From: Ottowia sp. SB7-C50
GTDB taxonomy: Bacteria; Pseudomonadota; Gammaproteobacteria; Burkholderiales; Burkholderiaceae_C
Assembly (NCBI RefSeq): GCF_033110285.1
Contig: NZ_CP136995.1
Span: 1,240,001 to 1,304,000 of the forward strand
Direction: 5' to 3'
DNA length: 64,000 nt
Below the pieces are notes generated by a model. It was given only the letters and a program-made list of their open reading frames with translations. It was not told the origin of the DNA and searched no databases. Shown one piece after another: positions 1 to 64,000 of this stretch (positions within the stretch are counted from its first letter, which is position 1; each line of letters starts with the position of its first letter). The position numbers and the translations under genes were made by a program.

Positions 1-2
1 TG

Positions 3-3000
3 CTCTACAGCGCCGTGGTCGAGGCCGAGGAGCGTGTCGACGCCAACGGCGACCTGGTGCAGGCGCTGGATGAATCGCTATTGAAAAAGGAGCTGTCTGC
101 GCAATACCAGCAAGGGCTGCGCAGCGTGGCGATTGTGTTCATGCACGGCTACCGCCACGTCGCGCACGAGCAGGCGGCGGCACGCATCGCGCGCGAAGTG
201 GGTTTCACGCAGATCAGCACGTCGCACGAAACCAGCCCCATGATGAAGTTCGTCAGCCGGGGTGACACCACGGTGGTCGATGCCTACCTGTCGCCCATCC
301 TGCGCCGCTACGTTGAACAGGTGGCGGCCGAGATGCCGGGCGTAAAGCTGTTCTTCATGCAGTCGTCGGGCGGGCTGACCGACGCGATGGCGTTTCAGGG
401 CAAGGACGCCATCCTGTCCGGCCCCGCGGGCGGCATCGTCGGCATGGCACGCACGGCCGAAATCGCGGGACAGCCCAAGGTGATCGGCTTCGACATGGGT
501 GGCACCAGCACCGATGTGAGCCACTACGCGGGCCAGTTTGAGCGCGAGTTCGAGACGCAGGTGGCCGGGGTGCGCATGCGCGCGCCCATGATGAGCATCC
601 ACACCGTGGCGGCGGGTGGCGGCTCCATCCTGCAGTTTGACGGCGCGCGTTTTCGCGTCGGCCCCGAAAGCGCGGGCGCCAACCCCGGCCCGGCCAGCTA
701 CCGGCGCGGCGGCCCGCTGGCGCTGACCGATGCGAACGTGATGGTCGGCAAGGTGCAGCCGGCGTACTTTCCCAAGGTGTTCGGCCCCGCCGCCGACGAA
801 GCGCTGGACGCCGAAGTGGTGCGCGCGCGCTTTGCCGACATCGCCGGTCCCACCGGCCGCACGCCCGAGGACGTGGCCCACGGTTTCATCCAGATCGCGG
901 TGCAGCAGATGGCCAACGCCATCAAGAAAATCAGCGTGGCGCGCGGCTACGACGTGACGCGCTACACGCTGCAGTGCTTTGGCGGCGCGGGCGGCCAGCA
1001 TGCCTGCGGCGTGGCCGATGCGCTGGGCATGACGCGCGTGCTGGTGCATCCGCTGGCGGGCGTGCTGTCGGCCTACGGCATGGGCCTGGCCGACCAGAAC
1101 GTGATGCGCGAAACGGCGGTGGAACTGCCGCTGACGCCCGACCACATCGGCGCCATGCGCGACACGCTGAGCGGCCTGGCCCTGGCCGCGCACCAGGAAC
1201 TGGCGCGGCAGGAAGTCAGCCGCGGCGACATCCGCGTGCACCACCGCGTGCACGTGCGTTATGACGGCACCGATTCGGCGCTGATCGTGCCGTTCCCGCA
1301 CCTGCAGGGCGGCGAGACGGGCGACGCGCAGGTCATGCACGACATCACGCGCGCCTTCGAGGCCGCGTACCGTCAGCGCTTCGCCTTCCTGATGACCGGC
1401 AAGGCGCTGATCGTCGAGGCGGTGTCGGTCGAGGCCGTGGTGGCTGGCGACGCGCCGACCGAGCACGAGCACCCGCTGCACCCGGGGCGCGACGTGCCGC
1501 AGCGCGACACCGCGCGCATCTACACCGTCGGCACCGACGGCCAGGCCGGCTGGCACGACGCCGCGCTGATCGTGCGTGAAGACCTGCGTCCTGGCGACGC
1601 CATCGATGGCCCGGCCATCATCGCCGAGCAGAACGCCACCACCGTGGTCGACCCGGGCTGGCGCGCCAGCCTGACGGCCTTTGACCACCTGCTGCTGGAA
1701 CGCACCGTGCCGCGCGCGGTCACCTACGCCGCGGGCACCACGGTCGACCCGGTGCTGCTGGAGGTGTTCAACAACCTGTTCATGAACATCGCCGAGCAGA
1801 TGGGCCTGCAGCTGCAGAACACGGCCTACTCGGTCAACATCAAGGAGCGGCTGGACTTCAGCTGCGCGCTGTTCGACGCCGAAGGCAACCTGATCGCCAA
1901 CGCGCCGCACATGCCGGTGCACCTGGGCTCGATGGGCGAGAGCATCAAGACGGTGATCGCACGCAATCGTGGCGCCATGCAGCGTGGCGATGTGTTCGTC
2001 TTGAACGACCCGTACCACGGCGGCACGCACCTGCCCGACATCACCGTCATCACACCGGTGTACCTGGACGGCGGCGAACAGCCCATCTTCTACGTGGGCT
2101 CGCGCGGGCACCATGCGGACATCGGCGGCATTTCGCCCGGCTCGATGCCACCCTTTTCGACCCGCATCGAGGAGGAGGGCGTGCAGATCGACAACGTCAA
2201 GCTGGTCGATGCCGGCCACCTGGGCGAGTCGGACATGCTGGCGCTGCTGGCCAGCGGCGAATACCCCAGCCGCAACCCGCAGCAGAACATGGCCGATCTG
2301 AAGGCGCAGATCGCCGCCAACGAAAAAGGCGTGCAGGAGCTGCGCAAGATGGTCGAGCAGTTCGGCCTGGACGTCGTGCAGGCCTACATGAAGCACGTGC
2401 AGGACAACGCCGAGGAAAGCGTGCGCCGCGCCATCACGCGGCTGGCGGCGCGGCTGAGGAACGGCAGCTTCACGCTGCCGCTGGACAACGGCGCGCAGAT
2501 CCAGGTGGCCGTCACCATCGACGGCGCCGCGCGCAGCGCCAAGGTCGACTTCACCGGCACGTCGCCGCAGCAGACCAACAACTTCAACGCGCCGACGGCG
2601 GTGTGCATGGCGGCGGTGTTGTACGTGTTCCGCATGCTGGTCGATGACGACATTCCGCTGAACGCGGGTTGCCTGAAACCCATCGAGGTCGTCATTCCCG
2701 AGGGCAGCATGCTGCGGCCGCAGCCGCCGGCCAGCGTGGTGGCGGGCAACGTCGAAACGTCGACCTGCATCACCAACGCCATCATCGGCGCGCTGGGCCT
2801 GATGGGCGCCAGCCAGTGCACGGTGAACAACTTCACCTTCGGCAACGACAGCTACCAGTATTACGAGACCATCTCGGGCGGCTCTGGCGCGGGCGGCGTG
2901 TTCGACGAGCACGGGCAGCTGGTCGGCGGCTTCCCCGGCACCAGCGTGGTGCAGACGCACATGACCAATTCGCGCATGACCGACCCCGAAGTGCTGGAAT

Positions 3001-3317
3001 GGCGCTTCCCGGTCCGTCTGGAAAGCTACGAGATCCGCCGCGACTCAGGCGGCGCCGGCCAATGGGCCGGGGGCAACGGCGGCGTGCGCCGCATCCGGTT
3101 CCTGCAGCCCATGACGGCCAGCATCCTCAGCAATGGACGCGAGCGCGGGGCGTTCGGCATGGCGGGCGGCGGCACGGGCGCCGTCGGCATCAACCGCGTG
3201 GTGCGCGCCGACGGCATGGTTGAAGACCTGCAGCACATCGGCAGCGCCGAGATGCAGCCGGGCGACATCTTCGAGATCCACACGCCAGGCGGCGGCGGCT
3301 TTGGCATGGCAGGCTGA
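3..3317 (+). CDS. oplaH: 5-oxoprolinase (ATP-hydrolysing), HyuA-HyuB fusion, 5' partial
   Basis: Cytoplasmic enzyme that opens 5-oxo-L-proline to glutamate using ATP. The reading frame is open through the left edge, so about 100 N-terminal residues of the usual ~1200 are missing. The visible part has the hydantoinase-A/oxoprolinase half (glycine-rich [14 protein letters not shown] and LSGPAGG motifs of the actin/ASKHA-like fold), followed from about residue 560 by the hydantoinase-B half ([38 protein letters not shown], ending [14 protein letters not shown] glycine motif). Fusion of both halves in one chain is typical of 5-oxoprolinase rather than of separate HyuA/HyuB hydantoinase subunits. 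A related acetone or hydantoin enzyme cannot be fully excluded without the N-terminus. It converges on the gene to its right. Confidence 0.9.
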
Positions 3318-3325
3318 CGCACCAT

Positions 3326-3354
3326 GAAAAACGGCGCACCACAAGGTGCGCCGT
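3326..3354 (-). terminator. Rho-independent terminator of the HhH gene
   Basis: A perfect 10-bp stem (ACGGCGCACC at 3331-3340 pairing with 3345-3354, 4-nt loop) is followed on the minus strand by a T-run (A-run at 3327-3331 on the plus strand). It ends transcription of the minus-strand HhH gene, and the stem may also slow plus-strand transcripts from the oxoprolinase gene. Confidence 0.8.
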
Positions 3355-3390
3355 GTTCACGAGGGGCGACCGAGCGGCCGCCGTCCGCGA

Positions 3391-3939
3391 TTACTTGGCC
3401 TGACCAGCCATGCCCGACATGCCGCTCATGCCCTTCTGGCCAGCCATGCCGCTCATGCCAGACATACCCGACATGCCGGACATGCCGCTCATGCCTTTCT
3501 GGCCCGACATGCCGGACATACCCGACATACCCGACATACCCGACATACCCGACATACCGCCCATGCCTTGCTGACCGGCCATGCCGCTCATGCCCGACAT
3601 ACCGCTCATCCCGGACATCCCCGACATGCCGGTGGCCTTTTCCTTCTTGGCCTTGGGCGCGGCAGCCGGAGCGCCTGCGTAGGCGGCGCCATTGACCGTC
3701 ATGCCGCCGGCGGAGAATTTGGCAGCATTCTTGGCGCCCACGCCTTTGACGCGGTTGATCAGGTCGTTCCAGTCCTTGAACTGGCCCTTCTGGCGCTCGG
3801 CGACGATCTTGCCCGACAGGCCGGGGCCGATGCCCTTGACACTGTCCAGGTCAGCGGCGCTGCCGGTGTTGACGTCCACGGCGGCAAACGCCAGGGCGGC
3901 ATAGAACATGGTCAGCAGGGCGAGGAGTTTTTTCAGCAT
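3391..3939 (-). CDS. Secreted helix-hairpin-helix (ComEA-like) protein with GMS-repeat tail
   Basis: A 182-residue protein. The ATG at 3937-3939 was chosen because an AGGAAGG ribosome site lies just upstream and a signal peptide begins there (MLKKLLALLTMF, cleavage probably after AFA). Residues about 20-75 form a ComEA-type helix-hairpin-helix domain (VDVNTGSAADLDSVKGIGP, then DLINRVKGVGAKNA), a non-specific DNA-binding fold. The last ~75 residues are a low-complexity tail of Gly-Met-Ser units interrupted by Q and A. ComEA proteins bind incoming DNA in the periplasm during competence, but this one lacks the usual membrane-anchored architecture, so a competence role is only an inference. The gene stands alone with its own terminator. 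Confidence 0.8.
   Translation of the reverse strand: MLKKLLALLTMFYAALAFAAVDVNTGSAADLDSVKGIGPGLSGKIVAERQKGQFKDWNDLINRVKGVGAKNAAKFSAGGMTVNGAAYAGAPAAAPKAKKEKATGMSGMSGMSGMSGMSGMAGQQGMGGMSGMSGMSGMSGMSGMSGQKGMSGMSGMSGMSGMSGMAGQKGMSGMSGMAGQAK
3400..3629. repeat. Tandem 9-nt repeat encoding Gly-Met-Ser units
   Basis: About 230 bp of degenerate 9-nt units (for example CGACATACC and CGCTCATGC on the plus strand) encode the GMS tail of the HhH protein. Blocks such as six successive CGACATACC-like copies around 3510-3560 are identical or nearly so, which suggests recent slippage. Copy number is likely to vary between strains and is prone to assembly collapse. Confidence 0.85.
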
Positions 3940-4079
3940 GGGATACCTTCCTAGGTTTGAACACCGGCTGAACCCGCCGGCACGGCACTGCACTGTCGTA
4001 ACGGCGCGGCGGGTTGCTGCGTTGACGGCGACAGCACCGACGACGCGCCGGGCCGAATTGTGCACCTTGCGGGGGCGGC

Positions 4080-5240
4080 TCAAAGCTCTTCGATGCGCTT
4101 GGGCGGGAAGCTTTCCCATGCCTGACAACCAGGACACTGCCAGAAGTATCCCTGCGCCTCGAAGCCACACGCCGCGCAGCGATAACGCGCCAGCGGGCGC
4201 GCCGCGTGCTCGACCGAGCGCTGCACCACCGGGTGCGCGCCGTCCTGCGCAAACGGCTCCTGACTGAGCCAGCGGGCAGCGGCGATGAGCGACGGCTCTT
4301 GCGTCATGTGGCGCACATAGCCTTCACGGGCGACTTGCGCAGGCACGCCGCTGGCGGTTTCAGCCTGCACCAGGGCATCGGCCACGTCGATCGATGGCGT
4401 GGCGGCGTAGCTGCGCTCCAGCAGCGCGCGGGCCTGGGCCTGCTGGCCGCTGGCCTGGCCGATGCGCACCAGCTCGCTGGCCACCAGAGGAATGGCCTGC
4501 GGCGCGTGCTGCTCCAGGCTGGCGAGCTGGTCAAACGCCAGCGCCCAATCGTTTCGCCCGGTCAACAGGCCCGCCAGCTGAATGCGGGGGCGGGCGGCCG
4601 CAGCGGCGCACTCGATGGCCTGACGCAGCAGGCCTTCGGCGGCCACCGGGTCTTTTTTCTTGTTCAAGGCATCGGCGGCCTGCTCGCACAGGTAATGCGC
4701 CAGCCGCGCACTGAAGTCGACTTGCCCCGCACCCTGCAGCCGCCGCGCGGTGTCGGCGGCCTGCTGCCAGTCGCGCGCGCGCTCGTGCAGGGTCAGCAGC
4801 GTCAGCCAGGCTTGTTCCTCGTAGCGCGTGCCTTCCAGTTTGCGCAACGCGTCTTCTGCGCGGTCGAGCAGCCCTGCCTTCAGAAAGTCGAGCGACAGCG
4901 CGTGCTGCGCACGGTCGCGATCGGCACGGCTCAGGTCGGCACGTGACAGCAGGTGCTCGTGCACGCGCACGGCGCGTTCGTACTCGCCCCGGCGGCGAAA
5001 CAGGTTGCCCAGCGCGAAGTGCAGCTCCGACGTGTCGGGATCGCGCTGCACCGCTTCGATGAAGGCGTCGATGGCCTCGTCCTGCTGCTCGTTCAGCAGG
5101 TAGTTGAGGCCCTTGAAATAGGCCTTGGGGGCTTGCCGGTTCTCGATGCGCAACTGGCGCAGATCAAGCCGCGAAGCCAGCCAGCCGAGCGCAAATACGA
5201 CCGGCACTCCCAACAAAATCCAGCTGAGGTCAAACTCCAT
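4080..5240 (-). CDS. lapB: Lipopolysaccharide assembly protein LapB (YciM)
   Basis: A 386-residue inner-membrane-anchored TPR protein. In E. coli LapB promotes FtsH-dependent degradation of LpxC and so balances LPS synthesis. One N-terminal transmembrane segment (residues ~5-20, ILLGVPVVFALGWLA) is followed by TPR repeats over about 35-330 and a C-terminal rubredoxin-like zinc knuckle with C355/C358 and C369/C372 (RCAACGF ... CPGCQAW). The length matches the family (389 aa in E. coli). The start codon overlaps the end of lapA, the standard lapA-lapB pair, so the two are probably translationally coupled. Confidence 0.95.
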   Translation of the reverse strand: MEFDLSWILLGVPVVFALGWLASRLDLRQLRIENRQAPKAYFKGLNYLLNEQQDEAIDAFIEAVQRDPDTSELHFALGNLFRRRGEYERAVRVHEHLLSRADLSRADRDRAQHALSLDFLKAGLLDRAEDALRKLEGTRYEEQAWLTLLTLHERARDWQQAADTARRLQGAGQVDFSARLAHYLCEQAADALNKKKDPVAAEGLLRQAIECAAAAARPRIQLAGLLTGRNDWALAFDQLASLEQHAPQAIPLVASELVRIGQASGQQAQARALLERSYAATPSIDVADALVQAETASGVPAQVAREGYVRHMTQEPSLIAAARWLSQEPFAQDGAHPVVQRSVEHAARPLARYRCAACGFEAQGYFWQCPGCQAWESFPPKRIEEL

Positions 5241-5530
5241 GGGGGGGGCTCAGTCAACCGGCCGTCCAGCGGAGCCAGCTCGGACGCGGAAGCGGCTGCC
5301 GCCCCGGCGCGCCGGCGGCGCGACATCCAGCCCGGCAGCATGCCGATCACGCCCACCACCATGCCCAGCGCAAAGGCGGCCAGCACCACCAGCGTCATGG
5401 GCGCACGCCACTGGTGGCCAAACAGCAGGTGCACGGTGGCGTCCTGCTGATTGTTCAGCGCAAAGGCGAACAGGGCAAAAAAAACGGCTGCCTTCAGTAT
5501 CCACGTCAGCAGCCGGGTGAGCTTGGTCAT
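5093..5530 (-). CDS. lapA: LapA-family inner-membrane protein, C-terminus frameshifted in a C8 run
   Basis: As read this encodes 145 residues and overlaps lapB by 148 bp. Residues 1-95 are a clear LapA domain: two hydrophobic helices (LLTWILKAAVFFALFAFAL and the TLVVLAAFALGMVVGVIG segment) separated by the conserved NNQ motif. The reading then passes through a homopolymer of 8 C (plus-strand G run 5241-5248) at the lapB start. With 7 C the frame ends as EPPHGV-stop, the stop at 5230-5232 overlapping the lapB ATG, giving a 99-residue protein of normal family length. The out-of-frame tail beyond residue ~97 is therefore probably an artefact. LapA works beside LapB in LPS biogenesis control. Confidence 0.8.
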   Translation of the reverse strand: MTKLTRLLTWILKAAVFFALFAFALNNQQDATVHLLFGHQWRAPMTLVVLAAFALGMVVGVIGMLPGWMSRRRRAGAAAASASELAPLDGRLTEPPPWSLTSAGFCWECRSYLRSAGWLRGLICASCASRTGKPPRPISRASTTC

Positions 5531-5571
5531 GCGTCTTCTTCAGGTCGAAGACGATTCTAGCGGTGATGCCG

Positions 5572-5892
5572 TCAATGCCCGGGCACCTTGGACGGCGCGC
5601 TGCCGTCGACGGGTTGCGCACCCACGGCTTCGCGCAGGGCCTTGCCCGGCTTGAAATGCGGCACGCGCCGCTCGGGGATGCGCACGCTTTCGCCGGTGCG
5701 CGGGTTGCGGCCCAGGCGCGGCGGACGGTGGTTGATCGAGAAGCTGCCGAAGCCGCGAATCTCGATGCGATGGCCACGCGTCAGCGCGTCGCCCATGGCG
5801 TCGAGAATCGTCTTGACGGCCGCGTCGGCGTCGCGCTGGGTCAGTTGACCAAAGCGCTCGGCCAGCAGTTCGACCAGATCGGAACGGGTCAT
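5572..5892 (-). CDS. ihfB: Integration host factor subunit beta
   Basis: A 106-residue DNA-bending histone-like protein, IHF beta subunit, which pairs with IHF alpha. It starts [14 protein letters not shown] and carries the DNABII signature [19 protein letters not shown] with the DNA-intercalating proline region (NPRTGE), then [10 protein letters not shown]. It lies directly downstream of rpsA, the usual rpsA-ihfB order in proteobacteria. A short acidic/Ser C-terminal extension beyond the E. coli protein is ordinary for Burkholderiales. Confidence 0.95.
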
Positions 5893-5942
5893 TGCAGCAA
5901 TAGACAGCAGGCGTTATACCGAGGTGAGCCACGTTGCCGCCT

Positions 5943-6031
5943 CTTCAAGGGCACCCGTGGAGCGGGCCTGGCCCGGCCACTGGGTGCGCCCCTTGAGGGG
6001 GAAGCGCCATCAGGCGCCTCGGGAGCTTGCC
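5943..6031. repeat. REP-like intergenic palindromic repeat, copy 1
   Basis: An ~85-bp GC-rich segment immediately after the rpsA stop contains nested palindromes: GTGGAGCGGGC / GCCCGGCCAC and GCGCCCCTTGAGGGG. The same sequence occurs, diverged, at 43603-43686 and 62842-62922, always directly after a gene and in the same orientation relative to that gene. It may act as a transcript-end stem or REP element. Confidence 0.75.
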
Positions 6032-7711
6032 TTACTTGTCGTTGTTGTCCAGCTTGGCGCGCAGCAGGGCGCCCAGGCTGGTCGTGCCGGCGTTGCCGCT
6101 GTTCTGGCTCAGGCTGGCCATGGCTTCCTGCTGGTCGGCAGCGTCCTTGGCGCGCACCGACAGCTGGATGTTGCGCGTCTTGCGGTCAACGTTGGTCACC
6201 ACGGCGGTCACCTCGTCGCCCACCTTCAGCACCTGGCTGGCGTCTTCGACGCGGTCACGGCTGATCTCGGAAGCGCGCAGGTAGCCCACCACGTCGTTGC
6301 CCAGGTCGATCTCGGCGCCACGGGCGTCGACGGTCTTGACCTTGCCGGTGACCGACTGGCCCTTGTCATTGACGGTGACGAAGGTCGTGAACGGGTCCTG
6401 GTCGAGCTGCTTGATGCCGAGGCTGATGCGCTCGCGGTCGACGTCGACGGCCAGCACGATGGCTTCGACTTCCTGGCCCTTCTTGTAGTTGCGCACGGCG
6501 GCTTCGCCGGGCTCGTTCCACGACAGGTCGGACAGGTGCACCAGGCCGTCGATGCCGGCAGCCAGGCCGACGAACACGCCGAAGTCGGTGATCGACTTGA
6601 TCGGGCCCTTGACGCGGTCGCCGCGCTTGGTGTTCTGCGCAAACTCTTGCCACGGGTTGGCGCGGCACTGCTTCATGCCCAGGGAGATGCGGCGCTTGTC
6701 TTCGTCGATCTCGAGCACCATGACCTCGACCTCGTCGCCCAGCGACACGATCTTGTTGGGGGCGATGTTCTTGTTGGTCCAGTCCATCTCGGACACGTGG
6801 ACCAGGCCTTCGATGCCCGGCTCCAGCTCGACGAACGCGCCGTAGTCGGCGATGTTGGTGACCTTGCCGAACATGCGGGTGCCCTGCGGGTAGCGGCGCG
6901 ACACGCCCATCCACGGGTCGTCGCCCATCTGCTTGAGACCCAGCGACACGCGGTTCTTCTCGGTGTCGAACTTGAGGATCTTGGCGGTGATCTCCTGGCC
7001 AGCCTGCACCACTTCGCTCGGGTGGCGCACGCGGCGCCAGGCCATGTCGGTGATGTGCAGCAGGCCGTCGATGCCGCCCAGGTCCACGAACGCACCGTAT
7101 TCGGTGATGTTCTTGACCACGCCGTTGACGATGGCGCCTTCCTTCAGCGTCTCCATCAGCTTGGCGCGCTCTTCGCCCATGCTGGCCTCGACCACGGCGC
7201 GGCGGCTCAGCACCACGTTGTTGCGCTTGCGGTCGAGCTTGATGACCTTGAACTCCATCGTCTTGTTTTCGTACGGAGTCAGGTCCTTGGTGGGACGCGT
7301 GTCGACCAGCGAGCCGGGCAGGAAGGCGCGGATGCCGTTGACCAGCACCGTCAGGCCGCCCTTGACCTTGCCGGCGGTGGTGCCGGTGACGAAGTCGCCC
7401 GATTCCAGGGCTTTTTCGAGCGCCAGCCACGAGGCCAGGCGCTTGGCGGTGTCGCGGCTCAGGATGGTGTCGCCGTAGCCGTTTTCGATAGAGCCGATGG
7501 CCACGGGCACAAAGGCGCCGGGTTCGACTTCGACGTCGCCCTGGTCGTTCTTGAATTCCTCGATCGGGATGTAGGCTTCGGACTTCAGGCCGGCATTCAC
7601 GACGACGAAGTTGTGCTCGACGCGCACGACTTCGGCGGTGATGACTTCACCCGGGCGCATTTCGGTGCGGCGCAGGGATTCCTCGAACAGCTGGGCAAAA
7701 GATTCAGACAT
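6032..7711 (-). CDS. rpsA: 30S ribosomal protein S1
   Basis: A 559-residue translation initiation factor of the small subunit that unfolds and docks mRNA. It begins [13 protein letters not shown] after an AGAAGGAA ribosome site, so the further upstream in-frame start was rejected. Six S1 OB-fold repeats are visible (for example [57 protein letters not shown]). Length matches E. coli S1 (557). It sits between aroA-cmk and ihfB on one strand, as in many betaproteobacteria. The REP-like element follows the stop. Confidence 0.98.
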
Positions 7712-7921
7712 GAAAGATTCCTTCTCTGCACGCACAGGTTGACGACAGCACCGTTGCAATCGTTTGAAAGGCTGACGACAGAGGCTTGGGTGCGGATGAA
7801 CCGCGGTTAAGGTGAAACCACCAGACGGCTCGATGCGCTTCGACGCGCGGAGGGAAGCCGGCTGGACCAGAAACCGGCTGCGGACGTGGTGTCGTGACCG
7901 GGTGGGCGACCGCCAGGCCCT

Positions 7922-9928
7922 TCAGGAAGAGCGAAACGGCTGCCTTGCCTGCCACCAGCCCAGCACCTGATCCACCGATTGCTCGATGGTCAGCTGCGAG
8001 TTGTCCAGCAGCAGGGCATCTTGCGCGGGCTTCAGCGGCGACGCGGCGCGGTTTTCATCCCGCGCATCGCGCGCCTCCAAGTCAGCGCGAAGGTCGGCGA
8101 GTTTAGCAGAAATTCCCTTGGAAATCAATTGCTTATGGCGCCTTTCAGCGCGCTGCGCGGCGCCCGCTGTCAGGTACACCTTGAGCGCGGCGTGCGGAAA
8201 GATGGCCGTGCCCATGTCGCGCCCATCGGCCACCAGCCCAGGCAGGCGGGCGAAGTCGCGCTGCAGATTCAGTAGCGACTCACGCACGCCAGGCAAGGCG
8301 GATACGCGGGAGGCGTCCATGCCCGCGGCTTCGGTGCGAATGGCGTCGCTGACGTCTTCGTCGCCGAGGCAGATGCCGTCTGAGGTAAAGCGCACCGGCA
8401 GGCAGCGGGCGAGGGCGCTGATGGCCGCCTCATTTTCGGCGTTCAGTTCGTGCCCTGCGCGGCGCGCGGCCAGCCCGGTCAGGCGGTACAGCGAACCCGA
8501 GTCGAGATAGTGATAGCCCAGCCGCCGGGCCACGGCGCTGGCCAGCGTGCCCTTGCCGGACGCCGTGGGCCCGTCGATGCAGATGACCGGCACGTCGACC
8601 GCCGGTTGCGCGAGGGCGAACAGCGTCTCGAAATAGTCCGGGAAGGTCTTGGCCACGCACTTGGGGTCTTCGATGCGCACCGGCAGGCCGGCCGGGTTGA
8701 AGGCCGCCAGCGAGCCGCACATGGCCATGCGGTGGTCATCGTAGGTGTGCAGCGACGCCGCTTGCCACGCCGTGGCGCCAGCGGGCGGCGTGACGCGGAT
8801 GAAGTCCGCGCCTTCGTCCACCGCGGCGCCCAGCTTGCGCAATTCGGTGGCCATGGCGGCTATGCGGTCGGTTTCCTTGACGCGCCACGACGCGATGTTG
8901 CGCAGCGTGCAGGGGCCGTCGGCGTACAGCGCCATCGCGGCCAGGGTCATCGCCGCATCGGGAATGTGGTTGCAGTCCAGGTCGATGGCCTTGAGCGGCC
9001 AGGCGCCGCGCGCCACGTGCAGCCAGTTGGGGCCGCTTTCGATTTGCGCGCCCATTTGCCGGGCCGCGTCGACGAAGCGGATGTCGCCTTGGATCGAGGC
9101 TTCGCCCACGCCTTCGATCTTCAAGCCTTTTTGGCCCGCAGCGCTTTCTGACAAAGCGCCGGCAGCTATGAAATAGCTAGCAGACGAGGCGTCGGCCTCG
9201 ACGTGGATTTCGCCCGGTGTGCGATAGCGGCTGCCGGCCGGGATGGTGAAGCGCGCCCATTCGTCGCGCCGCACGGCCACGCCGAAGCGCGCCAGCAGCT
9301 GCAGGGTGATGTCGACGTAGGGCTTGGAAATCAGCTCGCCCACCACCTCGATGACGATGTCCTGCGTCTGCGCGGCCAGCGGCAGCGCCATCAACAGCGC
9401 GGTGAGGAACTGGCTGGACACGTCGCCCCGCACCGGAATGGGCTGCTCGAGCTGCAGGCGCGGCGTGCCGATGTGCAGCGGCGGGTAACCGTCGTTGCCC
9501 AGGTAGTCGATACGGCAGCCCAGCGCGCGCAGGGCATCGACCAGGTCGCCGATGGGCCGCTCGTGCATCCGCGCGATGCCGCTCAAGGCGTAGTCGCCGC
9601 CCAGCACCGCCAGCGCGGCCGTCAGCGGGCGCATCGCCGTGCCGGCGTTGCCCAAGAACAGGTCGGCCTTTGCTTGACGCGGCTTGCCGCCCAGCCCGTC
9701 GATCACGGCCGTCGTGTCGTCGACCGCGACGCCGCAGCCCAGCTGGCGCAGCGCCTGCAGCATGACGCGCGTGTCGTCCGAATCGAGCAGGTCGCGCACC
9801 ACGGTGCGCCCCTCGCACAACGCCGCCAGCAGCAGCACGCGGTTGGAGATGCTCTTGGAGCCCGGCAGGCGCACGGTGCCTGAAACCGAGCGCAGCGCCG
9901 GAACGTCGAGGAAGTCGGTATCGAACAC
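7922..9928 (-). CDS. aroA-cmk: Bifunctional EPSP synthase / cytidylate kinase (AroA-Cmk fusion)
   Basis: A 668-residue fusion of two cytoplasmic enzymes. Residues 1-~437 are 3-phosphoshikimate 1-carboxyvinyltransferase ([10 protein letters not shown] near residue 22, [32 protein letters not shown]), the sixth step of the shikimate pathway. From about residue 447 follows CMP/dCMP kinase (P-loop [10 protein letters not shown], then YLDSGSLYR). In most bacteria the two genes are adjacent upstream of rpsA; here they are one frame with no internal stop. An unusual in-frame insertion of about half a dozen residues near residue 255 (SESAAGQKG) is encoded by a dispersed palindromic repeat. The upstream neighbours tyrA and pheA use the same chorismate supply. 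Confidence 0.95.
9123..9183. repeat. Dispersed ~60-nt palindromic repeat inside aroA
   Basis: Contains two hairpins, GCGCTTTctgacAAAGCGC (9140-9158) and AGCTATgaaATAGCT (9163-9177), preceded by a TCAAGCCTTTTTGGCC box. The same three-part arrangement is found at 38565-38632 (within earP) and, in shorter forms, at six other places in the window. Here it is in frame with AroA. Confidence 0.75.
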
Positions 9929-9949
9929 GGGAAGATACGGCGAAGAAAA

Positions 9950-10822
9950 TCAGCGGGCGCCGGGCGTCACGCGCCAGTTGGCACGCGCGTGGCTGGCGCG
10001 GTTGATGAGGCGCTCCAGCTCGTCGGCCTGGCCGCCCGCGATCAGGCGCTGGAACTCGGCCAGCGCGTGCTGGAACTTTTCGGCCTGGTGGGCCAGTTCT
10101 TCGCGGTTGGCGATCAGCACGTCGCGCCACATCTGCGGGTCGGACGCGGCAATGCGCGTGAAGTCGCGAAAGCCCGGCCCGGCCATCGACAGGTAGTCCT
10201 TGCCCTCGGCCTGCCCGGTGATGCTGTTCATCAGCGCAAAGGCGAGCAGGTGCGGCAGGTGGCTGACGGCGGCAAACGCCGCGTCGTGCGCTTCGGGCGA
10301 CATGGTGATCACCTCGCAACCCAGCGCACGCCACAGGTGTGTGGCCTGGTCCAGCTTGGCGGTCAGCGTGCGCTCGATCGGCGTCAGGATGACCTGCCGG
10401 CCCGCGTACAGGCCGGCGTCGGCGTTCTCGACGCCCGAGACCTCGCGCCCGGTGATGGGGTGGCAGGGCACGAACACGCCCACGTCCTGCTTGAGCACGC
10501 GGCGCGCCGCATCCACCACGTCGCGCTTGCTGGAGCCGACGTCGACGATCAGCATCTGGGGGCGGATCAGGTGGCGGATGGCCTTCAGCGTGGGCTCGGT
10601 CGCGGCCACGGGCACCGCCAGCACCACCAGGTCGGCACCCGACACCGCCATCAGCGCCGACGGCGCCTCGACGTCGATCACGCCCATCTGCAGCGCGCGT
10701 GCGGTGGTGGAGGGCGACTTGCTGTAGCCCACCACGCGGCGCACCAGGCCCGCGCGCTTGAGCGCAAGCGCCAGCGAGCCGCCCATCAGCCCGCAGCCGA
10801 TCAGTCCGAGTTGTTCAAACAT
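9950..10822 (-). CDS. tyrA: Prephenate dehydrogenase (tyrosine biosynthesis)
   Basis: A 290-residue NAD(P)-dependent enzyme that oxidatively decarboxylates prephenate to 4-hydroxyphenylpyruvate. It starts MFEQLGLIGCGLMGGSLALA, a Rossmann motif GxGxxGGS, and contains PCHPITGREVSGVENAD and the VSHLPHLLAFAL helix of the dimerisation domain. The ATG at 10820-10822 overlaps the pheA stop (ATGTTTGA), implying translational coupling; a GTG seven codons upstream is possible but lies deeper in pheA. No ACT or chorismate-mutase domain is present, so it is the monofunctional type. Confidence 0.93.
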   Translation of the reverse strand: MFEQLGLIGCGLMGGSLALALKRAGLVRRVVGYSKSPSTTARALQMGVIDVEAPSALMAVSGADLVVLAVPVAATEPTLKAIRHLIRPQMLIVDVGSSKRDVVDAARRVLKQDVGVFVPCHPITGREVSGVENADAGLYAGRQVILTPIERTLTAKLDQATHLWRALGCEVITMSPEAHDAAFAAVSHLPHLLAFALMNSITGQAEGKDYLSMAGPGFRDFTRIAASDPQMWRDVLIANREELAHQAEKFQHALAEFQRLIAGGQADELERLINRASHARANWRVTPGAR

Positions 10823-11924
10823 CTTGTCCCAGGGGGTAGGCACCCAGCATCTTGTAGAACGCGCAGTACGCCTGCAGCTCGGACAGCGCGGCCGCCACGT
10901 TGGGCTCGCTCGGGTGGCCTTGCAGGTCGATGTAGAAGTAGTACTCCCACTTGCCCGACTTGGCGGGGCGCGATTCGAAGCGGGTCATCGAGACCTTGTG
11001 CTTTTTCAGCGGCGTCAGCATGTCGTGCACCGACCCCGGCTTGTTGGGCACCGACACCACGATGCTGGTGCAGTCGCGCCCGGACGCCGCGGGCATGGCC
11101 AGCGTCTGCGGCAGGCAGATGATGGCGAAACGCGTGCGGTTGTACGCCTCGTCCTGAATGGCGTGGGCCACCACGTGCAGCCCGAACTGCGCCGCCGCGC
11201 GGTCGCTGGCCAGCGCAGCCCAGGTGGGCTGGGTGGCCGCCAGGCGCGCGCCTTCGGCGTTGCTTGACACGGCGCGGCGCTCGGCGTGGGGCAGGTGGGC
11301 CGTCAGCCAGCCCTGGCACTGCATCAGCGCTTGCGGATGCGCCAGCACCACCTCGACGCCTTCGAGCGCATTGACCTGGCGCAGCAGGTTGTGGCGCACC
11401 AGCATGCTGACTTCGCCGACCGTGTGCACGGGGGAATGCAGGAACAGGTCGAACGAGCGAGCCACCACGCCTTCGGTGGTGTTTTCCATGCCGACCACGC
11501 CGAACTGGGCCGTGCCGGCGGCGGTGGCGTGAAACACCTCGTCGAAGCTGCTGCAGTAAATCAGGTTGGCCGCGCTGCCGAAGAATTCGATGGCGGCCTG
11601 CTCGCAGAACGTGCCCTGCGGGCCCAGCACGGCCACGCGCTGCGGCACTTCAAGTGCCAGGCAGGCCGACATGATCTCGCGCCAGATGGCCGCCACGTGC
11701 GGGTTCTGCAGCGGGCCGGGGTTGGCCTGCTGCACCTTGTCGATGACCTGGGCCACGCGGTCGGGGCGGAAGAAGGGCGTGCCTTCCTGCCGCTTGAGTT
11801 CGCCCACTTCCTCGGCCACCCGGGCGCGCTCGTTGAGCAGCGACAGCAATTGCGCATCCAGGCTGTCGATCCGTACGCGCAGCTTGGCCAGGGCGTCGGA
11901 CTGGATGGGAGAGGGGTTGCTCAT
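10815..11924 (-). CDS. pheA: Chorismate mutase / prephenate dehydratase (P-protein)
   Basis: A 369-residue bifunctional enzyme leading to phenylpyruvate. Residues ~5-95 are an AroQ-type chorismate mutase helix bundle (LRVRIDSLDAQLLSLLNERA); ~100-280 the prephenate dehydratase domain (LGPQGTFCEQAA, GVVGMENTTEGVV, and NRTRF with the catalytic Thr); ~290-369 an ACT domain with the ESRP motif that binds phenylalanine for feedback inhibition. It heads the pheA-tyrA-aroA-cmk-rpsA run. The serC gene usually found just upstream in Burkholderiales is absent here. Confidence 0.95.
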   Translation of the reverse strand: MSNPSPIQSDALAKLRVRIDSLDAQLLSLLNERARVAEEVGELKRQEGTPFFRPDRVAQVIDKVQQANPGPLQNPHVAAIWREIMSACLALEVPQRVAVLGPQGTFCEQAAIEFFGSAANLIYCSSFDEVFHATAAGTAQFGVVGMENTTEGVVARSFDLFLHSPVHTVGEVSMLVRHNLLRQVNALEGVEVVLAHPQALMQCQGWLTAHLPHAERRAVSSNAEGARLAATQPTWAALASDRAAAQFGLHVVAHAIQDEAYNRTRFAIICLPQTLAMPAASGRDCTSIVVSVPNKPGSVHDMLTPLKKHKVSMTRFESRPAKSGKWEYYFYIDLQGHPSEPNVAAALSELQAYCAFYKMLGAYPLGQDV

Positions 11925-11947
11925 GCGCGGTCAGGGGTTCGGACAAT

Positions 11948-11978
11948 GAAATGCGCCGGCGTATGGAACGCCGGCGCA
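11948..11978 (-). terminator. Terminator-like hairpin after the DUF2059 gene
   Basis: A perfect 11-bp GC-rich stem (TGCGCCGGCGT at 11952-11962 with 11968-11978, 5-nt loop), followed on the minus strand by TTTCATT. The stem is strong and the U-tract short, so termination of the gyrA-DUF2059 transcript may be partial. Confidence 0.55.
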
Positions 11979-11998
11979 GACGCGAAACAGCGCGAACT

Positions 11999-12571
11999 TT
12001 ACTTCTTGGCGGGCGCCGCGCCGCTGCCGGCCGCGTTGACGATGCGCGTGGCGGCGCTGTCGAAGTTCTTGGCGCCGGCTTCGACGGCGGGCTTGGTGGC
12101 GTCGACCACGCGCTTGGCCCACGCGTTGGTGGCGTCGGGGCCGAGCGCCTGGAACTTGGCGCTGACCGGCGATTCGAGGTAGGTGATGATGGTTTTCAGC
12201 TCGTCCTCGGACAGCTTTTCCATGAAGATCGGCACCAGCGCGGCTTCGGCGGCCTTGCCGGTTTGCGCTTCGACGGTCTTGTAGGTGCTTTCGGCGAACT
12301 TCTTCAGCTCGACGTCCAGCTTGTCGCGCACGTCCTTCTGGCGCGCGGGCGGCACGGTTTCGTCCAGCCGCTGCGACCAGCCGGCCAGCACCGGGCCGAC
12401 GGCGCTGTCGGTCAGTTGCCCGGCCAGGGCGGCGCTGTCGGCCTTGGCCTGAATCTGCGCCAGCTTGGTGGCCAGCGCGCGCTTGTCATTTTGGGCGATT
12501 GCGCTGGTGGATACTGCGCAGGCAGCTACCAAAACAATAGCTGCGGGGATGCGGGAAAAAATGGCTCTCAC
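11999..12571 (-). CDS. Exported DUF2059 family protein
   Basis: A 190-residue protein with an N-terminal signal peptide (IPAAIVLVAACAVSTSAIA, cleavage before QNDKR) and a helical DUF2059 domain (residues ~75-150: ESTYKTVEAQTGKAAEAALV ... LSEDELKTIITYLESPV). DUF2059 proteins are periplasmic and of unknown function. The GTG start lies five bases after the gyrA stop, so it is transcribed with gyrA. Its signal-peptide region overlaps a copy of the dispersed AGCTA/TAGCT repeat (12500-12545), an odd place for a repeat. Confidence 0.8.
   Translation of the reverse strand: MRAIFSRIPAAIVLVAACAVSTSAIAQNDKRALATKLAQIQAKADSAALAGQLTDSAVGPVLAGWSQRLDETVPPARQKDVRDKLDVELKKFAESTYKTVEAQTGKAAEAALVPIFMEKLSEDELKTIITYLESPVSAKFQALGPDATNAWAKRVVDATKPAVEAGAKNFDSAATRIVNAAGSGAAPAKK
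12495..12546. repeat. Dispersed palindromic repeat inside the DUF2059 signal-peptide codons
   Basis: Shows the same two hairpins as the copies in aroA and earP: GCGC...GCGC (12501-12519) and CAGCTA...TAGCTG (12522-12543). It encodes part of the exported protein's leader. More diverged than the other copies. Confidence 0.5.
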
Positions 12572-12576
12572 TGGTG

Positions 12577-15234
12577 TTACTCCGTTGGGGAAGACTGGGG
12601 TTCATCGGCACCGTTGTCCTGCGCATCGTTTTCGACGATGCGTTGCAGGCCGCTGAGCTGGGCGCCGTCGTCGAGCGCGATCAGGGTGACGCCTTGCGTG
12701 GCGCGCCCCATCTCGCGAATCTCGGCCACGCGGGTACGCACCAGCACGCCTTTGTCGGTGATCAGCATGATCTCATCCTCAACGCCGACCAGCGTCGCGG
12801 CGACGACCTTGCCGTTGCGTTCGCTTTGCTGAATGGCGATCATGCCCTTGGTGCCACGGCCGTGGCGGGTGTATTCGGTAATCTGGGTGCGCTTTCCGTA
12901 ACCGTTCTCGGTGGCGGTAAGAACGCTGTTGCGCGCGTTTGGTTCCGTGCCCGGCTCGGCGGCCTCGGCGTCGGCCACCAGCATGGCGATGACGCTTTGG
13001 CCTTCTTCCAGCTGCATGCCGCGCACGCCGCGCGTGTCGCGGCCCAGCGCGCGCACGTCGTTTTCGTCGAAGCGCACGGCCTTGCCGCCGTCGGAGAACA
13101 GCATCACGTCATGCTGCCCGTCGGTGACGGCGGCGCCAATGAGCTGGTCGCCGTCGTCGAGCTTGATGGCGATGATGCCGATCTTGCGCGGGTTGCTGAA
13201 TTCGTCGAGCGCGGTCTTCTTCACGGTGCCGCCAGCGGTGGCCATGAAGATGTAGTGGTCGGCCGGGAAGCTGCGGTTGTCACCGGTCAGCGGCAGCACC
13301 ACGTTGATTTTTTCGCCCTCCTGCAGCGGGAACATGTTGACGATCGGCCGCCCGCGCGAACCGCGTGAGCCCGAAGGCACTTCCCACACCTTGAGCCAGT
13401 ACAGCCGCCCGCGGTTGGAAAAGCACAGGATGTAGTCGTGCGTGTTGGCGATGAAGAGCTGGTCGATCCAGTCGTCTTCCTTGGTCGCCGTGGCCTGCTT
13501 GCCGCGCCCGCCGCGCTTTTGCGAGCGGTATTCGGACAGCGGCTGCGCCTTGATGTAACCGGCGTGGCTGAGCGTCACCACCATGTCGGTGGGGGTGATC
13601 AGGTCTTCGGTGGCCAGGTCCTGCGCGTTGTGCTCGATGGTGGAGCGGCGCGCGCCTTCCTTGGTCTGGCCGAATTCGGTCTTGAGCGCGGCGAGTTCTT
13701 CACCAATGATGGTCGACACGCGCGACGGCTTGGCCAGGATGTCGAGCAGGTCCTCGATCTCGGCCATCACTTCCTTGTATTCGGCGACGATCTTGTCCTG
13801 CTCCAGCCCGGTCAGGCGCTGCAGGCGCATCTGCAGAATCTCTTGCGCCTGGGTCTCCGACAGGCGGTACAGGCCGTCGGGCTGCAGGCCGTAGGCGCGG
13901 TCCAGGTCCTCGGGGCGGTAGTCGTCGGCGCTGATGGTGACACCGTCTTCGCGCGTGCGCGTCAGCATCTCGCGCACCAGCGCGCTGTCCCAGCTGCGCG
14001 CCATCAGCTCGGTCTTGGCGACCGGCGGCGTGGGCGACTCGCGGATGATGCGGATGAACTCGTCGATGTTGGCCAGCGCCACCGCCAGGCCTTCCAGCAC
14101 GTGGCCGCGCTCGCGGGCCTTGCGCAGGTCGAACACGGTGCGGCGTGTGACCACTTCGCGGCGGTGCTGCAGAAAGACCTGGACCAGTTCCTTCAGGTTG
14201 CACAGCTTGGGCTGGCCGTCGATCAGCGCCACCATGTTGACGCCGAAGGTGTCCTGCAGCTGCGTCTGCTTGTACAGGTTGTTCAGCACCACCTCGGGCA
14301 CTTCGCCGCGCTTGAGTTCGATCACCAGGCGCATGCCCGACTTGTCGGACTCGTCCTGGATGTGGCTGATGCCTTCGAGCTTCTTCTCGTGCACCAGCTC
14401 GGCCATGCGCTCCTGCAGCGTCTTCTTGTTGACCTGGTAGGGGATCTCGTCAACGATGATGGCCTGGCGCTGGCCCTTGTCGATGTCCTCGAAATGCACC
14501 TTGGCACGCATCACCACGCGGCCGCGCCCTGTGCGATAGCCGTCCTTGACGCCTTGCACGCCATAGATAATGCCGCCGGTGGGGAAGTCGGGCGCGGGCA
14601 CGATTTCCATCAGTTCGTCGATGCTGGCCTCGGGGTGGTGCAGCAGGTGCAGGCAGGCGTCCACCACTTCGTTGAGGTTGTGCGGTGGAATGTTGGTGGC
14701 CATGCCCACGGCAATACCGCCGGATCCGTTGATCAGCAGGTTGGGCAGTCGTGTCGGCAGGACGGTGGGCTCCAACTCCTTGCCGTCGTAGTTGGGCACC
14801 ATATCGACGGTCTGCTTGTCGATATCGGCCAGAATTTCGCTGGAGATCTTTTCCAGCCGGCATTCGGTGTAGCGGTAGGCGGCGGCGCTGTCGCCATCGA
14901 CCGAGCCGAAGTTGCCCTGACCATCGATGAGCGGATAGCGCATCGAAAAGTCCTGCGCCATGCGCACCAGCGCTTCGTAGGTGGCCGAATCGCCGTGCGG
15001 GTGAAAGCGGCCCAGCACGTCACCCACGACGCGCGCGCACTTCACGTAAGGGCGGTTCCAGACGTTGTTGGCCTCGTGCATCGAAAACAGCACGCGGCGA
15101 TGCACCGGCTTCAGGCCGTCACGGGCGTCCGGCAGGGCTCGACCCACGATCACGCTCATGGCGTAATCGAGGTAGCTTCGCCGCATCTCCTCCTCTAGAC
15201 TGATCGGGAGGGTTTCCTTGGCGAATGAAGTCAT
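12577..15234 (-). CDS. gyrA: DNA gyrase subunit A
   Basis: An 885-residue type II topoisomerase subunit that introduces negative supercoils with GyrB. It starts [20 protein letters not shown]; catalytic Tyr122 lies in AAAYRYTEC, numbered as in E. coli. The quinolone-resistance region reads [17 protein letters not shown] with Ser83 (wild-type-like) and Glu at position 87, where E. coli has Asp. The C-terminal beta-pinwheel carries the GyrA box (QKRGGRGK). No clear Shine-Dalgarno precedes the ATG; the leader is AT-rich (TATATATA). Confidence 0.98.
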
Positions 15235-15431
15235 ATATATAAAAGGGTCGCCCCAACGCAGGCAAAGGGTTCGATTTTAGGCGCTTTGAGTTGTAGCTTT
15301 GCAGCAACAAACCCCGCCAATCGGGGCCTTGTCTGACGGTTCCAGCCGCCCATCTGCTAAGAATGCGCAAGGACGTGTGGCACAATCAATCCAACGTTTT
15401 TGGTGGTGGTCACTTGAAGCGTCCGATTTAT

Positions 15432-15455
15432 CGCAGCCCGGCTGCGGCTTTTTTC
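15432..15455 (+). promoter_or_regulatory. Attenuator-like hairpin in the ompA leader
   Basis: A 6-bp stem CGCAGC/GCTGCG (15432-15437 with 15441-15446) followed by GCTTTTTT, located 15-38 nt upstream of the ompA start codon and just before its GAGGAG ribosome site. It could terminate read-through or shape the leader mRNA. No experimental support. Confidence 0.35.
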
Positions 15456-15469
15456 CCCTGAGGAGAACC

Positions 15470-16123
15470 ATGAAGAAACTGAACAAAGTAGCGATCATGT
15501 TCGCTGTTGCAACCGTGGCTGGTTCCGCCTTCGCAGCTGGCTCGACGATCAACTCCGACAACTGGCGTAACGGCCATGGCAACCTGATCTGGAAAAACGG
15601 CACGAACGAACTGTGCTGGCGCGATGCCTTCTGGACGCCCGCCACCGCCGCTCCTGGCTGCGATGGCGCCCTGGAAGCGCCCAAGGCTGCTCCGGCTCCT
15701 GCGCCTGCTGCTGCTCCGGCACCTGCCGCCAAGGCTCCGGCTCCGGCTCCCGCACCTGCCGTCGCCGCCCAGAAAGTGACCTACGCCGCCGACGCCTTCT
15801 TCGACTTCGACAAGTCGGTGCTGAAGCCCGAAGGCCGCGCCAAGCTGGACGACCTGGTCAGCAAGATCAAGGGCATCAACCTGGAAGTGATCATCGCCGT
15901 CGGCCACACCGACTCGATCGGTTCCGATGCTTACAACCAGCGCCTGTCGGTGCGTCGTGCCGAAGCCGTGAAGGCCTACCTGGTCTCCAAGGGCATTGAG
16001 CGCAACCGCATCTACACCGAAGGCAAGGGCGAGAAGCAGCCTATCGCTGACAACCGCACCGCCGAAGGCCGCGCGAAGAACCGCCGCGTTGAAGTCGAAG
16101 TGGTTGGCACGCGCGCCAACTGA
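15470..16123 (+). CDS. ompA: OmpA family outer-membrane / peptidoglycan-binding protein
   Basis: A 217-residue protein beginning MKKLNKVAIMFAVATVAG (signal peptide, cleavage after AFA), preceded by GAGGAG. A short N-terminal domain (NLIWKNGTNELCWRDAFWTP) typical of betaproteobacterial OmpA-like proteins is followed by an Ala/Pro-rich linker (~65-100) and an OmpA C-terminal domain (FFDFDKSVLKPEGR, VGHTDSIGSDAYNQRLSVRR, GKGEKQPIADNRTAEGRAKN) that binds diaminopimelate of peptidoglycan. There is no eight-stranded barrel, so it is a periplasmic anchor rather than a porin. It has its own strong terminator, consistent with high expression. Confidence 0.93.
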   Translation: MKKLNKVAIMFAVATVAGSAFAAGSTINSDNWRNGHGNLIWKNGTNELCWRDAFWTPATAAPGCDGALEAPKAAPAPAPAAAPAPAAKAPAPAPAPAVAAQKVTYAADAFFDFDKSVLKPEGRAKLDDLVSKIKGINLEVIIAVGHTDSIGSDAYNQRLSVRRAEAVKAYLVSKGIERNRIYTEGKGEKQPIADNRTAEGRAKNRRVEVEVVGTRAN

Positions 16124-16143
16124 TCGACCTGAGACGGTGAAAG

Positions 16144-16177
16144 AAAGCCTTGGGGGCGAAAGCCTCCAGGGCTTTTT
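16144..16177 (+). terminator. Rho-independent terminator of ompA
   Basis: A 13-bp stem with one or two G-U pairs (AAAGCCTTGGGGG pairing with CCTCCAGGGCTTT) followed by TTTTT. Sits 20 nt after the ompA stop. Confidence 0.85.
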
Positions 16178-16201
16178 GTCTTTTTGGGGTGTGATGCTGG
16201 T

Positions 16202-16687
16202 GTGACAAGTCCCGCCACGCGCTGGCTGCGCGGCCTGCTGCTGTTGATTGGTCTGGTGGCGACGAGCAGCGCCGGTGCGGCGTCGGTCTGCGACCTGAGC
16301 GGACTGGGCCACGACGCCGCAGCGCAGGCGAGGGTGCACGTCCTGCTGTCGCCGCGCATGCCCTATGCCCTTCTGGAATGGCCGCGCATGGCCGATGCGG
16401 CGCGCCAGGCGGGAATCGCCGTGGTGGCGTACCGCGACCCTCGCGTTCCTTGGGATGAGTGGCAGGCAGCCACGCAGAGCCAAGGTCTTGCCGACTTGCT
16501 GGATGTGCCCGTGCTGGAGGAGCAGATTGCCGCTGCCTGTGGCATGCTGAACCACGCCCCTGCGGCCATCGTGACCCGCTGTGGCCGCACGCACCCGTGG
16601 CCCATCCTGGGCGTGATGCCGGTGGCCGCTTGGCGGCAGCTACTGCAATCTCGCCACGACGATCTGGAGCGACAGGCATGCCGCTGA
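16202..16687 (+). CDS. Exported protein of unknown function
   Basis: About 161 residues from a GTG start; a TTG further upstream lies inside the ompA terminator and was rejected. An N-terminal signal peptide (WLRGLLLLIGLVATSSAGA) precedes a small periplasmic domain with four cysteines (C in SVCDL, AACGM, TRCGR, QACR). I do not recognise the family. The body alternates hydrophobic beta-strands and helices (VHVLLSPRMPYALLEW, GIAVVAYRDPRVPWDEW), compatible with a thioredoxin-like or receiver-like fold, but no CxxC is present. Its stop overlaps the next gene's start (ATGCCGCTGA), so the two form an operon inserted between ompA and ubiG. Confidence 0.65.
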   Translation: MTSPATRWLRGLLLLIGLVATSSAGAASVCDLSGLGHDAAAQARVHVLLSPRMPYALLEWPRMADAARQAGIAVVAYRDPRVPWDEWQAATQSQGLADLLDVPVLEEQIAAACGMLNHAPAAIVTRCGRTHPWPILGVMPVAAWRQLLQSRHDDLERQACR

Positions 16688-17913
16688 AATCTTCGCGTGC
16701 CTTCCACGCGGCCCCTGTAGCGCTGCTGCTGGGCTGCGCCAGCGCGGTTGCCGATGCCGTTCCTCCGCCAGCCAATACCTGCATTGCGCCGCTGACCTAT
16801 CTGCCGCTGGACGCGCGCGAAGTCGGCGGTGACGACCGGGGCGCGCCTGTCCTGGGTACGTATGAGCGCATCAGCCCGGACGGCCGCTTCATTCTGCGCT
16901 CCTATTCAGGCGCCCGCCTGGGCAAAGTCAGCCTGATGGAACTGCCAGAATCGACCGGGCAAGTCAAGGTATTTCGCACGCCGTTGTCGAACGAAGCGTT
17001 TCCGGTGCAGGGCACGTGGCGCTACCTGGTCGACGTCAACGGCGATCACTATCGTTTTGCGTCCGTTTTGACGCAGCAGACGGCGGCGCGGCCACTGTTC
17101 AAGGGCGGCATGACCGGGTTTTACGCCGCGGCGTCCGAAGGGTTGGCACCTTCCGCTGCATCGTCCGTCGCCTCGGCTGGCGTGTCGAAGCGCGACACGG
17201 TCCTCATCCGTTCTCTCAGCTGGCCGCAGAGCGCCGACCCTGACACCCAGGGCGTCGGCCCGCTGCAATTGGCGACCATCGAGGTGGAAGACGATGGCAG
17301 GTCGGCCCGGCTGGTCCGCAGCGATGGCCCGACGTTCATTTGCAGCGGGCGGGCGCCGGTGGACGGCAACGTCTACGCACTGCCCATGCTGTCGGTGGAT
17401 GGCACCGAGTTTTCCGCCATTCCGCAGGCGCCACGCAGTGGCCAGCCGTCGATGCGGGTGTACGGTCTGGCAACGCCCGGCGCATCCGACGCCCATCCCT
17501 GTGACCTGCGGGCCGACCTGGGCTTTTCGCCCAGCAAGGCGGTGTCGGGCTTTGCCAGCAGTGGGCAGGCGGCGTGGCTCACCTACAGCGACCTGGGCAG
17601 CGTCTACGTTTATGACCGGGACCTGCGCCAGACCTTTCGCATGGACCACGCACGTCATCGCGTGCTGGCCAGTGCCTTTCCGGGCCTGACGCGCGACGGG
17701 CGCGTCATTTATGGCGCCACCTGGCGCAACTGCGCAGACGCCGCCGCGTGCCCGGAGCAGGCAGGCTACGTCGTGGCCGACCCGTATCAAAGCGAAGCCT
17801 GGCGTGCCTACTGGCGCAGCCGCGGCGCCCCCCTGCCGAAGGTCTGCATCACGCAGGCCGAAGTCGCCGCCGAGCGCGAGCGCTTTTCGCGCTTTCATCG
17901 CCTGGCGCGCTGA
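16678..17913 (+). CDS. Exported protein of unknown function, possibly beta-propeller
   Basis: A 411-residue protein with a signal peptide ([16 protein letters not shown]; the LLLGC stretch might also be read as a lipobox). Repeated stretches such as [36 protein letters not shown] and [18 protein letters not shown] resemble WD40/TolB-like propeller blades (xSPDGrxI). No catalytic motif is evident. Six cysteines could form disulfides. It is translationally coupled to the small exported protein before it, and both probably act together in the periplasm or at the outer membrane. Function unknown. Confidence 0.65.
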
Positions 17914-17957
17914 CTGCCTTCAACCCTTGCATCACGTGGGCATGGGACAATCCGCCC

Positions 17958-18681
17958 ATGACTGCTTCTGCCAACGTGGACCCGGCCGAACTGGCCAAAT
18001 TTTCATCGCTGGCCCATCGCTGGTGGGATCTGGAGGGCGAATTCGGCCCACTGCACGCCATCAACCCCCCTGCGCCTGGAATGGATCGAAAGCATTGCGC
18101 CGCTGGACGGCGCGCAGGTGCTCGACGTCGGATGCGGCGGTGGCATCCTGGCCGACGCCATGGCGCGCAAGGGGGCCGACGTGCTGGGCATCGACCTGGC
18201 CGACAAGTCGCTCAAGGTCGCGCAACTTCATGCGCTGGACGCCGGCACGCCGCGCATTGCGTACCGACACGTCGCCGCCGAAGCGCTGGCAGCCGAACAG
18301 CCCGGCAGCTTCGACGTCGTCACCTGCATGGAAATGCTGGAGCACGTGCCCGATCCGGCTTCCATCGTGCAGGCCTGTGCGCATTTGGCCAAGCCGGGCG
18401 GATGGGTGTTCTTCTCCACCATCAACCGCAACCCCAAGTCGTTCCTGTTCGCCATCCTGGGCGCCGAATACCTGCTCAACCTGGTGCCGCGCGGCACGCA
18501 CGAATATGCACGCCTGTTGCGCCCCAGCGAACTGAGCCACTTCTGTCGTACCGCCGGCCTGGCCGTGCAGCACAGCCGCGGGCTTGAATACAACCCGGTC
18601 ACGCGCCGCTATCGCCTGTCGCGCGACACCAGCGTCAACTACATGCTGGCCGCGCGCAAACCGGTTGACGCCGGCGGCTGA
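17958..18681 (+). pseudogene. ubiG: Ubiquinone biosynthesis O-methyltransferase, +1 frameshift in a C6 run
   Basis: UbiG performs both O-methylations of ubiquinone synthesis. The N-terminus reads [20 protein letters not shown] then [17 protein letters not shown], and the C-terminal two thirds, in another frame, contains SAM-binding motif [17 protein letters not shown], plus [16 protein letters not shown] and the INRNPKSF motif. The break is at six C (18065-18070); with five C the frame reads [18 protein letters not shown], exactly the family consensus, giving 240 residues. No other defect is seen, so it is probably an intact gene with a sequencing error. It is followed 14 nt later by gph, a common ubiG-gph pairing. 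Confidence 0.9.
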
Positions 18682-18695
18682 AGCAGGGCGCGCCC

Positions 18696-19361
18696 ATGTT
18701 TCGCCACGTGCGTTGCGTGCTGTTCGACCTGGACGGGACGCTCATCGACAGCGCTGCCGACCTGGGCTTGGCTGCCGACGAAATGCGTGTCGCGCGCGGT
18801 CTGCCGTCGCTGCCCACCGCGGCCTACCGCGCCAGCGCCGGATCGGGGGCGCGCGGCATGCTGGGCATCGCGTTTGGCTTGACGCCCGAGCATGCCGACT
18901 ATGCCGCCTTGCGCGAAGAATTCTTCGACCGCTACGAGCAGCGCATGCTGCGCCTGACGCGCCCGTTCGACGACGTGGGCGAATTGCTGGACGGCCTGGC
19001 GCAGCGCCAGATGGCCTGGGGCGTCGTCACCAACAAGTCCCGCCGCTTCACCCTGCCCCTGGCCGCCGCCATGCCGCTGTTCAAGGGCGCTGCCGCCATC
19101 GTCTGCGGCGACACCACGCCGCACACCAAGCCGCATCCCGCGCCCCTGCTCGAAGCCATGCGACAGGCCGGCGTAGCGCCCGGCCATTGCCTGTACGTTG
19201 GTGACGACGAACGCGACATGCAGGCCGGCCGCGCAGCCGGCGTGCCGACCGTCGCCGCCTGCTATGGTTACCTGGGCGCAGAGGCCGATGTACGCCGATG
19301 GCCTGCCGACGCCTGGATCCATCGACCCAGCGACCTCTTGAAATTGCTGCAGTCGGACTAA
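18696..19361 (+). CDS. gph: Phosphoglycolate phosphatase (HAD family)
   Basis: A 221-residue HAD-superfamily phosphatase that removes 2-phosphoglycolate formed during DNA repair or by oxygenation. Motif I VLFDLDGTLIDSA holds the nucleophile and acid-base aspartates; motif II VVTNKS; motif III Lys in PHTKPHPAP; motif IV YVGDDERDMQAGRAAG. A helical cap lies between motifs I and II. Its 3' end contains the probable ssrA promoter, since only 13 nt separate the stop from the tmRNA start. Confidence 0.9.
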   Translation: MFRHVRCVLFDLDGTLIDSAADLGLAADEMRVARGLPSLPTAAYRASAGSGARGMLGIAFGLTPEHADYAALREEFFDRYEQRMLRLTRPFDDVGELLDGLAQRQMAWGVVTNKSRRFTLPLAAAMPLFKGAAAIVCGDTTPHTKPHPAPLLEAMRQAGVAPGHCLYVGDDERDMQAGRAAGVPTVAACYGYLGAEADVRRWPADAWIHRPSDLLKLLQSD

Positions 19362-19364
19362 AAT
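19338..19364 (+). promoter_or_regulatory. Probable sigma-70 promoter of ssrA within the gph 3' end
   Basis: TTGAAA (19338-19343) and TAAAAT (19359-19364) separated by 15 bp, with the -10 box ending 10 nt before the mature tmRNA 5' end. Spacing is short, so the exact -35 is uncertain. Confidence 0.5.
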
Positions 19365-19374
19365 ACCCTGCACA

Positions 19375-19750
19375 GGGGCTGCATTGGTTTCGACGTGGGT
19401 TGGAATCGCCTCAGGGCATGTCGAGGTTCAGTCACCTCGTTAATCCGCTGAAAAAAACTAACTGCAAACGACGAACGTTTCGCACTCGCCGCCTAAACAC
19501 CGGTGAGCCTCGCAACAGCAGGCCGATGGGCTGGGCAAGGGGGTCGCAAGACTTCCAGGCTGCGAGGGAATCCACATCGGCTGGTTCACGTCCGGGTGCC
19601 TTGGGCGTGAACGAGATTCAAGGGCACTGGCTGCTCCGGTAGCGTGCGACTGCGCGACCGAAGTGGCGAGATTCAAATCAGACCGCTAAACATGTAGAAC
19701 TGGGCGTGGAAGATTTGCGGACGCGGGTTCAAATCCCGCCAGCTCCACCA
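19375..19750 (+). ncRNA. ssrA: Transfer-messenger RNA (tmRNA)
   Basis: The 5' end GGGGCTGCATTGGTTTCGAC and 3' end GCGGGTTCAAATCCCGCC + AGCTCCACCA form the tRNA-like domain, with the acceptor stem GGGGCT/AGCTCC. The internal open reading frame begins with a GCA resume codon and encodes the proteolysis tag ANDERFALAA followed by TAA (about 19461-19493). tmRNA with SmpB rescues stalled ribosomes. Its 3' end is a classical integration site; everything from here to about 36 kb looks foreign. Confidence 0.97.
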
Positions 19751-19757
19751 ATAACGA

Positions 19758-19788
19758 AACCCCAACCGTGCTCGGTTGGGGTTTTTTC
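19758..19788 (+). terminator. Rho-independent terminator of ssrA
   Basis: A 9-bp perfect stem CCCCAACCG/CGGTTGGGG with TGCT loop, followed by six T. It begins 10 nt after the CCA end of tmRNA. Confidence 0.9.
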
Positions 19789-20051
19789 TTACCTGATCGC
19801 GCCGGTTCCCACGTACTCGTGCGGGTCCCTGCGGAAGCCTGCGGACTTCGCCAGTCGCGCGAATTGACCGTTCCGGGCCACATTCCACTCTCTCCTGGCC
19901 ATTCCTCGCTCCGACCTCGCTCCTTGGAACTGTCCCGAAGTCCGCAAAGGCCGTGAGCAAGGCCATTACAGATCAACGGGTTACGCGCGGACGAATCAAG
20001 CGGTTGGATTGCAGCATTGGTGGGCAAAAGCAACAAGGATCGTTGTATTTC
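19789..20051. other. Gene-free left end of the island, with an imperfect inverted repeat
   Basis: No coding region is apparent. A 10-bp perfect inverted repeat GCGGACTTCG (19841-19850) / CGAAGTCCGC (19936-19945), flanked by matching GCCT/AGGC, brackets ~85 bp. It could be an arm-type recombinase site or a decayed small element. Confidence 0.4.
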
Positions 20052-20077
20052 GTCGGTAGTTATTGACGCCTACCGAC
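20052..20077 (+). promoter_or_regulatory. Palindromic operator candidate for the AbiEi-like regulator
   Basis: Perfect 8-bp inverted repeat GTCGGTAG (20052-20059) / CTACCGAC (20070-20077) with a 10-nt spacer, 21 nt upstream of the AbiEi-like start codon; a TTGACG -35-like box (20063-20068) lies inside it. AbiEi proteins are known to repress their own operon by binding inverted repeats in the promoter, so this placement fits autorepression. Confidence 0.55.
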
Positions 20078-20098
20078 AAAATGCAACATCATTGCAGC

Positions 20099-20698
20099 AT
20101 GGAAAGCTCGCACCAGACTATTCTGGATCTCGCCGCCCAACGTGGCCTTATCCGCCCATGCGACCTCAATGAGCGTGGGCTGCCGACTGTCGCCCTGACG
20201 CGGCTAGTGCGCCAAGGGTTACTGCAGCGGGTTGGACGTGGTCTGTACGCGATTCCGGATCGGCCCGTCTCGGAACACGCTGCGCTAGCCGAGTTAGCCA
20301 GCAAGCACCCGCAAGCCATCATTTGCCTGCTGTCAGCGCTTCGGCTACATGAACTCACCACACAGTCGCCGTTCGAGGTCTGGCTGGCCATTCCAAACAA
20401 GGCCCGCTCGCCAAAGATGGACTACCCACCGCTACGCATCGTCCGTTTCTCTGGTGCCGCACTAACAGAGGGGATCGAGGAACGTGTCATCGATGGCGTA
20501 CTGGTGCGCGTGACCAACGTCGCTCGCACGGTGGCCGATTGCTTCAAGTTCCGTAAGAAGATCGGCCTTGATGTCGCCCTCGAGGCGCTACAGGAAGGCT
20601 GGCGCGCCAAGCGCTTGAGCATGGACGAACTCTGGCGCTATGCCACCCTGTGCCGCGTGGCCAATGTGATGCGCCCATACATGGAAAGCCTGTCATGA
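20099..20698 (+). CDS. AbiEi-like antitoxin / transcriptional regulator
   Basis: A 199-residue protein from the ATG at 20099 (MESSHQTILDLAAQ). Residues 1-50 form the AbiEi N-terminal winged-helix domain (GLIRPCDLNERGLPTVALTR then LVRQGLLQRVGRGLYAI), and the rest the AbiEi C-terminal domain (HPQAIICLLSALRLHELTTQ, RIVRFSG, VRVTNVARTVADCFKFR, GLDVALEALQEGW). AbiEi is the antitoxin of type IV AbiE systems and represses abiE transcription. The nucleotidyltransferase toxin AbiEii that should follow is missing; only a short stretch separates this gene from the helicase gene. The upstream in-frame TTG and ATG have no better ribosome site. Confidence 0.8.
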   Translation: MESSHQTILDLAAQRGLIRPCDLNERGLPTVALTRLVRQGLLQRVGRGLYAIPDRPVSEHAALAELASKHPQAIICLLSALRLHELTTQSPFEVWLAIPNKARSPKMDYPPLRIVRFSGAALTEGIEERVIDGVLVRVTNVARTVADCFKFRKKIGLDVALEALQEGWRAKRLSMDELWRYATLCRVANVMRPYMESLS

Positions 20699-20763
20699 AT
20701 CAATTCAATGTGGCGATCAGACCGTCGACCACCTGCTGGATGCGTTGTTGCGACGGAGGTAGC
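20695..20763 (+). pseudogene. Possible remnant of the AbiEii toxin gene
   Basis: An ATG overlapping the AbiEi stop (ATGA) opens a 24-codon frame, and in a different frame the stretch just before the helicase gene reads DQTVDHLLDALLRRR-stop, which looks like the natural 3' end of a longer gene. This is what an internal deletion of a coupled toxin gene would leave. The evidence is thin; it may be plain intergenic sequence. Confidence 0.25.
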
Positions 20764-20765
20764 CA

Positions 20766-23453
20766 ATGACCATCCTCGTTTACGGCGAGAAGGCCAGCCG
20801 CACTCATGAAAACCAGATGCTCCACGTTTTTCTGGACCGACTCGAGGAGCGTTGGGCAAACAGCACCGATTGGATTATTACGATTGCAAACGCGATGTGG
20901 AACGGCGCGGAAATCGACTTGGTCTGCATCCTACCGTCAGCAATCATCGTGGCCGACTTCAAGAGCTATGGCGGCAAGCTGACTGGCACCGAGAACGGGC
21001 CCTGGCAAGCTGATGGTGTGATAGTCAAAGGTGGACGGAAGGCCAACCCCTACCAGCAACTACGCGACAACAAGTTCTCCGTTCTGGACTGGCTGCAATC
21101 AAAGGCACTGCTGTCCGGACGCAATCTCGGCCACATCTCTGCTGGCGTAATATTTTCAGGCCGGATCGAAGATCAGTTGGAACTTCCATCTAAGGTTCGC
21201 TCCTGGTTCTACCCGACGGATTTGACCAGCTGCGCTGCCATGCTCGATGGCCTCTCCTCGCCCGAACTAAGGATTGGCAAAGACGAAGCATTGGAAATTG
21301 TCCGCAGGCTCGGGGTTCAGCCGATTGAATGGGCTTCCAGTCGCCCACAGGTGCGCGATATTCATTCGCATCCCGATCTGCCGCAGGCCCGCACACCGCT
21401 GACTGGACATCAGCGAGAGGCTCTACAGACGCTGTGCAACTTTGTCGCTGCGGACGATTTCGTAAGTTTTTCAGTGCTGGGAATGACCTCGACTGGCAAA
21501 AGCCGCCTGCTGGCCGAGGTGGCCGACGAGGTCAAGAAGGCAGGTAAACAGGTCATCGTCCTGGAGCCCAACCGGCGCCTTGCCGATGGAGCTGAGGTGG
21601 AGTCAAACAGCATCTACGCTCATCTCTATACGGGCAGCGTCAACGGCGATGATGAGCTTGAAAATGTGGCAGAGCAGAAAAAAGTCAAGGTCATTCCGTT
21701 GCGCGGATGCGATGACGCAACGGACAGTGTCTACCTGCTGGACGACTCGCATTTGCTGGGGAATTCGCGCTTCTCGACTCCCGACGGCAAGCAATATGGC
21801 AGCGGCCAGTTGCTATCGGATTTCTTCGATTTCGCCGAGATCGGAAACACGAAGCGCAAGGTTGTATTTTTTGGCGATCCCTACCAGATCCAGCGTGGCA
21901 GCTCCGAGGAATCGGTGCTTTCTGGTGAATTCCAGAAAGCACGGGGACTGAAGCACCAGTCACTCGAGCTGACTCAACTCATCGATACTACTGGCGGCTC
22001 GGCCAAACTGGCCAATGCGGTCAAGTTGGTGTCTGCCATCGGAACGCAGAAGTTCGCTGCGCTGGAACTGTCGACTGACGACGGTTTCAGGATTGTCGAA
22101 AAGAAGGACGCAGCGAGCGAGATATTGGATCACTTTCGTGCGGACCCAGGCTCCGTCTGGTATTTGGCCGAGACGCATGGCCAAGCAAATGCATTGACGC
22201 AATGGGTTCGGGAGCGCTTGCACGGAAAGAGCTCTTTGGACGCCGTGGAGGTCGGGGACCTCTTGGAGATATACGTCAGCCCAGATACGCGCGACGCTTT
22301 CGGCTCACGCGTGGCGATGCAATCCGGTGGGCGCATCTCCGTCGCGAGTGTCGGCGAGCGTACCCTGTACCAGCAAGGCTTAAGCTGGGTAAAAAGCGGC
22401 CCTATCAAGTTTCATTCCATCAGGTGTGGGATTCATAGTCGAGATGAGGTTGAGCTCGAGGTGTTCGAGGAGTTTCTGAAGGCGGAAAAACCAGAGCTGG
22501 ACAAAGAGACTGCTGTCGCTGAAAGCGTTTGGAGAAATGCCATAAAGCGTGACCGAGAGAAGGCATTCGACGGCAAACAGGCCGCGCTCCAAGGAATAGA
22601 AGGCCGGTCGGCTCCACCGCCCGCACCAGATTTCACCTACGCACGTTATGGCTATGCATCGACCGTTCACCATGCTCAGGGCATGTCGCAGCCAGTTTGT
22701 TACGTGAATTGCGACCATGCGGCCGGCCGGCACTCGGAAGGATTCTTCCGCTGGCTGTACTCGGCGCTCACTGTCGCTGAACGTGAGTTGGTTCTTTTGA
22801 ATTTCAGCGATATCCACCCATTTGACGCTGCTGTATGGAATGCGGGTGCAGTCAAAGAGGCCTCGGACATTGCAGTAGGCGCTGGCTGGACATTCCAGCC
22901 CAACGGAATCGCGTCCGAGAAAGACCAGCAACGCAGCCTGCCTGAGGGGCTAGACCAATCAAAAGATGTTCTCAAGTCGATAGCAATTTGGCTCCGTGTC
23001 GTCAACGCAGCAGAGCGGTTGGGCTGGCGGGTCGTAAAGGCGGCCTGCCACCCTTACCAAGAGCAGTACGATCTATCTGGACCGCAAGAAGAACAATGCC
23101 AGCTGCGGATCGCCTACAACGGAAAGAACGTCGTCACCGCCATGCACGTGAAAGATCCGGCGCAGTGGCCTTTACTTACCGACTTGGCCAGCGCATGCGT
23201 CGAAACGACTGGATATTCACCTGAGGCTGAAACCTTGCTTCGCTCTGCTCGCGCGCGTTTGGACCGGATTGGCTGGAAGATCGTATCCGCTGCCGAGACG
23301 CCTTACCGTCTAGCATCTACCGTTGCTCGCAACCAGGATGAACGCGTCGGTCTTGAGATTAACTTCGACAAGCAGGGGCTGGTTTCGAGCTTGCGCCCGC
23401 TGACATACAGCAACTCCGAGGCTGTTGAAACAATAAGGTCGGCTTTGCAATGA
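20766..23453 (+). CDS. NERD-domain nuclease / superfamily 1 helicase
   Basis: An 895-residue protein. Residues ~10-110 match a NERD nuclease-related domain, with the PD-(D/E)xK-like residues E49-I-D51 and D64-F-K66 (VADFKSYGG) and the late NPYQQLRDNK motif. A UvrD/RecD-like helicase core follows: Walker A GMTSTGKS (K245), motif II LLDDSHLLG (~324), motif III VVFFGDPYQIQRG (~366), motif V-like ASTVHHAQGMSQPV (~631) and motif VI-like ALTVAERELVLLN. The last ~150 residues hold two copies of an LxxxGW(R/K)(V/I)V unit (RLGWRVVKAACHPYQ, RIGWKIVSAAETPYR), a repeat of unknown role. Its stop overlaps the next gene (ATGA), so the two form an operon. Nuclease-helicase fusions of this kind are common in anti-phage systems; function here is inferred. 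Confidence 0.8.
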   Translation: MTILVYGEKASRTHENQMLHVFLDRLEERWANSTDWIITIANAMWNGAEIDLVCILPSAIIVADFKSYGGKLTGTENGPWQADGVIVKGGRKANPYQQLRDNKFSVLDWLQSKALLSGRNLGHISAGVIFSGRIEDQLELPSKVRSWFYPTDLTSCAAMLDGLSSPELRIGKDEALEIVRRLGVQPIEWASSRPQVRDIHSHPDLPQARTPLTGHQREALQTLCNFVAADDFVSFSVLGMTSTGKSRLLAEVADEVKKAGKQVIVLEPNRRLADGAEVESNSIYAHLYTGSVNGDDELENVAEQKKVKVIPLRGCDDATDSVYLLDDSHLLGNSRFSTPDGKQYGSGQLLSDFFDFAEIGNTKRKVVFFGDPYQIQRGSSEESVLSGEFQKARGLKHQSLELTQLIDTTGGSAKLANAVKLVSAIGTQKFAALELSTDDGFRIVEKKDAASEILDHFRADPGSVWYLAETHGQANALTQWVRERLHGKSSLDAVEVGDLLEIYVSPDTRDAFGSRVAMQSGGRISVASVGERTLYQQGLSWVKSGPIKFHSIRCGIHSRDEVELEVFEEFLKAEKPELDKETAVAESVWRNAIKRDREKAFDGKQAALQGIEGRSAPPPAPDFTYARYGYASTVHHAQGMSQPVCYVNCDHAAGRHSEGFFRWLYSALTVAERELVLLNFSDIHPFDAAVWNAGAVKEASDIAVGAGWTFQPNGIASEKDQQRSLPEGLDQSKDVLKSIAIWLRVVNAAERLGWRVVKAACHPYQEQYDLSGPQEEQCQLRIAYNGKNVVTAMHVKDPAQWPLLTDLASACVETTGYSPEAETLLRSARARLDRIGWKIVSAAETPYRLASTVARNQDERVGLEINFDKQGLVSSLRPLTYSNSEAVETIRSALQ

Positions 23454-25117
23454 CGTGGGCGGACGTACAAGCGCTCCGGAAATCGGGGCGTTTCCAGGAG
23501 GCTATCGACCTCGGTCTTCAAGATCTAGCCAATGATCCTGACGACTTTAAACTGAGGACGCAGATTGATTGGGCTTTCTATGGCCTCGTCAAGACCCTGG
23601 TTTCCATGGTGGGAGCAAAGCTGAAAGCCTCGCAGCCTGTCCCAATGCAGACCATTAGCCAGATCCATGCAGAACTTCGCCGATTCGCAAGACAGCCGAA
23701 ACGTCGCCCAGACAATGCACTCTCGAACATCATTCGAGAGGTGTGCAAAATTGCACCGCATTTTCAAACTTTTCCAGGGTTCATTCGGTGGGTTGGTAAC
23801 GATGGTTTAGGCACGGAAGATTGGCAATACAGCCAGCGCGATGAGAATCGCTACCCACCGATCGCACTTGGCGTCGCACGTGCATTGGCAAAATGGGTTA
23901 AAGCCTTCCACGATGCCACGCCAGAAGACATCGATCTTGCGCTTGAGTGGATAGACCGAATTCGACCTGTGGCTGAGGGTGATGATGCTCTTTGGCTGGA
24001 TTGGGACAAGGTTTTCTTGCTGCGGCGCATTCATCGACACGCCGAGGCCACCAGCATTCTTGGCTCTGTGATCAAGGCCAAGAGAAATGAATTCTGGGTA
24101 TGGGCAGAGGCAGCGCGCCTATACGCTGAGGATCAACCCGATCTCGCGCTCGCGTGCGCCTGCCGCGCACTGGAATGTGGCTCTGATCCAAAATTCACCG
24201 TCAATGTTCATCGTGAACTGGCGCAGATGTTGGCAGAGCGAGGAGACTTCTCCCAAGCAAGTAGTGAGCTCGTCACTGCCATCAACATTCGGCAGGAACA
24301 AGGCTGGGGAATCGACAAAGAGCTTCAGGAGCTGATCAGCAGCAATTGGTATGACCCGTCAGCGCCCGAAGCCGAGAACCAGAAAGATTTCTACGCTGGG
24401 CACTCCCAGGAAGCGTTGGTGCTGTGCTTCGATTCGGTGGAAGTGAGGTCTGCGACCTATCTGGGCGTCATCGTGCCACACCAGAAAAAGGAAGCACCAC
24501 CTGGTCGAAAGATAAGGCCCCTTCCGAGGTTCTCTGTGCGAGCGAACGGCGGCGCCTCGGTCAGTATCGTTGGACGGGGTGCGCGTGTCTCTTCCTTCAA
24601 GATTGGCGACCCTGTAACTCTCGTTGTTGGCAAGCAGTTGGAAAGCAATCGCGAGGATATCGTCCAAATTGCAGCGCGTCCGGAAGGCTCAAAGTGGGAC
24701 TGCACAGATGCCGGATCTGGCGTCGTCTCGCGCGTGGGATCAGAGGAAAAGCGTACAAAGATTTTCATCAATCGCGACATCGAAGTTGGAGTCGACGACA
24801 GTGCCTGGGTCGGCTCTCAACCACCATCGTTAGGCCAGGGCGTTTCTTTTCGGACCACGCAAAACCAAAAGACGGGTCGGACGGATATCTTTGCCGTTGC
24901 GCCCGGCCCGCGTCCAGATGTCGATGTACGGGTGGCGAATGGTCATCTGAAGCGGAACGCCAAAGGATTTGCGTTTGTCGACGATGGTTTTGTTCCTCCG
25001 CATCTAGTTGAAAGCATCCCAGCTGATGTTAATGACGTAGCCGCAGTACTGGTTTATGCCAAGCATCCTAAGGAAGAGCGATATGGATGGCGCGCCGTGG
25101 CACTTAGCGCTGAATGA
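23450..25117 (+). CDS. TPR and OB-fold-like protein, partner of the NERD-helicase
   Basis: A 555-residue protein translationally coupled to the NERD-helicase (4-bp ATGA overlap). Residues ~1-290 are helical TPR-like repeats (RKSGRFQEAIDLGLQDLAND, LLRRIHRHAEATSILGSVIK, DQPDLALACACRALECG, AERGDFSQASSELVTAI). From ~330 the protein is beta-rich with OB/cold-shock-like segments (ATYLGVIVPHQKKEA, GVVSRVGSEEKRTKIFINRD, GHLKRNAKGFAFVDDGFVPP). The last segment strongly resembles a cold-shock-type G(x)GFAF(V) strand. It probably binds RNA or single-stranded DNA and acts as the sensor or scaffold for the helicase. I do not know a characterised homologue. Confidence 0.65.
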   Translation: MTWADVQALRKSGRFQEAIDLGLQDLANDPDDFKLRTQIDWAFYGLVKTLVSMVGAKLKASQPVPMQTISQIHAELRRFARQPKRRPDNALSNIIREVCKIAPHFQTFPGFIRWVGNDGLGTEDWQYSQRDENRYPPIALGVARALAKWVKAFHDATPEDIDLALEWIDRIRPVAEGDDALWLDWDKVFLLRRIHRHAEATSILGSVIKAKRNEFWVWAEAARLYAEDQPDLALACACRALECGSDPKFTVNVHRELAQMLAERGDFSQASSELVTAINIRQEQGWGIDKELQELISSNWYDPSAPEAENQKDFYAGHSQEALVLCFDSVEVRSATYLGVIVPHQKKEAPPGRKIRPLPRFSVRANGGASVSIVGRGARVSSFKIGDPVTLVVGKQLESNREDIVQIAARPEGSKWDCTDAGSGVVSRVGSEEKRTKIFINRDIEVGVDDSAWVGSQPPSLGQGVSFRTTQNQKTGRTDIFAVAPGPRPDVDVRVANGHLKRNAKGFAFVDDGFVPPHLVESIPADVNDVAAVLVYAKHPKEERYGWRAVALSAE

Positions 25118-25202
25118 CTGCTTTCCAAATGCCCCCCTAGTACCGCAGCAAATACCTGACATCGCCCTCCCGCAATGGCCGTCAGGCACAGATGGAGGCC
25201 GA

Positions 25203-25634
25203 TCAAAGCCCAAGCCTGGCCCGCTGCTCATCCCACAGCGCTGGCGGATCAACCGCCAGGTCGAATAGCGTAATGTGGTTCGGAAGCACGTCGTCCAGGA
25301 TGGCCGCCACGATGTCGGGTGCCAGTGTGGTCAGGTTGACCATCCGGCTGACGTAGCTGTTGTCGATTCCTTCCCGCGTGGCGATCTCCTTCAAGGACTT
25401 CGCTTCTCCTGATTCCAGCATCGCCAACCAGCGGTGGCCCCTGGCCAACGCCAGCTGGATGGAGGTCGGCGCCACGTCCCACGGTCTGACCGGCGCAGTC
25501 TCACCGTTCGGGAGAGTGACCAACTTGCGGCCACTGCGGCGCTTGATCTGGATCGGTACGGACAGGGTCAGCCTGCCGTCGCTGGTCTGCAGGATGCCCG
25601 GTTCGCCGGTTTTCTGGATGCGGATGTCGCTCAC
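25203..25634 (-). CDS. Recombinase-associated small HTH protein
   Basis: A 143-residue protein with a GTG start overlapping the stop of the upstream recombinase remnant (GTGA). The centre contains a ParB/phage-like helix-turn-helix (SLKEIATREGIDNSYVSRMV), preceded by a basic strand region (IQIKRRSGRKLVTLPNG). Small proteins with this layout are commonly encoded directly downstream of large serine recombinases in mobile elements and may act as accessory DNA-binding factors; this is inference from context. The gene appears intact although its partner is truncated. Confidence 0.6.
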   Translation of the reverse strand: MSDIRIQKTGEPGILQTSDGRLTLSVPIQIKRRSGRKLVTLPNGETAPVRPWDVAPTSIQLALARGHRWLAMLESGEAKSLKEIATREGIDNSYVSRMVNLTTLAPDIVAAILDDVLPNHITLFDLAVDPPALWDEQRARLGL

Positions 25635-25810
25635 GCCAGGGCCTCCTCAGTTTGCTCGACCGGCTCGGGACGCAGTTCCAGCACCAGGCGTTCGATGCCG
25701 TTGGCGCGCAGTCGCACTTCGAGGTCGTTGGGTGACACGATGACTTTCTCCACCAGCAACTTCACGATCCGGGTCTGCTCCGCCGGAAACAGTTGATCCC
25801 AAATCTCTGA
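25631..25810 (-). pseudogene. C-terminal fragment of a large serine recombinase
   Basis: Only ~59 C-terminal residues are recognisable (IWDQLFPAEQTRIVKLLVEK, then VIVSPNDLEVRLRANGIERL), which match the conserved end of resolvase/Recombinase-family integrases. Sequence upstream of about 25811 on the minus strand does not continue the protein, so the catalytic serine domain is lost. A start codon exists further upstream (25889) but the added residues look unrelated. The island has therefore lost this integrase, and no other is visible. Confidence 0.65.
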
Positions 25811-25976
25811 CCGACCATCCGACCTTGCGGCAAAGATGGTCGAGGAAATGCGGGGAATCACCTCTCCTAGGGTCAGGGATGAGGAGCTCAAATCCCTGAG
25901 GATGCCGTTCTAAACGTTATTTCCAATGCCGCTGCGTTGGTAGTAAGCCCATTATGGTTTGTGGCGCGCGAGAAGC

Positions 25977-26889
25977 TCAATCAATAACCAAGGCATAGGC
26001 ACTTTGCGCTCTACGTGCTGTCCTTACTGGAACCCCTGCGTAGTTTTCCGCGAGTACGGCCAAAAGTTCGGCTTTGTAGGCATCTGGCATTCGTTCTCCG
26101 ACAATAACTGCTCTCACGGCTTCACGAGGGTAGCTTCGAACCAGAGGCGTATTGTCAGACTTGTTGGTCTGTACCAGAAGGCGCCGTTCTCTCTCGTAAC
26201 TCCATTCGGCAGGCTTGGTTGCAAAGACCTGCTGCCAGATATCACGCATAGTCTTAAGTGCCTCAGCCCCTGACTCTTCATACATTTGAATTTCAGCGCA
26301 CGGCTCTGGCTTGCCTTGGTATTTTATCCTTGCATTCGTTTCTTGAATCGCGGTCTGACTGTACCAATCTTGATCCCATGCGATGCCGTAAATGAAGCTG
26401 TCAACTTTTGGGGGGGGAATTCAAATATGCGACATCTAGAAAGTCGCCTTTTGGCTCACTGTTCGTTAGCGAATTTTCATCGAATTCGACGCAAAAACCG
26501 CGTAGCCCATCACCATAGTGTGACCACAACAAAAGGCTGTCCTGTTCAGAGCTAAAGCATGCAATACGCATTCCTTCCCGCATCACGTCAAAGGGTGGCA
26601 CGTAATCCTGACATTCATTAAAATATTCAAAAAAGTGCTCCTTAATCAAGAAGTCTACTCTGGCCTCTTCGATTATTGAAACATCGAACCCCCAAGCTCT
26701 GATTGCAGCAATGAATCTGTCCGGTTCTCGTTCTGAATCTGGCATTCCTTCAATGATTCTGGCCCAGTATTCAAACGGATCGTTATAGGCAGCATAGTGC
26801 TGGCAAAAGAGCGTGCCTTCCTTAAGATTTTGAAGGGCATAGCTTGTTGGGCCGCTGTATTTGAACAAGCACTTGGCTGAATTCAGCAT
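25977..26889 (-). CDS. DUF2971 family protein, +1 frameshift in a C8 run
   Basis: Read as two pieces: an N-terminal 162 residues (LFKYSGPTSYALQNLKEGTL, CFSSEQDSLLLWSHYGDGLR, GFCVEFDENSL) and, after a stop, a C-terminal ~102 residues (TMRDIWQQVFATKPAEWSYE, REAVRAVIVGERMP). The break is a run of 8 C (plus-strand G 26410-26417). With 7 C the frame continues LNSPPKVDSFIYGIAWDQDW through to the second piece, giving ~303 residues. DUF2971 proteins begin with a KY motif and contain an S(x)WSHYGD-like signature; their biochemical function is unknown, but they are often found in defence islands. It lies 6 nt after the HNH gene as the last member of the restriction operon. Confidence 0.8.
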
Positions 26890-26895
26890 TTACCT

Positions 26896-27780
26896 TCACT
26901 GTCCAGATTGCATGCGAATATTTCCGGAAGTAGCGCAATCGTAGCGCAACATGCTCTGTAGTTCCTTTATCGAGTACGGCGGCGATCGTCTGTGTGCTAC
27001 CGAATGACAATCAGGGCAAAGAGGTACAAGATCAGATTTAGGGTTAATGATGTACCCGGGACCGACCTCAGATACAGGAACGATATGGTGAACCTCGATC
27101 AAGCCCTCGGCGACAGGTCCGTACCGTTCGGCCATATCGGTACCACAGGCCATACACCTGTGACCGTGAATCGCCAACGCTGCCGCGCGGTTGCGCCGGT
27201 CGCGCTCATAGCGATTGACTTCAATTCGCATCTTGGCACCCTCTGGCAGGCCATGCGCATCAAGGACTTCCTCGACTTCTACTTCGACCGGCAAGAGGGC
27301 GATAACAGCAGCTGCGACGCGGGTGGTCCATTCTTCTATCAGACGCATATCTGCGGCGTCGTTGCCCTCATTGATCGCGAGCATCCCCTTGCCGACAGCG
27401 AATCCAAAGCTTCGCCAAGATTCGTTCCATACAGCATCGTCCTTATGGCTTCTTGTCGCACCATTTAAGTTCAAGACAACATCAGCTCCCGCATTGCTAC
27501 ATGCGTCTAGTACGGCTCGGAACACGCGGCGCCCAGATTCGTCTGCAGACCGAACTGACGACATAAGCTCACTGGCGAAACTGCCGAGCCTGAAGCGAAC
27601 ATCAATCCGTCGCCACCCGATCTCGGCGCGGATAGCGAAGGTTTGCCCAGCTGGATGTCCTGCTGGAATTAGCTCTAGCCAGCGAACTCCTTCGCTGGTA
27701 CGTCCCTCAGATCCTGTAAATCCGAGTCCCGTTTCTATTGAGACCGCTTCCGCGAGTGCCCGCGGGTCGAGTTTTGTCAT
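26896..27780 (-). CDS. HNH endonuclease of the restriction operon
   Basis: A 294-residue protein whose start overlaps the stop of the GHKL ATPase gene (ATGA). The C-terminal ~70 residues are an HNH nuclease with a structural zinc site C209/C212 and C255/C258, catalytic H231-H232 (IEVHHIVPVSE), N (IINPKSDLV) and H263 (CHSVAHRR). The N-terminal ~200 residues form a separate domain of alternating strands and helices (WRRIDVRFRLGSFASELM) which I do not recognise; it could be a modified-base or effector-binding module. Tight coupling to the ATPase suggests a nuclease arm activated by it. Confidence 0.85.
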   Translation of the reverse strand: MTKLDPRALAEAVSIETGLGFTGSEGRTSEGVRWLELIPAGHPAGQTFAIRAEIGWRRIDVRFRLGSFASELMSSVRSADESGRRVFRAVLDACSNAGADVVLNLNGATRSHKDDAVWNESWRSFGFAVGKGMLAINEGNDAADMRLIEEWTTRVAAAVIALLPVEVEVEEVLDAHGLPEGAKMRIEVNRYERDRRNRAAALAIHGHRCMACGTDMAERYGPVAEGLIEVHHIVPVSEVGPGYIINPKSDLVPLCPDCHSVAHRRSPPYSIKELQSMLRYDCATSGNIRMQSGQ

Positions 27781-29384
27781 TCGTCTTCACCACCGTTAGG
27801 GTCGGGTAAAGTCTCTACCAATTTCTCAAGAATGCGGGATATCTCGTAACGCATATCCTGGAACATCGCGGCTGTTCCATCCTGTACCGTCGACAGTTCC
27901 GCCACCGAAAGTGCCCACATCAAAGAATCCAGACCCTGCATCGTCACACTGCGATTGAGGTTTGGGACATAGACTTTATGGTAATAGGGGTGACTGGTGT
28001 TGACCTGTACGGCTTTGTGCTGCTCAATGATCGCGGGCTGAAATAGCAGGCCATTGTTAATGCCCTCTACCGGCTGCACGAACACCTCACCTGGGCGCTT
28101 TGCAGCAGCGATCGTTAGTTTGAGGCGTGTTTTGCCGTACTTGTTGTCGATCTCAGCAGTGCCTGCTACTGGGTCTACGACACCAACCTTTGGACCACCC
28201 GCTGCTGCCTCCCGATTGCGGATATTATTGTTAGAGGTGTCATGTGCACCGCTTCCCTTCTTAGAGATTGACTTCTGCTGTCCTTCCCTTGAGCGTCTGT
28301 TTGCTTCACGTCTTGGCGCAGGTAGAAAAGACTCTTGCAACCATGAAGCCAAATCCTCGTTCAAAATAATCTGAGATTTCTTGATGTCAAGATGGAATGC
28401 GTCATCCAGACGGTGATCAAATGAAAACTCGACACGTAGTTGGGTAATATGCGGCTCTTTCTGATAAAGACCTAGCCAATCGGCGTCGTGAATAAGCCTG
28501 TTCTCGCGATATATGTAAATACCCTGCCGTTCGTTAGTGAGCATCGCTTTCTTGGCGAGCTCGTCATCGGGAAATTCCTCCCTGCGAGGCAAGATGAATG
28601 CACGTACAACGAAAGATGCCTCCTTGCCGCTGTCCATTTCAACTTGCAGTGTCTCTTCGGCCACGAGCTCGGATAGCCCCCTCTGAAAGGGGTCCCATGC
28701 AATGACAGGCACGCCGTTAAGCTCTATGCTCACGTCTTGGGCTCGTTTGTCGTTTGGATCCAGAAACCGCTGATAAATCATTGCAAGGTGCTGGCGAAGG
28801 GCGTCCTCTTTTGCTTTGAGTGCCTTCTGAGCTGTTTTTCCGGATGGCGTCGAATAATCTTTGATCAAACGATCAACTTCTTCCCAAAGCACTACAGTTC
28901 CGGAATGGCCGGGAGCAACTTCATCTAGCGATTCAAGTGATTCCTCGTCGCATTTATCACTGACAAGAAGCGACCATTTGTTTACTTTGGCTACGTGGTA
29001 CAAATCCCAGGTTGCCATGAGTGCTGGTGTTTTCCCATCTGGACGGGATATCACAGACAAGCGCTTGCAGAACGCAGTAGAGGCAGTTTTAAGGCCGAGA
29101 CCGTATTTACCGAGACTTGCAGGATTCGGCCGTGCCTTTGAACCATAACGCATGGCATTTATCAGCCCTTGACGGTCCATGCCATCGCCGTTATCTGCAA
29201 TCATCAGTCGGATATTCCCCCTGAAATCAGCAGAAAGTTCGAGCACAACCTTTGTCGCATTTGCAGCAATCGAGTTGTCCACGATATCGGCTACAGCAGT
29301 ATTGAACTCATACCCAGTGTCCCGAAGACCAACGATGACACGCTCTGGATCGGGCTGCAGTTCTATTTCTTCGAAGTCGTTCAT
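27777..29384 (-). CDS. MORC/MutL-like GHKL ATPase
   Basis: A 535-residue protein. The N-terminal half is a GHKL (gyrase-Hsp90-histidine kinase-MutL) ATPase: N-box TAVADIVDNSIAANA (N37), G1 box ADNGDGM (D64-G68), G2 lid LGKYGLGLKTAS (92-102), and GTVVLW. An S5-fold transducer-like region (WDLYHVAKVNKWSLLVSD, IYIYRENRLIHD, RVEFSFDHRLDDAFHLDIKK) follows, as in MORC and MutL. A charged linker (~355-385) precedes a C-terminal ~150-residue domain. The general-base position of the N-box is Asp33 rather than the usual Glu. Such ATPases occur in predicted bacterial restriction systems (Iyer, Abhiman and Aravind). ATP-dependent dimerisation on DNA is inferred. Confidence 0.85.
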   Translation of the reverse strand: MNDFEEIELQPDPERVIVGLRDTGYEFNTAVADIVDNSIAANATKVVLELSADFRGNIRLMIADNGDGMDRQGLINAMRYGSKARPNPASLGKYGLGLKTASTAFCKRLSVISRPDGKTPALMATWDLYHVAKVNKWSLLVSDKCDEESLESLDEVAPGHSGTVVLWEEVDRLIKDYSTPSGKTAQKALKAKEDALRQHLAMIYQRFLDPNDKRAQDVSIELNGVPVIAWDPFQRGLSELVAEETLQVEMDSGKEASFVVRAFILPRREEFPDDELAKKAMLTNERQGIYIYRENRLIHDADWLGLYQKEPHITQLRVEFSFDHRLDDAFHLDIKKSQIILNEDLASWLQESFLPAPRREANRRSREGQQKSISKKGSGAHDTSNNNIRNREAAAGGPKVGVVDPVAGTAEIDNKYGKTRLKLTIAAAKRPGEVFVQPVEGINNGLLFQPAIIEQHKAVQVNTSHPYYHKVYVPNLNRSVTMQGLDSLMWALSVAELSTVQDGTAAMFQDMRYEISRILEKLVETLPDPNGGEDE

Positions 29385-29402
29385 ATTCCTATTCCTGTTG
29401 TA

Positions 29403-29813
29403 TTAAATCGGAACAATGCGCCAACCAGTGCCTAGCTTGAGCACGCTCCCAGAACGTTCCACCTTCCGCTCTCTACGGTGCGACACCAAATATCGATCGC
29501 CATCGCGAGAGAGAGTTAACTCGTCTCCAGCGATGAGTCCTGCCTGGCGAATATATTTTGTCATTCGCGTTAGTCGGTACTCGTTACGCGTCCCGTCAAA
29601 TAAGGCGTTGTTGTAATAGATGAAAGCGAACTCCCAGAAGGTGCCTCCATCATCTAGGAAACGTAGATGGACTCGAGGGTTGTACTGTTTTGGATCCAGC
29701 TCCGGAAAAAATGAGAGCAGATGGGGCTCTTTCGGGACGAGAATGCCTGCCTGATGCCCCCCTGTCTCACCAGTGTCATTCGCGCTCAGAACCTTGGCTA
29801 TCCGACGCTCCAT
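29403..29813 (-). CDS. Free-standing EcoRII-N-like DNA-binding domain protein
   Basis: A 136-residue protein matching the effector/DNA-binding pseudobarrel domain of EcoRII-type endonucleases: KVLSANDTGETGGHQAGILV, LHLRFLDDG-type strand (VHLRFLDDGGTFWEFAFIYY), NEYRLTRMTKYIR, and GDELTLSRDGDRYLV. No nuclease motif is present. It is encoded between the SNF2 gene (stop 3 nt upstream) and the GHKL gene (18 nt gap). It is likely to be a target-recognition subunit for the ATPase complex, separate from the full-length EcoRII-type enzyme of the same operon. A solitary domain like this is known from predicted restriction operons but I know of no biochemical study. Confidence 0.8.
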   Translation of the reverse strand: MERRIAKVLSANDTGETGGHQAGILVPKEPHLLSFFPELDPKQYNPRVHLRFLDDGGTFWEFAFIYYNNALFDGTRNEYRLTRMTKYIRQAGLIAGDELTLSRDGDRYLVSHRRERKVERSGSVLKLGTGWRIVPI

Positions 29814-29816
29814 ATC

Positions 29817-31722
29817 CTATTTCCTCTCTTGCTTGGACGGCGAACGGCTGAGCGCCGCCACGATGTCGCCGTAGTCCTCATCCTTCCCTTCGATGCCAAC
29901 AATTGCGGCATTTGAGAGAGTCCTTTTCCTCGTCAAACGGTCATTCACGACATCCTCGACGGTGTCCGCAATGAGCAAACGATGTACCGTGACCGGGAGC
30001 TCTTGGCCGCGCCTATGAGCGCGTGCTGAAGCTTGGTCTTCTAAAGCGGGATTCCACTCCGGGTTGTAATGGATCACGTGATTGGCGGCGACAATGTTGA
30101 GACCAGCCCCCCCCTGCCTTAGGGTTGAGAACTAGCGCCGCACCGCCTTTTATGGAACCGAACCGGTCGATCATCGGCTGTCGCTCTTCGATTGGAAGGC
30201 GTCCATCTATGACTCCTGCGAATGCACCGAAGCGTTTCATGACATGCCGCGCGATGATGTCCGCCATCGCAGTAAAAGATGTGAAGACCAGCACCTTTTC
30301 GTCCCGCTCGAAGATTTCCTCTACGATCTCATCGAGCCGCCGAAATTTTGTAAACGTCATGGGATCAGCTGTATCAACATCTCCACCCATAAGACTGGGG
30401 TGCGCACAAAACCGCCTGAGAGACGTCAGCGCAACAAGTGTGGCGGCCGAACCATATTCGGCGTATATACGTTCACGCTCTGCGTCATATACTGCGGCCT
30501 CGGATTCGGCCAGATCGAGCAATTGGGGTATGTCAATACGAGGTGGCAGGTCTTGAGCAACTTCGGCGACGCGTCTTCGTAGCATCAAAGGAGAAATCAG
30601 GGGCTCAAGCTGAGCGGCACTATCTGCGTTATTGAGAAATTGCTTCTCGAAGGATTTTGCGTCACCCAAGTATCCCGGAAACACGAAGTCCATTATTGAC
30701 CAGACATCAAGCAGTCGATTCTCGATCGGTGTTCCTGTCACCGCGAGACCTGCATCTCGCTGCAAATGCTTTACTGCCTTGCTTCGTTGGGCAGATGGAT
30801 TTCGGATGAACTGTGCTTCATCAAGCACAACCACTTTCCATCGGATCATATTAAGCAGGCTATTGTCCCCAACGACCACTTCATACGAGGTAACGACGAC
30901 GTCGTACTCAGCTAGATCTGCGGGACGACCGGTCCGGACTGGTCCGTGATGTTTCAGGACTTTCAACCCTGGAGCAAATTTTCTGATTTCACGGCGCCAG
31001 TTTTCGAGCAGCGACCCCGGAGCGACGATCAGTGAAGGCCGGAGAGGGCCGCTGCCAGCATCACTCAGTGCCGCAATGATCTGGAGAGTCTTCCCGAGCC
31101 CCATTTCATCGGCAAGCAATCCTCCGCTCCCCTCTGAGAGCAGAAATTTCAGCCATCGCCACCCCAAAATCTGATAGGAGTAAAGGTTTGCATCAACACC
31201 GTTTGGCGTGTCGTGACCTGTCGGGATAAATGCACAAGGCGATATAGATAGGGTCGCCGTAATGTCGTCAACTGGTCCGCCTGCCGCTGCGGCCTTGCGA
31301 ACGTGAAGGAATGACTTCAATGATTGAACAGGGCCAAGCTCTGCACCTGCGTCGAGCAGCAGTTTGGCAATCTCGGTACTCGTTGGCGTGTCAATTGGAT
31401 ACCAGGTGCCGTCTAGAATGACATGTCCTCGCTCCAGATCAGACAAATCAAGCGAGAGAAGCAAGCCACGGCACTTCGCAGTAAGCAAATATTTTGGAAT
31501 TCCATCGCTGCCTTCGTCTATAACCAAGCGCGGAACCAATGGATACCGAGACACTCGCAGATCTGCCACACTCGTGGGAATTCCATCTTCAGTGGGCTTG
31601 CGCTCTACGAGGGCAGCATAAATTTCATCAACAGAAGGAACTCGAATATTTCCTGTCCGCTCAATTAACCGCAGTTCTTTGCCGCTCACATCCCATTTAA
31701 TGCTCATCAAAATTGGCTCCAT
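29817..31722 (-). CDS. SWI2/SNF2-family ATPase, +1 frameshift in a G8 run
   Basis: Corrected length ~634 residues. An N-terminal ~175-residue domain of unknown type precedes the SF2 core: YSYQILGWRWLKFLL, Walker A LLADEMGLGKT (K211), DEAQ box VVLDEAQFIRN (301-304), motif III AVTGTPIENRLLDVWSIMDF, motif IV KVLVFTSFTAMADI, then motifs V-VI VIHYNPEWNPALEDQASARA HRRGQ. The break is a run of 8 C on the plus strand (30107-30114); seven gives KAGGAGLNIVAANHV, the normal motif V. Its start overlaps the stop of the EcoRII gene by one base (TAATG). SNF2 proteins translocate along double-stranded DNA, so it probably drives target search or scanning in the system. Confidence 0.85.
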
Positions 31723-33024
31723 TAGCTGTTCTGGCGCTGTCGAGCCAGACTAATGAATGCCTCCACGTCCATAAGCCATGCCTGCTGGGGCTGCGTATAG
31801 GTCTGGTGCAGACTTCGCGGCAGAATGAGTTGCAGCCGCTTTGCAGCCATTTCGTCAGTCTGATTCGTGGAAATCGCTGTTTCCAATGTCAGTAGATGCT
31901 TGTCATCAATCCGGTCGGCCTCGGCAAGAACCTGCCGCCAGCGGTCTTTACAGGTCGATTTCACTCCAAGCATTGTGAGCTTTAGAGAATCGAACGATGG
32001 ATTGTGGTACTCAGCCACGCCCGGGAATAGAAAATCAGGCTTGGCCTTGTTTTCTGTTACGGCTGTTCGCGTGTAGCGAAGACCATTCTCTGAAAACAGC
32101 AATTCCAGATGATTTTCCAGCGCAAGGCCAACACGGCTTTTTCGCCGATTCTGCACGGACAGCGAGAACGAAATAAAACTGTCAACATCGATTCCATTTA
32201 CTTTTTTACGTATGCCATCCGGTTCTTTGTCTGAGTGAAAGGGAAAGCCCGCAGGAGAAATCACTGTCTTTGATGGGTCAATAAAGCCAACTGACAATCG
32301 GTCGGCAATAAGATAGCGCTCGAGTGTTCGGAAAAGGATTTCCTCACGCTCCATCCACGTCATCAGAACAAGGTCGGGCTGATCCTTTGGGGAAAGGTCC
32401 TTGAGAGTTGAACGCGCATAAGCCGAAAACTCTCGAGTGGTAGGGAAGCGACTATTGAAGCGGCTGAGCATCTCATCAAGATAGGTATCCTCAGATGCTT
32501 CAACTGCAATGCCGATATTTTCAAGAATAAACCGGGATGCAAACTCGATACGGTCCTGTTCCGTTTCTAGCTCAGACTTTACTGAGAACCCCGGGTGCGC
32601 CAAGTCGGCGAATCCAAACAACCATTCAATCTGCCTCCCAATACTTGAACCATTTTCTGCAATGATGACGAGGAGGCCTCCGTCGCGTTTTTTGGCGATG
32701 ACTAGCAGATCGCCCTCACTCGCGTTCAGGGAAACAGTCGTGGTAGGGAAGTAAAGGCGAAATTCCGGTGCTCGTGGCTTGCCATGTCGCCGATTGCCCA
32801 AAGTGAGGAAAGCATCCTCAACAATTGGTTCTGGATCATCATCGGTGAGGTAGAGAAAACGCGCAGAAATTCTGGTTTTTTCTTCTGGCCTTCCAAGAAA
32901 AGCCAGCATCGGTTTTGTCGCGTTGTATTCATGCTGGTTTGAACGCGTTTCATCTGCCTCAACTGCACTCAGTCGCTTGGCGGCGACCCCCCTCAAAATA
33001 CTCTGACAAGTATCCGGACTTCAT
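31722..33024 (-). CDS. EcoRII-type restriction endonuclease, +1 frameshift near the N-terminus
   Basis: With one G removed from a run of six (plus-strand C 32987-32992) the protein starts at an ATG overlapping the vsr stop (ATGA) and reads MKSGYLSEYFEGVAAKRLSA for 433 residues; as read, only a TTG start inside the frame remains. Residues ~12-130 form the EcoRII-N effector domain (KRLSAVEADETRSNQHEYN, GDLLVIAKKRDG). The C-terminal catalytic domain has D330 (KPDFLFPG), Y339, K355 and K359 (LGVKSTCKDRWRQ), with the same spacing as EcoRII D299/Y308/K324/K328. EcoRII cleaves before CCWGG and needs several sites. Specificity here is inferred from the neighbouring Dcm and Vsr. Confidence 0.88.
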
Positions 33025-33467
33025 TTACGCACCTCGATCAACGGGGTGTCGCTACGAAGCCATTCGGCAAGGCTCTGTGCTACTCCCTCGATATTTTTCC
33101 CAGCGCCGCGCAGGGCGCACTCCCATATGACGCCAACCCGCCAACCGTCTGCCAGCAATGCCGCCTTGGCACGGTTGTCGTTATTCTGATTCCGCTCAAT
33201 CTTCTCGCTCCAGAAGTCCGGGCGGGTTCCTGGCAACTTGAACAGTGGGCAGTTGTGCCCATGCCAGAAGCATCCATGCACAAATACTACCGCACGGTAG
33301 CGAGGTAACACGATGTCTGGCTTGCCTGGCATGTCGCGGACATGAAGACGGAACCGGAAACCCTGACGGTGCAGCAGGCTGCGAATCAGGATTTCCGGTT
33401 TTGTGTTGCGTCCACGTATACCGGACATCATCCGGCTACGTGTAGCGCTGTCCACTACGTCAACCAT
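33021..33467 (-). CDS. vsr: Very short patch repair endonuclease
   Basis: A 148-residue DNA mismatch endonuclease that nicks 5' of T in T:G mismatches created by deamination of 5-methylcytosine in the methylase target. It carries RSRMMSGIRGRNTKPE near the N-terminus and catalytic D51, H64 and H69 (GKPDIVLPRYRAVVFVHGCF then WHGHNC), identical in number to E. coli Vsr, plus WSEKIERNQNND. Start and stop overlap the neighbouring dcm (TGATG) and EcoRII (ATGA) genes. Its presence implies that the methylase makes 5mC, not N4mC or 6mA. Confidence 0.95.
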   Translation of the reverse strand: MVDVVDSATRSRMMSGIRGRNTKPEILIRSLLHRQGFRFRLHVRDMPGKPDIVLPRYRAVVFVHGCFWHGHNCPLFKLPGTRPDFWSEKIERNQNNDNRAKAALLADGWRVGVIWECALRGAGKNIEGVAQSLAEWLRSDTPLIEVRK

Positions 33468-34733
33468 CAGGCAAACAAGCGTAGCGGAAGTGGAGTGCCG
33501 TCTCGTTCGTGTTCAACCAATGCTCGTATGTGAGGAGTCATGATGCGGGCGACTTCCTGCATCACCGGCATAACTACGCTGTTGCCAAACTGGCGGTAAG
33601 CCTGTGTATCACTTACGGGTATCCGAAAAGTGTCAGGAAAGCCCATCAGACGCGCACATTCTCGGGGTGTCAGTCGGCGTGGTCGTTTTTTTCTCACCCT
33701 GCCACACAAGAATTTCAGATCCATCTTTGTGATACCGTGCGGACAGTGTGCGAGTAACACTATTGGGATAGACCATGCCAAATCCAAAACCATTGCCTGC
33801 GGCGCGGTGCTTCTCTGCGTAGGCTTGCAGGTAGGTCCACAGGTTGGGAGTCAGTGTGTATCTTGGCTGGACGACTTTTTTGCCGTGATCAAAAAAGCGC
33901 TCTCCATCCCACGGAATGAACGGCTCTGTGCCATCGGTTTTGTGTAGGATTGACGCAAGGCGCGGCCCTTCTTTTGGCAGCATCAGGTCATCCCATGAAA
34001 AGCCTGTGTTACCACGGAAACCGACAATGATGATTCGCTCGCGGTGCTGAGGAGTGAAGTGCTGTCCATCGATTATTTTGTAATGCACGTCATAGCCGAG
34101 CTCATCTCTGAGTGTTTGCAGAATCACTTCGAAGGTGTGCCCCTTGTCGTGTGACAGCAGGTTTTTGACGTTCTCCAGAAGGAATGCTTTGGGACGCTTA
34201 GTGGCAATAATGCGAGCCACATCAAAGAACAGAGTCCCTTGCGTTGTGCACTCGAAGCCATGCGGGCGACCTAGCGAATTTTTCTTACTCACCCCGGCGA
34301 TGCTAAAAGGCTGACAAGGAAATCCCCCAAGCAAGACGTCATGATCTGGTACGTCTTCGGCTGGATACGGCACTATGTCACCGACGAAGGGGTGGTTATC
34401 GCCGTAATTCTCGAGATAGGTCTTTTTCGAGAAGTCATTCCATTCACTGGTGAACACGCATTCGCCACCATGAGCCTCGAAGCCCATGCGAATGCCACCG
34501 ATGCCTGCAAAAAGGTCAATAAAGCGGAAGCTGTGGCCGCCTTCCGTGGCTGGGGTTCTCGGTTGCTGTAGAAGGTCGCGCAGCGCAGGTTCGAGCATTG
34601 CGGGGCATGGCGTCTCGCCCTTTTCCCAACGCCTAACGGTCTTGGTGTCTTTGCCAACATGATCGGCAATTTCGCGTTGGGTGAATCTGTTACGCGCCTG
34701 CTTAAGCAGCTCCAGCGGTTGGGCGTGGGTCAT
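33467..34733 (-). CDS. dcm: Dcm-type C5-cytosine methyltransferase with N-terminal HTH, +1 frameshift in an A7 run
   Basis: Corrected length ~421 residues. Residues ~10-45 form an XRE-like helix-turn-helix ([20 protein letters not shown]), as in EcoRII methylase/Dcm, which may repress its own promoter. Methylase motifs: [31 protein letters not shown] (nucleophile C140), [10 protein letters not shown] (E187), [38 protein letters not shown]. The frame breaks between IX and X at seven T on the plus strand (33686-33692); six restores [20 protein letters not shown]. First gene of the operon, expected to protect CCWGG sites by methylating the inner C. Specificity is inferred, not read. Confidence 0.9.
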
Positions 34734-34741
34734 CGTGGCTC

Positions 34742-34788
34742 TCTCTGGGTAAAATTGCGGACATTATGACCCATAGTATACCCAGAGA
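34742..34788 (-). promoter_or_regulatory. Inverted repeat operator flanking the restriction-operon promoter
   Basis: A perfect 10-bp inverted repeat TCTCTGGGTA (34742-34751) / TACCCAGAGA (34779-34788), 27 bp apart, brackets the -10 region and overlaps the -35 box and the dcm ribosome site. It is a natural operator for the HTH of the encoded methyltransferase. Confidence 0.6.
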
Positions 34789-34791
34789 CAA
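34763..34791 (-). promoter_or_regulatory. Promoter of the dcm-vsr-EcoRII-SNF2-MORC operon
   Basis: On the minus strand, TTGTCT (34791-34786) and CATAAT (34768-34763) are separated by exactly 17 bp, about 30 nt upstream of the dcm ATG. Confidence 0.6.
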
Positions 34792-35051
34792 GATCTCCCG
34801 CCCCCTTTGGTATCGCGGGTGGGGCACCACTTAAGGATTCTGTCGCCCAAGGTAACGTGTCCTTCATTCACAGCATGAATACAGCGGGCCAGGCGACCCA
34901 GCAGAAGATGGAGGCTTGAGAGTTCCTCTCCGGCGAGCAAATTTCTGCGTGTTGCACGGTCTTTTGCGCCCACTGGTCGACACGCAGGCGGTGTCACCGG
35001 TCCGGCCAATCCACTTCGAAATTTCCGCAATGATGAGCGCTGCCTGTCGAG

Positions 35052-35741
35052 TCAGTCCCAGACGACTTTGCATCCGAGATATTCTCGAAGCACGATCTTT
35101 ACGGTCAGCCCGTTGGCTTGGCTGGTACGAAAGCGATAGTTTCCCTCTTGCACTGCCAGCCATTCAACGAAAGCTTCGCTGTCCATCATCAGCACTCTCT
35201 GCATCGCCCGACTCCCGACCTCGGGCCAGACTTCGAACCTGTCGTCATCACGTTCGAAGGCTTCCCGCTCTTCTTCCGTCATGAGCGGCAGTGGCTTCAC
35301 TTCAAGATGCGATGGCTCGTGGAGTTGTGGTTCGTTGAATTCGAACGCTGCATGGCAGCGAGCCAGCTTGACGATGACGCGATTCACCCGGTCGAGTTCG
35401 ACCGCCCAAACTGGGCCGTGCACGTCATTCATCCACGCCCGTTGCAATCGCTCCAAGAGCGAGGGGTTCCGCTGCAAGATGCGTGAAATCTTGGCCCGTC
35501 GCAACTTATCGGGGGTGGTGTCGCCGGCAATGACGCATTCGAGCAAGCAGGCCAGATACTCTTCGTCGATGGAAAATTCGTTGTTGCATTTGCGGCACGC
35601 CGGGGCCGCCATCAGGTTGTCCGGATATGGCTCGTCCAAGAGAACCCTCGACGGAACATGATCGACGGTCTCGCTTTGTCCACCGCAATGCACGCAGAAC
35701 CCTTTGTTCCGTTCGTCACCGTAGCACCGCATTTGCTGCAT
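35052..35741 (-). CDS. HNH endonuclease family protein
   Basis: A 229-residue protein with an N-terminal zinc-HNH nuclease: FCVHCGG (CxxC), DHVPSRVLLDEPYPDN and ACRKCNNEFSIDEEY (second CxxC plus Asn and acidic residue). The remaining ~150 residues form a mixed alpha/beta domain with no known motif (WAVELDRVNRVIVKLARCHA). Similar proteins are scattered in defence islands and prophages. It has the same direction as the restriction operon but is separated from dcm by >300 bp containing that operon's promoter, so it is an independent unit. Role unknown. Confidence 0.7.
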   Translation of the reverse strand: MQQMRCYGDERNKGFCVHCGGQSETVDHVPSRVLLDEPYPDNLMAAPACRKCNNEFSIDEEYLACLLECVIAGDTTPDKLRRAKISRILQRNPSLLERLQRAWMNDVHGPVWAVELDRVNRVIVKLARCHAAFEFNEPQLHEPSHLEVKPLPLMTEEEREAFERDDDRFEVWPEVGSRAMQRVLMMDSEAFVEWLAVQEGNYRFRTSQANGLTVKIVLREYLGCKVVWD

Positions 35742-35955
35742 TCCATCACCTTCGTTTCCTTGAGATTCGCTGATGAACGCGCTTGCGCGTTCTTTCCAGT
35801 GCGTGTGCCGACGACGTTATCTTACCTAGCTCTTGGACTTGTCATGCTTGAGAAATCGCCGGGTGACGGACGTAGCAGGGGGTAAATGCTGGCGAACTGA
35901 TTTGGTCAATTCCTCGAATCCACGCCCTCAGGGCCAAGGCGTTACCATCTGTCTC

Positions 35956-35994
35956 GGATTGCAGACGCGGGTTCGGTTCCGTGTTCCGCCACCA
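35956..35994 (+). repeat. Candidate right attachment site: diverged copy of the tmRNA 3' end
   Basis: Ungapped alignment with the last 39 nt of ssrA (19712-19750) matches 25 positions, including the exact 11-mer GACGCGGGTTC in the T-arm and the terminal CCACCA, at the same relative positions. A rho-independent terminator follows 11 nt later, as behind a tRNA or tmRNA gene. It is too diverged to be a fresh direct repeat from a recent integration; it may be the relic of an older attB. Confidence 0.4.
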
Positions 35995-36005
35995 TACCTC
36001 TGTAC

Positions 36006-36042
36006 AAAGGCCGCTAGGAACATCCACCCAGCGGCCTTTTTC
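36006..36042 (+). terminator. Rho-independent terminator behind the att-like sequence
   Basis: A perfect 10-bp stem AAAGGCCGCT/AGCGGCCTTT with a 14-nt loop followed by T5. No complete plus-strand gene precedes it, so it looks like a left-over terminator of an RNA gene. Confidence 0.7.
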
Positions 36043-36100
36043 TTTGGCCATTGCCATCGGGCCATGCTGTCAAAAAATCTACGCGAGGGCGACTGTACGC

Positions 36101-36973
36101 TCACAACCCATAAAACCGCCGGATGATCCCCCACGCGTCCTCGGGCGTATCGACGAGCTGGTAGAGATCGAGATCCTCGGGTGAAATGGCGCCTTCGTCG
36201 ACCAGCACCTGCAGGTTGAGCAGGCGCTGCCAGTAGTCGCTGCCGTACAGCACGATGGGCACTTTTTGCGCCTTGCGGGTCTGCACCAGGGTCAGCACTT
36301 CGAACAGTTCGTCCAGCGTGCCGAAGCCGCCCGGGAAGGCGACCAGCGCCCGCGCGCGCATCAAGAAGTGCATCTTGCGCAGCGCGAAGTAGTGGAACTT
36401 GAACGCCAGTTCTGGCGTGACATAAGGGTTGGTGTGCTGCTCGTGCGGCAGCGCGATGTTCAGGCCGACCGAGGGAACGCCAACGTCGTGGGCGCCACGG
36501 TTGGCCGCTTCCATGACGCCGGGGCCGCCGCCGGTGCAGATGAAGATTTTTTCCTGCTGGGGCTGGCTGAGGCTGTAGGTGGCGACGATGCGGCCAAATT
36601 CGCGCGCGTCGGTGTAGTAGCGCGACGTGCGGATGGCGCGTTCGGCCAGGGCGATGACCTGCGGGTTGCCAGCGGCCTGCGCCTGCTCGAGCTGGGCCTG
36701 GGCGACGTCGGGTGCGACAAAGCGTGCGCCGCCGTAGACGACCACGGTGTTGTGCACGCCGGCGGCCTGCAGGCCCAGGTCGGGCTTGAGCAGTTCCAGC
36801 TGAAAGCGGATGCCGCGCGTTTCGCGCCGCAGCAGGAATTCCGGGTCGGCAAAGGCCAGCCGGTAGGCGTCGGGCTGCAGCGGCTCGCCGTGGTCGGCGT
36901 GGGCCTGCAGTTCGGCCCAGGCATCGGCGAGGGACGAGCGGCTGGACTGCTTGATATCTTGGGTGGTTTCCAT
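36101..36973 (-). CDS. LOG family nucleotide 5'-monophosphate phosphoribohydrolase
   Basis: A 290-residue Rossmann-like enzyme. Motifs: VVVYGGARF, GGGPGVMEAANRGAHDVG (phosphate binding) and the family signature FPGGFGTLDELFEVLTL with catalytic Arg/Glu. LOG proteins cleave N6-modified AMP (cytokinin nucleotides in plants and bacteria) or other nucleoside monophosphates to base and ribose 5-phosphate. About 80 extra N-terminal residues mark the longer bacterial TIGR00730-like type. It is the first core gene after the island and reads toward it. Confidence 0.85.
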   Translation of the reverse strand: METTQDIKQSSRSSLADAWAELQAHADHGEPLQPDAYRLAFADPEFLLRRETRGIRFQLELLKPDLGLQAAGVHNTVVVYGGARFVAPDVAQAQLEQAQAAGNPQVIALAERAIRTSRYYTDAREFGRIVATYSLSQPQQEKIFICTGGGPGVMEAANRGAHDVGVPSVGLNIALPHEQHTNPYVTPELAFKFHYFALRKMHFLMRARALVAFPGGFGTLDELFEVLTLVQTRKAQKVPIVLYGSDYWQRLLNLQVLVDEGAISPEDLDLYQLVDTPEDAWGIIRRFYGL

Positions 36974-37025
36974 GGTCTGCTATTTTTATGGAAGCTGCCA
37001 ACGCAATATACACGGGCGCCAGCAT

Positions 37026-37050
37026 GAAAAAAGCCCCGAATCCGGGGCTT
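37026..37050 (-). terminator. Rho-independent terminator of efp
   Basis: An 8-bp stem AAGCCCCG/CGGGGCTT (37031-37050) with a T-run on the minus strand (A 37027-37032). Confidence 0.8.
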
Positions 37051-37085
37051 GGGTGCGTCGGGGTGCGCCGGGTGGGCGCGTCGGC

Positions 37086-37640
37086 TCAGACGCGCTTCTT
37101 GTACTCGCCCGTGCGGGTGTCGATCTCGATCTTGTCGCCCTGGGCGACGAACAGCGGCACCGCGACTTCGAAGTTGGTGGCGATCTTGGCGGGCTTGAGC
37201 ACCTTGCCCGAGGTATCGCCCTTGACGGCCGGCTCGGTCCAGGTGATTTCGCGCACCACGGTGGTGGGCAGTTCGACCGAGATGGCCTTGCCGTCGTAAA
37301 ACACCACTTCGACGGCCATGCCGTCTTCCAGGTAGTTCAGGGCGTCGCCCATGTTCTCGGATTCGACTTCGTACTGGTTGTACTCGCCGTCCATGAAGAC
37401 GTACATGGGGTCGGCAAAGTAGGAGTAGGTGCACTCCTTGTGGTCCAGGATGACCTGGTCCATCTTGTCGTCGGCCTTGAAGACGACTTCGGTGCCCATG
37501 TTGCTGAGCAGGGCCTTGAGCTTCATGCGCACGGTGGCGGCTCCGCGGCCGCCGCGGGCGTATTCGGTGCGAAGGACGATCATCGGGTCCTTGCCGTGCA
37601 TGATGACGTTGCCGGCGCGGATTTCCTGTGCGATTTTCAT
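37086..37640 (-). CDS. efp: Translation elongation factor P
   Basis: A 184-residue factor that relieves ribosome stalling at polyproline. It begins [20 protein letters not shown]; the KOW-like domain I carries the loop [12 protein letters not shown] with Arg at position 32, the residue that is rhamnosylated in beta- and some gammaproteobacteria. Two OB domains follow ([54 protein letters not shown]). The adjacent upstream gene encodes the modifying enzyme EarP, matching the R32 type. An upstream in-frame start was rejected because homology begins at MKIAQ. Confidence 0.97.
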
Positions 37641-37772
37641 GGTGTGGGTTCCAGATGAGGGTGAGCGGGGGCCGCTCGTGCACTGGGATGGAACAACAGG
37701 GCGCGCTGCGGCGTGGGGCGAAAAACGCAATGCGGCCGCCAAGGCCGGCGATTTTTCGCAAAGCCTTGAATT

Positions 37773-38909
37773 CTAACGCTTTTGCGCCGCAAACCTGACC
37801 AGTTGGGTGGCCAGGTCGTCCTGCGCCAGCAGCCGTGCGCGTGCGGCATGCACGCAGGCTTGCCAGGCGGCAGCTTCGGGCGCGGGCAGGGGTTCGGCGC
37901 CGACGCCGTTCCAGGCACGGTGAAACCGGCGCAGTGAGGGCGGTGCGCTCAACCAGTGCAGGAAGGCGTCGAGCTTGGCGTGGTGGGCGTTGTCCTCGGG
38001 CTGCGGGTAGATGTGCCAGACGAAGGGCACGTCGGCCCACAGGGCGCGCACCAGCGAGTCCTCGCCGCGCACGAAGTTCAGGTCGCAGGTCCACAGCAGC
38101 GCGTCATAGTCGGGTTGGGGCACCGGCGGCAGATATGAAATGCATAGCTGCCCGCCCTCGTCCATCCAGCGCTGCAGGCCGATTTCATGTGCCAACGCGT
38201 GTTGCACGGCCGCCGTCGCGCGGCCCGCGGTGACGATCAGGCGCGTAGGCTCGTCGCCCTCGGCCCATCGCCGCAGCAGCGTGCCCAGGGCGGGGGGCTC
38301 GTAGCAGAACATCGACACCAGCCGCTCGCCGCGCCAGTCGATGCCGTGCGCGCGCAGCCAGTCCGCGCGGTCGAAGGCCGACTGGCGCGCGGGCAGGTCG
38401 TGTTCGCGCAGCAGGCCACCGGTGGCGAGCGTGAAGCCGGGGTAGAAGAACCACTTGGTCCAGCCCGCCGCCGGGCCGTGCAGCACGGGCGAGGGCAGGG
38501 CGTGCATGCGCTCGACGTAAGGCTCGGCGCTGAGGTATTCGAGGTTGATCCAGACCGGCGGTTTCAAGCCATTCTGGCCGCCAGCGCTGGACAGATGAGC
38601 GCGTGCAGCTATGAATTCAGGAGCTATCGTGCAGCCGAAGGCCTCTACCCACACGTCGGCCGGCGGCAGCGCGGCCAGCAGCGCCGCGTCGATGGGCTGC
38701 GTCCAGGGCAGCACCTGCACGCCCGGCACGGCGCCTTGCGTGGCGCTAGGGGCCATCCACGCGAGGGCGCTGGCGTCGTCCACCCACAGCCGCACGGCGT
38801 GACCGCGCGACGCCAACTGGCGCGACAGGCGCCAGCACACGCCCAGGTCGCCATGGTTGTCGACGACTTGGCAGAAAATGTCCCACGTGAGCGATGGCTG
38901 ATCCGGCAC
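37773..38909 (-). CDS. earP: EF-P arginine rhamnosyltransferase EarP
   Basis: A 378-residue inverting GT-B glycosyltransferase (formerly DUF2331) that transfers rhamnose from dTDP-rhamnose to Arg32 of EF-P. From a GTG start: WDIFCQVVDNHGDLGVCWRL (the conserved D in DNxGDIGV binds acceptor arginine), VWVEAFGCTIAPEF, WINLEYLSAEPYVER, FFYPGFTLATGGLLRE, and NFVRGEDSLVRALWADVPFV near the C-terminus. Between VEAFGC and WINLEYLSAE there is an insertion (RAHLSSAGGQNGLK) encoded by a copy of the dispersed palindromic repeat. It is encoded immediately upstream of efp on the same strand, functionally paired. Confidence 0.95.
   Translation of the reverse strand: MPDQPSLTWDIFCQVVDNHGDLGVCWRLSRQLASRGHAVRLWVDDASALAWMAPSATQGAVPGVQVLPWTQPIDAALLAALPPADVWVEAFGCTIAPEFIAARAHLSSAGGQNGLKPPVWINLEYLSAEPYVERMHALPSPVLHGPAAGWTKWFFYPGFTLATGGLLREHDLPARQSAFDRADWLRAHGIDWRGERLVSMFCYEPPALGTLLRRWAEGDEPTRLIVTAGRATAAVQHALAHEIGLQRWMDEGGQLCISYLPPVPQPDYDALLWTCDLNFVRGEDSLVRALWADVPFVWHIYPQPEDNAHHAKLDAFLHWLSAPPSLRRFHRAWNGVGAEPLPAPEAAAWQACVHAARARLLAQDDLATQLVRFAAQKR
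38565..38632. repeat. Dispersed palindromic repeat inside earP
   Basis: Same three parts as the aroA copy: a TTTCAAGCCATTCTGGCC box, an AGCGCT...AGCGC hairpin (38583-38601) and AGCTATgaattcaggAGCTAT-like end (38607-38627). It is read in frame by earP and corresponds to the insertion between two conserved EarP motifs. Confidence 0.7.
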
Positions 38910-38954
38910 GCGCCGATTGTGCCCAAGCGCCTGCTCATCGAACCGACCGACGCC

Positions 38955-39605
38955 ATGCCGACAACCACTGCCGATCCGCGCCGTCCCTCGCTCGCCGCCG
39001 CTGCGCTGGCCTTGCTGGCAGTATTGGCGTGGACGTTCGCGCACACGCACGACCGCCTGACCTGGGCGCTGGAGACCTTTCCGGTGTGGGTCGCGCTGCC
39101 GCTGATGGCGGCCACGCAGCGCCGGTATCCGCTCACCAGCCTGCTCTACTTCTTCATCTTCTGGCACTGCGTCGTGCTGATGGTGGGCGGGCAATACAGC
39201 TACGCCAGGGTGCCGGCGGGCTTCTGGGTGCAGGACGCCTTCGGCCTGCAGCGCAACCCGTACGACAAGCTGGGCCACTTCATGCAGGGCTTCGTGCCGG
39301 CGCTGCTGGCGCGCGAAATTCTGCGGCGCGGCGGCTATGTGCAGGGGCGCAGGATGCTGGCTTTTTTGGTGGTGTGCGTGGTGCTGGCGTTCAGCGCGAC
39401 GTACGAGCTGATCGAGTGGGCTGCGGCGGTGATGCTGGGGCAGGGCGCCGACGAATTCCTGGGCACGCAGGGTGACCCGTGGGACACGCAGTCGGACATG
39501 GCCTTTGCCCTGCTGGGCGCCGTGGCGGCGCTGGCGCTGTTCAGTTGCCTGCACGATCGGCAGATCGCGCGCCTTCCCGCACCGGACCGGAGGGCCGGGG
39601 CGTGA
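38955..39605 (+). CDS. DUF2238 inner-membrane protein (YjdF-like)
   Basis: A 216-residue integral membrane protein with about six transmembrane helices ([76 protein letters not shown]). The conserved DUF2238 motifs [28 protein letters not shown] and [14 protein letters not shown] are present. Function unknown. It is divergent from earP and overlaps the start of uvrC by four bases (GTGA), so the two are co-transcribed. Confidence 0.88.
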
Positions 39606-41584
39606 CCGGGCCGCAGAACGACCCCGTGCCGCCGACGGCCGACACGCCGCGCCACAGCCCCGAGCTGCTGGCCCAGGTGGCTGCGCTGCCCAGCCTGCCG
39701 GGCGTTTACCGCTATTACGATGAGAGCGGAAACGTGCTGTACGTGGGCAAGGCGCGGCACCTGAAGAAGCGCGTGTCCAGCTACTTTGCGCGCGACCATG
39801 GCGGCACGCGCATCGGCCACATGGTGGGCAAGATCGCGCGATTGGACACGACGGTGGTGCGCAGCGAGGCCGAGGCGCTGATTCTTGAGAACAACCTCAT
39901 CAAGCAGCTGGCGCCCAAGTACAACATCCTCTTCCGTGACGACAAGAGCTATCCGTATCTGAAGATCACCGGCACCGGCCACGCGCGCGACAGTGCGGAC
40001 GGCCCGCCGCGGCCCGAGGCCTACGCACGCATGGCCTATTACCGCGGCAGCACGGACAAGCGGCACCGCTACTTCGGCCCCTACCCCGGCGCGTGGGCGG
40101 TGAAGGAAACCATTCAGCTGTTGCAAAAGGTGTTTCGCCTGCGCACCTGCGAAGACACCGTGTTCGCCAACCGCACGCGGCCCTGCCTGCTGTACCAGAT
40201 CAAGCGCTGCACGGGGCCGTGCGTGCGGCTGATCAGCGAAGCCGACTACGCCGCGGACGTGGCGCACGCCGAGCAGTTTCTGCGCGGCGAAACGCAGGAT
40301 CTGCTGCACAAGCTGGAGCAGCGCATGATGGCGCACGCCGAGGTGCTGGAGTTCGAGCAGGCGGCCGACATCCGCAACCAGATCGCGGCGCTGTCGCGCG
40401 TGCTGCACCAGCAGGCGGTCGAGGTCGGCGGCGACGCGGACGTCGACATCCTCGCCGTCAAGGTGCAGGGCGGGCGCGCGTGCGTCAACCTGGCCATGGT
40501 GCGCGGCGGGCGGCACCTGGGCGACCGCGCGTACTTTCCGAGCCATGTGGAAGACGCGCACGCCATCGCCGCCGAACGCGGCGACGACGAGCTGCCCACG
40601 GTGGAGGCGCAGGTGCTCGACGCCTTCATCGCCCAGCATTACCTGAACGTGCCGGCGCCGTCGCAGCTGATCGCCAGCGAGCCGGTGAGCGCGTCGCTGC
40701 TGAAGGCGCTGTGCGACAAGGAGGATTGCAAGATCACCGCCACGCATGCGCCGCGCGGCCAGCGCCGCGTGTGGCTGGAGATGGCCACGCAGAACGCCGC
40801 GCTGCAACTGGCGCGCCTGCTGGCCGAGGAAGGCTCACAGCAGGCGCGCACCCGCGCGCTGGCCGAGGCGCTGGACCTGGGGGTCGAGAACCTGGACGAC
40901 CTGCGCGTCGAATGCTTCGACATCAGCCACACGGCGGGCGAGGCCACGCAGGCCAGCTGCGTGGTGTTTCAGGGCCACCGCATGGCCAGCGGCGAGTACC
41001 GGCGCTACAAGATCGAAGGCATTACCGGCGGTGACGACTACGCCGCCATGCGCCAGGTGCTGGAGCGCCGCTACGGCAAGATCGCCGAGGCGCTGCACGA
41101 GCAGGGCGACGCCGAGGCGCTGACCCGCGCCGCGCGCATGCCCGACCTGGTGCTGGTCGACGGCGGCAAGGGGCAGGTGGCGATGGCACGCGAGGTGTTC
41201 GAGCGCCTGGGCCTGAACCTGTCGCTGATCGTCGGCGTCGAAAAAGGCGAGGGCCGCAAGGTGGGCCTGGAAGAACTGGTGTTTGCCGATGGGCGCGAGA
41301 AGGTGTATTTGGGCCGGGATTCGGCGGCGCTGATGCTGATCGCGCAGATCCGCGACGAGGCCCACCGCTTTGCCATCACCGGCATGCGCGCGCAGCGCGC
41401 CAAGGTGCGCGTGGGCGGCAGCCGGCTGGAGGAGATTCCCGGCGTGGGTCCGCGCAAGCGGGCGCGGCTGCTGCAGCGCTTTGGCGGCGTGCGCGGCGTG
41501 GAAGCCGCCAGCGTGGAGGACCTGGCGACGGTGGACGGCATATCGCGCGCGCTGGCCGAGGAAATCTACCGCGCGTTGCACTAG
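39602..41584 (+). CDS. uvrC: UvrABC excinuclease subunit C
   Basis: A 660-residue nucleotide-excision-repair nuclease, started at the GTG that overlaps the DUF2238 stop; a longer upstream reading would run inside that gene. N-terminal GIY-YIG domain ([20 protein letters not shown]), UVR motif ([18 protein letters not shown]), RNase H-like endonuclease domain ([23 protein letters not shown]) and C-terminal (HhH)2 domain ([20 protein letters not shown]). The TAG stop is part of a CTAG that forms the target duplication of an IS5-family element, so the insertion ends exactly at the gene without altering it. Confidence 0.96.
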
Positions 41585-42745
41585 GGAAGGTCTGCGTAAT
41601 TCGTCCTGCGATGTGCTGAGCGTTGCGATTTCGAGCCACAATCGCCGCCATGAAGCAAGCCGAGCTGGGTCTGAACCTGACCACCAAGCGCACGCGCAAG
41701 CGCGAGTTCCTGGCGCAGATGGAACGCGTGGTGCCGTGGGCGGCGTTGGTGGAACTGATCGCGCCCTACGCACCTGAAGGCAGACGGGGTCGCCCGCCCT
41801 TTGCCGTGCAGACGATGCTGCGCATTCACTTCATGCAGCAATGGTTCGGCTTGAGTGATCCAGCCATGGAAGAAGCGCTGCACGACGTGCCGCTGTTTCG
41901 CGAGTTCGCGGGCCTGAACTGGGATACGGCCGTACCCGACGAAACCACGATCCTTCGATTCCGCCGCCTGCTCGAAGACCACAAGCTCAGCGCCCAGATC
42001 CTGGCGCTGGTCAATGAACTGCTGGGCGCCAAGGGCCTGCTGCTGCGCGCCGGCACCGTGGTGGACGCCACGCTGATCGCCGCCCCGAGTTCGACCAAGA
42101 ACGCCTCGGGCCAGCGCGACCCGCAGATGAAGCAAAGCAAGAAGGGCAACCAGTGGTATTTCGGCATGAAGGCCCACATCGGTGTGGACGCCGACTCAGG
42201 CCTTGTGCACACCGTGCGCGGCACGGCGGGCAGCGTCAATGATGTGGTTGAGGCCAATACCTTGCTGCACGGCGAGGAAGTCCAAGCCTGGGGTGATACC
42301 GGCTACCTGGGCGCCGACAAGCGGCCCGATGCCAAGGCCGGCGTGCGCTGGAACATCGCCATGCGCCCGGGCAAGCGCAAATTGCTGGATCACGGCCGCC
42401 TGAAAGACGAGTTGACCGAGCAACTCGAACGCATCAAGGCCAGCATCCGGGCCAAGGTCGAACACCCGTTTCGGGTGATCAAACGCCAGTTCGGCTATGT
42501 GAAGGTGCGCTATCGGGGCCTGGCCAAGAACACGGCGCAACTGCACACGCTGTTTGCGCTGTCCAATCTGTGGATGGCGCGCAAAGCCTTGATGGGCCTG
42601 CAGGCATGAGTCCGCCTGCAGGTGGCCGAAAGGCCTCAAAACCGGCCCGCGAAGGCAACGATGTCACTGCGCAGCGGCTCGAAGCAGCATCTCAGATCGA
42701 TTGGACGCCATCAGCACATCTCAATGTGCATTGCGCAGAGCTTCC
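41585..42745 (+). mobile_element. IS5-family insertion sequence
   Basis: A 1161-bp element with imperfect ~38-bp terminal inverted repeats (left GGAAGGTCTGCGTAATTC, right end complement GGAAGCTCTGCGCAATGC, both continuing to a shared ATGTGCTGA). It is flanked by CTAG on both sides, fitting the YTAR target duplication of the IS5 group. It carries one intact transposase gene. Confidence 0.9.
41650..42609 (+). CDS. IS5-family DDE transposase
   Basis: A 319-residue transposase from MKQAELGLNLTTKRTRKREF. N-terminal DUF772-type domain (GRRGRPPFAVQTMLRIHFMQ, FGLSDPAMEEALHDVPLFRE), then the DDE core: D in VVDATLIAAPSS, D in AWGDTGYLGADKR, and E in KVEHPFRVIKRQFGY (the YREK-like region). Full length with no frameshift, so the element could be active. 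Translation of the core matches the IS5 group found widely in Burkholderiales. Confidence 0.93.
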   Translation: MKQAELGLNLTTKRTRKREFLAQMERVVPWAALVELIAPYAPEGRRGRPPFAVQTMLRIHFMQQWFGLSDPAMEEALHDVPLFREFAGLNWDTAVPDETTILRFRRLLEDHKLSAQILALVNELLGAKGLLLRAGTVVDATLIAAPSSTKNASGQRDPQMKQSKKGNQWYFGMKAHIGVDADSGLVHTVRGTAGSVNDVVEANTLLHGEEVQAWGDTGYLGADKRPDAKAGVRWNIAMRPGKRKLLDHGRLKDELTEQLERIKASIRAKVEHPFRVIKRQFGYVKVRYRGLAKNTAQLHTLFALSNLWMARKALMGLQA

Positions 42746-42749
42746 CTAG

Positions 42750-42910
42750 GAGTCTGCGTGGTAGAAGGCGTCGAAGCGAAACGTGCGAAAAACGAGGACA
42801 GCGCGGCGATACCGACAAGCCCATAGCCGAGCTATGGGCGCCGGAGGTAGCCCCGCGATGGACCGTTTTCTCGCGCGTTGCAGCCGACGCACCTTCTGCC
42901 GCGCAGACTC
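42750..42910. mobile_element. Miniature inverted-repeat element (MITE) next to the IS
   Basis: A 161-bp non-coding element with terminal inverted repeats of ~27 bp (GAGTCTGCGTGGTAGAAGG at the left, complement GAGTCTGCGCGGCAGAAGG at the right), flanked by CTAG on both sides. A central palindrome CCCATAGC/GCTATGGG gives a fold-back shape. Its ends differ from those of the neighbouring IS, so it depends on a different transposase. Confidence 0.7.
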
Positions 42911-42954
42911 CTAGGGCGCCCACGTTTCAAGAAAAAAGTGCCTTCCGCGCAGGA

Positions 42955-42993
42955 CGGGCAAGCGCATGAAGCTATCAAAATAATAGCTTCACG
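42955..42993. repeat. Dispersed palindromic repeat, short copy upstream of pgsA
   Basis: GGGCAAGCGCATGAAGCTAT then AATAATAGCTTC: the AAGCTAT/ATAGCTT hairpin (42966-42989) with a preceding CAAGCGC half. Belongs to the same family as the copies in aroA and earP. Confidence 0.6.
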
Positions 42994-43034
42994 CCTTTGC
43001 CATCGGTTTGCGCCCGCATGCCACAATCGCCGCC

Positions 43035-43601
43035 ATGTTCTTCACCGTGCCCACGCTGCTGACCTGGACGCGCATCGTCGCGATTCCGCTGATCGTGGGG
43101 GTGTTCTACCTGAAGCTGGAGCCGGCCACCGCCAACCTGCTGGCGACGGTGATGTTCGTGGTTTTCGCGTGGACGGACTGGCTGGACGGCTTTCTGGCGC
43201 GCAAGCTGAACCAGACGTCCTCGTTCGGCGCGTTCCTGGACCCGGTGGCCGACAAGTTTCTGGTCTGTGCCAGCCTGCTGGTGCTGGTGCATCTGCAGCG
43301 CACCGACGTGTTCGTCGCGCTGATCATCATCGGGCGCGAAATCGCCATCTCGGCCCTGCGCGAGTGGATGGCCAAGATCGGCGCCAGCAAGAGCGTCGCC
43401 GTGCACATGCTGGGCAAGCTGAAGACGACGGTGCAGATGGTCGCCATCCCCTTCCTGCTGTACGACGGGCGCGTGTTGGGCGTCATCGATACCCGCTGGT
43501 GGGGCAATGTGCTGATCTGGGTGGCGGCGGTGCTGACGGTGTGGTCGATGGTGTACTACCTGCAGAAGGCGTTGCCGGAGATCCGGGCAAGAGTGAAATG
43601 A
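43035..43601 (+). CDS. pgsA: CDP-diacylglycerol--glycerol-3-phosphate 3-phosphatidyltransferase
   Basis: A 188-residue integral membrane enzyme that makes phosphatidylglycerol phosphate, the first committed step of PG and cardiolipin synthesis. It starts MFFTVPTLLTWTRIVAIPLI and contains the CDP-alcohol phosphotransferase motif DWLDGFLARKLN...GAFLDPVADK (DGxxAR...GxxxDxxxD). About six hydrophobic segments. Often downstream of uvrC in proteobacteria, here separated by the IS and the MITE. A REP-like repeat follows the stop. Confidence 0.95.
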   Translation: MFFTVPTLLTWTRIVAIPLIVGVFYLKLEPATANLLATVMFVVFAWTDWLDGFLARKLNQTSSFGAFLDPVADKFLVCASLLVLVHLQRTDVFVALIIIGREIAISALREWMAKIGASKSVAVHMLGKLKTTVQMVAIPFLLYDGRVLGVIDTRWWGNVLIWVAAVLTVWSMVYYLQKALPEIRARVK

Positions 43602-43602
43602 C

Positions 43603-43686
43603 GTCCCCCCCTGAGCCGCCTGCGGCGTCTTCCCCCCAGGGGGACAACGCCAGTGGCCGGGCCAAGCCCGCTCCACGGCGTTCCGG
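43603..43686. repeat. REP-like intergenic palindromic repeat, copy 2
   Basis: Follows the pgsA stop by two bases. Contains CCAGTGGCCGGGCC and AAGCCCGCTCCACGG, the complement of the corresponding parts of copies 1 and 3, so relative to the upstream gene the orientation is the same. Confidence 0.75.
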
Positions 43687-43758
43687 CGTGGCCTGCTCCG
43701 CGGCCTTTTGAACGGGCTTGCTGCGCAGCCCTGAGTATGGATTGTGGGGAGGGGCGGC

Positions 43759-44667
43759 GTGGCGCTTGATTCGGATCGTCAAGCGCGGCTGATTCGCTGG
43801 ATGCCGGCGGTGTTCGTGCTGATCTGGGCGACCGGCTTCATCGTGGCGCGCTACGGCATGCCGCATGCGCCGCCGTTCACTTTTTTGCTGTACCGCTATC
43901 TGTTGTCCATCGCCTGCTTTGGCGTCTGGATCGCCATCGCGCGGGTGCGCTGGCCGCAGACGGGCGCGGAATGGCTGCACCTGGGCGTGACAGGCGCGCT
44001 GATGCACGGCGGCTACCTGGGCGGCGTGTGGGCGGCGGTCAAGGGCGGCATGGGGTCGGGGCTGTCGGCGCTGATCGTGGGCGTGCAGCCGGTGTTGACG
44101 GCGATCTGGCTGTCGGCCATCGGCACGGGGGCAGGGCGCGTCAATTCGCGCCAGTGGCTCGGTCTGCTGCTGGGCTTTGCCGGGCTGGTGCTGGTGGTGT
44201 GGCGCAAGCTGACGCATGGGCAGGTGGGCGACCACGTCACGGCGGTGAACCTGTCGTGGGCGGTGTTTGCGCTGGTGTGCATCACGGCGGGCACGCTGTA
44301 CCAGAAGCGCTTCGTCAAGCCCTGCGACGTGCGCACGGCCAATACGGTGCAGTTGCTGGCGGCGGCGCTGGTCACGGCGCCGCTGGCGTTGCTGGAGCCC
44401 GAAGCCTTCCGCTGGAACGCGCAGTCGGCCGGTGCCATGGCCTGGTCGGTGCTGGGGCTGACGCTGGGCGGCAGCTCGCTGCTGTACCTGCTGATCCAGC
44501 GCGGCGCGGCCACCACGGTCAGCAGCCTGATGTACCTGGTGCCGCCCACCACAGCGATGATGGCCTGGCTGCTGTTTGGCGAACCCATCACGCTGACCAC
44601 CATCGTCGGCATTGCGCTGACGGCCTTTGGCGTGGCGCTGGTGGTGCGGCCGCAGCGCCGCAGCTGA
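43759..44667 (+). CDS. EamA/DMT-family transporter
   Basis: About 302 residues with ten transmembrane helices in two EamA repeats (MPAVFVLIWATGFIVARYGM ... LIVGVQPVLTAIW; LSWAVFALVCITAGTLYQKR ... YLVPPTTAMMAWLLFGEPIT). Drug/metabolite transporter family members export amino acids or metabolites; the substrate here cannot be told. The GTG after GGGGAGGGG was taken as the start; a GTG five codons earlier is possible. The reading frame is clean to the end (VVRPQRRS). Confidence 0.85.
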   Translation: MALDSDRQARLIRWMPAVFVLIWATGFIVARYGMPHAPPFTFLLYRYLLSIACFGVWIAIARVRWPQTGAEWLHLGVTGALMHGGYLGGVWAAVKGGMGSGLSALIVGVQPVLTAIWLSAIGTGAGRVNSRQWLGLLLGFAGLVLVVWRKLTHGQVGDHVTAVNLSWAVFALVCITAGTLYQKRFVKPCDVRTANTVQLLAAALVTAPLALLEPEAFRWNAQSAGAMAWSVLGLTLGGSSLLYLLIQRGAATTVSSLMYLVPPTTAMMAWLLFGEPITLTTIVGIALTAFGVALVVRPQRRS

Positions 44668-44768
44668 CGACGCGGGATCGTCTGAGCGAGCGCCGGCGCG
44701 ATGTCCCGTCGGATGCAAGAAAATTCACGTCGTTGTTGCGCTGACGCACAAGCAGGGTAGATACCGGC

Positions 44769-44796
44769 TTGCAGGGGGGGTAATTGCGACTAGAAT
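44769..44796 (+). promoter_or_regulatory. Probable promoter upstream of hupB
   Basis: TTGCAG (44769-44774) and TAGAAT (44791-44796) with a 16-bp spacer, in the 293-bp gap before hupB. It would give a leader of about 155 nt. No other plus-strand start signal is evident in the gap. Confidence 0.45.
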
Positions 44797-44960
44797 TCAA
44801 CGCTCGCTGACCTTGATTGTCGAGGGTGGCCGGGCATCAAGGCCCCCGATTCCCATCAGCCATCCTGTCGCGGGTCAAGCTGACAAAAGGGTACGGCAGC
44901 CGCCAACTTCCACCGAAGTCACTATCCGAATTCTTGAATCTCTTGAGAGAGGGCACCTAC

Positions 44961-45233
44961 GTGAACAAGACCGAGCTGATTGAGCACATCGCCAAGAACG
45001 CCGACATTTCCAAGGCCGCCGCCACGCGCGCGCTGGAGGCGACCATCGGCGCGGTGAAGACCACGCTGCGCAAGGGCGGCACCGTGTCGCTGGTGGGTTT
45101 CGGCACCTTTGCCGTGGGCAAGCGCGCCGCTCGCTCGGGTCGCAATCCGCGCACGGGCGCTACGATTAAAATCAAGGCCGCCAAGGTGCCCAAGTTCCGT
45201 CCCGGCAAGGCGCTGAAGGACGCGCTGAACTGA
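44961..45233 (+). CDS. hupB: DNA-binding protein HU
   Basis: A 90-residue histone-like nucleoid protein. The GTG start follows a GAGAGAGGG ribosome site; upstream in-frame codons were rejected because homology starts at [20 protein letters not shown]. The DNABII signature [20 protein letters not shown] then [20 protein letters not shown] is complete, with the intercalating proline in RNPRTG. In many proteobacteria hupB sits between lon and ppiD; here it precedes tRNA-Val and ppiD. Confidence 0.95.
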
Positions 45234-45255
45234 TTTGTCGGCTGTCAGATCAGGA

Positions 45256-45331
45256 GGGTGCTTAGCTCAGTTGGTAGAGCGGCGCCCTTACAAGGCGTAG
45301 GTCAGCGGTTCGACCCCGTTAGCACCCACCA
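45256..45331 (+). tRNA. tRNA-Val (anticodon TAC)
   Basis: 76 nt including encoded CCA. Acceptor GGGTGCT/AGCACCC, D-loop TAGCTCAGTTGGTAGAGC, anticodon loop CTTACAA (TAC), T-arm GGTTCGACCCC. Lies 22 nt after hupB. Confidence 0.95.
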
Positions 45332-45351
45332 CACCTCCTACCAGTTGCAGC

Positions 45352-45377
45352 AAAGGCGAACCCCGGTTCGCCTTTTT
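45352..45377 (+). terminator. Terminator after tRNA-Val
   Basis: AAAGGCGAAC / GTTCGCCTTT stem followed by a T-run. Confidence 0.8.
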
Positions 45378-45414
45378 CATTTTTAGCGCAACGGCACAAA
45401 GCAAGAGTCACCGC

Positions 45415-47374
45415 ATGTTCGAATTCATCCGCCGGCACACCAAGCTCATCATGGGGGGTGCTGTTTCTGTTGATCATCCCGTCGTTCATGCTGTTTGGTA
45501 TCGAAGGCTACACGCGCTTCAACGACAGCGCCGGCAAGGTGGCCGTGGTCAATGGCAAGCCCATCACCCAGGCCGAATGGGACAACGCGCACCGGCTCGA
45601 ATCCGATCGCCTGCGCGCCACCAACCCGACGCTGGACGTCGCGCTGCTCGATTCGCCCTCGCTCAAGCGTGCCACGCTAGAACGCCTGGTGCGCGAACGC
45701 GTGCTGGCCGCTGCCGCCGCGGACGAACACCTGATGGCCACCGACGCGCGCCTGGCGGCCGACCTGGAACGCGACCCCACCATCAGCGGGCTGCGCCGGG
45801 CCGACGGCACGCTGGACATGGACCGCTACCGCCAGCTGCTGGCCGCCCAGGGCCTGACGCCCGAGGGCTTCGAGGCCAATGTGCGGCACGAAATCTCCTC
45901 GCGCCAGGTGCTCGAAGGCGTGATCAACACCAGCTTTGCCAGCCAGGCGCAGGTCGACGTGGGCATGAACGCCTTCCTGGAGCGCCGAGAAGCCAGCATT
46001 GCGCGCTTTGCGCCCGCCGAATTCGCGGCCCGGATCAACCCCACCGACGCCGACCTGCAGGCTTTCTACCAGGCCAACCTGGGCCGCTACCAGGCGCCCG
46101 AAGCCGCCACGGTCGAATACCTGCTGCTTGACCTGGACAGCGTGAAGAAATCCGTCAATGTCAGCGAGCAGGACCTTCGCACCTACTACGACCAGAACGC
46201 CGCGACCCTGGGGACACCCGAGCAGCGCCGCGCCAGCCACATCCTGATCGCCGCACCCAAGGACGCACCCGCCGCCGACCGCGAGAAGGCCAAGGCCGCC
46301 GCCACCGCGCTGCTGGCGCAGTTGCGCCAGGCGCCGGCCACGTTTGCCGACGTTGCGCGCAAATCGTCCCAGGACGACGTCAGCGCGCCCAGTGGCGGCG
46401 ACCTGGGCAGCTTCCAGCGCGCCAAGGGTGTTGACCCCGTCATCTCGCAGGCTGCGTTCGCCCTGGCCAAGGTCGGCGACCTCAGCGACGTGGTCGAGAG
46501 CCCGTTTGGCTACCACATCGTGCAGGTGACGGGCATCCAGCCGGCGGCGGTGCCGCCGTTCGAGCAGGTCCGCGCCAAGCTCGAAGACCAGTTCCGCACC
46601 CAGGCCGCCCAGAAGCAGTTCAGCGACATGGCCGAAGAATTCCGCAATGGCGTCTATGAGCAGTCCGACAGCCTCAAGCCGATGGCCGACAAGCTCAAGC
46701 TCACCGTGCACCGCGTTGAAAACGTCACGCGCAGCCCGGCGCAGGGCGCCACCGGCCCGCTGGCCAACCCGAAATTCCTCAGCGCGCTGTTTGCGCCGGA
46801 TTCGGTCTCCAAGCACCGCAACACCGAAGCCACCGACCTGGGCGGTAACCAGCTGGCGTCCGGCCGCATCGTGTCGCACTCGCCCGCCCATGCCCGTCCG
46901 CTGGCCGAGGTCAAGAACGAAGTGCGCGCCGCGTTCATCCAGCAGCGCGGCGCCGAGATGGCACGGCAGCAAGGTCAGGACCGCCTGAAAGCCTGGACCG
47001 CGCAGCCCGCCTCCGCCACCGGCTTGGGCGCGCCGCTGACCTTGTCGCGCGAAGAGGCGCAGGGCCAGCCCGCCGCGCTGGTCGAAGCCGTCCTGCGTGC
47101 CGACCCCACCAAGCTGCCGGCCTTCGTCGGCGTCGACCTGGGTGGTGATGGGTACGCCATCGCGCGCGTCGACAAAGTGCTGCCGCGCGCCGAACAGACC
47201 CCCGACTTGGTCAAGCAGATTCGCGCCCGCTACGAACAACTGTGGGGCGTGGCCGAAGCGCGCAGCTACTACGACATGCTGAAGGCCCGCTACAAGGCCG
47301 AAATCCTCGTGCCCAACGCGCTGCCGACCACCACCGCTGCCGCCCAGCCGGCAGCAGGGGCTGCGTCGCGCTGA
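45415..47374 (+). CDS. ppiD: Periplasmic chaperone/peptidyl-prolyl isomerase PpiD (SurA-N domain), +1 frameshift in a G6 run
   Basis: Corrected length ~652 residues. It starts MFEFIRRHTKLIMG, then a transmembrane anchor (VLFLLIIPSFMLFGI), a SurA-like N-terminal chaperone region (VAVVNGKPITQAEWDNA), a parvulin PPIC domain (RRASHILIAAPKDAP, GGDLGSFQRAKGVDPV, FGYHIVQVTGI) and a C-terminal chaperone half. The frame breaks at six G (45453-45458); five gives IMGVLFLLIIPSF, the family N-terminus. PpiD is attached to the inner membrane near SecYEG and assists folding of outer-membrane proteins. A start at the downstream ATG (45458) would remove the cytoplasmic tip, making the frameshift the better explanation. 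Confidence 0.9.
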
Positions 47375-47407
47375 AACCCGGTCACGACGTAATCGTCATT
47401 TCGGTCG

Positions 47408-47441
47408 ATGCCAGTCAGCCACGCGCTGACTGGCATTTTTT
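47408..47441 (+). terminator. Rho-independent terminator of ppiD
   Basis: A perfect 12-bp stem ATGCCAGTCAGC/GCTGACTGGCAT with a 5-nt loop and TTTTTT. Confidence 0.92.
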
Positions 47442-47550
47442 ATGGTCGAGCAGCAGAGCCTGGCTTTCCCGGAAATGATCAGCAGAGCCGGCTTTGACGT
47501 TCGGGCAGACGGCCAATCCCAGGCAGAGGAGCGTTTCACCGAGCGCCAAC

Positions 47551-47583
47551 AAAAAAGCCCGCTACGCTTTACATAGCAGGCTT
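47551..47583 (-). terminator. Terminator of tRNA-His
   Basis: AAGCCTGCTA / TAGCGGGCTT-type stem with one mismatch and a T6 run on the minus strand, 13 nt beyond the CCA end of tRNA-His. Confidence 0.8.
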
Positions 47584-47595
47584 CCTAGTATTGAC

Positions 47596-47672
47596 TGGGG
47601 TGGCTGATGGGACTCGAACCCACGACGACCAGAATCACAATCTGGGACTCTACCAACTGAGCTACAGCCACC
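47596..47672 (-). tRNA. tRNA-His (anticodon GTG)
   Basis: 77 nt with encoded CCA and the extra 5' G typical of tRNA-His (GGTGGCTGTAGCTCAG). Anticodon loop TTGTGAT (GTG); T-arm GGGTTCGAGTCCC; acceptor closes with AGCCACCCCA. Confidence 0.95.
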
Positions 47673-47739
47673 GTCGAGAACCGTGAATTATAAGGCATTC
47701 CGTGCCCGCGCACCGATGGTGCGGGCTGCGGCGGGCGAC

Positions 47740-47768
47740 AAAAAAGGGGCAACGCGTGCCCCTTTTTT
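47740..47768 (-). terminator. Terminator of the yccA-like gene (bidirectional shape)
   Basis: AAAAAAGGGGCA / TGCCCCTTTTTT, perfect 12-bp symmetrical stem with a 5-nt loop, 17 nt after the stop. Confidence 0.85.
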
Positions 47769-47784
47769 GGGTGGTGGCGGTGCC

Positions 47785-48486
47785 TCAGTCGTTGCTGCCG
47801 CCCAGGCCCAGCAGGGCAAGCAGGCCCTGGAACACGTTGAACAGGTCCAGGTACAGGGCCAGCGTGGCGCTGATGTAGTTGGTCTCGCCGCCGTCGATGA
47901 TGCGCTTCAGGTCGTACAGCATGTACAGGCTGAACACGCCGATGACGAGCGTGCTGATGACCATCATGCCGACGGCGGAGCCGACGAACACGTTGACGAT
48001 GGCGCCAACGAAGACCACCAGCGCGCCGACGAACAGCCACTTGCCCATGCCGGACAGGTCGCGCTTGATGACGCTGGCCAGGCTGGCCATGACGAAGAAC
48101 ACGCCGGCGGTGCCGCCCATGGCGGTCATCACCAGTTCAGAGCCGTTCTTGAAGCCCAGCACCATCGCGATCATGCGCGACAGCATCAGCCCCATGAAGA
48201 AGGTGAAGGCCAGCAGCACCGGCACGCCGGCGGCCGAGTTCTTGGTCTTCTCGATGGCGAACATGAAGCCAAAGGCGCCGCCCAGGAAGACGATCAGGCC
48301 CAGGCCGCCGCTCAGGCTGCGGGTGATGCCGGTCGATACCCCGATCCAGGCGCCCAGCACCGTGGGCAGCAGGCTCAGCGCCAGCAGCCAGTAGGTGTTG
48401 CGGAGCACGCGGTTGCGCTGCTCCTGTGACGCGAGGCCGCCGTGCGCGGCGTCGCCGTAGGCCAGGGTGGTGGATCGGTCGTTCAT
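47785..48486 (-). CDS. Bax inhibitor-1 / YccA family membrane protein
   Basis: A 233-residue protein with seven transmembrane helices (LLALSLLPTVLGAWIG, GLIVFLGGAFGFMFAI, PVLLAFTFFMGLMLSRM, GVFFVMASLASVIK, WLFVGALVVFVGAIVNVFVG, MMVISTLVIGVFSLYMLYDL) and the UPF0005 signature GGETNYISATLALYLDLFN with the conserved Asp pair. Family members include the FtsH modulator YccA and calcium-leak channel BsYetJ; specific role here not known. A CAGGAGAA ribosome site precedes MNDRSTTLAYG. Confidence 0.9.
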   Translation of the reverse strand: MNDRSTTLAYGDAAHGGLASQEQRNRVLRNTYWLLALSLLPTVLGAWIGVSTGITRSLSGGLGLIVFLGGAFGFMFAIEKTKNSAAGVPVLLAFTFFMGLMLSRMIAMVLGFKNGSELVMTAMGGTAGVFFVMASLASVIKRDLSGMGKWLFVGALVVFVGAIVNVFVGSAVGMMVISTLVIGVFSLYMLYDLKRIIDGGETNYISATLALYLDLFNVFQGLLALLGLGGSND

Positions 48487-48683
48487 GCGGTGGGTTCTCC
48501 TGTGGTTGTCAGCGCCCTGGCCGCCCGGTGGCAGCCGTCCGGCGCATTGTACGTAGATACCCCGTGGGGCAAAAAATTCCCGTGACGGTTCGATATTTGC
48601 TGAAAAAAAGCCAGGTCCTGTGACGCGGTCGACGGCCGGCTATGCTTGGCTTTTCGACAGTCCTTGATGATGGAGCCGCTCGC

Positions 48684-49088
48684 ATGAAAACCAAGTCCTA
48701 CCTCGAAGCCGCCGATGTCCGTGCCATGGTGGCCGCCGCCGAAGCCGAAGCGCTGAAGCAGAACTGGGCATTGACCATCGCCGTGGCCGACGACGGCGGG
48801 CACCTGCTGCACCTTCACCGCATGGACGGCGCGGCGCCGGTCAGCGCGCACATCGCCCCCGGCAAGGCGCGCAGCGCGGCGCTGGGCCGGCGCGAAAGCA
48901 AGGGTTACGAGGACATGATCAACGGCGGCCGCACCGCGTTTCTGTCGGTGCCGCTCGACGGCATGCTGGAAGGTGGCCTGCCGATCATGAAGGACGGCCA
49001 CTGCATCGGTGCCATCGGCATCAGCGGCGCCAAGCCGGCCGAAGACACGCAGGTCGCCAAGGCGGGGTTGGCGGCACTGGGGCTTTGA
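48684..49088 (+). CDS. GlcG/HbpS-like heme-binding protein
   Basis: A 134-residue single-domain protein (GlcG/HbpS fold): KSYLEAADVRAMVAAAEAEA, ALTIAVADDGGHLLHLHRMD, PGKARSAALGRRESKGYEDM, GMLEGGLPIMKDGHCIGAIG and SGAKPAEDTQVAKAG. The family includes heme-degrading and redox-sensing octamers as well as the uncharacterised GlcG of glycolate operons. No signal peptide, so cytoplasmic. The ATG used follows GGAG; a longer start upstream has no support. Confidence 0.88.
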   Translation: MKTKSYLEAADVRAMVAAAEAEALKQNWALTIAVADDGGHLLHLHRMDGAAPVSAHIAPGKARSAALGRRESKGYEDMINGGRTAFLSVPLDGMLEGGLPIMKDGHCIGAIGISGAKPAEDTQVAKAGLAALGL

Positions 49089-49097
49089 TCGGAAATT

Positions 49098-49160
49098 CGA
49101 TCAAATCCGAGGCTGGCGCTTTGTCAGCAGGCGCATGAAGCTATATTAAAGATAGCAAAA
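49098..49160. repeat. Dispersed palindromic repeat between the heme-binding gene and ppsR
   Basis: GATCAAATCCGAGGCTGGCG, then CTTTGTCAGCAGGCGC and GCTATATTAAAGATAGC (49140-49156). Keeps the order box / GCGC hairpin / AGCTAT hairpin of the family. Confidence 0.65.
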
Positions 49161-49183
49161 AAGGGGCTTGGTCGGCCCGCGGG

Positions 49184-50005
49184 TCAATAGCTCAACCGCT
49201 CCGGCCGCACCTCCTGAAGGATGGTGGTGGCGATTTCCTCGATGCTCTTGGTGGTGGTCGACAGCCAGCGGATGCCGCTGCGGCGCATCATGGCCTCGGC
49301 CTCGTTGATTTCCATGCGGCAGTTTTCAATGCTGGCGTAGCGCGAATGCGGCCGCCGCTCTGACCGGATTTCGCACAGGCGGTCGGGCGCAATGGTCAGC
49401 CCGAATATCTTCTTCTTGTGCGGCACCAGCGCCGGCGGCAGCTGGCGGCGCTCGAAGTCTTCGGGGATCAGCGGGTAGTTGGCCGCCTTCAGGCCGTGCT
49501 GCATGGCCAGGTACAGGCTGGTCGGGGTCTTGCCGCTGCGGCTGACGCCGATCAGGATGACGTCGGCCGCCTCCAGGTCGCGGTTGCTTTGCCCGTCATC
49601 GTGCGCCAGGCTGAAGTTGATGGCCTCGATGCGGTCGTGGTAGGCCTGCGACTTGCTGACGTCTGAAAAGCGCCCCACGCGGTGGTGGCTCTTGATGCCG
49701 ATCTCCTCCTCCAGCGGCGCCACGAAGGTGCCGAACATGTCCAGCAGCATGCCGCGGCACGAGGCGCGGATGATGCCCAGGATCTCCATGTCCACCAGCG
49801 TGGTGAAGACCACCGGCCGCTTGCCTTCCACTTCGAACGCGTGGTTGATCTGGCGCACTGCCTGGTGCGCCTTGTCGGGCGTGTCGATGAAGGGCAGGCG
49901 CACGCGGCGCGGCTGGAAGTCGAACTGCGCCAGGATGGCGTTGCCGAACGTCTCGGCGGTGATGCCGGTGCCATCGGAAACGAAGAAGACGGTGCGGTCG
50001 GGCAT
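49184..50005 (-). CDS. ppsR: Phosphoenolpyruvate synthase regulatory protein (bifunctional kinase/pyrophosphorylase)
   Basis: A 273-residue DUF299 protein that inactivates PEP synthase by ADP-dependent phosphorylation and reactivates it by Pi-dependent dephosphorylation. It starts [20 protein letters not shown] and has the P-loop [38 protein letters not shown] and the C-terminal [11 protein letters not shown] helix. It is divergent from ppsA, the enzyme it controls, the usual arrangement. The ATG chosen lies where homology begins; upstream frame residues were rejected. Confidence 0.95.
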
Positions 50006-50202
50006 GGTGGGCGAGGTATCGGTCAAAAACACAGGTGCAACCCTACAATCAGGCCCATTATGCGAACCTTGCCGCACCCGCTGGCCTGCCCCGTACAAGA
50101 AAAATCCCACGGCAGCGCCACGCCAGGGTCCGACACGCCACCGCGCCGCCTGGTGCGCAGGCGCACCAGGCCGCTCTGTTTTTCAAACTCTGGAGCTTCC
50201 CC

Positions 50203-52593
<2,391 letters not shown>

Positions 52594-52612
52594 CCGCCCG
52601 CGCACATCGACC

Positions 52613-52885
52613 ATGGCCGCGCCGCCGTCCGACCCACACGACGAAGTCGACGGCGGCCATTGGCGGCTGCGCGCGGCGCTGCTGGCGCTGTGGGCGGCGG
52701 CGTCGTTCGGCGTCGCCTTCTTCGCGCGCGACCTCGACCAGGTGCTGGGCGGCTGGCCGGTCAACTACTGGCTGGCGGCGCAGGGCGCGGTGCTGGTGTT
52801 CCTGGGCATCGTGGGCTTTTTTGCGTGGTGGGCCAATCGGCGCGCCGCGCCGGCAGCGTCGGCCCCCGCGGCTGAGGAAGACTGA
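52613..52885 (+). CDS. DUF4212 small subunit of a sodium:solute symporter
   Basis: A 90-residue protein with two transmembrane helices (ALLALWAAASFGVAFFA, YWLAAQGAVLVFLGIVGFFAW) and the conserved Asp-rich loop between them. DUF4212 proteins are encoded just before SSS-type symporters (ActP-like) and are thought to be their small subunit. The symporter gene starts 1 nt after this stop. Confidence 0.88.
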   Translation: MAAPPSDPHDEVDGGHWRLRAALLALWAAASFGVAFFARDLDQVLGGWPVNYWLAAQGAVLVFLGIVGFFAWWANRRAAPAASAPAAEED

Positions 52886-52886
52886 C

Positions 52887-54959
52887 TTGGCCGACTCCGC
52901 GCCCGGCTACGTGCGGCGGCTGCACCGCAACATCGGGCTTTTCGTCGTCGGCTTTGTCGCCTTTCTGCTGCTGATGTACTGGGCCGAGCGCAAGGGCCTG
53001 TCGCGCGGCTGGATCGGGCCGATCTTCCTGTTCCTGTCGGTCATGGTGTATGCGGTGATCGGCATCTATTCGCGCACCACCGACCCCGAGGGCTTCTACG
53101 TCGCCGGGCGCCGCATTCCACCCATGTACAACGGCATGGCCACCGCCGCCGACTGGATGAGCGCGGCCTCGTTCATCAGCCTGGCCGGGGCGCTGTACCT
53201 GCAGGGCTTCTCGGGCACCGCGGCGCACCCCGGCGGGCTGGCCTACGTGCTGGGGTGGACGGGCGGCTTCTGCCTGGTGGCGGTGCTGATTGCGCCGCGC
53301 CTGCGCGCCATGCAGCTCTACACCGTGCCCGACTTCTACGCCGTGCGCTTTGGCGGCCGCGGGCCGCGCCTGCTGGCGGCCCTGGGGGCCGTGGCGTGTT
53401 CGTTCATGTACGTGGTGGCGCAGATCTACGGCATCGGCCTGATCGCCTCGCGCCTGACCGGCGTGCAGTTCGAGATCGGCATCCTGCTGGGCCTGGGCGG
53501 CGTGCTGCTGTGCAGCTTTCTGGGCGGCATGCGTGCCATCACGTGGACCCAGGTGGTTCAGTACGTGGTGCTGCTGCTGGCGTTCTTGATCCCCGTGTCG
53601 TGGCTGGCGTACAAGCAGCTCGGCACGCCATTGGCGCCGCTGGCCTATGGCGAGCAATTGCCCAAGATCGAGCGGCTGGAGCAGGCGCTGATCGATTCCA
53701 AGTCCGAGCAGCAGGTGCGAGCGGCCTATGTGCAGCGCGCGCGCGAATACGAAGCGCGCTTGCGCGACCCCGCCGCCGCGCTGGCGACCGAACGCGACCA
53801 GCTGGACGAGCGCATCCGCATGCTGAAGGCGCAGGGCGTGGACTTTTCGCTGGTGATGGCGGCGCGGCGCGAGCTGGCGGCGCTGCCGCGCGACGAAGCC
53901 AGCGCCCGCGAACTGTGGACGCGCGCCATGAACGAATCGCTGGAACGCGCCAAACCGCTGGGCGGGCTGCCGCGCCACGGCCAGGCGTTTTCGGGCGACC
54001 CCGACGGCTCGCCCGCCGAGCGTGCCGAGTTTCAGCACTCGCGCCTCAACTTCATGGCGCTGATGTTCTGCCTGATGGTGGGCACCGCCAGCCTGCCACA
54101 CCTGCTGACGCGCTTCTACACCACGCCCAGCGTGGCCGACACGCGGCGGTCGGTGGCGTGGTCGCTGTTCTTCATCGCGCTGCTCTACATCAGCACCCCG
54201 GCGCTGGCGGTGCTGGTCAAGTACGAGATCATGCAAGGGCTGGTGGGCAGCAGTTTTGACCAGTTGCCGCACTGGATCGCGCAGTGGGCGCGCGTCGATC
54301 CGGGCCTGATTTCGGTGCAGGACATCAACGGCGACCGCATCCTGCAGTTCGGCGAAATCCGCCTCGGCGCCGACATGATCATGCTGGCCACGCCCGAGCT
54401 GGGCGGGCTGCCCTACGTCGTGTCGGGCCTGGTGGCGGCGGGCGGGCTGGCGGCGGCGCTGTCCACCGCCGATGGGCTGCTGCTGACCATCAGCAACGCG
54501 CTGGTGCACGACGCCATGCCCATCACCGACGGCCAGGTGCGGGTGACGGACAACCACGTGATCCTGTCCAAGTTCATGCTGCTGGCCGCCGCCATGCTGG
54601 CGGCCACGGTGGCGGCGCTGAAGCCGGCCGAGATTCTGCTGCTGGTGACGGCGTCGTTCTCGCTGGCGGCGGCCACCTTCTTCCCGTCGATGGTGCTTGG
54701 CCTGTTCTGGCGCGGCGCCACGCGGCGCGGGGCCGTGGCCGGCATGCTGGCGGGCGCGGGCCTGACGCTGGGCTACATGCTCTTTTCGGCGGCGTCGGTG
54801 CGCGCGTGGTGGGGCGTGCCGCCGGGCGGGCTGTGGTGGGGCATCCATCCGGTGTCGGCCGGCGTGTTCGGCGTGCCCGCGGGGTTTGTGGCCATGGGGC
54901 TGGTGTCGTGGTGGGACGGTCGCGCCACGCGGCGCTCCAGGACTGCTCGTTCTGATTGA
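52887..54959 (+). CDS. Sodium:solute symporter family protein (acetate/organic-acid type)
   Basis: About 690 residues from a TTG directly after the DUF4212 stop; no ATG or GTG is available nearby. Thirteen or so transmembrane helices with SSS hallmarks (YVAGRRIPPMYNGMATAADW, SFISLAGALYLQGFSGTAAH, GLGGVLLCSFLGGMRAITWT, SGLVAAGGLAAALSTADGLL). Related to the VC_2705/ActP group that carries acetate or other monocarboxylates with Na+. Residues ~242-385 form a charged, helix-rich hydrophilic insert (QLPKIERLEQALIDSKSEQQ ... ATERDQLDERIRMLKAQG) between two helices, a long insertion relative to ActP. Proximity to ppsA suggests uptake of a gluconeogenic substrate. Confidence 0.87.
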   Translation: MADSAPGYVRRLHRNIGLFVVGFVAFLLLMYWAERKGLSRGWIGPIFLFLSVMVYAVIGIYSRTTDPEGFYVAGRRIPPMYNGMATAADWMSAASFISLAGALYLQGFSGTAAHPGGLAYVLGWTGGFCLVAVLIAPRLRAMQLYTVPDFYAVRFGGRGPRLLAALGAVACSFMYVVAQIYGIGLIASRLTGVQFEIGILLGLGGVLLCSFLGGMRAITWTQVVQYVVLLLAFLIPVSWLAYKQLGTPLAPLAYGEQLPKIERLEQALIDSKSEQQVRAAYVQRAREYEARLRDPAAALATERDQLDERIRMLKAQGVDFSLVMAARRELAALPRDEASARELWTRAMNESLERAKPLGGLPRHGQAFSGDPDGSPAERAEFQHSRLNFMALMFCLMVGTASLPHLLTRFYTTPSVADTRRSVAWSLFFIALLYISTPALAVLVKYEIMQGLVGSSFDQLPHWIAQWARVDPGLISVQDINGDRILQFGEIRLGADMIMLATPELGGLPYVVSGLVAAGGLAAALSTADGLLLTISNALVHDAMPITDGQVRVTDNHVILSKFMLLAAAMLAATVAALKPAEILLLVTASFSLAAATFFPSMVLGLFWRGATRRGAVAGMLAGAGLTLGYMLFSAASVRAWWGVPPGGLWWGIHPVSAGVFGVPAGFVAMGLVSWWDGRATRRSRTARSD

Positions 54960-55015
54960 AAAGCGGCTCTTGCGCTTGCCAATAAAGCGCTGATAGCTAT
55001 ATAAAATGTAGCATT
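54956..55015. repeat. Dispersed palindromic repeat between symporter and ABC exporter genes
   Basis: GGCTCTTGCGCTTGCCAATA, AAGCGCTGATAGCTATATAA and AATGTAGC: the GCGCTT...AAGCGC hairpin then the TAGCTA/TAGC element. It lies between convergent genes and overlaps the symporter's stop codon. Confidence 0.7.
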
Positions 55016-55041
55016 GGCCGCATCGACGGGGCAGTCGACCG

Positions 55042-56875
55042 CTATTCCGATTCGCCCAGAAAACCGCCGCTCTGCCGCGCCCACAGCCCGGCGTACAGGC
55101 CCTGGCGCGCCAGCAACTGCGCGTGTGTGCCTTCTTCGACGATGCGGCCGCGGTCCAGCACGATCAGCCGGTCGAGCGCCGCGATGGTCGACAGCCGGTG
55201 CGCAATCGCAATCACCGTCTTGCCCTTCATCAGTTCGTGCAGGCTTTGCTGGATGGCGGCCTCGACCTCCGAGTCGAGCGCGCTGGTGGCTTCGTCCAGC
55301 AGCAGGATCGGCGCGTCCTTCAGCATCACGCGCGCAATGGCCACGCGCTGGCGCTGCCCGCCCGACAGCTTGACGCCGCGTTCGCCCACGTAGGCGTCGT
55401 AGCCTTGCCGGCCTTGCGGGTCGGTCAGCTGCGGGATGAACTCGTCGGCCTGCGCGCGCTGCGCCGCTGCCCGCATCTCGTCGGGCGTGGCGTCGGGGCG
55501 GCCGTAGAGGATGTTCTCGCTCATGGCGCGGTGCAGCAGCGACGTATCTTGCGTCACCATGCCGATGGCCTGGCGCAGGCTGTCCTGCGTGACATGGGCA
55601 ATGTCCTGCCCGTCAATGAGGATGCGGCCGCCCTGCACATCGTGAAAGCGCAGCAGCAGGTTGACCAGCGTGGACTTTCCCGCGCCCGAGCGGCCGATCA
55701 GCCCTATCTTCTCGCCCGGACGAATGGTGAGTTGCAGGTCGTCGATGACCGGCGGCGCGCCGTCGCGGTAGCTGAAAGTGACGTGGTCGAAACGCACCTC
55801 GCCCTGCGTCACCTCCAGCGGGCGTGCATCGCGCGCGTCCACCACCGCGCGCGGGCGCGACAGCGTGTTGATGCCGTCCTGGATGGTGCCCACGCTTTCG
55901 AACAGGCTGGTCATTTCCCACATCACCCAGTGGCTCATACCCGACAGGCGCAGCGCCATGGCGGTAACCGCCGCCACCGCGCCGGTGCCCACCTGGCCGC
56001 GCGACCACAGCCACAGCGCGCTGCCACAGGCACCCAGGATCAGCGCCACGATCAGCGCGTGGTTCACGGCCTCGAACTGGCTGACCAGCCGCATCTGCGC
56101 GTAGCCGGTGTGCTTGAAGTCTTCCATCGCCGCGCGGGCAAACTGTGCCTCGCGCCGGGTGTGCGAAAACAGCTTCACGGTGGCGATGTTGGTGTACGCG
56201 TCGGTGATGCGCCCGGTCATCACGCTGCGCGCATCGGCCTGTGCGCGGCTGACCTTGCCCAGCCGCGGCACGAACCACCAGCACGCCAGCCCATAGGCAA
56301 TGGCCCACAGCAGAAAGGGCAGCACCAGCCAGCCGTCGAAGCCCGCCGCCAGCAGCAGGATGGTGACCATGTACACGCCCATGCCGATCACCACGTCGGT
56401 GGTGGTGAAGATCATGTCGCGCACGGCCAGCGCCGTCTGCATGATCTTGGTGGTGATGCGGCCGGCAAATTCGTCGGCGTAAAAGGCCATGCTCTGGCCC
56501 AGCATCAGGCGGTGGAAGTTCCAGCGCAGGCGCAGCGGAAAGTTGATGGCCAGCGTCTGGTGCTTGACGATGGTCTGCAACGCCACCAGGCCGATCGACG
56601 CCACCAGCACGCCCGTCAGCAGCCACAGGGTGCCTCCGTGCGTCGACCACAGGTGGTCTGGCGAGGTCTTGCCCAGCCAGTCGACCACGTGGCCCAGCAC
56701 GGCAAACAGCCACGCGTCGTATACCGACGTCGCGGCCGACAGCGCCGCCAGCAGGCCGACGTAGCCGCGCAGCCCGCTGGTCGCGCTCCACACAAAAGCC
56801 AGGAAGCCCTTGGGGGGGCAGTCCTGGCTCGGGGTCGGGGTAGGGGGGAAGAAGCCGCTCGAAGTGACCCAGCAT
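55042..56875 (-). CDS. ABC exporter (fused permease-ATPase), +1 frameshift in a C7 run
   Basis: Corrected length ~610 residues. N-terminal membrane domain with six helices (LLAALSAATSVYDAWLFAVL, LTGVLVASIGLVALQTIV, TDVVIGMGVYMVTILLLAAG) and a C-terminal ATPase: Walker A IGRSGAGKSTLV, Q-loop MVTQDTSLL, signature KLSGGQRQRVAIA, Walker B ILLLDEATSALD, H-switch IAIAHRLST. The true start is MLGHFERLLPPYPDPEPGLP; the frame is lost at seven C (plus-strand G 56812-56818), and six gives LPPKGFLAFVWSATS. Multidrug/lipid exporter of the MsbA-like class; substrate unknown. The small upstream gene ends 9 nt before this start. Confidence 0.88.
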
Positions 56876-56884
56876 GGTGCGGGT

Positions 56885-57157
56885 TCAGCGCTCGATGACG
56901 ATCTGCTTGGCGTCGATGAACTGGTTGAATTCGACCACGGGGATCGCGGCGTTCATGGGCTGGCCGTCTTCCTGCCAGCTGATCACCATGCTTTGCGGCG
57001 CGCGCTCCAGCGACAGCTGGTAGTCGGGCTGGATCTGGATCATCGGGCCGTCTCCGGCGCGGAATTCCAGCACCGACGTCACGCGGCCGCGGGCGCTTTC
57101 ACCGGGCTGCAAACCGTCGTGGCCGGGCATGAAGGCGAGGGTGTCCTGAAGGGTCAT
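56885..57157 (-). CDS. Small conserved protein of unknown function
   Basis: A 90-residue cytoplasmic protein (MTLQDTLAFMPGHDGLQPGE ... VEFNQFIDAKQIVIER) with a beta-rich pattern and no signal peptide or known motif. The ATG lacks a strong ribosome site (AGGACCTTGACCC). It is just upstream of the ABC exporter gene and probably co-transcribed. I do not recognise a family. Confidence 0.55.
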   Translation of the reverse strand: MTLQDTLAFMPGHDGLQPGESARGRVTSVLEFRAGDGPMIQIQPDYQLSLERAPQSMVISWQEDGQPMNAAIPVVEFNQFIDAKQIVIER

Positions 57158-57257
57158 GGGTCAAGGTCCTGTGGTGAATAGGAGGTTGATCTGAATGTCC
57201 AAGCCATTGTGCATGGCGCGCGCTGGCGTGGCTGTAGGACGATGAGCAGAATTCATG

Positions 57258-57292
57258 TTGCTATCTGATCGATAGCTGAAGACGCCGTCCCA
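57258..57292. repeat. Dispersed palindromic repeat, short copy
   Basis: TTGCTATCTGATCGATAGCT carries the GCTATC/GATAGC hairpin of the dispersed family, without the GCGC part. Confidence 0.45.
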
Positions 57293-57315
57293 TCAGCGCC
57301 CAGGGCCGGTTAGAT

Positions 57316-57360
57316 CAAAAAAAGGCGATGTGCCACCGGAAAGGGGTGGGACATCGCCTT
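57316..57360 (-). terminator. Rho-independent terminator of the lipoprotein gene
   Basis: A 16-bp stem with one mismatch (AAGGCGATGTGCCACC against GGTGGGACATCGCCTT, 7-nt loop) and a T7 run on the minus strand. Confidence 0.9.
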
Positions 57361-57462
57361 GAAGACCGCAGCCGAGGAGGAAGGGAGGGATGAGGAGAGG
57401 CTGCGGTGGGGTTCGGTATGTCGCGGCGGCGGATCACCATTCCGCAACGGTTCAGCGACGGG

Positions 57463-57861
57463 TCACTGGCATGCGCGCGTCACGGTGCCCTGGGAGGCGA
57501 TGGCCTGCATCATGCGGCGGCACTGGTCGAGCGAGCCGAAGCGGAAGGTGTAGTCGGCGCCGGCGCTGTCGCGCACCGCGGCGTTGACGGGCAACTGCGC
57601 GGCCATCGACGTGGCGCTGCAGCGGCCCGCCTCAGGACCACCATGCGCGTTGCCGCGCTTCAGGTTGGCCAGGTGGCGCTGGCAGGTGGCCCCGTCGGGC
57701 GTGGCATATTCGGCCGTGACCTTGTCATCCGTCGTCAGGTACTGGAAGTAGCGGCCATCGGCAGACTTGCTGGCAAATGGCCCGCTGCTGCAACCGGCCA
57801 TGGCGGCGGCCAGCAGAGCCGCACCGGCCGTGGCAAACAAGGGGCGAAGACGTGTGTTCAT
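57463..57861 (-). CDS. Putative lipoprotein
   Basis: A 132-residue protein with a lipoprotein signal peptide: hydrophobic segment ATAGAALLAAAMAGCSS with lipobox AMAGC (Cys ~24). The mature part is small, with four further cysteines (ATCQRHL, GRCSATS, DQCRRMM, RACQ) that may form disulfides. No domain recognised. The ATG used begins the signal peptide; a longer upstream reading is less likely. It has its own strong terminator, suggesting appreciable expression. Confidence 0.7.
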   Translation of the reverse strand: MNTRLRPLFATAGAALLAAAMAGCSSGPFASKSADGRYFQYLTTDDKVTAEYATPDGATCQRHLANLKRGNAHGGPEAGRCSATSMAAQLPVNAAVRDSAGADYTFRFGSLDQCRRMMQAIASQGTVTRACQ

Positions 57862-57975
57862 GGGTGGGGCTTGGCTATTGGAAGGCGTTGCCCTCATTCT
57901 CGGGACCGGAGACGCCATCGCCATCGGTCGTCGGCCCTTCGGCCTGTGGGATAGCGCCTACGACCGCGGCGCGCG

Positions 57976-58543
57976 TCAGAACCGGCGGCTGAGATAGCGC
58001 GATCCGGCCAGGCCAAAGCGCCAGGGCAAGTCCTGCGCGTGGCTGATGCCGATGCGCGGGCCGGTCAGCACCTGCACCGGCGCGTCGGCCGGCGCGGGCC
58101 GCACGTCAAACGGTGCCTCGCACAGCGACAGGCCGTAGTGCGCTGCCGTGATGCCCAGCGCCTGGCCGACGCGCCCCGGCCCGGCGCACAGCAGCCGCTC
58201 GTCGGTCAGGCCGCGGCGTGCGCGCATGGTGTCCAGCCCGTGCGTGGGCTGCAGCGCGCGGATCAGCACCCCCCGCACCGTGACCCGCTTCACGGCAGAC
58301 GAAGTTCAGGCACCAGTGGATGCCGTAGCTGCGGTACACGTAGGCATGCCCCGGTGGGCCGAACATGGCCGCGGTGCGCGGCGTGGGGCCGCGATGGCTG
58401 TGCGCCGCGGGTTCGTCGCCGTCGTAGGCCTCGGTCTCGACGATGACGCCGCCCACGCCATCGACCAGCAGCGTCGCGCCGATCAGCGCGTGCGCCAGCG
58501 CGGGCGCGGCCGCGCCGAAGTCGATGCAGGGGTGGTCAGGCAT
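57976..58543 (-). CDS. DNA-3-methyladenine glycosylase (AAG family), +1 frameshift in a G6 run
   Basis: Corrected length ~188 residues. Base-excision enzyme removing alkylated purines. N-terminal part: [20 protein letters not shown] (catalytic Glu in VETEAY), [40 protein letters not shown]-terminal part in another frame: [40 protein letters not shown]. The junction is six C on the plus strand (58269-58274); with five the protein reads [14 protein letters not shown], as in the family. It is divergent from acuI with ~45 nt between start codons. Confidence 0.88.
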
Positions 58544-58588
58544 CGCCGTATAGTAGGGCGCAACCACCATCCTTCTGCGGAGATACCC

Positions 58589-59575
58589 ATGTTCAAGGCC
58601 CTGCTGCTCACCAAATCCGACGACGGCAAGACACAAGCCGCGCTGACGTCGCTGGACGACGCGCAACTGCCGCCCGGTGAGGTGCTGGTGCAGGTGTCGC
58701 ACTCGACGCTGAACTACAAGGACGGCCTGGCCATCACCGGCAAGGCCCCGGTGGTGCGCACCTGGCCCATGGTGCCGGGCATCGACCTGGCGGGCACCGT
58801 CATCGAATCGAGCGATGCGCGCTACCGCGCCGGCGATGCCGTGTTGCTGAACGGCTGGGGCGTCGGTGAAACGCACTGGGGCGGCCTGGCGCAGAAGGCC
58901 CGCGTCAAGGCCGACTGGCTGCTGCCCCTGCCCACCGGCATGACGGCCGAGCGCGCCATGGCCATCGGCACCGCCGGCTACACCGCCATGCTGTGCGTGA
59001 TGGCGCTGCAGGCGCAGGGCGTCACGCCCGACCGCGGCCCGGTGCTGGTCACCGGCGCCAACGGCGGCGTCGGCAGCATCGCCATCGCGCTGCTGTCGCG
59101 CGCGGGCTTCACCGTGCACGCCAGCACCGGGCGGCTGGATGAGGAGGCGCACCTGAAATCGCTGGGCGCGGCCGAAGTCATCGACCGCGCCACGCTGTCC
59201 GCACCCGGCAAGCCGCTGCAAAAAGAGCGCTGGGCCGCCGCCGTCGACAGCGTCGGCAGCCACACCCTGGCCAACGTCTGCGCCAGCCTGCACTACGGCG
59301 GCGTGGCAGCCGCCTGCGGACTGGCGCAAGGCATGGAATTGCCCACCACGGTGGCGCCCTTCATCTTGCGCGGCGTCACGCTGGCCGGGGTGGACAGCGT
59401 GATGGCGCCCTACGCGCGACGCGCCGAGGCGTGGACGCGCCTGGCCGCCGAACTGCCGGCCGAAGTGCTGGCGGCGAACACCGCGACGATCACGCTGGAA
59501 GACGCGCCCGCCGTGGCCGCCCGCCTGCTGGCCGGGCAGGTGCGCGGGCGGGTGGTGGTGGACGTGGGGGTGTAG
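58589..59575 (+). CDS. acuI: Acrylyl-CoA reductase (NADPH) / YhdH-type oxidoreductase
   Basis: A 328-residue medium-chain dehydrogenase/reductase without catalytic zinc. N-terminal GroES-like fold ([51 protein letters not shown]) and a Rossmann domain ([20 protein letters not shown]). The NYKD and GWGVGE motifs are typical of the AcuI/YhdH group, which reduces acryloyl-CoA to propionyl-CoA and detoxifies acrylate. In vivo substrate is inferred from the family. Confidence 0.9.
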
Positions 59576-59822
59576 TCCTCAGAGCCAAAACGACACCGGG
59601 TGCCTGGCGTCAACATCGGGCATGGCGCGGCGCGGGGCTTGGCCAAAGCGTGCGCATCAGTGAACAACGGCCGTGAAAAGCGACACGCTTTGGTTGTCTT
59701 TCCCTTCATAAAATGTACCGAATAGTTCGCGTCAACACGTAAACTCTCCGCCTGGAGCGCCGGGCTGGGATGGCTGATCGGCTGGGGCGCCCCTCGGGTC
59801 AAACATCAAACGGAGTGCGGGT

Positions 59823-61028
59823 ATGCGACGCAAAGCTTGGGCACGTAAAGCGGTTGGTTTGGGCAGGCTCATGCTCGCAGGCAGTGTGGCCGCTGGGGCG
59901 TTGTCGCCCGCAGTCGTGCTGGCGCAGCCCGATCCGCCCGCGTTCGCGATCTTCGGCCATCCGGCGTACAGCTACACGGACGAGGACGGCAACTTGATCG
60001 AAGTGGCGGCCGCGCCTGGCATACCGCTGACCTGTGCGAATGCCTCAGCCGCTGCCGCTCAGATGAATTCAGGCAACAACCCGGGCATGCAGTCCGGCAG
60101 TGCCGGCCCGGAAGAAGTGCCCTTGCTCGGCTTGCCCTACATGGACTTGCACATGCGTGGCGCCGCCGCGTCGCTGGTGCCCGAGACGGAAACGATCAAC
60201 TGGGCGGCTCCGCCCTCCGGTTCGCAATGGATTTACCAAGCCTGGGAAAACGATCTCGACCCGCCCGAATACATCTTGTTCCCGGTGGGTATCTATGTGC
60301 CCACGGCGGCAGACGCGGCCAGGTTGCGGGTGACCATGCGGTATCGCGCCAAGGAGCAGTTGATCGGCGTCTACCGCGACGCGTTGAGCAGCGGCAGTGT
60401 CCTCGCATCGCCACTGACGGCGGACACCTGGTCCATCGGCAGTACGGCGGGCACGGTGGCGCTGAATTCCGGGTGGAAAGCGGGTGAAAACGTCCTGACG
60501 TTCTTCGTGCAGGGCAAGACCGATGCGAGCGGCCGCATGAAAACCGGCTTCGCTGCCGCCTTCGACGCGTATTGCTATACGCCCAGCGTCAGCGTTTCAT
60601 GCACACCGGCCAACCTGGCCGACTCGGCGAACAATGTCGCTGTGTGCACCGTCAGCGCGGACGCGCCCGCGCTCGAAGGTGGGCTGACGATTCCGCTGGT
60701 GTTGCCTGCTGCGAGCGACCGCTACACCACGGACTGTCCGGCGCAAGTCACGATTCCCGCGGGGGCGACCAGCGCGCCGTCGTGCAAGATCGTGGCCGCG
60801 CCCAACACGGTGGCTGGCGATGGGTCAGCCAAGGCCACACTGGCATTGGCAGCCCCGGCCGCCGATGCGCCGTATGCCGTCGGCGCCACCGGCAGCGCGA
60901 CGGTGACCGTCCGCGACGACGATGCAACGGCGGTCTCCGCCGTGCCCACGGTCAGCGAATGGAGCTTGTGGCTGCTGGGCCTGCTCGCCGCCGGCGCGGG
61001 TGCGCGTCAGTTGCGTCGGCGCCGCTGA
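59823..61028 (+). CDS. IPTL-CTERM sorting-domain surface protein
   Basis: A 401-residue exported protein. Twin-Arg/Lys-rich start then a signal peptide (LMLAGSVAAGALSPAVVLA). The first ~240 residues are an unknown beta-rich domain (FGHPAYSYTDEDGNLIEV, WIYQAWENDLDPPEYILFPV); ~245-360 resembles a Calx-beta/Ig-like module (VSVSCTPANLADSANNVAVC ... VTVRDDDAT). The C-terminus is a protein-sorting tripartite signal: VPTVSEWSLWLLGLLAAGA then a basic RQLRRRR, matching IPTL-CTERM, which is processed by an exosortase (XrtH type). The enzyme is not in this window. Likely an extracellular or envelope protein. Confidence 0.8.
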   Translation: MRRKAWARKAVGLGRLMLAGSVAAGALSPAVVLAQPDPPAFAIFGHPAYSYTDEDGNLIEVAAAPGIPLTCANASAAAAQMNSGNNPGMQSGSAGPEEVPLLGLPYMDLHMRGAAASLVPETETINWAAPPSGSQWIYQAWENDLDPPEYILFPVGIYVPTAADAARLRVTMRYRAKEQLIGVYRDALSSGSVLASPLTADTWSIGSTAGTVALNSGWKAGENVLTFFVQGKTDASGRMKTGFAAAFDAYCYTPSVSVSCTPANLADSANNVAVCTVSADAPALEGGLTIPLVLPAASDRYTTDCPAQVTIPAGATSAPSCKIVAAPNTVAGDGSAKATLALAAPAADAPYAVGATGSATVTVRDDDATAVSAVPTVSEWSLWLLGLLAAGAGARQLRRRR

Positions 61029-61089
61029 CGCTGCACCTTCCGCTCGTGACGCGCATTGGCAGCGGATGGGATGGCGGCAGATATTCTGC

Positions 61090-62694
61090 TCAGGCCGCGA
61101 TCATCTCTTGAGCTGACCGTTCCATCGCGTCGGGTGCTGGTGTGCGAATCAAGTAATCAAACGCACTCAGCGCCGCCGTCGAACCCGCGCCGGCGGCCAC
61201 CACGATCTGCTTGTAGGGCACGGTAGTGCAGTCGCCCGCCGCAAAGACGCCGGGCACGTTGGTGGCGCCGCGGGCGTCGATTTCGATCTCGCCGAACTTG
61301 CTGCGGGTGACCACGTCCTTCAGGAACTCGGTGTTGGGCACCAGGCCGATCTGCACGAACACGCCTTCCAGGTCGACGCTGGCATCGGTGCCGTCGGCGC
61401 GGTGCTTGAACTTCAGGCCGTTGACCTTGCCGCTGGCGCCCGTGATTTCGGTCGTCTGCGCGTTGGTGTGGATGGTGACGTTGGGCAGGCTGCGCAACTT
61501 TTTGACCAGCACAGCGTCGGCCTTCATGTCGGGCAGAAATTCCAGCACGGTCACGTGCTTGACCACGCCGGCCAGATCGATCGCCGCTTCCACGCCCGAG
61601 TTGCCGCCGCCGATCACGGCCACGTCCTTGCCCTTGAACAGCGGGCCGTCGCAGTGCGGGCAGTAGGCCACGCCCTTGGTCTTGTATTCCTGCTCGCCCG
61701 GCACGTTGACGTTGCGCCAGCGCGCGCCGGTGGCCAGGATGACGGTGCGGCTTTGCAGCGTGCCGCCGTTGTCGAGCTTGACGGTGATGAGGCCGCCCGC
61801 TTCAGCCGCCGGCACCAGTTCGGCCACGCGCTGCGTGTTCATGATGTCGACCTCGTAGTTGCGCACGTGCGCTTCCAGCTGCGCGGCGTAGGCGGGGCCG
61901 TTGGTTTCGGGGATACCGGGGTAGTTGGCGATTTCCATGGTGTCGTTGACCTGACCGCCAAAGCGCTCGGCCACCACGCCGGTGCGGATGCCCTTGCGTG
62001 CGGCATAAATCGCCGCCGCGGCGCCCGCAGGGCCGCCGCCGACGATCAGCACCTCGAACGGGGCCTTGGCGCTCAGGCGTTCGGCGTCGCGCTTGGCGGC
62101 GCCGGTGTCCACCTTCTGCAGGATTTCTTCCACGCTCATGCGGCCGTTGGCGAAGAACTGGCCGTTCAGGAACACGGTGGGGACGCCCATGATCTCGCGC
62201 GCTTCGATCTCGTTCTGGTACAGGCCGCCATCGATGATGGTGGTCTTGATGCGCGGGTTGTAGATCGACATGAGCGACAGCGCCTGCACCACGTCGGGGC
62301 AGTTGTGGCACGACAGGCTCATGTAGATCTCGAAGTCGAGATCGGCGTCCAGCGCCTTGATTTGTTCCAGCGTATCGGCCTCGACCTTGGGCGGGTGGCC
62401 GCCGGTCCACAGCAGGGCCAGGATCAGGCTGGTGAATTCATGACCGCCGGGAATGGCGGCAAAGCGCAGCTGCGTGCCGCTGCCGGGGCGCGCCAGCGTG
62501 AACGAGGGTTTGCGCGCGTCGGCGCCGTCAGTGCGCAGCGTGATCATGTCGGGGCGCGCGTTCACCACTTCCTGCAGCAGTTCGCGCAGTTCCTGCGACG
62601 ACTCGCCGTCGTCCAGGCTGGCCACCATCTCGAACGGCTCCTTCACGCGCTCGAGGTAGGCGGCCAGTTGCTGCTTGATGTCGTCGTCCAACAT
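61090..62694 (-). CDS. ahpF: Alkyl hydroperoxide reductase subunit F
   Basis: A 534-residue flavoprotein disulfide reductase that recharges AhpC. The N-terminal tandem thioredoxin fold has the redox pair C129-H-N-C132 (SLSCHNCPD), same numbering as in Salmonella/E. coli AhpF. The thioredoxin-reductase-like body has FAD motif [19 protein letters not shown], active site [14 protein letters not shown] and NAD motif [19 protein letters not shown], ending [20 protein letters not shown]. It is downstream of ahpC on the same strand; the 227-nt gap holds two repeats. Confidence 0.97.
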
Positions 62695-62705
62695 GGTGGT
62701 TACTC

Positions 62706-62762
62706 CTTTTTTGATAGCTGCTCGCGCTTGTCAGTCAAGCGCAAGAGGCATTTTTGATCAAT
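62706..62762. repeat. Dispersed palindromic repeat between ahpC and ahpF
   Basis: TTGATAGCTGCTCGCGCTTG and GTCAGTCAAGCGCAAGAGGC: the family element in inverted orientation, with the perfect GCGCTTG/CAAGCGC hairpin (62723-62743) and an AGCTATC half. Confidence 0.65.
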
Positions 62763-62841
62763 AAAAAACCGAACGGCAAGGCGCGCGCGCCCTGTCGCCG
62801 TTCGGCTGGCATCCGGGGCGTGGCGTATCGACTGTCGGTCG

Positions 62842-62922
62842 AGGCATCCGTGGAGCGGGCTTGGCCCGACCACTGGATGCGCCCCTCAAGGGGAGGCGAG
62901 CAACGCTCGCTTCGGGGTGGGT
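62842..62922. repeat. REP-like intergenic palindromic repeat, copy 3
   Basis: Directly after the ahpC stop. GTGGAGCGGGCTTGGCCCG, CCACTGGATGCGCCCCTCAA and GGGGAGGCGAGC correspond part for part to copy 1 behind rpsA. Confidence 0.75.
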
Positions 62923-63491
62923 CAGATTTTTCCGACCAGGTCGATGGAAGGCTTCAGCGTCTTCTCGCCTTCTTTCCACTTGGCGGGGCAGACTTCGCCC
63001 GGGTGGGCCGCGGTGTACTGGGCGGCCTTCAGCTTGCGCACCGACTCTTTCACGTCACGGGCGATTTCGTTGGAATGCACTTCCATGGTCTTGATCGTGC
63101 CGCTAGGGTCGATGATGAAGGTGCCGCGCAGGGCCAGGCCTTCTTCGGCGATGTGCACGTCGAAGGCCTTGGTCAGCTGGTGCGTGGGGTCGCCCACCAG
63201 GAAGAACTTGGCCTTGCCCACGGCGGCCGACGTTTCGTGCCACACCTTGTGGCTGAAATGCGTGTCGGTGGTGACGATGTAGACCTCGGCGTTGGCCTTC
63301 TGGAACTCGGGGTAGTTGTCGGCCGCGTCTTCGATCTCGGTCGGGCAGTTGAAGGTGAAGGCGGCGGGCATGAAGATCACAACCGACCAGTGCTTGCCGT
63401 CGGAGAAGTTCTTCTCGGTCACTTCCTCAAACTTGCCGTTGTGGAAGGCCTGGGTCTTGAAGGGCTGGACCTTGGTGTTGATCAGGGACAT
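62922..63491 (-). CDS. ahpC: Alkyl hydroperoxide reductase subunit C (peroxiredoxin)
   Basis: A 189-residue typical 2-Cys peroxiredoxin reducing H2O2, organic peroxides and peroxynitrite. Peroxidatic Cys49 in PAAFTFNCPTEIED, TDTHFSHKVWH, and resolving Cys in HPGEVCPAKWKEG near residue 167. It starts MSLINTKVQPFKTQAF and ends SIDLVGKI as in the E. coli protein. Its partner AhpF lies downstream. An OxyR-like half-site with a TATAAT -10 box precedes it, so induction by peroxide is likely. Confidence 0.97.
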   Translation of the reverse strand: MSLINTKVQPFKTQAFHNGKFEEVTEKNFSDGKHWSVVIFMPAAFTFNCPTEIEDAADNYPEFQKANAEVYIVTTDTHFSHKVWHETSAAVGKAKFFLVGDPTHQLTKAFDVHIAEEGLALRGTFIIDPSGTIKTMEVHSNEIARDVKESVRKLKAAQYTAAHPGEVCPAKWKEGEKTLKPSIDLVGKI

Positions 63492-63533
63492 GCTTGTTCT
63501 CCTTGGTTGATGAAAGATCGATGGAATGGGTGA

Positions 63534-63551
63534 ATTATAGATTCAAGCTAT
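63534..63551 (-). promoter_or_regulatory. ahpC promoter with OxyR-like half-site
   Basis: ATAGCTTGAATCTAT (63551-63537 on the minus strand) fits the OxyR motif ATAGnTnnnAnCTAT at every fixed position and overlaps a perfect -10 box TATAAT (63539-63534); there is no good -35 box, as expected of an activator-dependent promoter. A second half-site 7 nt away is not clear. Confidence 0.55.
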
Positions 63552-63727
63552 TGAATCGACGATTCATTTTGGCTAATCTATCTTTAGCCGGCGTCTATGG
63601 CGGGCCGCAGACGCCCCGGCATGGACCGCGCCGCAGGTCAGCGAGCGGCCTGCCAACCCATCAGCCTACACCAAACGGGCGTCGGCTGTCCGCCCCCAAC
63701 GGGTGCTCGGCGCCTGCTGCAGGGCGT

Positions 63728-63761
63728 AAAAAAGCCGGCCAGGGCGAACCCGGGCCGGCCT
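63728..63761 (-). terminator. Rho-independent terminator of the RNase E-like gene
   Basis: GCCGGCC...GGCCGGC stem extended by CGGG/CCCT pairing with one mismatch around a TTCG loop, followed by T6 on the minus strand. Confidence 0.88.
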
Positions 63762-63785
63762 CTGGACGCTGCACGTCCGTCAGCG

Positions 63786-64000
63786 TCAGTGCGGCGCGCT
63801 GGCCTGTTCGGCTTCGAACGCCAGGGTGACCTGGCGCAGGTCCTTGCGGGTTTCGACCAGCACCAGCGGGCCTTCGTCCAGCTCCACCAGCGGCGGGCGC
63901 TCGCGCGGCACGTGGATGGGGCGCGGCTCGGCGGCGATGGCGGCCTGCACACTGGCGACCTTGTCGGCGTCGGAATTGACCCATTGCAGGCCGGCCGACG
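63786..64000 (-). CDS. rne: 3' end of a probable ribonuclease E gene (partial)
   Basis: The last ~71 codons read in from the right edge: LQWVNSDADKVASVQAAIAA, EPRPIHVPRERPPLVELDEG, PLVLVETRKDLRQVTL, then FEAEQASAPH and stop. From memory, the GPLVLVETRKDL ending with a preceding PRERPP segment is what RNase E proteins of Comamonadaceae/Burkholderiales end with; the catalytic S1/RNase domain lies outside the window, so the assignment is tentative. A strong terminator follows. Confidence 0.5.
   Translation of the reverse strand, partial: SAGLQWVNSDADKVASVQAAIAAEPRPIHVPRERPPLVELDEGPLVLVETRKDLRQVTLAFEAEQASAPH

Follow-up and report, generated by a model that had tools for sequence, protein, structure and literature searches.

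Positions 25977-34733 of the 64,000-nucleotide stretch of Ottowia sp. SB7-C50 DNA analysed here (the window; contig NZ_CP136995.1, positions 1,240,001 to 1,304,000) probably hold an SNF2-type MORC restriction-modification operon, the intact form of which, judged from sequence, would be an ATP-dependent cutter with a solitary reader. As sequenced, the copy is a frame-broken member of a class predicted in 2008, and the word "untested" fits the literature search, in which no laboratory or biochemical test of such an operon was found, most subscription papers lying outside the search.

Iyer, Abhiman and Aravind predicted SWI2/SNF2-type prokaryotic MORC restriction operons from comparative work only (Iyer 2008, PMC2292703, available text). 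The preliminary description of this DNA had cited that prediction correctly; its term "undescribed" was too strong, because the available text describes the operon type closely. Shared with the predicted operons are a MORC protein with the motif GhXhhpXXRhl, an SNF2 helicase, an HNH or EcoRII-like nuclease, a VP1/RAV DNA-binding protein, Dcm and Vsr. Here the nuclease, the VP1/RAV-type protein, Dcm and Vsr were all found, with Dcm and EcoRII broken, and it is by its broken frames that the present copy differs. In the available text of Iyer 2008, the solitary B3 protein is not cast as a CCWGG reader, nor EcoRII as dispensable.

Genes of the locus

Open reading frames and Pfam matches showed eight families on the minus strand, in the order first proposed: DNA_methylase, Vsr, EcoRII-C, SNF2-rel_dom, EcoRII-N (in a solitary 136-aa protein), HATPase_c_3, HNH and DUF2971. 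The genes were separate, and not "fused" as had been stated. The Dcm-type C5-methylase consists of a first piece of 366 aa (33633-34733) with a weak N-terminal HTH and the motifs up to the target-recognition domain, and a last piece in a different frame (33467-33793) that matches the end of the PF00145 profile. No second C5-methylase was found elsewhere in the same genome. The Vsr endonuclease (33021-33467, 148 aa) gave matches to PF03852 (4.4e-32) and, above the cut-off, TIGR00632.

The EcoRII-type nuclease (31722-33024) carries EcoRII-C at its C-terminus (PF09019, 1.2e-66; PDB EcoRII-C match, 1.9e-40). Its long ORF covers 31722-32996 with a TTG start; counted from the homologous ATG, approximately the first 12 codons are in a different frame. 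Neither an EcoRII-N Pfam match nor a match to the profile of the solitary protein was obtained for this nuclease; hhalign comparison of its N-terminal part with EcoRII-N (E 3e-4, probability 39%) weakly suggests, by profile comparison only, a diverged EcoRII-N domain.

The SNF2-family ATPase comprises a first piece of 569 aa (30013-31722) with Walker A, DEAQ and TGTP motifs and a last piece of 86 aa in a different frame (29817-30077); its SNF2 domain matched PF00176 (1.6e-58) despite the broken gene. It is followed by the solitary EcoRII-N/B3-fold protein (29403-29813, 136 aa; PF09217, 1.1e-16) and a MORC-family GHKL-S5 ATPase (27777-29384, 535 aa; PF13589, 7.2e-29). The latter matched human MORC2 (4.7e-08), and its S5 sequence, GIYIYRENRLI, fits the MORC motif, which was present in 59 of 60 core loci (see below) and, as a loose pattern, also in 17 of 857 other long ORFs. 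As a GHKL ATPase it belongs to the same broad family as MzaB of the MZA anti-phage system; assignment to that system was rejected, the NCBIfam MzaB score of 174.8 bits being far below the cut-off of 850, and no other MZA parts were seen among the matches listed. The HNH nuclease (26896-27780, 294 aa) has its HNH domain at residues 209-265, with Cys and His invariant or nearly so in 49 aligned sequences. The last gene, an accessory one, encodes a DUF2971 protein as a first piece of 162 aa (26401-26889) and a last piece in a different frame (25977-26285, open from 26420).

Frame changes at mononucleotide runs

Continuous frames had been described for the operon. In comparison with two relatives having single-frame genes, L003 (Polaromonas MAG) and L053 (Hahella), this was not borne out for four genes: Dcm, EcoRII and SNF2 gave matches in two frames with both queries, and DUF2971 did so with L003, L053 being without DUF2971. 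Vsr, the solitary EcoRII-N protein, GHKL and HNH were each in one frame. All four frame changes coincided with mononucleotide runs, each 6 to 8 bases long, namely (plus-strand letters) T7 at 33686-33692 in Dcm, C6 at 32987 in EcoRII, C8 at 30107-30114 within the C-terminal helicase part of SNF2, and G8 at 26410-26417 in DUF2971. With the methylase, EcoRII, SNF2 and DUF2971 broken at such runs, either the copy is inactive or switched off, or it has been mis-assembled.

There is an even chance that the breaks arose in sequencing or assembly, as errors at the runs, and that living cells carry an unbroken operon; nothing strong was found to speak against this. In addition to the position of every break at a run, the pieces flanking each break still matched L003 at 86-99%. 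In 464 kb of the rest of the genome, the split-frame pattern, which detects only one of the four operon breaks, was seen at 12 of 59 runs of at least 7 and at 291 of 4000 random places, an unmatched control. Runs of at least 7 lay inside a qualifying open frame (900 bases, reaching 300 bases beyond the run on each side) in 17 of 59 cases, compared with 2427 of 4000 random places, a figure that equally fits runs sitting mainly between genes. Both run counts lean a little toward errors at runs. ORFs of 1.4 kb spanned 7 of 14 runs of at least 8; this count was discarded as evidence against assembly errors because the broken SNF2 gene also passes and it is therefore uninformative. In the syntenic control, two frames were seen in 3 of 18 matched proteins, and its 14.3 kb of matchable sequence contained no run of at least 7.

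Phase-variable restriction systems of other bacteria depend on runs of this kind, and four runs in four genes of a single operon could toggle the methylase, EcoRII, SNF2 and DUF2971. Phase variation is nevertheless improbable: in the comparison, which covered Dcm, SNF2 and DUF2971, a homologous run of at least 7 was retained only in DUF2971 of L003 and was absent from Dcm and SNF2 of L003 and L053, and a methylase and a nuclease switching independently would endanger the cell.

The gene set in other genomes

The sample, spanning at least nine named phyla, comprised 60 loci that were collected with GHKL as bait and filtered for SNF2, so that both were present in all 60 by construction. HNH occurred at 59 of these loci and Dcm at 57; Vsr was seen at 46, the solitary EcoRII-N protein at 45, EcoRII at 25 and DUF2971 at 2. 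GHKL and HNH were adjacent on the same strand in 58 of the 59 loci having both, and the EcoRII-N protein was within 300 bases of SNF2 in 44 of 45. These counts define the unit as Dcm-Vsr with SNF2-[EcoRII-N]-GHKL-HNH, to which EcoRII and DUF2971 are add-ons. A unit of SNF2, EcoRII-N, GHKL, HNH and DUF2971 had been put forward; its first four members do occur together, and DUF2971, at 2 of 60 loci, falls out. On plasmids, a GHKL gene was present in all 8 records with at least 80% cover of the solitary EcoRII-N protein and in a ninth, H10, with 72% cover. Whole-gene copies, by annotation, were found on environmental plasmids. Sets annotated as whole include those of the Marinobacter shengliensis plasmid pMAD49a (L086) and of Hahella (L053). 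One locus (L131) had a lone GHKL gene, with the rest of the set missing.

Among the 45 loci with enough flank, Dcm and HNH were each present in 45 and EcoRII in 20; the EcoRII gene was missing from 14 of the 33 that also had the EcoRII-N protein. HNH is thus the constant nuclease. The preliminary description had tentatively placed the methylase in a separate type II part, and a version of that idea, in which an ordinary type II system (Dcm/Vsr/EcoRII) and a nuclease independent of it (SNF2-GHKL-HNH) share one site, draws on two observations: Dcm-Vsr-EcoRII forms an opposite-strand cassette beside SNF2-EcoRII-N-GHKL-HNH in several relatives (e.g. L006, L007, L008, L010, L012 and L026), and along the GHKL tree EcoRII switches between present and absent 11 or more times, the behaviour expected of a separate module. 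Two such systems are unlikely, however, since Dcm is kept where the dispensable EcoRII is missing, which indicates that the methylase goes with the ATPase module.

Recognition and the proposed mechanism

In the PDB, the solitary protein matched EcoRII (7e-10) and, more weakly, plant B3/RAV1 structures (E 0.005-0.007). Two blocks stand out in the alignment with EcoRII: counted by eye, KxLSANDTGxTGGHQxG has 14 of 17 residues in common and IYYNxAxFxxTRNExRxTR has 13 of 19, compared with about 8 of 41 between the two blocks. EcoRII-N with DNA was reportedly studied by Golovenko in 2009. From these likenesses, the solitary protein is likely the CCWGG reader. EcoRII-N binds further CCWGG copies as effector (PMC4081073, available text). 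That the solitary protein instead reads methylated or hemimethylated CCWGG, with the ATPase-HNH part being modification-dependent or acting in Vsr-linked repair, would suit Vsr at 46 of 60 loci, the repair role of MutL-like GHKL proteins and the HNH protein's weak match, in PADLOC, to a type IV family (2.3e-06). This reading is improbable: given the linked C5-methylase, inferred to have the same specificity, the host would become its own target, and the recognition blocks match that CCWGG-binding domain.

Methylases adjoining the reader had a target-recognition segment like that of the plasmid EcoRII-type methylase in L083, and the segment differed in 12 of 14 typed loci without the reader; the types were defined by eye after inspection, and no more than 2 to 3 of the pairs are phylogenetically independent, a number too small for significance. 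Exceptions were L047 and L052, with an EcoRII-like segment and no reader protein, and L041, with a reader and a segment of neither type. In nine loci, a substitute protein at the reader's place gave a confident model with no fold match, and so nothing indicates DNA binding by it.

With type IIE EcoRII, the locus has in common a similar methylase recognition segment, the EcoRII-C nuclease and the EcoRII-N blocks; it differs in that the clear EcoRII-N is a separate protein and the EcoRII-C protein has only a putative, diverged N-domain. In CglI and NgoAVII, an ATP-dependent restriction system is formed by a C5-methylase together with a B3-domain nuclease and an SF2 ATPase (PMC4267653, available text), and the C5-methylase, the B3-type recognition domain and an SF2 ATPase, required for cleavage in those systems, are the common elements.

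For the intact operon, we infer CCWGG specificity, complex formation, an order of events and phage restriction as follows. The Dcm-type enzyme would mark host CCWGG sites and Vsr would mend mismatches arising from 5-methylcytosine. The solitary EcoRII-N/B3 protein, as recognition subunit, would bind unmethylated CCWGG on incoming DNA, SNF2 would travel along the duplex, the MORC dimer may clamp or loop DNA, and the HNH protein would make the cut. EcoRII, if present, would cut the same site a second way, independently of ATP, and DUF2971 would be an occasional extra. Tentatively, and with somewhat less than even probability, the intact relatives may constitute a distinct class of four-protein ATP-dependent restriction enzyme with an exchangeable B3 reader, SNF2 motor, MORC clamp and HNH cutter, the reader being replaced as the methylase segment changes.

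If true, this would provide a bacterial system in which the action of a MORC ATPase on DNA is testable in a defined reaction. The stable set in distant bacteria, the match of the reader to a domain of known site (EcoRII-N, CCWGG) and the plasmid copies annotated as whole would allow a direct test of what a MORC ATPase does in DNA cutting; the present copy, with half of its genes out of frame as sequenced, is of lesser weight. CCWGG was slightly under-represented in 464 kb of the genome, at 0.85 of the Markov expectation compared with 0.97 for CCSGG, a difference given no weight here.

Conservation of the operon gene set

Pfam matches were obtained for all eight families that the preliminary description had assigned to the minus-strand operon (25977–34733), namely C5-methylase, Vsr, EcoRII-C, SNF2, EcoRII-N, HATPase_c_3, HNH, and DUF2971; an N-terminal HTH was weakly matched in the methylase. 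GC content was 51–55% over the operon (2-kb windows) versus 62–71% in flanking DNA before 20 kb and beyond 36 kb, and the operon lies downstream of the tmRNA gene (19375–19750).

To collect relatives, an alignment of 28 GHKL proteins was run against a single genome from each species. The best 80 of 273 relatives, the window, viral contig L002, and three plasmid loci (L084–L086) made up 85 GHKL loci; L001, the window's own locus, was excluded from the locus set, and the EcoRII plasmid L083 was used for comparison only. The set includes a few near-copies (L013/L014, L034/L035, L012/L026, and L004/L005). GHKL and SNF2 occurred together in 60 of the 85, designated core loci. The remaining 25 contained distant GHKL proteins, with the MORC motif in 24. 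L080 shares the DUF2971 add-on with the window, in this case next to a distant MORC gene.

The 60 core loci encode HNH (59), Dcm (57), Vsr (46), the solitary EcoRII-N protein (45), EcoRII (25, two being fragments), and DUF2971 (2). When only the 45 core loci in which GHKL is flanked on each side by 5.5 kb or more were counted, Dcm and HNH were present in all 45, Vsr in 36, solitary EcoRII-N in 33, EcoRII in 20, and DUF2971 in 2; the EcoRII gene was absent from 14 of the 33 carrying solitary EcoRII-N. This operon type already appears in Iyer et al. 2008 (PMC2292703), and no biochemical or phage test of it was found in the literature searched, which lacked most subscription papers and all preprints. 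The locus counts add that EcoRII is optional and that the usual unit is Dcm-Vsr-SNF2-B3-GHKL-HNH.

Among 299 genomes of the family, GHKL was detected solely in that of the window; among 398 of the phylum it was detected in 3, again counting the window's genome. One of the two new loci, the 10-kb contig L132, encodes Dcm, Vsr, SNF2, solitary EcoRII-N, GHKL, and HNH, without EcoRII; the other, L131, is a lone full-length MORC-type GHKL gene amid ordinary chromosomal genes.

The solitary EcoRII-N protein

In the PDB, the solitary protein (29403–29813, minus strand, 136 aa) matched EcoRII at 7e-10 and plant B3 domains weakly. It resembles EcoRII mainly in two blocks, which we take to be the DNA-contacting arms of EcoRII-N; little of these blocks remains in the operon's own EcoRII-type protein. 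In the plasmid search with the solitary protein as query (2,495 records), 8 records had query coverage of at least 80%, and a GHKL gene was present in all 8 and in plasmid record H10 (72%). H11 (Thauera; 74% coverage, 38% identity) was absent from the 30 plasmid GHKL records. The records annotate the solitary protein as "EcoRII N-terminal effector-binding domain-containing protein"; past the first ten or so of the 40 matches listed, most are annotated as type II restriction enzymes.

Presence of this putative reader appears linked to the type of methylase recognition segment. In 41 loci it accompanies a segment resembling that of the EcoRII-type methylase of L083; another 12 loci lack the reader and have a different type of segment. 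An EcoRII-like segment occurs with no reader in L047 and L052, and in L041 the reader is found with a segment that fits neither type. L009, L022, and L023 have the reader and no methylase within the stretch covered. The GHKL tree shows 4 changes for the reader and 11 or more for EcoRII. With no more than 2 to 3 independent pairs to compare for the reader, the link is suggestive and falls short of significance. In nine loci that lack the reader (L028–L032, L034, L035, L038, and L039), a protein of 269–290 aa is encoded just upstream of SNF2; 107 homologues of this family were found, and its confident model gave no fold match in the PDB. We suggest that the B3 protein is an exchangeable reader of the unit.

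The reader is also absent from L045, where an HpaII-type nuclease, a different methylase, and two full-length GHKL genes lie beside SNF2-HNH. Five other loci have a protein after HNH whose C-terminal part resembles that of GHKL.

Frame breaks in the operon

The methylase, SNF2, and DUF2971 each appeared in two frames already in the ORF list of the window. The operon was compared with a Polaromonas MAG (L003; 93.7% DNA identity over 25809–34792) and a Hahella locus (L053; 81%). In tblastn with whole proteins from both, Dcm, EcoRII, and SNF2 were each split over two frames, as was DUF2971 with L003 (L053 lacks this gene), while Vsr, the solitary EcoRII-N protein, GHKL, and HNH gave single-frame matches. 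Each of the four frame changes occurs at a mononucleotide run of 6 to 8 bases, given here as read on the plus strand: T7 in Dcm (33686), C6 in EcoRII (32987), C8 in SNF2 (30107), and G8 in DUF2971 (26410). Of the 12 runs in the operon with at least 6 bases, the three longest all fall at these sites.

The genome search revealed no second C5-methylase: PF00145 matched the two pieces of the operon methylase and nothing else. An intact EcoRII without methylase would be a paradox, softened here by the broken start of EcoRII, where only the first dozen codons are detached. An assembly error in the methylase would likewise soften it.

Assembly error is a live explanation of the breaks. Runs were counted in the window and in sampled stretches of the same genome, and a split-frame pattern was seen at 12 of 59 runs of 7 or more versus 291 of 4000 random places, a test that detects only one of the four operon breaks; the runs of this assembly therefore deserve checking against the reads. 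A stricter control required a run to lie in an open frame of 900 bases extending 300 bases beyond it on both sides. Of the 59 runs with at least 7 bases, 17 passed, versus 2427 of 4000 random places; 4 of the 14 with at least 8 bases passed, and none of the four breaks did. This deficit fits mostly intergenic runs as well as gene-breaking ones. An earlier control (outside the operon, ORFs of at least 1.4 kb span 7 of the 14 runs with 8 bases or more) was discarded, since the broken SNF2 also passes, and one on syntenic genes was too small. Phase variation is a weaker explanation. Among relatives, only DUF2971 of L003 retains a run with at least 7 bases, which makes long-standing phase-variable tracts in Dcm and SNF2 less likely.

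Predicted mechanism and neighbouring genes

Going beyond gene content, we infer as the best model an ATP-dependent restriction system, in which the B3 protein would be the reader, SNF2 the motor, MORC the clamp, and HNH the cutter, with the host presumably protected by Dcm. Coupling of B3 recognition to an SF2 ATPase has been demonstrated in principle for CglI/NgoAVII (PMC4267653), and DNA looping was proposed for MORC by Iyer et al. (PMC2292703). The Shedu nuclease VcSduA indicates that a GHKL domain can belong to an active anti-phage protein (PMC12137116), although its architecture differs from that of the operon.

Upstream of the methylase, a 229-aa gene (35052–35741, minus strand) looked HNH-like by eye and had no Pfam or PADLOC match; it is shared with L003 (81% DNA identity). 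Short ORFs at 25203–25891 (minus strand), just past the end of the shared unit, resemble a recombinase end by eye, without a Pfam match, and include a weakly matched SopB/ParB-HTH-like piece. Two plus-strand genes at 20766–25114 match the PADLOC candidate system PDC-M16 over nearly their full length, at 1875 and 1130 bits, and contain TOTE conflict-system domains (NERD, helicase, and TBP-TOTE; DUF7017 and S1CSD-TOTE-2). The AbiEi-type antitoxin gene at 20063–20698 (plus strand; PADLOC AbiEi, 3.3e-86) has DNA kin on Methylomagnum and Methylobacter plasmids, where they adjoin AbiEii genes.
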